IMG/VR virus record: IMGVR_UViG_3300043398_000035
Span: 1-24,165 of that record
Direction: 5' to 3' (one strand)
DNA from: a virus
DNA: 24,165 nucleotides
This document shows positions 1 to 24,165 of the stretch, piece by piece. Both the position numbers and the translations under genes were made by a program. The first letter of the stretch is position 1; each line of letters begins with the position of its first letter. The notes under the pieces were generated by a model, which was not told where the DNA came from, ran no database searches, and worked only from the letters and a program-made list of their open reading frames with translations.

Positions 1-10
1 ACAAATTGTT

Positions 11-397
11 TTACTCATCTATTGGTTCCTTTTTAGTAAATAGTTTTTTAAATGCCGCCTTGAATAAATCTTGCCAGCGGTAGGTTTGTAAATATTCTTG
101 TGGAAAAAATTGTATGTTGTTGTACTTGGCTACCGATTGTAGCAACTCTAATTTCAACACGTCATAGGCCATAGAATCCATAAGCGCGCCCTGCTTAAGA
201 TCATCCGGTAACATGTTAAAAAGTTCGGCGGGTTCTTGGTGGTAAAATTCCAACATTTCATTACCGACGCGTATAGAGTACCACCAAGTTTCCATCATCG
301 TGCGTTGGTTGTCATCGTCGAATACTTCGCGTTGCCCTATGTGCTGTTTTATTATAGGGAATTCGATAACGCCAATTGATTCGTTAGCGCCGGTCAT
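11..397 (-). CDS. hypothetical protein (128 aa)
   Basis: I do not recognise this protein. It is a soluble-looking, acidic/aromatic-rich polypeptide with no signal peptide, membrane segment, cysteine cluster or nucleotide-binding motif. It ends in a lysine-rich then acidic tail (residues about 114-128). The ATG overlaps the stop codon of the upstream gene by 4 nt (ATGA type) and follows a GGTGAAGAA stretch that can serve as SD, so it is probably translationally coupled. It is the last gene of the leftward cluster inside the window; only 10 nt remain to the left edge, so the cluster may continue outside. Its reality rests on the coupling, SD and full-length frame, not on homology. Confidence 0.72.
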   Translation of the reverse strand: MTGANESIGVIEFPIIKQHIGQREVFDDDNQRTMMETWWYSIRVGNEMLEFYHQEPAELFNMLPDDLKQGALMDSMAYDVLKLELLQSVAKYNNIQFFPQEYLQTYRWQDLFKAAFKKLFTKKEPIDE

Positions 398-717
398 TTC
401 TTCACCCCGCTAGCTGCAAGAATCTCAGCGGCAGCCGGTGAAGGGGTAGGCTTAGGAAAGAATACCGAAGGGTCAACGGGGGTACCAGCGGCTTCTTGTT
501 TCGTTAACAGTTCAACCATTTCGTCGCCCATTTTCGCAGCGTCTTTAATTAACGATTCTAAACTTTGCTTATTGGTACTACGACTAAGCAATCCGCACAA
601 CGCGCTAGATGTGTATTGATGTTTCAATTCGGTTTTATCTTTCTTCAACATCTTAACCGCATCTTCTTTCTTGATCGTACCCGCTAATAAGTCATCGACA
701 ATTTTTTCAACATTCAT
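394..717 (-). CDS. hypothetical protein (107 aa)
   Basis: Unrecognised small, mostly helical, Lys/Glu/Ala-rich protein. Residues 1-35 form a charged helix-prone stretch (VEKIVDDLLAGTIKKEDAV), the middle (40-78) is a second helix-rich part, and the C-terminus (about 82-107) is Pro/Ala-rich and probably flexible. No membrane segment or metal site is seen. The start has a good SD (GGAGA about 7 nt before ATG), and its ATG overlaps the stop of the upstream DUF3310 gene (4 nt). The helix-plus-linker plan suggests an adaptor or binding protein, but that is a guess. Confidence 0.75.
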   Translation of the reverse strand: MNVEKIVDDLLAGTIKKEDAVKMLKKDKTELKHQYTSSALCGLLSRSTNKQSLESLIKDAAKMGDEMVELLTKQEAAGTPVDPSVFFPKPTPSPAAAEILAASGVKK

Positions 718-1235
718 TTTTTAGTCTCCATTTCAATCAGTAAATCGATAAAGTGTTTCGCTTTTTTCAAATCTTCTACGCCGCCCTTGTCGCGCCAACG
801 ACTTAGATATTTAATAGCTGAACCTTCGCAGAAACCTATCTTGTTGCGGTGTATGTATTCGACCGGTTGGATAACCAGATTTTTATAGTGGCTGCCACCG
901 ACTTGTTGGCTCAACGCGTTATCGGCTTCAGCCACCATATCTTTAGCTATTTGTTGCATCATGGTTTCGCCTTTTAAAGCAGCCTCACCTACTGGTTCGT
1001 GCAAGGTAGAAAATTCAATGTGGGCTGCGTGCGGCGATGGAAATCGTCGCACTTTTCGTAATGGGTTTAGCTCGGTAATGTGGTTGCAAATATCACATTG
1101 CTTGCCCCACCAACTGCCGTAATCCTTATTATATTTTAGAGTATTGATAGCGTGGCAATGAAGACAGTTATAATCTACTGATACTAATTCTTCAGTCTCG
1201 ATAACCCCATGATGTTCGGTTTGCACTTGTGCCAT
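714..1235 (-). CDS. zinc-ribbon plus DUF3310 protein
   Basis: Two-part protein of 173 aa. The N-terminal part carries two CxxC pairs (C24/C27 and C47/C50), a zinc-ribbon signature. The C-terminal part (about 110-170) is a DUF3310 domain: GGSHY motif, then IQPVEYIHRNKIGFCEGSAI, a conserved KYLSRWRDKGG stretch and a final helix. DUF3310 includes T7 gp1.7, a nucleotide kinase, so a role in nucleotide metabolism during replication is possible, but many members are untested. Most family members are short stand-alone proteins; here about 90 residues are added in front. An in-frame ATG pair at Met92/93 (962-957) is preceded by AAAAGG at proper SD distance and could give an 82-aa stand-alone DUF3310 product. 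The upstream start at 1235 has its own SD (AAAGGAAA) and TAATG-type overlap with the helicase gene. Confidence 0.9.
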   Translation of the reverse strand: MAQVQTEHHGVIETEELVSVDYNCLHCHAINTLKYNKDYGSWWGKQCDICNHITELNPLRKVRRFPSPHAAHIEFSTLHEPVGEAALKGETMMQQIAKDMVAEADNALSQQVGGSHYKNLVIQPVEYIHRNKIGFCEGSAIKYLSRWRDKGGVEDLKKAKHFIDLLIEMETKK

Positions 1236-2626
1236 TAACGGTTTCCTTTCATAGCTGTTAGTAATAAATCTTGTACGTCGCGTTTCGTTTCGCGCCTAGC
1301 GATAACCAGTTCATCTATCGTGTCGCGTGCGATAATGTTATGCAGAAATACGGGCCTATTGAACCCCGCTTGCTTTTGACGCACTGGCCCAATGCGTTCG
1401 ATAATTTGCTGGTATTCCTCAAGGTTCCACCAATGCGAAAAGAAAGCCAGTATGTTGCCCCCGCTCTGTAAATTGAGGCCGTGACCGGCGCTTGCAGGGT
1501 GAGCGAATAGCAGTTGTATCTTGCCATCGTTCCAGTCTTTGACAGTTTGCGGATTAGTATCGAGAGTTCGCGCTTTCGGAAATGCACGTGTAAGCCGCTC
1601 AAGATCGCTCTTAAAATGATAGGCAACAAGTATTGGTGCACCACTACTTTCCTCGATAATACCTTGCAATGCCTGAATTTTTGCGTCATGTACTTCAAGC
1701 CATTTTTTGTTAGTGTTTTCGGTAGCCTCCCCGGCGGCATAAATCGCCCCACTTGCCAATTGCAAACACTTGATCGTTTTACTAGCAGCGTTGAATGCTT
1801 CAATTTGGTTATCTCCTATTTCAATGAATAATTCTTTTTCCATTTCCTTATACAGCGCGCGGGCTTTCGGCGGCAGTTCAACATAAATATTATTTACTAT
1901 GGGTTCATCTAAATTAAAATAATCCTTTGCATCGATGGTTAAACATACATCTTTGATCTTCGCTTCGATTTGTTCGCGCGCAAATGGCAGTGGTTCGTAC
2001 CCGTAACCGTTCCACGTTGGCCGAAAGTAGCGTTGGGTAAATGCAGTGAACGATCTACCTAACCGTTGGCCGCCGTCGATAAACCACAGTTGGCCCCATA
2101 AATCCAGCAACCCATTCGGTGCGGGTGTACCGGTTAAGTTAACCCAACGATCAACATATTTGTGCGCAACCCTTGCCAGTGCACGAGTACGTTTACCGCC
2201 TTGCATTAACCTGAAACTCTTTAACCGCGTACTTTCATCGGCGATCACTGTACCGAATGGCCAGCTATCGCCTAAGTATTCAACCAACCACGGCAGGTTT
2301 TCGTAGTTGCAGGTATACACATCGGCTTTAATTTTCAATGCAGCTTCGCGTTCTTTAGGCGAACCGATGATCTTAGATAGCGTTAAGTTTTTTAAATGTT
2401 TCCATTTCTTTTGTTCATCGGGCCACACGTCGTTGGCCACACGCAATGGGGCCAGAATCAACACCGGCTTTTCTAATTCAAGCGCAAATAAAATATCAAG
2501 CGCCGTATAAACACAAACGGTTTTACCCAACCCCATGCCCGCGAAGATACAACACCGTGGTTTATCTAACACAAAGTTAGTAATCAACGGGCCGTATTCG
2601 CGGGGCGTGTAGTCTATGGTTTGCAT
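1235..2626 (-). CDS. SNF2-family DEAD-box-like helicase
   Basis: A 463-aa superfamily 2 ATPase of the phage SNF2 type, acting on duplex or branched DNA in replication or recombination. Seen motifs: Walker A GMGLGKT (30-36), LAPLRVANDVW (motif Ia region, 58-68), Walker B DES (130-132), motif III LTGTP (164-168), and near the C-terminus motif VI as ERIGPVRQKQ followed by an IARDTIDE stretch. Length and start (Y-x-P-R-x-Y-G before Walker A) fit compact phage SNF2 helicases that lack accessory chromatin domains. The ATG has only a weak SD (AAAAAGA) and lies inside the 3' end of the VRR-NUC gene (13-nt overlap), so it is likely coupled to it. The VRR-NUC/SNF2 pair is a common neighbourhood in phages with a family A polymerase. 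The exact substrate is unknown. Confidence 0.95.
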   Translation of the reverse strand: MQTIDYTPREYGPLITNFVLDKPRCCIFAGMGLGKTVCVYTALDILFALELEKPVLILAPLRVANDVWPDEQKKWKHLKNLTLSKIIGSPKEREAALKIKADVYTCNYENLPWLVEYLGDSWPFGTVIADESTRLKSFRLMQGGKRTRALARVAHKYVDRWVNLTGTPAPNGLLDLWGQLWFIDGGQRLGRSFTAFTQRYFRPTWNGYGYEPLPFAREQIEAKIKDVCLTIDAKDYFNLDEPIVNNIYVELPPKARALYKEMEKELFIEIGDNQIEAFNAASKTIKCLQLASGAIYAAGEATENTNKKWLEVHDAKIQALQGIIEESSGAPILVAYHFKSDLERLTRAFPKARTLDTNPQTVKDWNDGKIQLLFAHPASAGHGLNLQSGGNILAFFSHWWNLEEYQQIIERIGPVRQKQAGFNRPVFLHNIIARDTIDELVIARRETKRDVQDLLLTAMKGNR

Positions 2627-3006
2627 ATCTTTTTATAATTGCTGATATGCGGTTCAGCACTTAGTATCGCGTTGATAATATTTTCTGTGTGGTAACTGTT
2701 TAATTCGTCCATAAGATTGTCGTACCATTTGTACCACTTATCAACCTTACTTTTGTGGTCAAACACCAACACAACAAAGCCGAGTTTACGCAAACGTTCA
2801 TGTTCTCTATACTGCGCATCGGTTGGTTCTTCGCCGGTTTCTTTTAATTCTGCGAAACGAAAGAAAGCCATAGGTAAAAATAATTGGCGATCTGGTACGT
2901 TGTTGCGCTGCGGGCTTTTATATTTCGGCGCTAACCCACTACGGACAGTTGTTTGTTTTACTAAGTGGGTTTCAACTACCGATTCCCTTTCGTGTTCTAA
3001 TTCCAT
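2614..3006 (-). CDS. VRR-NUC domain nuclease
   Basis: A 130-aa stand-alone VRR-NUC (virus-type replication-repair nuclease), PD-(D/E)XK fold. The catalytic pattern is visible: VPDR with D39, then AELK with E53 and K55, then Q65 in TDAQ; E12 in the first helix may complete the site. The C-terminal GFVVLVFDHKSKVDKW segment matches the last strand and helix of the family. Members of the family, including that of eukaryotic FAN1 and phage versions, cut branched or flapped DNA; in phage the role is probably replication-intermediate processing. A clear SD (AAGGGG, 5 nt spacer) precedes the ATG. After residue 98 a tail of about 30 residues has no known motif. Confidence 0.93.
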   Translation of the reverse strand: MELEHERESVVETHLVKQTTVRSGLAPKYKSPQRNNVPDRQLFLPMAFFRFAELKETGEEPTDAQYREHERLRKLGFVVLVFDHKSKVDKWYKWYDNLMDELNSYHTENIINAILSAEPHISNYKKICKP

Positions 3007-3008
3007 TA

Positions 3009-3227
3009 CTACCCCTTAATATAATAAGCAACACGAATAGCAAACCAGTATAAAGCGATGAAGCCCTTAACCAGCTTGATACCGGTAAGTGTTACGCCGT
3101 TATCGGTTGGTGCACCGGGTTCCGCTGCGGTGGTGTCGTAGCACAAACCCGCTGATATTTCGCGCCAACCTTTTTCAAACAACTTAAATTCAAACTGAAC
3201 CCGTTTTATCCTGACTATCTTTTCCAT
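3009..3227 (-). CDS. small protein with C-terminal hydrophobic segment
   Basis: Unrecognised 72-aa protein. I chose the ATG at 3227 because AAAGGGG stands 7 nt before it; the longer frame from 3287 has no better signal and would overlap the previous gene much more. The N-terminal two thirds are polar (MEKIVRIKRVQFEFKLFEKG start); the last part (about 51-69) is a hydrophobic aromatic stretch ending in YYIKG, which could be a tail anchor in the inner membrane. It overlaps the 3' end of the next upstream small membrane gene by 38 nt. Function unknown; it is one of three tiny membrane-type genes in this part of the replication cluster. Confidence 0.68.
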   Translation of the reverse strand: MEKIVRIKRVQFEFKLFEKGWREISAGLCYDTTAAEPGAPTDNGVTLTGIKLVKGFIALYWFAIRVAYYIKG

Positions 3228-3417
3228 TTTGTACCCCTTTAAAAGTTCCCATAATTTTGTCACTGGCCCATTGTGAAACCACGACAAACCCCAACCAGAA
3301 AATACATACTGGCATAGCTACTATCATACCCACTAAAAAGAACGGGCAAAATATTACCATCAAAGTGATCGCTTTCGCGCGCTGCCACTTGTTTAACTTT
3401 TTCAACTTAACATGCAT
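3190..3417 (-). CDS. small membrane protein (75 aa)
   Basis: The ATG at 3417 has a strong SD (AGGAG, 8 nt spacer), which decides against the upstream ATG at 3444 that lies inside the previous gene. Residues 1-15 are basic (VKLKKLNKWQRAK); residues 16-47 are strongly hydrophobic and can form one long or two short membrane helices with a Gly/Pro break near 25-36. The C-terminal 25 residues are polar and charged. The basic N-terminus suggests it stays in the cytoplasm. I do not recognise a family. Its place among replication genes argues against a lysis holin; membrane-acting early proteins such as superinfection-exclusion or host-takeover factors are possible alternatives. Confidence 0.72.
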   Translation of the reverse strand: MHVKLKKLNKWQRAKAITLMVIFCPFFLVGMIVAMPVCIFWLGFVVVSQWASDKIMGTFKGVQNGKDSQDKTGSV

Positions 3418-3428
3418 TTTTAATTCTC

Positions 3429-3749
3429 CTATTTGTGTGGCCATTTAAAATCCGCGTAACCTCTACGCCAAGTAAACATAACGGTTTGATCGTCGCCTTG
3501 CGCAAAATCAACACCGCCATACGGTTCGGCTAACCGCTTAAGTTTATTATCGGGGTGCAACACATAACGTTTACCCAAATACGATATAGCCTTAGATAAT
3601 TTGTAGTAATATTTTTCTAAGTAACGTTCAGTGGTAAACAATTCTGCATCGCCTAAACAGCGCAGAATATTATTTTCATCCCAATAAAATAAACTGCATG
3701 AACCAAACACAAATTGTTTGTCGTTACTTTTAATTGTGAAAGATAACAT
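3429..3749 (-). CDS. hypothetical protein (106 aa)
   Basis: Unrecognised soluble protein, rich in aromatic residues (many Phe, Tyr, Trp) with predicted beta-strands at the start (FTIKSNDKQFVFGSCSLFYW) and a C-terminal MFTWRRGYADFKWPHK. No catalytic motif is visible. SD is AAAGGGG about 5 nt from the ATG. The start overlaps the TAA stop of the 42-aa membrane gene upstream (TAATG), showing tight coupling. No membrane helix is seen, unlike its neighbours on both sides. Confidence 0.75.
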   Translation of the reverse strand: MLSFTIKSNDKQFVFGSCSLFYWDENNILRCLGDAELFTTERYLEKYYYKLSKAISYLGKRYVLHPDNKLKRLAEPYGGVDFAQGDDQTVMFTWRRGYADFKWPHK

Positions 3750-3877
3750 TACCGCCCCTTTCTTCGTTTAACTTTCTTATTCATCAAACGGTTCAGATAC
3801 CATCGTTGCCCGAACACTGCTATAAGCACGATGATAATACCAACTACAACCATAGCCAATATAATATTGTTAATCAT
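3749..3877 (-). CDS. 42-aa single-pass membrane protein
   Basis: Short reading frame on the minus strand that exactly fills the gap between the polymerase stop and the 106-aa gene: its ATG overlaps the polymerase stop (ATGA) and its TAA overlaps the next ATG (TAATG). The product starts MINNIILAMVVVGIII, giving one hydrophobic helix (about residues 5-23) and then a strongly basic tail (RLMNKKVKRRKGR at the end). By the positive-inside rule the tail would face the cytoplasm. A weak purine stretch (GAAAAGA) precedes the ATG, so translation is probably coupled to the polymerase. No family is recognised. The perfect fit between neighbours is the main argument that it is real. Confidence 0.7.
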   Translation of the reverse strand: MINNIILAMVVVGIIIVLIAVFGQRWYLNRLMNKKVKRRKGR

Positions 3878-5997
3878 TCTTTTCGATACCTATAAGTTTC
3901 GTAACCACTCGCGGCCAGTGGCAACCCCTTGGCCCATACCGGATTGATGGTTAATACATTACCCAATGCTTCAGAATTAAATTCTTTACTGTCCGGTGCT
4001 TCCGATACCACTTCATCGTGCGATGTCAGGATGATCTTATACCCGCAGTTCTCAACGAATGGCATACGGGCTGCTATCACATCACGCGCCCCGGCTTGCG
4101 TAAAGTTTTCCGCTAACTTACCCCCGTAGGTGTACAACCGTTGCCAACGTTTAGTATATTGATTCTGGCCCATATACGATATCTTATTGTCTTCACCTAG
4201 CTGGATACCGGGGTAACAAAGCGAACGCCCTTTCGGTAGCTTTACCCTTAACCAAGAACCCATTTTCGTAATTTCAATTAACCCTACTTTACGCGTGCGG
4301 CCCGGATTCATTATCGCGTAGATCACTGCATCCTGTAAGTCTTTCCAAAACTGTACGATCTTCGGGTGCGCTCTGCGCCATAAACGCTTCAACGAATCGC
4401 AAGCGATATAAACATCACGTTCTAAGCCTAACGTTTGCTTCCGAGCTTCGGCCCATTTCCATGCGCGCGCGGCTTCGGCTAACACATCTTCAGGTATGTT
4501 GGGTAACGCTGCTTTGGACAACTTAACCAAATCCATTTTGTAAGTCATTACCATCGTAACGAATGCGCCAACCCCGCCTTCATAACCTAATGCCAGTTCT
4601 TGCACCTTACCTAATTGCCGTTGATCTTTAGTAATCGTTTCTATATCGACCGCAAATGATCTTGCGTAAGAAACATTATATAAGTCTGGCCCAGTGTCGT
4701 TATCGTAATCGCTGAACGCTTGTAGTTTCCAGTCTTCGCCCGCGAACCACGCGATCACACGCCCTTCGATGTTCGCATAATCCGATATGACTAGCTTCTT
4801 ACCTTTCGGTGCGATGATACAACCCCGTATTGCACTCGACGCTGCGGGCATAACCTCATCGTAAAACAAATCAATCGTGCCGCTTTGTATCGCTTCGATG
4901 GCAGCGGTGACATAGTGGGCTGCTTCCTCATCACTTACTTTTTCTTTCCCATACCAACGCGCAGCGGCTTCACGATCTAAGCGTGGTAAATTCTGCGGCT
5001 GGAAAACGCGACCGGCCCACCGGCCCGTTCTATTCGCGCCACAAAATTGTAACGTACCGCGCAATCTGCCGTCGCGTGACACACCATTAATAAGCGACTT
5101 ATATTTTGACGTGCTGGTAGTGGTCGCCGCTAACCTAATCTTTAATAACTCGCGCAACGTTTCCGGTAATTCTTCATCCCATATACGGGTTTCAAGTGTT
5201 GCTGCTTTCATATCCGGCAGTTCAACACCGTAAGATTCGACGATGTACTTTAAAAGTTTATCGCGTTGTGTCGTTGATTCCAGTTCGTTATCGGTTAATT
5301 CTTTAGTGCGCGCACCCAATATATCTTTAGCCTTAGCGACTGCTTCGAGCGCACTATTCGCAAAGTCTACGTCAACACACATACCACGATCATTAATTTG
5401 TTGGTCAAGATGCCACAACGCTAATTCTTCACCGTGGTAATTCCAATTCGGTATTTTCGATTCGACTGCACGCATGGCTGCTACGTCGATGATCGCGTAT
5501 TCTTTGAACTGTTCCCATTCTACCGGGTGCGTATGCCGCGTTGCGCGGCGAATCTTTTGGTTCGCAGGGCGCGGTACGCACAACAATTTAATCAACGAAT
5601 TACCGATCTTTTGTTTGCGTATATCTTGTTCGACTCTTAATATGTGACATAACTTTTCGAGCGCACCGGGTAAACCATGCATCATCGCTTTCACCATCAC
5701 ATCGTACCAACGCTTAACGTCGGTCTTAACCCGCAGGTTGGTTGAATTATTCAACACCGCGCGATCAAACATCGCGTTGTGGAATACTAATCGTATCTTA
5801 GGATTCTTTAACGCGCGTTCTAAGTCCGAAGGCATCGGTGCACCGGTGGTTAAATCCCAACACTTAACGGGTTCTTGGTTCAGCGCGTAAGCAAATAACA
5901 TCACTTCGCAATTCTCTGCGTAAGTATACGTGCCGTGCTTAATGGGTTTTTCACAGTAAGTTTCCGTGTCAGCCCATAATGTACCATCCCATTCCAT
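3874..5997 (-). CDS. family A DNA polymerase with 3'-5' exonuclease domain
   Basis: The replicative polymerase, 707 aa. The N-terminal proofreading domain has Exo I D10/E12 (ADTET), Exo II N74...D78 (HNAMFD) and Exo III Y167...D171 (YAIID), so all metal-binding acids are present. The polymerase domain has motif A with D406 (SDYANIEGR), motif B R460/K464/Y472 (RQLGKVQELALGY) and motif C H660-D661-E662 (SHDEVV). There is no 5' nuclease domain, as in T7-type phage enzymes. The residue aligned with E. coli Pol I Phe762 (four after the motif B lysine) is Leu468. There is no clear SD before the ATG, but ADTET lies only eight residues from the start, so the start is well fixed. DUF2815, VRR-NUC and SNF2 nearby form a known phage replication neighbourhood. 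Confidence 0.97.
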   Translation of the reverse strand: MEWDGTLWADTETYCEKPIKHGTYTYAENCEVMLFAYALNQEPVKCWDLTTGAPMPSDLERALKNPKIRLVFHNAMFDRAVLNNSTNLRVKTDVKRWYDVMVKAMMHGLPGALEKLCHILRVEQDIRKQKIGNSLIKLLCVPRPANQKIRRATRHTHPVEWEQFKEYAIIDVAAMRAVESKIPNWNYHGEELALWHLDQQINDRGMCVDVDFANSALEAVAKAKDILGARTKELTDNELESTTQRDKLLKYIVESYGVELPDMKAATLETRIWDEELPETLRELLKIRLAATTTSTSKYKSLINGVSRDGRLRGTLQFCGANRTGRWAGRVFQPQNLPRLDREAAARWYGKEKVSDEEAAHYVTAAIEAIQSGTIDLFYDEVMPAASSAIRGCIIAPKGKKLVISDYANIEGRVIAWFAGEDWKLQAFSDYDNDTGPDLYNVSYARSFAVDIETITKDQRQLGKVQELALGYEGGVGAFVTMVMTYKMDLVKLSKAALPNIPEDVLAEAARAWKWAEARKQTLGLERDVYIACDSLKRLWRRAHPKIVQFWKDLQDAVIYAIMNPGRTRKVGLIEITKMGSWLRVKLPKGRSLCYPGIQLGEDNKISYMGQNQYTKRWQRLYTYGGKLAENFTQAGARDVIAARMPFVENCGYKIILTSHDEVVSEAPDSKEFNSEALGNVLTINPVWAKGLPLAASGYETYRYRKE

Positions 5998-5998
5998 A

Positions 5999-6292
5999 TT
6001 AACCGGGCATTCTTAATCTGAAAATCGCACCGTTTTGTCGGATGCGTATCGCAATTTTTTCAAGCCGGATACACCAATGGATAATTTGTTTTGCTTTCCT
6101 ATCTAAGTCGTAGCTACCCGTACCGTAGACAGAAAATTCGCACACAAATTTATGCATCGCCTTGGCGTAGCAATAGGTATATCGTTCTTTAGTGTTGCCG
6201 CGTAGTGCGGCGATTAAATCTTGTTTGCGTCGGTATCTGATATTATTTCTATGTTTGTTTATGTTGTCTATGATCGCTTTGTTGGTTTCCAT
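5999..6292 (-). CDS. hypothetical basic protein (97 aa)
   Basis: Unrecognised, very basic, Arg/Lys/Tyr-rich and probably helical protein (for example NKHRNNIRYRRKQDLIAALR and IRLEKIAIRIRQNGAIFRLR). A nucleic-acid-binding role is plausible from charge only. SD AAAGGAAAAG stands before the ATG. The start lies inside the 3' end of the HNH gene (44-nt overlap), and the stop is 1 nt before the polymerase start, so it links these two genes. The long overlap suggests that the HNH gene extends into an older gene boundary. Confidence 0.65.
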   Translation of the reverse strand: METNKAIIDNINKHRNNIRYRRKQDLIAALRGNTKERYTYCYAKAMHKFVCEFSVYGTGSYDLDRKAKQIIHWCIRLEKIAIRIRQNGAIFRLRMPG

Positions 6293-6626
6293 TTATTCTT
6301 TTCCTTTTATCCCTAGCTTTCAAATTGGTTATGTATTTAACGGCGCGTAAATGCGCGGGGTTAATACAGTTTCTAATGCAGCATAGATGATCTATTTCTC
6401 TATCACATCGCAATTTCTTACCGGTAAATACTTCATAAGCTACGCGATGCGCTTTATACTTTTTGCGTTTCTTTGTCTTGAAGCACCACAAGTTGAGTGT
6501 GCCATAACCATCTTCTTTACAGTGGCCAAACCACAACCAACATGCAGTGCCTTCAAAGAACAATTCATCGGAAACGTAGCTATTCGCTATTAACCTTTCT
6601 TCAAGGTTGCGATATAACTGCGTCAT
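6249..6626 (-). CDS. HNH endonuclease (HNH_3 / homing type)
   Basis: A 125-aa HNH nuclease of the phage homing type. Diagnostic residues: CWLWFG at 29-34, GYG at 40-42, H60 in AHRVAYE, the core IDHLC (78-82), C87, NPAHL (89-93), then a basic end. This is the order of free-standing phage HNH_3 proteins. The helix-turn-helix that often follows the HNH core in such enzymes is missing; the protein stops about 30 residues later in a basic tail. There is no convincing SD, and it starts 2 nt beyond the DUF2815 stop, so translation would be coupled or weak. It sits between the SSB and polymerase genes, a typical place for a selfish endonuclease. It may be mobile, or domesticated. Confidence 0.9.
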   Translation of the reverse strand: MTQLYRNLEERLIANSYVSDELFFEGTACWLWFGHCKEDGYGTLNLWCFKTKKRKKYKAHRVAYEVFTGKKLRCDREIDHLCCIRNCINPAHLRAVKYITNLKARDKRKRINGNQQSDHRQHKQT

Positions 6627-6628
6627 GC

Positions 6629-7228
6629 TTACAGCAACGCAGCTAAGTTTTCCTCTGATGAGCTTGCGCCGTCGCCTTCGTCAAGTCCGAAATCGCTAAG
6701 ATCGCCGAACTCTTCTAAGGATGCCGGTGCGCCACCGCTGAATGCATCACCATCTTTAAAGAATTGAACGCCGCGCAGCGTGCAATTGATACGTTGGCCA
6801 AATTTATTATCTTGCGCGTAGAATTCAACGTAAGCATAAACGTAGCAACCGCCGTATATTTTGCCGTCGAACGCGGTCAATTGCGTTTTGCCGTCAACAT
6901 CTAGCACGCGTGGTTTCGCTTTGTTGCTGGCAGAAATATAAAAGTTACCTTCGTAACCGTTATAGGGTATGCCTTCGCGGGTTAACCGTGGCTTCTTATA
7001 GAAGCACAGTTTGTTTTCGTCTTTCATTTGTTTTAACACAAGCCCCGCGCGATCTTTCCATTTTTTCTTGGCAAGTTCTACAAATATAGCGTCTATCTTT
7101 TTTACCGCCGGGTGTGTTGGTGAGAGTATAAAGTTACTACGGTATTTAAAATCACCCTGACCGTTTACTTGTGTTGGTTCGTATAGTTCTGGAAATGCTA
7201 AGCGTACATTTTCTAGTGTCAGTTTCAT
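6629..7228 (-). CDS. DUF2815 single-stranded DNA-binding protein
   Basis: A 199-aa DUF2815 protein. The best studied member, Enc34 of an Enterobacter phage, is an OB-fold ssDNA-binding protein, so this is the likely phage SSB. Typical parts are the opening MKLTLENVRLAFPELYEP, the LSPTHPAVKKIDAIF segment, the GNFYISASNKAKPRVLD block, and the GCYVYAYVEFYAQDN strand with conserved aromatics. The last about 36 residues (164-199) are Gly/Ser/Asp/Glu-rich and end AALL, an acidic tail like those through which SSBs contact partner proteins. SD is AAGGA with a 7-8 nt spacer. It stands between the DUF2800 gene side and the polymerase, as in many phages. Confidence 0.95.
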   Translation of the reverse strand: MKLTLENVRLAFPELYEPTQVNGQGDFKYRSNFILSPTHPAVKKIDAIFVELAKKKWKDRAGLVLKQMKDENKLCFYKKPRLTREGIPYNGYEGNFYISASNKAKPRVLDVDGKTQLTAFDGKIYGGCYVYAYVEFYAQDNKFGQRINCTLRGVQFFKDGDAFSGGAPASLEEFGDLSDFGLDEGDGASSSEENLAALL

Positions 7229-7231
7229 GTT

Positions 7232-7435
7232 TTAGTCCTTAAAAAGTTTTGGATATTTAGTTTTGATGCGTGCGGTCGCAACTTCTACCGCGCGCGCCCT
7301 TGCCGCTGATTCCCCTGCTGGTAAATCAGGCGCAACTTCAGCGGCTTCGATCAACAATCTGCGCGCGTCACACGGCAGCAAATTGCTAATCGCCATTGCA
7401 CCTTGAAACAACTCTTTTACTTTATCGTCACTCAT
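7232..7435 (-). CDS. hypothetical small helical protein (67 aa)
   Basis: Unrecognised 67-aa Ala-rich, probably all-helical protein (for example LLPCDARRLLIEAAEVAP, ARARAVEVATARIKTKYPKL). It has no membrane segment. Its ATG overlaps the DUF2800 stop by 4 nt (ATGA) and it ends 3 nt before the DUF2815 gene, so it is a coupled link between the nuclease and the SSB. No own SD is evident. The tight packing supports that it is translated; a role as a cofactor of one of its two neighbours is inference. Confidence 0.75.
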   Translation of the reverse strand: MSDDKVKELFQGAMAISNLLPCDARRLLIEAAEVAPDLPAGESAARARAVEVATARIKTKYPKLFKD

Positions 7436-8796
7436 CGGTTAAACGGAAAATCGCCAATTTTATTCACTTCGCCAAGGGCGAATTCCGTTAGACCTTGCAG
7501 TGTCCAATCCTGTACTTCACTATCTACCAAGTGAACCGCAAGCGCCGGTCGTTTATCCGTTTCCGGTGCAACGCTAGGCTTACCGTCTTCTTGGTTAATC
7601 AATTCAAGTAACCGTTCCCAACGTTTCGGCGCGTCTTTAAATTTCTTTTCAGCTTGCGCCGGTGATATTAAAGTGAACTTATATATTTCTTCATCCGATA
7701 GTCGCATTGAGTTCTTAAGAATATCAACCACTGTTTCTTCGCTTACCCAGTATCTCGCGCCGCGTTTACCTTGAACCAGTTTCCAACCGGGTACGGTATG
7801 GCCCGCAAACAATTCACGTTCGATACGCGCGCGGTACACACGGGTTAAATCTTCTAACATATCGACATACTTCATTAACCCGCCTAGCTTCTCGTTTGAA
7901 ATTAAGTTCGGGTCATCGGCAGCCGTTACCGCATTGGCCAACTGATCGCGTAAGTCGGGCGCTTCTAAGTCGATAAACTCACCGGTGACATTATTTAATG
8001 TGTACTGAGCGAAGGCCGCGCACTTATCTTTAGCCTTGCAGAAATAACATTGGTCTTCGCCGGGGGTAAAGTAGTCGGGTAATATCGGTTGGGTTTTGAA
8101 TTTCTGGTACAACGTTGCCGCTTGCAGTGATTTTTCCCGTGCGGTTTTACCGAACGCTAACAGTTCATTGACGGTAATTTGCCACTCGGATAGATGCCCG
8201 ATGCGCGGTTGATGTATGACTAATAATATATGCTCGAAATCGCCTAACAAACCGTAAAGATCGTAGACACCCAACGCGTACAACATTAGTTGTTCGTTAT
8301 TTTCTGCGTCAACGCGTACACCTTTACCATGCTTGTAATCGTGTACTTGAATTTCTTTCTTGGCGAAATCTAATATGACTGCATCACTTGTACCGAAGGG
8401 TATTTCAGATACCCCGCCTTCTAACATCGGTGTTTGAATGTACGCACCTAGATTAACTTTCACTTCGACTTCTATTTCATTACCCATTGCGTAGTGGTGT
8501 AGGTTATCTATATATGTCTGTACGTGTTCAGCCATTTCGTCGGTGACTGTGATACGCGGCGGCATGTTTCCTGAAGCGAAATTAAAATACTTGTCGGAAA
8601 CAACTATTTCTTCGCCGATAAAAAACGCTGCCGGTTTCTTGTGGGTAAGCGCACGTTGCGCTACGGTATGCGCTGCCGTACCTTCGTCTGCATACTTAGA
8701 AGATTTATCTTCACAAGTGGATTCCATCGAGGGGGCCGCTAAACATTTCATCCAGCGATGCGCACCTGATGGCGATAAGTAAAAGTGATTAGCCAT
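7432..8796 (-). CDS. DUF2800 RecB/Cas4-like nuclease
   Basis: A 454-aa PD-(D/E)XK nuclease of the DUF2800 family. Seen: an opening SPSGAHRWMKC (C18), the FGTSDAVI strand, catalytic D153-x-K155 in HDYKHGKG, the NEQLMLYALG QxxxY helix, then C250, C253 and C259 in CYFCKAKDKC. One distant N-terminal Cys plus a C-terminal Cys triad is the iron-sulfur 'staple' of AddB/Cas4-type nucleases, so a 4Fe-4S cluster is expected. It probably resects DNA ends in replication or recombination together with the SSB. Here it is a stand-alone phage gene in a replication cluster, not part of a CRISPR locus. SD AGGAAGG precedes the ATG, which overlaps the previous stop (TAATG). Confidence 0.95.
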   Translation of the reverse strand: MANHFYLSPSGAHRWMKCLAAPSMESTCEDKSSKYADEGTAAHTVAQRALTHKKPAAFFIGEEIVVSDKYFNFASGNMPPRITVTDEMAEHVQTYIDNLHHYAMGNEIEVEVKVNLGAYIQTPMLEGGVSEIPFGTSDAVILDFAKKEIQVHDYKHGKGVRVDAENNEQLMLYALGVYDLYGLLGDFEHILLVIHQPRIGHLSEWQITVNELLAFGKTAREKSLQAATLYQKFKTQPILPDYFTPGEDQCYFCKAKDKCAAFAQYTLNNVTGEFIDLEAPDLRDQLANAVTAADDPNLISNEKLGGLMKYVDMLEDLTRVYRARIERELFAGHTVPGWKLVQGKRGARYWVSEETVVDILKNSMRLSDEEIYKFTLISPAQAEKKFKDAPKRWERLLELINQEDGKPSVAPETDKRPALAVHLVDSEVQDWTLQGLTEFALGEVNKIGDFPFNR

Positions 8797-9014
8797 TAGT
8801 CTAACCTTCCTAATAGTTTTATTTCAGAAATGAATTCGCCGTTTCTTAACTCGATACTTTTGGCTGCGCTAAGTGCGTCATCGGCCATTACCGTTTTCAA
8901 CCGATCACCATCTAGTGTTACGTGCCGCTGCGGATTACTTTTACTAGCGCCGCTGAATCCAATGTACACTTCATACATAGCCGAATTTAAAATCAAAACT
9001 TTTTTCTTAGCCAT
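8796..9014 (-). CDS. hypothetical protein (72 aa)
   Basis: Unrecognised 72-aa protein. It opens MAKKKVLILNSAMYEVYIGF, suggesting beta-strands, and has a central LDGDRLKTVMADDALSAAKS helix. No known motif. A good SD (AAGGA, 7-8 nt spacer) precedes the ATG; the start overlaps the previous gene by 8 nt and the stop overlaps the DUF2800 ATG (TAATG). It is therefore part of the same leftward transcript as DUF2800. Confidence 0.78.
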   Translation of the reverse strand: MAKKKVLILNSAMYEVYIGFSGASKSNPQRHVTLDGDRLKTVMADDALSAAKSIELRNGEFISEIKLLGRLD

Positions 9015-9408
9015 TGCTAATTGTCCTTACTTTATATTTCCAGTCTTCTTTACGCATCACCACTTTTACACCGGGCCAATAGCCTTTAGCGTTGATTCCA
9101 TCAACCCAATTGCGGGCCGTAATCAATTGTCGTTTCGCTGCTTTGTATTTCTTGGTAAAAGTATTCGGCCCGGTGTGTTTATTAGGTTTGCGTTTCCACG
9201 CTGTAGAGTTCATCGCTTGCTGAATCCGCTGCGCGCGTTCGTCTAGCGTTAAACCTTTATAAGTCCTGCGCACAAACCCTTTCTTCAGCATTAACTTGTC
9301 TACGCGCGCCGGGTAGATACTTCCTTTAGCCTGACCGCAACGCACTTTAACCATGCGTGCATCGCGGCCTTTCTTTACCAGTAGTTCAACATAGGTAATG
9401 ATGTTCAT
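9007..9408 (-). CDS. hypothetical basic protein (133 aa)
   Basis: Unrecognised Lys/Arg-rich protein without membrane segments. The start region LVKKGRDARMVKVRCGQAKG and the middle TAWKRKPNKHTGPNTFTKKY are very basic, so nucleic-acid binding is possible but not shown. There is no good SD at the ATG (9408), which lies 2 nt after the stop of the upstream gene, so coupling is likely; the inner ATG at 9354 has no SD either. It overlaps the next gene by 8 nt. Confidence 0.75.
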   Translation of the reverse strand: MNIITYVELLVKKGRDARMVKVRCGQAKGSIYPARVDKLMLKKGFVRRTYKGLTLDERAQRIQQAMNSTAWKRKPNKHTGPNTFTKKYKAAKRQLITARNWVDGINAKGYWPGVKVVMRKEDWKYKVRTISNG

Positions 9409-9410
9409 GG

Positions 9411-9845
9411 CTAAATTTCGCTATCTAATTCTTCTTTGAATCTTGTCGCAACCGCAGCGTATTCCCCTTCAGCAATTTCAGTTAACCGTTGCGCTGGTTC
9501 GCCAGTGTCTTTGTTGGTGAACTCACTTAATATGTTGGAAATCACTTCGCGGCCTTTGAGTTTCGCAAGTTCTTGGCCCACTTTCTGAACGTCGGTATAA
9601 CTAATTGTGGGTTGGTAGTCTGATGTTTCTTCAACAACGACCGGTTTAGCTTTTACAGGTGCGGCGGGTTTAGGCGTTGCGGCTTTCGGTGCGGTAGTCT
9701 TAGCAGCGGCGGCAGGTTTAGCGGCTTTCTGTACAACTTCGCCGGGTTGTTTGTCGGCAGTCATTTCGCGGTAAATCAATCCTAATGCTTCGCCGACTTT
9801 AATAAGGTTGGTATTTAATTCTGCTATTTGCTGTTCTAGGCTCAT
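9411..9845 (-). CDS. hypothetical linker-rich protein, Rrp5-like annotation family
   Basis: First gene of the leftward cluster, 144 aa in three parts: a short coiled-coil-like N-terminus (1-30), a long Ala/Pro/Lys linker (about 37-70), and a C-terminal helical domain (78-144) with DVQKVGQELAKLKGREVISN and EIAEGEYAAVATRFKEEL. This C-terminal pattern (KGRE...L...LPE-x-YAA) recalls small phage proteins often loosely named rRNA biogenesis protein rrp5; I think that name is not functional evidence. The plan suggests two binding ends joined by a flexible arm, perhaps a scaffold for replication proteins. SD is AAGGA with a 9 nt spacer. The upstream region holds the candidate leftward promoters. Confidence 0.8.
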   Translation of the reverse strand: MSLEQQIAELNTNLIKVGEALGLIYREMTADKQPGEVVQKAAKPAAAAKTTAPKAATPKPAAPVKAKPVVVEETSDYQPTISYTDVQKVGQELAKLKGREVISNILSEFTNKDTGEPAQRLTEIAEGEYAAVATRFKEELDSEI

Positions 9846-9879
9846 TTCTTTTAGTCCTTATATATGGGTTAGTTTTAAA

Positions 9880-9893
9880 AATATTTAAGTATT
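9880..9893. repeat. near-perfect 14-bp palindrome, candidate operator
   Basis: AATATTTAAGTATT is a 14-bp inverted repeat with one mismatched pair, located 35-48 nt before the first leftward gene and downstream of the candidate leftward promoters. Being AT-rich, it may be chance; a regulator site in the leader is the alternative. Confidence 0.3.
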
Positions 9894-9939
9894 ACTATTC
9901 GCCCGAACAAATTAACGTTTCTTTAAAACTATGTCAACA

Positions 9940-9966
9940 ATTATATTTTTATAAAGCTATTTGCAA
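9940..9966 (-). promoter_or_regulatory. candidate leftward promoter
   Basis: Read on the minus strand: a perfect TATAAT (9945-9940) lies 15 nt after TTGCAA (9966-9961). TTGCAA is its own reverse complement and is also the -35 candidate of the rightward promoter, so the two could share it. A perfect TTGACA (minus strand, 9937-9932) is also present, but the hexamer 17 nt further on (TAATTT, 9914-9909) is poor. Which one is used cannot be told from sequence. Either would start the leftward replication cluster. Confidence 0.35.
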
Positions 9967-9987
9967 TTGCTATACGCTTATTGCTAT
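9956..9987. repeat. GCTAT / TTGCTAT direct repeats
   Basis: GCTAT occurs at 9956-9960, 9969-9973 and 9983-9987; the last two are parts of identical TTGCTAT copies (9967-9973 and 9981-9987) with a 14-nt period. An 8-bp perfect palindrome GCAATTGC (9963-9970) lies between. They fall in and around the candidate rightward promoter, as operator sites for the adjacent small regulator would. The repeats are short, so chance is possible. Confidence 0.4.
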
Positions 9988-9990
9988 TAT
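9961..9990 (+). promoter_or_regulatory. candidate rightward promoter
   Basis: TTGCAA (9961-9966) and TATTAT (9985-9990) are spaced by 18 nt, an acceptable sigma70-type pair about 28 nt before the first rightward ATG (10018). It would drive the small regulator and the primase-helicase gene. No other rightward promoter of similar quality is seen before 10018. Confidence 0.4.
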
Positions 9991-10017
9991 CCAAGATCAT
10001 TTTATATAAGGGATGAT

Positions 10018-10269
10018 ATGAATAACTTACATAAGTGGATGGCGAAAGCCGAACACGAACAACAGTACAGATTAGCGGTGCTTGCCGAAACGACTTACCC
10101 CTATTTACAGCAATTAGCAGGGGGCCATCGTTACGCAAGTCAAGGATTAGTCAAGCGATTAGAGGAAGGGGCTAAACGTATACGCCTGTTCATCAACCCT
10201 AAATTACCCGTGTTGCGCTGCAATGATTTGTTAAAACCAGTAGTAAAGAAAACGCAAAAACGCAAGTAA
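10018..10269 (+). CDS. small Cro/YdaS-like helix-turn-helix regulator
   Basis: An 83-aa protein with a helix-turn-helix at about residues 17-54: YRLAVLAETTYPYLQQLAGG, then HRYASQGLVKRLEEGAKRI. The spacing LAxxxxxxxxYLxQLAxGxRxAS..LxxRLE is that of Cro/YdaS-type phage regulators. The C-terminus is basic. I chose ATG 10018 because AAGGGA lies 4-5 nt before it; the frame is open back to 9961, but that would place the start in the promoter. Its position as first gene of the rightward transcript, next to the divergent control region, suggests it regulates the left/right switch. No opposing CI-like repressor is in the window. Confidence 0.75.
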   Translation: MNNLHKWMAKAEHEQQYRLAVLAETTYPYLQQLAGGHRYASQGLVKRLEEGAKRIRLFINPKLPVLRCNDLLKPVVKKTQKRK

Positions 10270-10287
10270 AAATAATTTGGGGGTAGC

Positions 10288-12840
10288 ATGAGCAGTGAAT
10301 TCGCGCAACATGGCCGCACGCTATTAGCAAACGGCTACCTGATCGTACCAATAAAACCGGGTGACAAAGCCCCGGCCATTCCAGACTGGGTTAACGCCCG
10401 TATCCGACCTGACCAAGTAACCCAACCGGTGTTTGCTAATTTCGGAGTGGGTATCTTAACCGGTCAGGGTGATATTCCGCTGGCCGCTATCGATATCGAT
10501 ACCACCTTAAAGCCCTTGGCTCAAGGTTTCGTTAATTGGTGTACGGAAAACTTAGGCTTAACCTGCGAACGTGTGGGTAAAGCACCGAAACTACTTCTTG
10601 TATATCGGGCTGCCGATACCGGATACCGCAAAGCCACCGGTGCTTGGTTCACCGATAAAGATAATAACAAGCACCGTGTCGAAGTCTTAGGGCATGGCCA
10701 ACAGTTCGTCGCTTACCACATACACCCCGACACGAAGCAACCTTATAAGTGGGTTGATGTGTTCGGCGGCATCGAACGCTTTGAAGCCAGCGAATTGCCG
10801 ACTATTACCAGTGACCAAATCGAAATCGCTTTAAAACAATTTGAAGTGATGGCTGAAAAGTACGGATTAAAACGTGGTACGGCAAGCGTGGTTAGTATCC
10901 GGGCTGCGGCGGGCGCGGGTAGCGACCCGTTAGAAGATTTTGAACCGCCGATAGGGTTAGATATCGATGATGCACGCTTGATGCTAGTCGGCGTGGATAA
11001 CGAAGATTACGATTCATGGTTACGCGTCGGTATGTCGTTGCACCATGAGTACGAAGGTAGTGATGAAGCATTTGAACTATGGGATACGTGGTCAGAGGGG
11101 GCAAGCAATTATACGGGGCGCGAAGCGTTAGAAACCCGCTGGCAAGGTTTCGGTACTAAAGGCGGGCGGCCTGTTACGATTAAATGGTTGGTCAAGTTAA
11201 CCAATGAACAACGCCGCGTTGCTATCAAAGAAGAAAAGCTAATCGCATTAGATGAAGTGAAAGGCTTAATAAGTAACTGTACCAGTTCTATCGATTTGAT
11301 TAACGAGATTGCGCCGCTTGCGGGTTCGGCAGCCGGTACGGACTTAGCGATTAAAGTGGAACTGCAAGGTTTGATCAAAGCGCAGTTTAAGAAACTCACC
11401 GGTACAGCGTTACCGATTGCCGAATTAAAAACGGCGATGCAGTCAGGTTATCGTGCGCCGGTTGCCGAGCATCGGGCTAAACGTGCGCTAACCGAATTCG
11501 GTAATCTTGATAGGTTACTTGATAAATACGGTGATTCTTTAATGTATGTACCCGAAACCGACGCGTTCTATATGTGGACTGGTATTTATTGGCGTTGGTC
11601 ATCGATAGCTGAAGTTACTTTATTAGCTAATGAAATTATCCGTGCGTTGCCTAATGAATTAGAACACATAGAAGGGGATGCCGAACGCGCTAACTTTCTT
11701 AAATTCTGCGCTGCCAGCCAAAAAGCGCAAATGGTTAAAAACATGGTGGTGCTAGCTAAGAGCGACGTTAAAACCCTTACCCCGATTGACGAACTGGATA
11801 AAAAGCGGCACTTATTTGGTGTTGGTAACGGCGCGGTTGATTTGAAAACCGGCAATTTGCTGGCCCCCGACCCTCAACAATTTATTACGATTAACACCCC
11901 TGTTAGTTATTCTCCGCAATCTGAAGCCCCTTTATTTTTACAAACCCTTAGCGATGTGTTCTTTGACGATGTTGAACTGGTCGAATTTTTTCAACGTTTA
12001 GTGGGTTATTCCATTACCGGCAACCCTAAAGAGGACATTATCGTTATCCCGTTCGGCGATGGCAGTAACGGCAAATCGACAATATTAGGTGCGATACGCG
12101 AAGCACTGGGTAATCACGCTAAAACCGCTAGCAGTGACACTTTCTTAAGTGCAACGGGGCGTGGTGGCAATTCAGGTAACGGGCCGCGTGAAGATGTTTT
12201 GCGGCTTCGTGGCAGCCGGTTCGTATATGTGACTGAACCCGATGAAGGTAGCGAATTAAGAGAAGGGTTAATTAAGTGCATGACCGGCGGGGAGTCGATG
12301 CCAGCGCGCGGCCTATATTCAGTTAAAACAATTGAAGTCGAACCTACATGGGTAACGTTCATGCCGACCAACCATAGGCCCATAGTCAAGGGTGACGATA
12401 ACGGAATTTGGCGCAGATTATTGCCTATTCCCTTCGTTCGCAACTTTGAACTTGAAGAAAGTAAAGACCCGGCACGTGCTGATAAATTGCGGCGCGAGCT
12501 ACCGGGTATCCTGAAATGGTGCATTGAAGGTGCGGTTAAATACAACAAACAAGGTTTAGATACCCCAAAAGCCGTGGCTGAAGCGCGTAAAGAATACCGG
12601 GTAGACATGGATATTTTAGCGGGTTGGCTCGCAGAAAGTTGTGAATTGGACGCTAATTACTCAGAATCCAACGCGGCGTTGTGGCAATCATGGCGTGATT
12701 TTTCTTTGATGCATGGTGAAACGCGGTTCTTAAATAGCGCGCGTGCACTCGGTCGGCGCTTAGCGGTTCGCTTTAAACCGTACAGAAAGGCCGCTGAGCG
12801 TGGTTTCACAGGATTGCGCGTTAAAAAATCTGTTATATAA
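10288..12840 (+). CDS. primase-polymerase / SF3 (D5-type) helicase
   Basis: An 850-aa replication initiator. The N-terminal domain (about 1-190) is a bifunctional primase-polymerase: LLANGYLIVPIKPGDKAP opening, catalytic D69/D71 in AAIDID, and HRVEVLGHGQQFVAYHIHP near 127-145. A PriCT-like domain follows, with SWLRVGMSLHHEYEGSDEAF and a WQGFG end. Then comes a D5-type N-terminal part (VYVP/Y-M-W-TGIYWRW region) and a superfamily 3 helicase with Walker A GDGSNGKST (590-598), Walker B ending at VTEPDE (E650 region) and motif C with FMPTNHRP. It should synthesise primers and unwind the fork for the family A polymerase. SD is GGGGG upstream of ATG. It is on the opposite strand from the other replication genes, so its timing may differ from theirs. 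Confidence 0.96.
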   Translation: MSSEFAQHGRTLLANGYLIVPIKPGDKAPAIPDWVNARIRPDQVTQPVFANFGVGILTGQGDIPLAAIDIDTTLKPLAQGFVNWCTENLGLTCERVGKAPKLLLVYRAADTGYRKATGAWFTDKDNNKHRVEVLGHGQQFVAYHIHPDTKQPYKWVDVFGGIERFEASELPTITSDQIEIALKQFEVMAEKYGLKRGTASVVSIRAAAGAGSDPLEDFEPPIGLDIDDARLMLVGVDNEDYDSWLRVGMSLHHEYEGSDEAFELWDTWSEGASNYTGREALETRWQGFGTKGGRPVTIKWLVKLTNEQRRVAIKEEKLIALDEVKGLISNCTSSIDLINEIAPLAGSAAGTDLAIKVELQGLIKAQFKKLTGTALPIAELKTAMQSGYRAPVAEHRAKRALTEFGNLDRLLDKYGDSLMYVPETDAFYMWTGIYWRWSSIAEVTLLANEIIRALPNELEHIEGDAERANFLKFCAASQKAQMVKNMVVLAKSDVKTLTPIDELDKKRHLFGVGNGAVDLKTGNLLAPDPQQFITINTPVSYSPQSEAPLFLQTLSDVFFDDVELVEFFQRLVGYSITGNPKEDIIVIPFGDGSNGKSTILGAIREALGNHAKTASSDTFLSATGRGGNSGNGPREDVLRLRGSRFVYVTEPDEGSELREGLIKCMTGGESMPARGLYSVKTIEVEPTWVTFMPTNHRPIVKGDDNGIWRRLLPIPFVRNFELEESKDPARADKLRRELPGILKWCIEGAVKYNKQGLDTPKAVAEARKEYRVDMDILAGWLAESCELDANYSESNAALWQSWRDFSLMHGETRFLNSARALGRRLAVRFKPYRKAAERGFTGLRVKKSVI

Positions 12841-12847
12841 CAAAGGG

Positions 12848-12950
12848 ATGACGAATGACATTAGATACCCCCCTTTTTCCTAAAAGTCCTATAAGAATGA
12901 ATAATAGAGTTTTAGTGAAAATGACGTTTTTAAACGTCATTCGTCATTTT
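12848..12950. repeat. cluster of ATGAC repeats and palindrome
   Basis: Within about 100 bp lie five ATGAC-type units: ATGACG 12848, ATGACA 12855, ATGACG 12921, and inverted CGTCAT at 12935 and 12942. They make a 9+9-bp palindrome with 2-nt centre (12921-12940), an inverted pair AAAATGACG / CGTCATTTT (12918-12926 / 12942-12950) and a 12-bp inverted pair (12848-12859 / 12936-12947). This could be an operator array, a set of competing RNA hairpins, or a weak terminator (the palindrome is followed by a short T run only after 4-6 nt). Confidence 0.6.
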
Positions 12951-13034
12951 GCGAAGTTTAAGGATTTTACTTGCAAAAAATTACAAGTTGAAAAGGGCGG
13001 CGCAACACATGGCACAAAAAAGAACAAGCGATAA
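12855..13034 (+). CDS. possible small basic protein (59 aa)
   Basis: An open frame right after the primase-helicase, with AAAGGG 7 nt before the ATG. The product opens MTLDTPLFPKSPIR and is basic throughout, ending KKNKR; no domain is recognised. It overlaps the HTH gene (13009-13200) by 26 nt in another frame. The DNA it uses also contains the ATGAC repeats, so the frame may be incidental to a regulatory region. Being in a different frame from the primase, it could also be reached by frameshift, but no slippery heptamer was noticed. Confidence 0.35.
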   Translation: MTLDTPLFPKSPIRMNNRVLVKMTFLNVIRHFAKFKDFTCKKLQVEKGGATHGTKKNKR

Positions 13035-13200
13035 TTATAAGCGGGGCGAAGACCACCCACTTGCAAAATTTAGCAACCACGAAATCGAATTGATTCGGCA
13101 ATTGCGCGATGACGGTTTTAGTTATGGGGAAATCGCTAAAAAGTTCGACACGTCAAAAAGTACTATCCAACATATCTGCACATTTAAGCGCCGCATGTAG
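13009..13200 (+). CDS. orphan helix-turn-helix protein (63 aa)
   Basis: A small DNA-binding protein. After a polar N-terminus with RGEDHPLAKF it has HEIELIRQLRDDGFSYGEIA and KKFDTSKSTIQHI (about 27-60), a clear helix-turn-helix. The GEDHPLAK...EIxxIRxL...EIAxxFxxSxxTIxxI pattern is that of the domain often found at the C-terminus of phage HNH endonucleases, but no HNH part is attached. I chose ATG 13009, with AAAAGGG about 11 nt upstream; the frame's earlier TTG at 12949 has no SD. Lying directly before the terminase genes, it may act on the adjacent repeats or on the packaging site, or be the remnant of an HNH endonuclease. Confidence 0.72.
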   Translation: MAQKRTSDNYKRGEDHPLAKFSNHEIELIRQLRDDGFSYGEIAKKFDTSKSTIQHICTFKRRM

Positions 13201-13209
13201 TACGCATGG

Positions 13210-13234
13210 TTCAGTGTAGCGGTAATACACTGAA
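13210..13234 (+). other. 9-bp perfect hairpin before terminase small subunit
   Basis: TTCAGTGTA (13210-13218) and TACACTGAA (13226-13234) are exact inverted repeats around a 7-nt loop, ending 3 nt before the ATG of the terminase small subunit. The arms can extend weakly (ATG outside the left arm, CAT outside the right). The place where an SD should be is inside the stem, and no SD sequence is present. Possible roles: RNA structure controlling terminase synthesis, a protein operator, or part of the packaging recognition site. No T run follows, so it is not a normal terminator. Confidence 0.7.
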
Positions 13235-13237
13235 ATC

Positions 13238-13744
13238 ATGGAACCTAAACTTAACCCACGTCAAACGCTGTTCGTTGAAGAATACCTGAAGGATTTAAAT
13301 GCTACTCAGGCCGCCATCCGTGCGGGCTATAGCAAAGAATCTGCACATGCTATTGGCCCTGAGAACTTGGAAAAACCTGCTATCAAGGCTGCGATAAAAG
13401 CGGCCATAGACCGGCGCGCGGAAGCGGTTCAAATTGATGCGCAGTACGTTCTAAATGGGATTACCAAGCTAATTGATCGTTGCGAACAAGCTGTGCCGGT
13501 GTTCAACAAAGACGGCGAAGAAACCGGTGAATATACTTTTCAAGGTTCGGTAGCGATGAAGGGCTATGAACTTTTAGGCCGACACTTTGCGATGTTCAGT
13601 GACAAGTTGCAAATGACCGGTAAGGATGGCGGCCCCATTGAAATAAGCGAAGGGCAACGCGCTACCCGAATTTCTGTTTTATTTAAGCAAGCAAGGGAAC
13701 GCGCGGACAGCGAAGAAAAGCATAACGCGGATGATCTTTTGTAG
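13238..13744 (+). CDS. terS: terminase small subunit (Terminase_2 family)
   Basis: A 168-aa DNA-recognition subunit of the packaging motor. The opening LNPRQTLFVEEYLKDLNATQ and AAIRAGYS is the signature of the Terminase_2 (XtmA-like) N-terminal helix-turn-helix, which binds the packaging site. Residues about 60-130 are the helical oligomerisation part, and the end (ERADSEEKHNADDLL) probably contacts the large subunit. The ATG fits the family start but has no SD; instead a 9-bp hairpin lies just upstream. Its TAG stop overlaps the GTG start of the large subunit (TAGTG). Confidence 0.94.
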   Translation: MEPKLNPRQTLFVEEYLKDLNATQAAIRAGYSKESAHAIGPENLEKPAIKAAIKAAIDRRAEAVQIDAQYVLNGITKLIDRCEQAVPVFNKDGEETGEYTFQGSVAMKGYELLGRHFAMFSDKLQMTGKDGGPIEISEGQRATRISVLFKQARERADSEEKHNADDLL

Positions 13745-15294
13745 TGAACATTCCAGATTACACCACCCAAGAAATTTTAAAACTGCTTCCGTTCTTAACT
13801 GAAGACGAACGCATTGAATTAGATTCGTTGTTGCAGCTTGATACGTTGTTGTGGGTTCCGCAAGAAGGCCCGCAGTTGATGGCGTATGAATCCGACGCTG
13901 ATGTGGTGGGTTATGGCGGTGCAGCCGGTGGCGGCAAAACAGATTTAGCAATTGGTAAAGCGTTAAACAAACATCGCAAGGTTGCGATCTTTCGGAAAGA
14001 AGGTAAAGAGTTAACAGCAATCGTTGACCGCTTTGAAGAAATCTTAAGAACACGCGACGGTTACAACGGGCAAGATGGCATATGGCGTTTACCAAAACAT
14101 AAATTGCAAATTGAATTCGGTTCGCTTGCTAATCCCGGTGATGAAAGAAAATATCAGGGGCGGCCTAAAGATTTGTTGGTGCTTGATGAAGCAGCCAATA
14201 TGCGTGAGCAACAAGTACGATTCCTAATGGGGTGGGTGCGCTCAGTAAACCCAAATCAACGATGCCAAACACTGATGACGTTCAACCCACCGACTACAAT
14301 TGAAGGCCGCTGGATAATCGATTACTTCGCGCCTTGGCTTGATAAGAAATACCCGTTCCCCGCAGCGCCCGGTGAGATTAGATATTTTGCAGTGATCGAC
14401 GGTAAGGACTGCGAAGTTGAAGACGGTCAGCGATTTGAATACAACGGTGAGATTATCATTCCACAATCGCGCACGTTCATACCTGCGAAGGTTGGCGATA
14501 ATTTATTTCTACGTGATACAGGGTACATCGCAGTGTTACAAGCGTTGCCTGAACCATTGCGTTCGCAAATGTTATACGGCGACTTTACCGCCGGTATGAA
14601 AGATGATGTGTGGCAAGTGATACCTACGCAGTGGGTTGAAGAAGCCATGCAACGTTGGGTTAAGAAAGATATCAAGCCGACAATGGATTCGTTAGGTGTC
14701 GATATCGCACGCGGTGGCGACGACCAAACGGTGATCGCTAGAAGACATGGCAATTGGTTTGATGTGCCACTCAGTTATCCGGGCAAAGAAACCCCCGATG
14801 GCCCGATTACGGCAAGTTTAGTGATCGCTGCAACCCGTGATCGCGCACCGATACACATCGATGTAATCGGTGTGGGTTCATCCCCGTACGACTTCTTGAA
14901 GAAAGCGCAGCAATACGTTATCGGTGTGAACGTTGCCGAGAAACCAACGGCTACCGCAATCGGTGGTCGCTTAACGTTTATGAATCTACGCACTCAATTG
15001 TGGTGGCAAATGCGTGAAGCACTTGACCCCGCCAACAATCGTGGTATTGCGTTGCCACCCAACAAACAACTATTAGCTGAGCTATGCACACCGAAATGGT
15101 CGTTGCAAGGTTACTCGATTAAGGTTCAATCGCGCGAAGAAATCTACGATGAAATTAAACGCTCCCCGGACATGGCAACCGCTTATATCTTGGCGTTGAT
15201 CGATACGCCACGGGTTCACGAAGTGGACAGGGGTACGCGTGGTAGCGGCAACGTAGACTACGATGTGTATAAGATTCTTGACCAGAGGGATTAA
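13744..15294 (+). CDS. terL: terminase large subunit
   Basis: A 516-aa packaging ATPase-nuclease. ATPase: Walker A GGAAGGGKT (58-66), Walker B LLVLDE with D148/E149, and a TFNPP coupling motif near 178-182. RNase H-like nuclease: D320 in LGVDIARGGDD, D373 in HIDVIG, and D476 in RSPDMATAY, giving the three metal-binding acids. Start codon is GTG, overlapping the small-subunit stop, so production is coupled. The enzyme docks on the connector and cuts concatemeric DNA. The sequence alone does not show whether packaging is by cos ends or headful. Confidence 0.96.
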   Translation: MNIPDYTTQEILKLLPFLTEDERIELDSLLQLDTLLWVPQEGPQLMAYESDADVVGYGGAAGGGKTDLAIGKALNKHRKVAIFRKEGKELTAIVDRFEEILRTRDGYNGQDGIWRLPKHKLQIEFGSLANPGDERKYQGRPKDLLVLDEAANMREQQVRFLMGWVRSVNPNQRCQTLMTFNPPTTIEGRWIIDYFAPWLDKKYPFPAAPGEIRYFAVIDGKDCEVEDGQRFEYNGEIIIPQSRTFIPAKVGDNLFLRDTGYIAVLQALPEPLRSQMLYGDFTAGMKDDVWQVIPTQWVEEAMQRWVKKDIKPTMDSLGVDIARGGDDQTVIARRHGNWFDVPLSYPGKETPDGPITASLVIAATRDRAPIHIDVIGVGSSPYDFLKKAQQYVIGVNVAEKPTATAIGGRLTFMNLRTQLWWQMREALDPANNRGIALPPNKQLLAELCTPKWSLQGYSIKVQSREEIYDEIKRSPDMATAYILALIDTPRVHEVDRGTRGSGNVDYDVYKILDQRD

Positions 15295-15296
15295 TT

Positions 15297-15575
15297 ATGT
15301 GCGACCCCGTTACCATCGGTTTAGCCTTGGCTTCAACTGTGGCTTCGGCTGCACTCGCGCCGAAAGCACCGAATACACCGAAAGCACCCGATGTTGCAGC
15401 ACTTGCACCTAAGCAACAATCGAAAGCACCCAACACGGATGCGGTGAAAAAGAATACGCAAGAGCAATTGAAAGGGCCAGCGGGCTACGATTCCGGCAGT
15501 ACGTTCTTAACGGGTACGGGCGGCGTTGACCCCAGTACATTGAACCTTGGTAAAACTATGTTGTTAGGTGGCTAA
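15297..15575 (+). CDS. small structural-region protein (92 aa)
   Basis: A short Ala/Pro/Lys-rich protein that begins MCDPVTIGLALASTVASAAL and ends with GSTFLTGTGG and LNLGKTMLLGG. Proteins of this build (MCDP start, disordered middle, LTG..G C-end) are common between terminase and connector in podophages, but their role is not established. The N-terminal hydrophobic stretch may be a helix that contacts the virion or membrane. SD AGAGGGA; TAA overlaps the connector ATG. Confidence 0.85.
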   Translation: MCDPVTIGLALASTVASAALAPKAPNTPKAPDVAALAPKQQSKAPNTDAVKKNTQEQLKGPAGYDSGSTFLTGTGGVDPSTLNLGKTMLLGG

Positions 15576-17239
15576 TGATAGGCAAATACGAACTAAAACG
15601 CACGCGCCACCAAGCACTTAAGAACGAATTAAGTTCGTGGATTGCGCATTACAAAGAACTCAGTACGTTTTGTTCCCCGCGTTCCGGGCGGTTCTTTACG
15701 CAAGATCGAAACAAGGGTGATCGTAAGCACAACAACATTTACGACAACACGGGCTTACGTGCATTGGGGGTGTTGGCAGCGGGCATGATGTCAGGAAATA
15801 CCAGTCCGGCACGGCCTTGGTTTCGGTTAGCAGTACATGATACCGACTTGATGGAATACGAACCGGTCAAGGTATGGTTGAACCAAGTTACTTTGTTGAT
15901 GCGTGATGTGTTTGAACGATCTAACACGTACCGCAGTTTGCATAAAGCGTATCGTGAATTGGGCTGCTTTGGTACGGCGGCCTTTGCTGTTTTAGAAAAC
16001 TACAAAACAGTTATTTGGAATCACTCATCAACCGCCGGTGAATATTGCATCGCAACGGATTACAACGGTAAGGTAAATACTTTTTATCGTGAGTACGAAA
16101 TCACTGTTGCCCAAATGGTTGATGAATTCGGTTTAGAGAATTGTAGTTTGCAAGTTCAAAGTTTGTTCAAGTCGGGCAAGGGGTTTGATTCATGGCGGCC
16201 TATTGTGCACGCGATACAACCGCGCGATGCGTCGAAAGGTGAACGCGATTACCAACGCAAAGACAACAAGAACATGGCGTTTAGTTCTTGTTACTACGAA
16301 ACCAGTGGCGATAAAGAAAGCTATCTGCGTGAATCGGGCTTTGAAGAATTCCCGATCATAGCGCCGCGTTGGGATACATCGGGCGGTGATATCTACGGTA
16401 ATTCCCCCGCGATGGAAGCGTTAGGGGATATCAAGCAATTACAGCACGAGCAATACCGCAAAGCGCAAGCAATCGATTTTAAAACGTTACCATCAATGCA
16501 AGCGCCGACTTCAGCGAAAGGCGCTGAAATTAAATTCTTACCGGGCGGCTTAACCTACGTGGATAACCCGGGCCGTGATAAAGCGATATCTTCAGCGTTC
16601 GATGTGAACTTAGATTTAAGTCATTTGCTTGCTGATATCGAAGATGTACGCGGACGTATCGACAAAGCATTCTATGTTGATCTATTTGCGATGATCGCAA
16701 ACGATACACGCAGCAATATCACCGCACGCGAAATCGCTGAACGGCACGAAGAAAAGTTATTAATGCTTGGCCCAGTGCTTGAGAATTTGAATAACGAAAT
16801 GCTTGACCCACTGATTGATATTACGTTCTCACGCATGTTACGTGCGGGGATTTTGCCGCCGTTGCCCGAAGAATTAGATGGCCAAGAATTAAATGTTCAA
16901 TTCATTTCAACACTAGCGCAAGCACAACGCGCAGTAGGTTTAGGTTCGATTGATCGTTTACTGGGTACAGTCGCAATGCTTGGCCAAGTGGGTAAACCTG
17001 AAGCAGTGGATAAACTTGATGGTGATGAAATTATCGATCAAGTTAGCGACATGTTAGGACTCGACCCTAAACTAATTGTTGCCGACGATAAGGTAGCGTT
17101 GATACGTGAAGATCGCGCGAAGCAACAAGCACAAATGCAGCAAGCGGCAATGATGCCGCAAATGGCGAAAGCAGCTAAGGACGCAAGTCAAGCTGATACC
17201 GAAAAACAAAGTGTACTAACCAGCATGATGCCCGGATAG
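15575..17239 (+). CDS. head-to-tail connector (portal) protein
   Basis: A 554-aa podovirus portal/connector, which forms the dodecameric ring through which DNA enters and to which the terminase and tail bind. Family features: a GDRKHNNIYDNTGLRALGVL start region followed by AAGMMSGNTSPARPWF, GCFGTAAFAVLEN near residue 130, YGNSPAMEALGDIKQLQ, and NITAREIAERHEEKLLMLGP with VLENLNNEMLDPLI. The C-terminal about 40 residues are a Gln/Met/Ala-rich helix (RAKQQAQMQQAAMMPQ), likely the barrel or a flexible tail. Size and motifs fit the Head_tail_connector family as in T7/epsilon15-type phages. Translation is coupled by TAATG with a short SD (AGGTGG). Confidence 0.95.
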   Translation: MIGKYELKRTRHQALKNELSSWIAHYKELSTFCSPRSGRFFTQDRNKGDRKHNNIYDNTGLRALGVLAAGMMSGNTSPARPWFRLAVHDTDLMEYEPVKVWLNQVTLLMRDVFERSNTYRSLHKAYRELGCFGTAAFAVLENYKTVIWNHSSTAGEYCIATDYNGKVNTFYREYEITVAQMVDEFGLENCSLQVQSLFKSGKGFDSWRPIVHAIQPRDASKGERDYQRKDNKNMAFSSCYYETSGDKESYLRESGFEEFPIIAPRWDTSGGDIYGNSPAMEALGDIKQLQHEQYRKAQAIDFKTLPSMQAPTSAKGAEIKFLPGGLTYVDNPGRDKAISSAFDVNLDLSHLLADIEDVRGRIDKAFYVDLFAMIANDTRSNITAREIAERHEEKLLMLGPVLENLNNEMLDPLIDITFSRMLRAGILPPLPEELDGQELNVQFISTLAQAQRAVGLGSIDRLLGTVAMLGQVGKPEAVDKLDGDEIIDQVSDMLGLDPKLIVADDKVALIREDRAKQQAQMQQAAMMPQMAKAAKDASQADTEKQSVLTSMMPG

Positions 17240-17251
17240 GAGAAATTAAAA

Positions 17252-17572
17252 ATGATTAGTATGAAATTTACTGCGGACGAAGCGCGCAAAGATTACGGTT
17301 TAGGTACACCTGAATCGAAAGATTTACCGGCCTATCCTTACGGTTTAACACTTTGCTTGAATGACGATTCGTTGAAGAAATTAGGTATTAGCATTCCGCA
17401 AGTCGGCACGAAGTTTACGTTAACCGCGATGGTTGAAGTAGTGAGTGTACACGCGCAGAAAGAAGTGGACGGTGATACCAACGTTGGCGCTGATTTACAA
17501 ATTACGGATATGGAATTAACAGAGGGTAAGACAGTTGACCCTAAATCACTTTATCCAAATTCTAATTACTAG
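17252..17572 (+). CDS. capsid staple-like small head protein
   Basis: A 106-aa beta-rich protein with the pattern of proteins between connector and scaffold that annotation pipelines name capsid staple: LPAYPYGLTLCLNDDSLKKL, then PQVGTKFTLTAMVEVVSVHA, then a LQITDMEL strand. The PYGL and GTKF-TA-VEV-V features are the ones I used. It probably sits on the capsid shell or between subunits; this is by family naming and position, not by experiment here. SD AGGAG about 9 nt before the ATG; a second ATG follows three codons later. Confidence 0.75.
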   Translation: MISMKFTADEARKDYGLGTPESKDLPAYPYGLTLCLNDDSLKKLGISIPQVGTKFTLTAMVEVVSVHAQKEVDGDTNVGADLQITDMELTEGKTVDPKSLYPNSNY

Positions 17573-17583
17573 GAGATATCAAC

Positions 17584-18003
17584 ATGGCTGATGCAGTCGC
17601 GGTACGAGTTATAGGCGAAACGAAACATCACTACATTATCCACTGTACCAACATATCGGATGGTACGGGCGAATCCGCAGTTGTGAAAGCGGATAAATCA
17701 ACACTGTTAGCAATTGATGGTGCTGAACCCGCAAGTTTAGATATCGATAAAGTGGTGTGGTGTTGCGACGGTATGGCGGTGCGAATATTGTTCGACCACA
17801 CAACCGACGATTTAGCACTTGCTTTATCTGGTTCAGGTTCGATTGATTTTCGTTCTATGGATTTAGATTTAGTACCCGGTGATTCGCGCTTGAAAGACCC
17901 ACGAAGCGCGGGCGCTACCGGTGATATTTTGTTTACTACAGTGGGCCACACGTCGGGCGATACTTACAACATCACGTTGTGGCTTCGCAAATTACCAGAT
18001 TAA
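17584..18003 (+). CDS. putative virion structural/decoration protein (139 aa)
   Basis: A beta-rich protein opening MADAVAVRVIGETKHHYIIH with NISDGTGESAVVKADKSTLL, VVWCCDGMAVRILFDHTT and a FTTVGHTSGDTYNITLWLRK end. I have seen this plan as a virion protein of unknown place in other short-tailed and siphophages. Location in the head block and lack of enzyme motifs suggest an outer capsid or decoration role. SD AGGAGA, which overlaps the stop codon of the previous gene. Confidence 0.75.
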   Translation: MADAVAVRVIGETKHHYIIHCTNISDGTGESAVVKADKSTLLAIDGAEPASLDIDKVVWCCDGMAVRILFDHTTDDLALALSGSGSIDFRSMDLDLVPGDSRLKDPRSAGATGDILFTTVGHTSGDTYNITLWLRKLPD

Positions 18004-18031
18004 TTTTATTTAACTAGAGGGGGGTTTTATT

Positions 18032-18781
18032 ATGGTCATATCAAAATCGTTTACCGCAGTTGGCAACTCCGCAGAGATTTTAATTAAGCACAAAGAAAGT
18101 ATTGTGTTCAGCGTATCCGGTACGTTCGTAGGTACGGTTGTGTTGGAACGTTCTTTCGACGGCGGGCAATCATGGGAAACCATTCACAGCAAAACAGCGG
18201 CAGCAAGTGGTTCATATCAATCACTGACACCGAGCAATCCTGATGTTCGTTACCGCTATCGTTGTTCCGCTTTCACAAGCGGTACGATTGTTACATCGCT
18301 TACAAACGCAGCCTCTTATCTTAGCAAGAAGCGGATTATTTCCGCAGCCGGTAGTGCTAAGGTTGGCGCGGGCGCGGGCTTCGTAGTTGCAGCCGCAAGT
18401 AACATTGCATTAGTAACTTGCCCTGCTTCACAAACTGCGGCCACTGCGGTTGTTTTCTTGCCACAGTTAAAAGTGGGTGATGTGATCGAAGCGTTCCACT
18501 TGGTCGGTCAAATTGAATCAGCCGGTGGTACGGTAACAGTTGACGCAGAATTGCGCGTAATGACTGCCGCCGCTGCCGACGTAACCGACGCTTCAGTGGG
18601 TTCGATGACTCAATTATCCGCTACTGCCGATGCGATCATGTCTGATTCCAACACTTTGAAACAAGGGTTGGATAAAGTCGTTGGCGCGGATGAAACCTAC
18701 TACATTCTTATCACTGTAACCACTGCGGCCAGCACTGACGTTGCGTTGCAAGCCGTAGCACTTGTGGTTAAAGAAGCATAA
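18032..18781 (+). CDS. putative two-domain capsid decoration protein
   Basis: A 249-aa protein with two probable beta domains. Residues about 1-98 look like an Ig/beta-sandwich module (SVSGTFVGTVVLERSFDGGQ, SWETI, VRYRYRCSAF). Residues about 105-249 form a second Ala/Thr/Val-rich beta domain (VGAGAGFVVAAASNIALVTC, FLPQLKVGDVIEAFHLVGQI, ETYYILITVTTAASTDVALQ). No enzyme motif. An outward-facing head fibre or decoration protein is plausible from position and composition, but unproved. SD AGAGGGGGG. Confidence 0.7.
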   Translation: MVISKSFTAVGNSAEILIKHKESIVFSVSGTFVGTVVLERSFDGGQSWETIHSKTAAASGSYQSLTPSNPDVRYRYRCSAFTSGTIVTSLTNAASYLSKKRIISAAGSAKVGAGAGFVVAAASNIALVTCPASQTAATAVVFLPQLKVGDVIEAFHLVGQIESAGGTVTVDAELRVMTAAAADVTDASVGSMTQLSATADAIMSDSNTLKQGLDKVVGADETYYILITVTTAASTDVALQAVALVVKEA

Positions 18782-18824
18782 GCGTATGCGTGGTTTTAGT
18801 AACGTGATGTAGGCTTAAGACAAT

Positions 18825-19157
18825 ATGAGCAATATTGACCCACTAGATTTAGACGCGATTAGTGAAGCGGCTGAGAAAGAACAGAAAGCTAAAAAGTTAA
18901 AGCAAGTTATTTGGCTTGATGATCTTAGGTGGGTGTTAACTGATAAGAGAGGCCGCCGCTTTATGTGGTGGCTTCTCAGTATCACCGGATTTTTTAAACT
19001 TAGTTATTCAGGTAACAACGACGAAACTAATTTTAATGAGGGTAACAGAAACGTTGGCTTGCAGTTGATGAACGGCATTAACCAAGCTAGCCCGGATAGT
19101 TACTCAGTGATGATGAAAGAACATTTAAAGGATGCCGAGAATGACAACGGAAAATAA
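18825..19157 (+). CDS. Bbp19-like protein
   Basis: A 110-aa protein resembling Bbp19 of Bordetella phage BPP-1: an acidic/lysine-rich start, then DLRWVLTDKRGRRFMWWLLS, GFFKLSYSGNNDETNFNEGN and RNVGLQLMNGINQASPDSY. Family function is not established; it is always in the head-gene block before the scaffold. The upstream SD is weak (AAGA). The end overlaps the scaffold start by 17 nt. Confidence 0.85.
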   Translation: MSNIDPLDLDAISEAAEKEQKAKKLKQVIWLDDLRWVLTDKRGRRFMWWLLSITGFFKLSYSGNNDETNFNEGNRNVGLQLMNGINQASPDSYSVMMKEHLKDAENDNGK

Positions 19158-19875
19158 CGCACAACCAAATGCTAACGCCGATGCAAACGCAGCGGCAGCA
19201 ACTAACGCGCAAGCGAACGCTACCGGTACTACACCGGCGGCGGCACAAGGTGAGCAAGGGAAAACAACTCCTAATGCTGATGCGAGTAAAGCTAACCCGA
19301 ATGTAGACCCCAATAAGGCTGCAACACCGGAAGCGAAACCCGATGAAGCTAAGGGCGATGTGAAGGCCGAAGGGGATAAAAGTAAAGAGGGTGAGGACAA
19401 ATCTAAAGCCGCACCTGAGAAGTACGAAACTTTTGTTTTGCCTGACGGCGTAGGCATCGACCCTGACATTATGGGCCAGTTTGAACAACTTGCTTTAGGG
19501 TTAAAACTGAGTCAAGAGGACGCGCAGAAGGTTGCCAATTTAGGTGCGACGATGGCACAGAAATGGGCTAACGCTCAGTCTGAAAAGAATGCAGCAACTC
19601 AAGCCGAGTGGAAAGCAAAACTAACTACCGATGCAGAAATCGGTGGCGAACAAGTGAAAGAAAAAATGGCGGTAGCCCGCAAAGTATTTGATAAGTTCGG
19701 TACACCTGAGCTTGGCAAATTCTTAGATGAAAGCGGTTTAGGTAATCATCCTGAACTGGCACGTTGGGCTTATCGTATTAGTAAACATTTCGGTGAAGAT
19801 ACTTTTGTAGCTTCAGGCGGCGGCGCGCCCGGTCAAAAGGACGCGGCCAAAATTCTTTTCCCTAACCAGAATTAA
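19141..19875 (+). CDS. capsid scaffolding protein
   Basis: A 244-aa procapsid scaffold. Residues 1-90 are low-complexity Asn/Ala/Asp/Lys-rich (ANADANAAAATNAQ...), residues 95-200 are helical with EKYETFVLPDGVGIDPDIMG, QFEQLALGLKLSQEDAQKVA and a GTPELGKFLDESGLGNHPEL block that is typical of podovirus scaffolds, and the basic C-terminal end (DAAKILFPNQN) probably binds the capsid. I chose ATG 19141 because AAAGG is about 9 nt before it; ATG 19132 directly abuts the same AAAGG, which leaves no spacer. Confidence 0.92.
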   Translation: MTTENNAQPNANADANAAAATNAQANATGTTPAAAQGEQGKTTPNADASKANPNVDPNKAATPEAKPDEAKGDVKAEGDKSKEGEDKSKAAPEKYETFVLPDGVGIDPDIMGQFEQLALGLKLSQEDAQKVANLGATMAQKWANAQSEKNAATQAEWKAKLTTDAEIGGEQVKEKMAVARKVFDKFGTPELGKFLDESGLGNHPELARWAYRISKHFGEDTFVASGGGAPGQKDAAKILFPNQN

Positions 19876-19896
19876 TTTTAAAGAGAGGTTAACATT

Positions 19897-20889
19897 ATGG
19901 CTACTTTATCAACCACAAACCCAACCCTAGCGGACGTAGCGAAAGCGACTGACCCCGACGGTAAGATTGCTCAGATCGTTGAGATTCTGAACATGACCAA
20001 TGAAATTTTAGATGATATGGGCTGGCAAGAAGGTAACATGCCAACCGGTAATAAAACATCTATTCGTGCAGGACTACCTAGCCCAACATGGCGTAAATTG
20101 TACGGCGGGGTTCAACCCACTAAAGGCCGTCAAGTTCAAGTTGTCGATAACACCGGCAGCTTAGAAGACTACGCTGAAGTTGACGCGGCCTTGGCTGATC
20201 TTAACGGTAACACCGCAGCGTTTCGTTTAATCGAAGACAGCGCGCATATCGAAGGGATGAACCAAGAGTTTTCACAAACATTGTTCTACGGTAATGAAGG
20301 TACTGAACCGGAAGCGTTCACCGGCTTGGCCCCACGTTTCAATTCGCTGTCCGCAGAAAACGCCGACAACATTGTTAACGCAGCGGGTTCGGGTTCCGAT
20401 AACACTTCTATTTGGCTTGTAGTATGGGGGCCAAAAACCTGTTTCGGTATCACTCCTAAAGCACAACCTACCGGTTTGCAAATGACTGACAAAGGATTAG
20501 TCACCATTGAAAATGCAGACGGCAGCGGCGGGCGTATGGAAGCATACCGCACCCATTACAAATGGCAGTGTGGTTTAGTTGTTCGTGACTGGCGCTATGT
20601 AGTTCGTATTGCAAATATCGACGTATCCGATCTGAACACCTTGGCTAACACCAAGAACTTGGTTCAGTGGATGATTCAAGCTACCGAGCGTATCCCTTCT
20701 TTCGCAATGGGCCGTGCTGCGTTTTATTGCAACCGTACCATTCGTGAGAAATTGCGCCTTGGTATCCTTGAAAGAGCTATTACACAATTAACCTACGATA
20801 CAGTCGCAGGTAAACGTGTTGTTGCTTTCGACGGTATCCCAGTACGCCGTTGCGATTCACTTTTATTAACCGAAGCCGCTGTTGCTTAA
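19897..20889 (+). CDS. major capsid protein (GP7 / Bbp17 type)
   Basis: A 330-aa HK97-fold-type major capsid protein as in epsilon15 GP7 and BPP-1. Diagnostic segments: the opening TTNPTLADVAKATDPDGKIA, LPSPTWRKLYGGVQPTKG, QTLFYGNEGTEPEAFTGLAP, WLVVWGPKTCFGITPKA, and VVRDWRYVVRIANIDVSDL. Order, length and the flanking Bbp19-, scaffold- and Bbp16-type genes agree. Strong SD GAGAGG supports high expression. No N-terminal delta domain like HK97 gp5 is present, since a separate scaffold gene exists. Confidence 0.95.
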   Translation: MATLSTTNPTLADVAKATDPDGKIAQIVEILNMTNEILDDMGWQEGNMPTGNKTSIRAGLPSPTWRKLYGGVQPTKGRQVQVVDNTGSLEDYAEVDAALADLNGNTAAFRLIEDSAHIEGMNQEFSQTLFYGNEGTEPEAFTGLAPRFNSLSAENADNIVNAAGSGSDNTSIWLVVWGPKTCFGITPKAQPTGLQMTDKGLVTIENADGSGGRMEAYRTHYKWQCGLVVRDWRYVVRIANIDVSDLNTLANTKNLVQWMIQATERIPSFAMGRAAFYCNRTIREKLRLGILERAITQLTYDTVAGKRVVAFDGIPVRRCDSLLLTEAAVA

Positions 20890-20917
20890 TAGCGACGTTT
20901 TAGAGAGGAATTAAATT

Positions 20918-21340
20918 ATGATGATCGACAAATTACTAGAACTGTCCGACGCGCAATCAGTTACAGCGGACGCAGCCAGCACCAACACTATCGACTTCGG
21001 AAGCGATGTCGATATGGGTGTAGGTTCCCCACTGTGGATTGTATTTAGTGTTGACGTGGCCGCAGATATTACAACGGGCGATGAAACGTACATATTGAAA
21101 GTGCAAACCGACGATAACGATGCGTTCTCATCCGCAACCGATCTTATCAGCGCGACAATCTTAGCAGCAGCATTACCAGCGGGTGCGCAACATGTCTTCG
21201 CGTTGCCTTACAACAACGAAAGATTTTTGCGTGCTTATTACGACGTTGGCGGTACTACACCAACGATAACCATTTCGGCTTGGCTGACTTCCGAAATGCC
21301 GCGTAAATGGGCTGCGTATCCTAATGCAGTAGGTTCTTAA
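20918..21340 (+). CDS. Bbp16-like capsid cement protein
   Basis: A 140-aa beta-rich protein matching the Bbp16 family, whose BPP-1 member is a capsid cement protein that locks the shell. Seen: LLELSDAQSVTADAASTNTI, LWIVFSVDVAADITTGDETY, and LPYNNERFLRAYYDVGGTTP near the end. It directly follows the capsid gene, as in BPP-1. Good SD GAGAGGA. Confidence 0.9.
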   Translation: MMIDKLLELSDAQSVTADAASTNTIDFGSDVDMGVGSPLWIVFSVDVAADITTGDETYILKVQTDDNDAFSSATDLISATILAAALPAGAQHVFALPYNNERFLRAYYDVGGTTPTITISAWLTSEMPRKWAAYPNAVGS

Positions 21341-21353
21341 CAAGGGGGTAATA

Positions 21354-21614
21354 ATGAAGGTACGCGCAATTAAAACAGGGTTTCATAAAGGGCGTAGACG
21401 CGCGGGTGAAATTTTCGATGCACCTAACAATGCATTCGACAACCCCGCTAAGTTACCCACGTGGTTTGTTCCGGCTGACCAAGTTGTTAAGAAGCCGATG
21501 GCGATACCTGCGGTAGCTGAAGCGGAACCTACGGTAGTTGAAACCCCTATTAAGAAGGTATCGAAGCCACCGATTCGGACGAAGGCTAAAGCAGACGAAT
21601 CAGACTTGCTTTAA
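21354..21614 (+). CDS. hypothetical small head-region protein (86 aa)
   Basis: Short protein opening MKVRAIKTGFHKGRRRAGE with FDNPAKLPTWFVPAD, followed by a long Ala/Pro/Lys/Glu-rich disordered tail to the end. The start resembles small phage proteins in this position that carry the K-x-R-x-G-E-x-F motif; function is unknown. SD AGGGGG. It is the last gene before the terminator. Confidence 0.8.
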   Translation: MKVRAIKTGFHKGRRRAGEIFDAPNNAFDNPAKLPTWFVPADQVVKKPMAIPAVAEAEPTVVETPIKKVSKPPIRTKAKADESDLL

Positions 21615-21645
21615 TATTTAGCGCGTATTTAAGCGAAGGTATTTT

Positions 21646-21671
21646 GGGGCGCTCTCGCGCCCCTTATTTTT
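21646..21671 (+). terminator. intrinsic terminator
   Basis: GGGGCGC (21646-21652), loop TCTC, GCGCCCC (21657-21663), then TTATTTTT. A 7-bp GC-only stem followed by a T run is a textbook rho-independent terminator. It lies between the capsid block and the tail genes, so it may reduce transcription of the tail genes relative to the capsid genes. Confidence 0.9.
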
Positions 21672-21684
21672 AGCGGGGGTATAG

Positions 21685-22290
21685 ATGGCTTCGGAAGTTG
21701 ATATTTGCAATTTGGCTTTAGCGCACCTTGGCGATCAAGCCAACGTGTCGCAAATTAATCCATCGGAAGGTACGGCACAGTCTGACCACTGCCGCCGCTT
21801 TTACCCTATTGCCCGCGACGTGTTGTTGGAAAAGCACGCTTGGCGATTCGCTACCGTGCGGGAAAGTTTAGCGTTGCTTGAAGACACACCGCCCGCAGGT
21901 TGGACGCTAACGTATGCGAAACCTAATCTATGTATTAAACCATTGGTTATTTTATTACCTGAAGAAACTGATGACGACAACGGGCAACCGTTTATCGTAG
22001 AAAGTTTAACGGATGGTACGGAAGTTATTTATACCAACACTGAAGATGCAGTGATTCGTTTTATTATTTTACGCACTGACCCAACTAAATTTACCCCACT
22101 ATTTGTTAATGCATTAGCGTGGTTACTCGCATCATATCTTTCCGGGCCTATTACGAAAGACCCGAAAGTAAAAGAATCTTGTTACAAGATGTTCTTAAAA
22201 GAATTTGGTGATGCCGCTATGTCGGATGCCAACGCGAGTTACAAGAAAACGATAGCCGATTTTAAACCGAACCATTTAACCAACCGATGA
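21685..22290 (+). CDS. tail tubular protein A (adaptor)
   Basis: A 201-aa head-to-tail adaptor of the T7 gp11 type. Signature: SEVDICNLALAHLGDQANVS, then FYPIARDVLLEKHAWRFAT and LLASYLSGPITKDPKVK towards the C-end. Such adaptors bind under the connector and begin the short tail tube. SD GGGGG, 6 nt before the ATG. Its stop overlaps the start of the following gene (ATGA). Confidence 0.93.
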   Translation: MASEVDICNLALAHLGDQANVSQINPSEGTAQSDHCRRFYPIARDVLLEKHAWRFATVRESLALLEDTPPAGWTLTYAKPNLCIKPLVILLPEETDDDNGQPFIVESLTDGTEVIYTNTEDAVIRFIILRTDPTKFTPLFVNALAWLLASYLSGPITKDPKVKESCYKMFLKEFGDAAMSDANASYKKTIADFKPNHLTNR

Positions 22291-24165
22291 ATCTAAAAAC
22301 TCTATTACGTTCTTTTGCCGGTGGTGAAATCACCCCTGAATTATTCGGGCGGTTGGACTTGGTTAAGTTTCAAACCGGGTTAGAGAAATGTTTAAACTTT
22401 ATTGTGCTACCACATGGCCCAGTGGTTAATCGCCCCGGCTTTGGTTATATCTTAGAATCGAAAGATAGCGCCAAGGCTTCGCGTATGATTCCATTTGAGT
22501 ATTCAACGCAACAAACTTTTGCCATTGAGTTCGGCGATCAATACGTTCGTTTCCATACGAACGGCGGCACGTTGTTAGAAGCAACGCAAAACATTACCGG
22601 TATTACGAAAGCTAACCCCGGTGTATTAACTTACGCGGGCGCTGACCCAACCAACGGACAAATATTTTTCTTGTCCGGTATCGGGGGTATGACGCAATTA
22701 AATAACCGTTATGTGAAAGTAGCAAACGTAAACGCCGGTGCTAACACCTTTGAATTAGTTAGTATCCACGGCGGCGCTAATATCAACACAACTAATTATT
22801 CAACCTACACGGCGGGCGGTACGATGGCCCGTGTATACGAATTAGCAACACCTTATCTTGAAGCGGATTTATTTGATTTGCATTACGTGCAATCGGCTGA
22901 CGTGTTAACTATCGTTCATCCGAGTTATGCGCCGCGCGAGTTGCGAAGATTAAGCGCGACTAACTGGACGTTGACAACTATTTCATTTGTACCGACGCAA
23001 GCCGCGCCGACTTCGTTAACGGCAACGACTACGGCAGGTGCGGGCGCGATTGTTTACGAATATGTAGCCACCGCCATAGCAAGCGATGGCTTAGAAGAAT
23101 CGTTAGCTTCTAACTCCGATGATTGTTCCAACGATCTATCAGGTGCGGGCGCTAAGAACACGATAGCATGGACGGCAGCCAGCGGCGCGGTTCGCTATAA
23201 CGTGTATCGTAAAGTAAATGGTTTGTTCGGTTATATTGGTCAGACTTCGGACGTATCTTTTATCGATGACAATATCGACCCCGATTTAACGAAGACACCG
23301 CCGATTGATAACAACCCATTCGGCAGCGCAAACAATTACCCGCGCGCGGTTGGGTACTTCGATGGCCGCCGCGCATTCGGTGGTACGAACAATAAGCCAC
23401 AAACTTTTAATATGTCTAAGAGCGGTACGGAAAGTAACTTCGGTTATTCCATACCGACACAAGATGATGACTCGATAGCGGTGAAAGTTGCTTCGCAAAA
23501 AGCTAATACCATACGCCACATTGTACCGTTGTCTGATTTGATGTTATTGACATCGGGCGGTGTAGTGAAAGTATCCGCTGCTAACTCCGATATCTTAACG
23601 CCTGATTCTGCGAAACCAAAAGAAGAATCTAACATCGGTGCTAGCAATGTGCAGCCCGCTAAGGCCGGTAAGAATTGTATCTACGCACAATCCGAAGGTG
23701 GGCGCGTTCAAGAAATTGTTTATTCATGGGAACAAACCGGATACGAAGCCAACGATATTTCTTTGATGGCCCCGCATTTGTTTGACGGCTTCACGATTAA
23801 AGATATTGCTTATACACATTCGCCTTACTTTACGGTGTGGTGTGTTCGTTCCGATGGTGTGTTATTGGGTTTAACTTATGTACCGAAGCACCAAGTGATC
23901 GCATGGCATCAACACGATACCGATGGTTTATTTGAATCGATATGTTCAGTGCCGGAAAGCGGCGAAAACATTTTGTATGCCATAGTTAAACGCACGATTA
24001 ACAGCCGCACGGTTCGCTACGTTGAACGTTTACACACTCGCATGTTCGATGATGACCACCAAGAAGATGCGTTCTTTCTTGACGCGGGCGTTACCTACGA
24101 TGGCGCGGCAGCTACCACCATAACCGGTGCGTATCACTTAGAAGGTGAAACAGTAAACGTATTAG
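22287..24165 (+). CDS. tail tubular protein B-like (partial, 3' cut)
   Basis: An open frame with no stop to the window edge (at least 626 residues). The start has RSFAGGEITPELFGRLDLVK then LPHGPVVNRPGFGYI, the typical opening of phage tail nozzle / tail tubular protein B proteins. Residues about 240-338 look like an FN3/Ig-like insertion (YEYVATAIASDGLEESLA, TIAWTAASGAVRYNVYRKV, then TPP). A conserved YFDGRRAFGGT segment follows. No SD; the ATG overlaps the tail tubular A stop, so it is coupled. The protein should form the tail tube end or nozzle. The gene continues beyond the window. Confidence 0.93.
   Translation, partial: MNLKTLLRSFAGGEITPELFGRLDLVKFQTGLEKCLNFIVLPHGPVVNRPGFGYILESKDSAKASRMIPFEYSTQQTFAIEFGDQYVRFHTNGGTLLEATQNITGITKANPGVLTYAGADPTNGQIFFLSGIGGMTQLNNRYVKVANVNAGANTFELVSIHGGANINTTNYSTYTAGGTMARVYELATPYLEADLFDLHYVQSADVLTIVHPSYAPRELRRLSATNWTLTTISFVPTQAAPTSLTATTTAGAGAIVYEYVATAIASDGLEESLASNSDDCSNDLSGAGAKNTIAWTAASGAVRYNVYRKVNGLFGYIGQTSDVSFIDDNIDPDLTKTPPIDNNPFGSANNYPRAVGYFDGRRAFGGTNNKPQTFNMSKSGTESNFGYSIPTQDDDSIAVKVASQKANTIRHIVPLSDLMLLTSGGVVKVSAANSDILTPDSAKPKEESNIGASNVQPAKAGKNCIYAQSEGGRVQEIVYSWEQTGYEANDISLMAPHLFDGFTIKDIAYTHSPYFTVWCVRSDGVLLGLTYVPKHQVIAWHQHDTDGLFESICSVPESGENILYAIVKRTINSRTVRYVERLHTRMFDDDHQEDAFFLDAGVTYDGAAATTITGAYHLEGETVNVL

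Follow-up and report, generated by a model that had tools for sequence, protein, structure and literature searches.

The cI gene of phage lambda is a lysogeny gene. Its mRNA starts at the AUG and is translated without a Shine-Dalgarno sequence (PMC4965119). In phage Mu, the DNA-binding activator C is encoded by the phage itself, serves several late promoters together with host RNA polymerase, and has its site at or just upstream of the -35 position (PMC4461284). The late sigma factor of phage 7-11, SaPh711_gp47, uses phage-specific bipartite late promoters, from which transcription starts 6 to 9 bp from the element (PMC8948821). In phage T4, the genes e, soc, 49, and I-TevI carry inhibitory RNA structures, and the late transcripts of e and I-TevI, which lack the 5' strand, escape them (PMC3014915). 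Phage-encoded late activators or sigma factors and leaderless phage mRNA are already known; their combination would be the new part of the locus described here. A 63-amino-acid (aa) helix-turn-helix (HTH) protein with a box replacing the -35 element, combined with leaderless late mRNAs, was not found in the open-access literature among the matches listed.

The window, that is, the whole stretch of DNA that was analyzed, is an entire virus record of 24,165 bases. On the sequence comparisons given below, the start region of its terminase small-subunit gene, terS, is probably a late promoter that yields a leaderless terS mRNA and whose box is bound by an HTH protein encoded upstream. In the proposed mechanism, the HTH protein, encoded directly upstream of terS, would bind an 11- to 13-bp box (in the window, GTACGCATGGT) in place of a -35 element. 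Held at the box, host RNA polymerase would use the hexamer TACACT 15 nt downstream and start at the A of the terS ATG. A Shine-Dalgarno sequence would not be needed because the proposed mRNA starts at this ATG. Two further late genes of the window phage are preceded by the same box. A hairpin overlies the spacer, the putative -10 element, and the start codon; the leaderless mRNA would be without its 5' arm, and a read-through mRNA would have its AUG hidden. The comparisons themselves show the bipartite motif with its spacing, its clustering at gene starts on the late strand, the scarcity of Shine-Dalgarno sequences where the -10 element is 6 to 9 nt away, and the covariation between the HTH protein and the box. 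Transcription from this site, its activation and not repression by the HTH protein, leaderless translation, and any role of the hairpin are what we infer from the comparisons.

Layout of the terS start region and recurrence of the box in the window

The HTH gene, terS with its hairpin, terL, the three candidate promoters, and gene 18825 lie on the plus strand. The HTH protein, a predicted late-gene activator, is encoded at 13009..13200 (63 aa; HTH_38 and HTH_7 in Pfam). The box GTACGCATGGT (13200..13210) is the proposed activator site at the -35 position of the putative terS promoter. It is followed by the -10 hexamer TACACT (13226..13231), which lies 15 nt past the box, a spacing also found in relatives, and 6 nt ahead of the ATG, giving the layout GTACGCATGGT-15-TACACT-GAAATC-ATG. 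The product of terS (13238..13744; 168 aa) belongs to Terminase_2 (PF03592, E 7.4e-25). The next gene, terL (13744..15294), encodes the large terminase subunit according to PHROGs, with 54.9% identity to that of Bordetella phage BPP-1 over 97% of its length, and the portal of the window belongs to the head-tail connector family PF12236 (Pfam). The window TerS looks mosaic: its C-terminal part (about residues 104-160) is the best-matching stretch in many BPP-1-like relatives, and its N-terminal Terminase_2 domain matches other phages.

The sequence-only reading had singled out terS as a gene without a Shine-Dalgarno sequence among head genes that nearly all have one, and had proposed that a hairpin replaces its ribosome-binding site. 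The absence is real, but terS is not alone in it: gene 18825 has none either, and terL (GTG at 13744) and gene 22287 are without an obvious one. The hairpin does not take the place of the ribosome-binding site. That place is occupied by the -10 box, so the absence of a Shine-Dalgarno sequence is partly forced, and the ATG is the predicted start of the mRNA. With the -10 element six nt upstream and a C at -1, the predicted start of the terS transcript is the A of the ATG at 13238. Transcription starts usually have this geometry, in which the -10 element ends six nt ahead of an A, a pyrimidine stands at -1, and a purine stands at +1. If this reading holds, it is also a warning that a conspicuous hairpin at an absent ribosome-binding site may merely lie over a promoter.

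When up to two mismatches to the first box were allowed and TAnnnT was required, three sites were found in the window (13200, 15233, and 18784), all on the late strand, and none on the other strand; shuffled sequences gave a mean of 0.07, and none of 200 reached three. The second candidate late promoter (15233..15264; GTACGCGTGGT, 15 nt, TACGAT) lies in the 3' end of terL, is leadered, and stands ahead of gene 15297. The third (18784..18815; GTATGCGTGGT, 15 nt, TAGGCT) ends 9 nt ahead of the ATG at 18825. The gene behind it (18825..19157; phrog_528, function unassigned) stands just ahead of the protease gene 19132, and its place in the gene order equals that of bbp19 in BPP-1. Gene 15297, which has the longer leader, carries a GAGGG Shine-Dalgarno sequence, whereas the two genes with the -10 element at 6 to 9 nt, terS and 18825, carry none.

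Boxes without the -10 requirement are common (five on one strand and four on the other; shuffle mean, 3.09), so the evidence rests on the box and the -10 element together. The 8-mer GTACGCAT, with one mismatch allowed, was not overrepresented in the window, which has 24 copies against an expectation of 25.6. Scored with a matrix that left the window out, the late-strand sites at 15233 (19.1), 18784 (13.3), and terS (10.2) rank first, third, and fourth on that strand, the terS score barely exceeding that of the best match on the other strand (9.4). A site in the early region, at 2023, scores 16.2 with this matrix and is probably a false match. A sigma-70 scan of 12600-14400 gave a single site, which lies on the other strand, and revealed no TTGACA-like hexamer, so the terS promoter would be weak unaided. 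Near relatives were also sought in viral_contigs with the window's own box plus TAnnnT; 66 stretches were obtained, and in only one of these (L330) was any of nine tested window proteins encoded; its box and its portal gene are on opposite strands.

Candidate late promoters in relatives and in BPP-1

Loci were taken from TerS, TerL, and TerL-profile searches of viral contigs and bacterial genomes, plus phage records; the profile searches contributed the best 80 of 408 relatives in viral contigs and the best 80 of 152 in bacterial genomes. Three loci obtained with the HTH protein as the sole query were excluded from the evidence. TerL was found in 208 loci, and a small HTH protein was found at most 2 kb upstream of terL in 117 of them. 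Start regions that were exact duplicates were left out before counting, as were loci that lacked an HTH match or whose terS begins more than 60 nt away from the HTH stop; the terS start lies within this distance in 88 distinct start regions. For promoter-level counts, rows more than 75% identical in the promoter stretch were removed, and for covariation counts, loci with TerL more than 88% identical were removed. Redundant loci were retained in the strand count and in the counts of box and HTH co-occurrence.

In the ATG-anchored rows of 45 relatives (two rows, L076 and L088, were added to the alignment manually), a C stands at -1 in 80%, and an A/T-rich pattern runs from -12 to -7. A -10-like hexamer, defined by A at position 2 and T at position 6, ends at -7 or -8 of the terS ATG in 70% of 33 nonredundant relatives (45% when at least four of six positions had to match). 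The same position is occupied at 2% and 0% of 57 terL starts and at 8% and 5% of 635 other open reading frame (ORF) starts, these being ORFs of at least 150 aa that possibly include spurious ones. At offsets from -10/-11 to -19/-20 in the same 33 rows, the hexamer was found in 0 to 6%. The C at -1 of terS is present in 79% of the 33 relatives, compared with 19 to 38% at the comparison starts.

A 10-mer fitting GGTNCNCNTA lies exactly 17 nt ahead of the hexamer in 20 of 43 rows, and it moves with the -10 element, not with the ATG (-43/-11, -42/-10, -40/-8, and -39/-7). Among the other 23 rows, the spacing is 18 in 2, 16 in 3, 23 in 8, and 32 in 2; in the last 8, no hexamer near the ATG qualified. 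Where terS starts less than 12 nt past the HTH stop or overlaps it (30 nonredundant loci), a -10 element is present in 20% (3% with four of six matches) and a box in 10%. The loci with terS overlapping the HTH gene form a class (L121, L123, L124, L132, L139-L141, L147, L149, L152, and similar ones), in several members of which the box is confined to sequence downstream of terS, such as the terL 3' end. The late switch of these members may therefore sit further downstream.

A matrix trained on 24 terS sites (20 nonredundant) matched the 208 loci 135 times on the late strand and 8 times on the other strand. The late-strand matches fall at terS (42, including 22 of the 24 training sites), in the terL 3' end (52), further downstream (34), inside terL (3), and far upstream (4), so that 86 of them (52 + 34) are at places outside the training. 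Two of the relatives deserve a separate remark. Caulobacter phage SR18 (L111) has an annotated 2,078-base repeat region (2447-4524) reaching from inside terS to just past terL, which is possibly relevant to packaging in the group. Limnohabitans phage DC33 (L108; PQ492659) is filed under Inoviridae yet encodes a tailed-phage-like terminase large subunit, probably a taxonomy error.

For 84 nonredundant matches with a gene behind them, the start was chosen that, at up to 64 nt from the -10 element, gave the longest ORF. The distance from the -10 element to the start is bimodal: 6 to 9 nt in 50 cases, 10 to 19 nt in 3, and at least 20 nt in 31. A Shine-Dalgarno sequence of at least 4 nt precedes 5 of the 50 starts in the 6- to 9-nt class and 19 of the 31 in the class of at least 20 nt (p=1.9e-6). 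ATG is the start codon in 96% of the former and 74% of the latter, and C or T stands at -1 in 48 of the 50. The mRNAs of terS and of several other late genes are predicted to be leaderless, with the 5' end at the start codon.

The late block of BPP-1 (Rauchvirus) shares its gene order and the form of its promoters with the window, but the box differs (GGGTGCCCGTGCC versus GTACGCATGGT), and so does the recognition helix of the HTH protein. The 13-mer GGGTGCCCGTGCC occurs in four identical copies in BPP-1, all on the late strand, where 0.32 would be expected with one mismatch allowed. The boxes precede the late genes terS, bbp24, bbp19, and bbp9, and the distances from the -10 element to the start are 6 nt (start at 26255), 7 nt (24092), 6 nt (20708), and 27 nt (6125), respectively. 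On the minus strand of BPP-1 (L276), the late promoter box of terS lies inside the annotated gene (bbp26); because the start at 26255 sits 6 nt past the -10 element, the annotation, which begins at 26318, is probably 63 nt too long at the 5' end. The fourth box (6125-6186, minus strand) is nested with a terminator-like hairpin that has 12-bp arms and a T run. Its -10 element lies in the loop, and therefore a single element may serve both to end one late unit and to begin the next. No description of BPP-1 late promoters or of a leaderless terminase mRNA was found in the titles and abstract starts of the matches listed from the open-access literature, subscription papers being mostly outside this scope.

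The HTH protein and its box

In the AlphaFold model (mean pLDDT, 72.9), the HTH protein has helices at residues 23-35, 39-46, and 50-57. The recognition helix comprises residues 50-57 (KSTIQHIC), and the two residues that covary with the box, Q54 and H55, both fall in this third modeled helix. Comparison with PDB and by Foldseek gave generic HTH matches only (best Foldseek E, 0.16; best phmmer E, 0.0033, for 8cwy_A).

At a score of at least 13, the box is present in 80 of the 117 HTH-positive loci, 37 being without a box at this threshold, and in none of the 67 HTH-negative loci with more than 1,300 nt upstream. The 12 remaining box-bearing loci are contigs that have at most about 600 nt of sequence ahead of the terL match. 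The presence of the HTH protein correlates with phylogeny; however, the box contrast holds at a TerL identity of at least 55%, where 70 of 96 HTH-positive loci and 0 of 11 HTH-negative loci with more than 1,300 nt upstream have a box (Fisher test, 2.8e-6, uncorrected for kinship).

With TerL distance removed, the partial Mantel correlation between helix and box is r 0.13 (p=0.006, n=54), and it is r 0.16 (p=0.0018, n=51) when only boxes away from the HTH gene are used. The N-terminal half of the protein, taken as a control, had no association with the box (p=0.53 and 0.43). That the correlations are small reflects the many uninformative positions in the helix, and two residues carry most of the signal. 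Residue 7 of TSKSTIQHIC pairs with its base as R-G in 17/17, Q-A in 8/8, H-T in 2/2, and G-G in 7/7, followed by A-G in 10/12, W-G in 3/4, K-G in 2/3, and D-A in 1/1. Residue 8 pairs as D-G in 17/17, K-C in 15/17, and R-A in 7/11, with four cases of others; among these states, histidine, which is the window's own, pairs with two bases (C in three cases and G in two). Arginine with G and glutamine with A are classical contacts.

The same two residues were followed through 31 disjoint sister pairs. For residue 8, the base was constant in 15 of 15 pairs with a constant residue and changed in 9 of 16 with a changed one (p=0.0008); for residue 7, it was constant in 9 of 10 and changed in 12 of 21 (p=0.020). 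The test covered 110 helix-by-box cells, of which these two had been preselected by the earlier covariation count, and two others fell below 0.05 (0.043 and 0.032).

The small HTH protein thus appears to recognize the box, and we infer that it activates the late genes. For the BPP-1-like phages as a group, we lean toward a late switch of a kind not described before. In this switch, an HTH protein of 60 to 100 aa would replace the -35 contact and read its box through a two-residue code (R-G, Q-A, and H-T; D-G, K-C, and R-A). Late mRNAs would start at the AUG of terS and of other genes, and some terS starts would be hidden by a hairpin on the read-through mRNA. Because box and recognition helix would have changed together between lineages, the late promoters would be private to each phage.

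The hairpin, alternative readings, and known systems

The hairpin is present as it was first described: TTCAGTGTA (13210-13218), the loop GCGGTAA (13219-13225), and TACACTGAA (13226-13234) are followed by ATC and then by the ATG at 13238. The 9-bp arms are perfect, the loop has 7 nt, and 3 nt separate the hairpin (13210..13234) from the start codon of terS. RNA folding gives a stem longer than these arms (13205-13240, one bulge, -17.3 kcal/mol, z -2.05), with 5 of 200 shuffles folding as well, so that on read-through RNA the terS AUG is itself paired. An intrinsic terminator at 13210-13234 was considered and rejected, since the scan gave no terminator-like site and the stem is followed by ATCATGG, not by a U run. 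A second perfect 9-bp repeat (12920-12941), which is terminator-like, lies in the gap 12841-13008 ahead of the HTH gene and is nested in a longer imperfect repeat (12848-12888 / 12907-12947). The palindrome by itself is weak evidence. A stem of at least 9 bp was found at 0.5% of displaced control positions (27 loci, window included), so the hairpin is unusual for this position. No perfect stem of at least 9 bp was found between -80 and +20 in the 49 TerS relatives examined of 64, the longest having 8 bp, and Rfam gave no match at the gathering score. RNA-fold z-scores differ modestly between terS starts past the HTH gene end and terL starts (57 versus 84, p=0.017).

On the predicted promoter, the hairpin would be either incidental or a lock that hides the AUG on read-through mRNA. 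We give about even chances to a fortuitous overlap of the palindrome with the promoter, without a role of its own. The window has three perfect 9-bp inverted repeats with loops of 3 to 12 nt against a mean of 1.47 (standard deviation, 0.92) in 30 dinucleotide shuffles and is therefore not clearly above chance; half-sites of the arms are at chance level elsewhere in the window (8 with at most one mismatch, 4.43 expected, 12 of 100 shuffles reaching 8), and the exact 21-nt core was not found in viral_contigs. Enrichment in relatives is weak or absent: conservation of the arms is not significant across the terS promoters as a set, with a -10-anchored mean stem of 4.13 versus 4.00 in controls (p=0.29; 31 nonredundant promoters). 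Chance fits less well with the ATG-anchored stem test (p=0.003, n=27; p=0.02 without the window), with the fact that two of the three perfect repeats lie in 205 nt of noncoding DNA beside the HTH gene, and with leaderless promoters beyond terS, where the mean stem around the -10 element is slightly in excess (p=0.02, n=34), although stems of at least 6 bp are not (p=0.24); leadered promoters had no excess (p=0.64, n=41). As for the lock, the sequence-only reading had suggested that the element keeps terminase low until needed, and what is left of this idea is a tentative addition to the promoter: on read-through mRNA, pairing of the terS AUG would block translation, and the leaderless late mRNA would escape. 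In the window, the AUG has an unpaired probability of 0.00 to 0.02 on read-through RNA with 40 to 228 nt upstream, and leaderless RNA folded over 100 nt leaves A, U, and G unpaired at 0.99, 0.69, and 0.58. Start hairpins of different sequence are present in some relatives, with 12 bp and the ATG within the stem in L205, GGGCGC-TACAGT-GCGCCC in L070, and GCGCGCA-AAAC-TGCGCGC in BPP-1; the inhibitory structures of T4 e, soc, 49, and I-TevI provide a precedent (PMC3014915). Besides the nonsignificant result for the terS promoters as a set, the lock has against it that the AUG is less than 10% unpaired on read-through RNA in only 5 of 35 loci, window included. Moreover, the leaderless AUG is on average 30% unpaired when folded over 80 nt instead of 100, which makes the leaderless fold length-dependent.

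The remaining alternatives concern the box and its protein. The box is near-palindromic (GGTRCGCRTACC) and could hold a dimer across the promoter, and the HTH gene adjoins its own box in the manner of an autoregulator; repression of these promoters by the HTH protein, with the box as operator, is nevertheless improbable, as the box takes the -35 place in a stretch of the window with no TTGACA-like hexamer and the matches concentrate at gene starts on the late strand. A sigma-like nature of the HTH protein, as a substitute for region 4 of sigma-70 or as part of a sigma exchange, instead of a classical activator, is likewise improbable. The bipartite promoters of the phage 7-11 sigma factor (GTAAtg-16-aCTA, start 6 to 9 bp off) look similar (PMC8948821), and a PHROGs sigma-factor family is among the weak HTH matches (E 1.3e-4). 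However, the 63 aa with three modeled helices would not accommodate a further part for reading the -10 element, and the -10 element resembles the host consensus. Packaging sites lie at terS in many phages, and the location would suit a pac or cos site recognized by TerS, as had also been proposed for the hairpin. We regard this as very improbable: the conserved element that abuts the hairpin recurs at late genes, in three places in the window and four in BPP-1, and it covaries with the HTH protein. The proposal of a protein-binding element survives in part, in that a control element with a likely protein partner is present; the likely partner, however, is the HTH protein encoded upstream, acting on the box next to the hairpin, and not TerS.

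The reading as a late promoter with an HTH activator offers a testable answer to how late genes may switch on in the BPP-1 group, which are model phages for diversity-generating retroelements. If true, dozens of phages would together offer a natural code of protein-DNA recognition, leaderless mRNA would have an unusual use in an essential late operon, and gene starts could be corrected, such as that of BPP-1 terS with its probably overlong annotation.

The proposed system has a likeness to each of the four described ones. It resembles Mu C in that a phage-encoded activator would serve several late promoters from a site at -35 (PMC4461284); unlike in Mu, the box lies at a fixed 15 nt from the -10 element, and leaderless mRNA is predicted for several late genes. 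With phage 7-11, it shares bipartite, phage-specific promoters upstream of late genes; the 7-11 system relies on a sigma factor with an aCTA element, whereas the window would use a 63-aa HTH protein and has a -10 element near the host consensus (PMC8948821). T4 gene e, whose late promoters give mRNA minus the 5' part, has its start region hidden on the long early mRNA (PMC3014915), as the window's terS may have on read-through mRNA. In contrast to T4 e, the late mRNA of the window is predicted to be leaderless and without a Shine-Dalgarno sequence, and conservation of the hairpin among relatives is not significant. Finally, the mRNA of lambda cI begins at the AUG, as is predicted for terS in the window (PMC4965119), but here the predicted leaderless gene is the first of a late operon.
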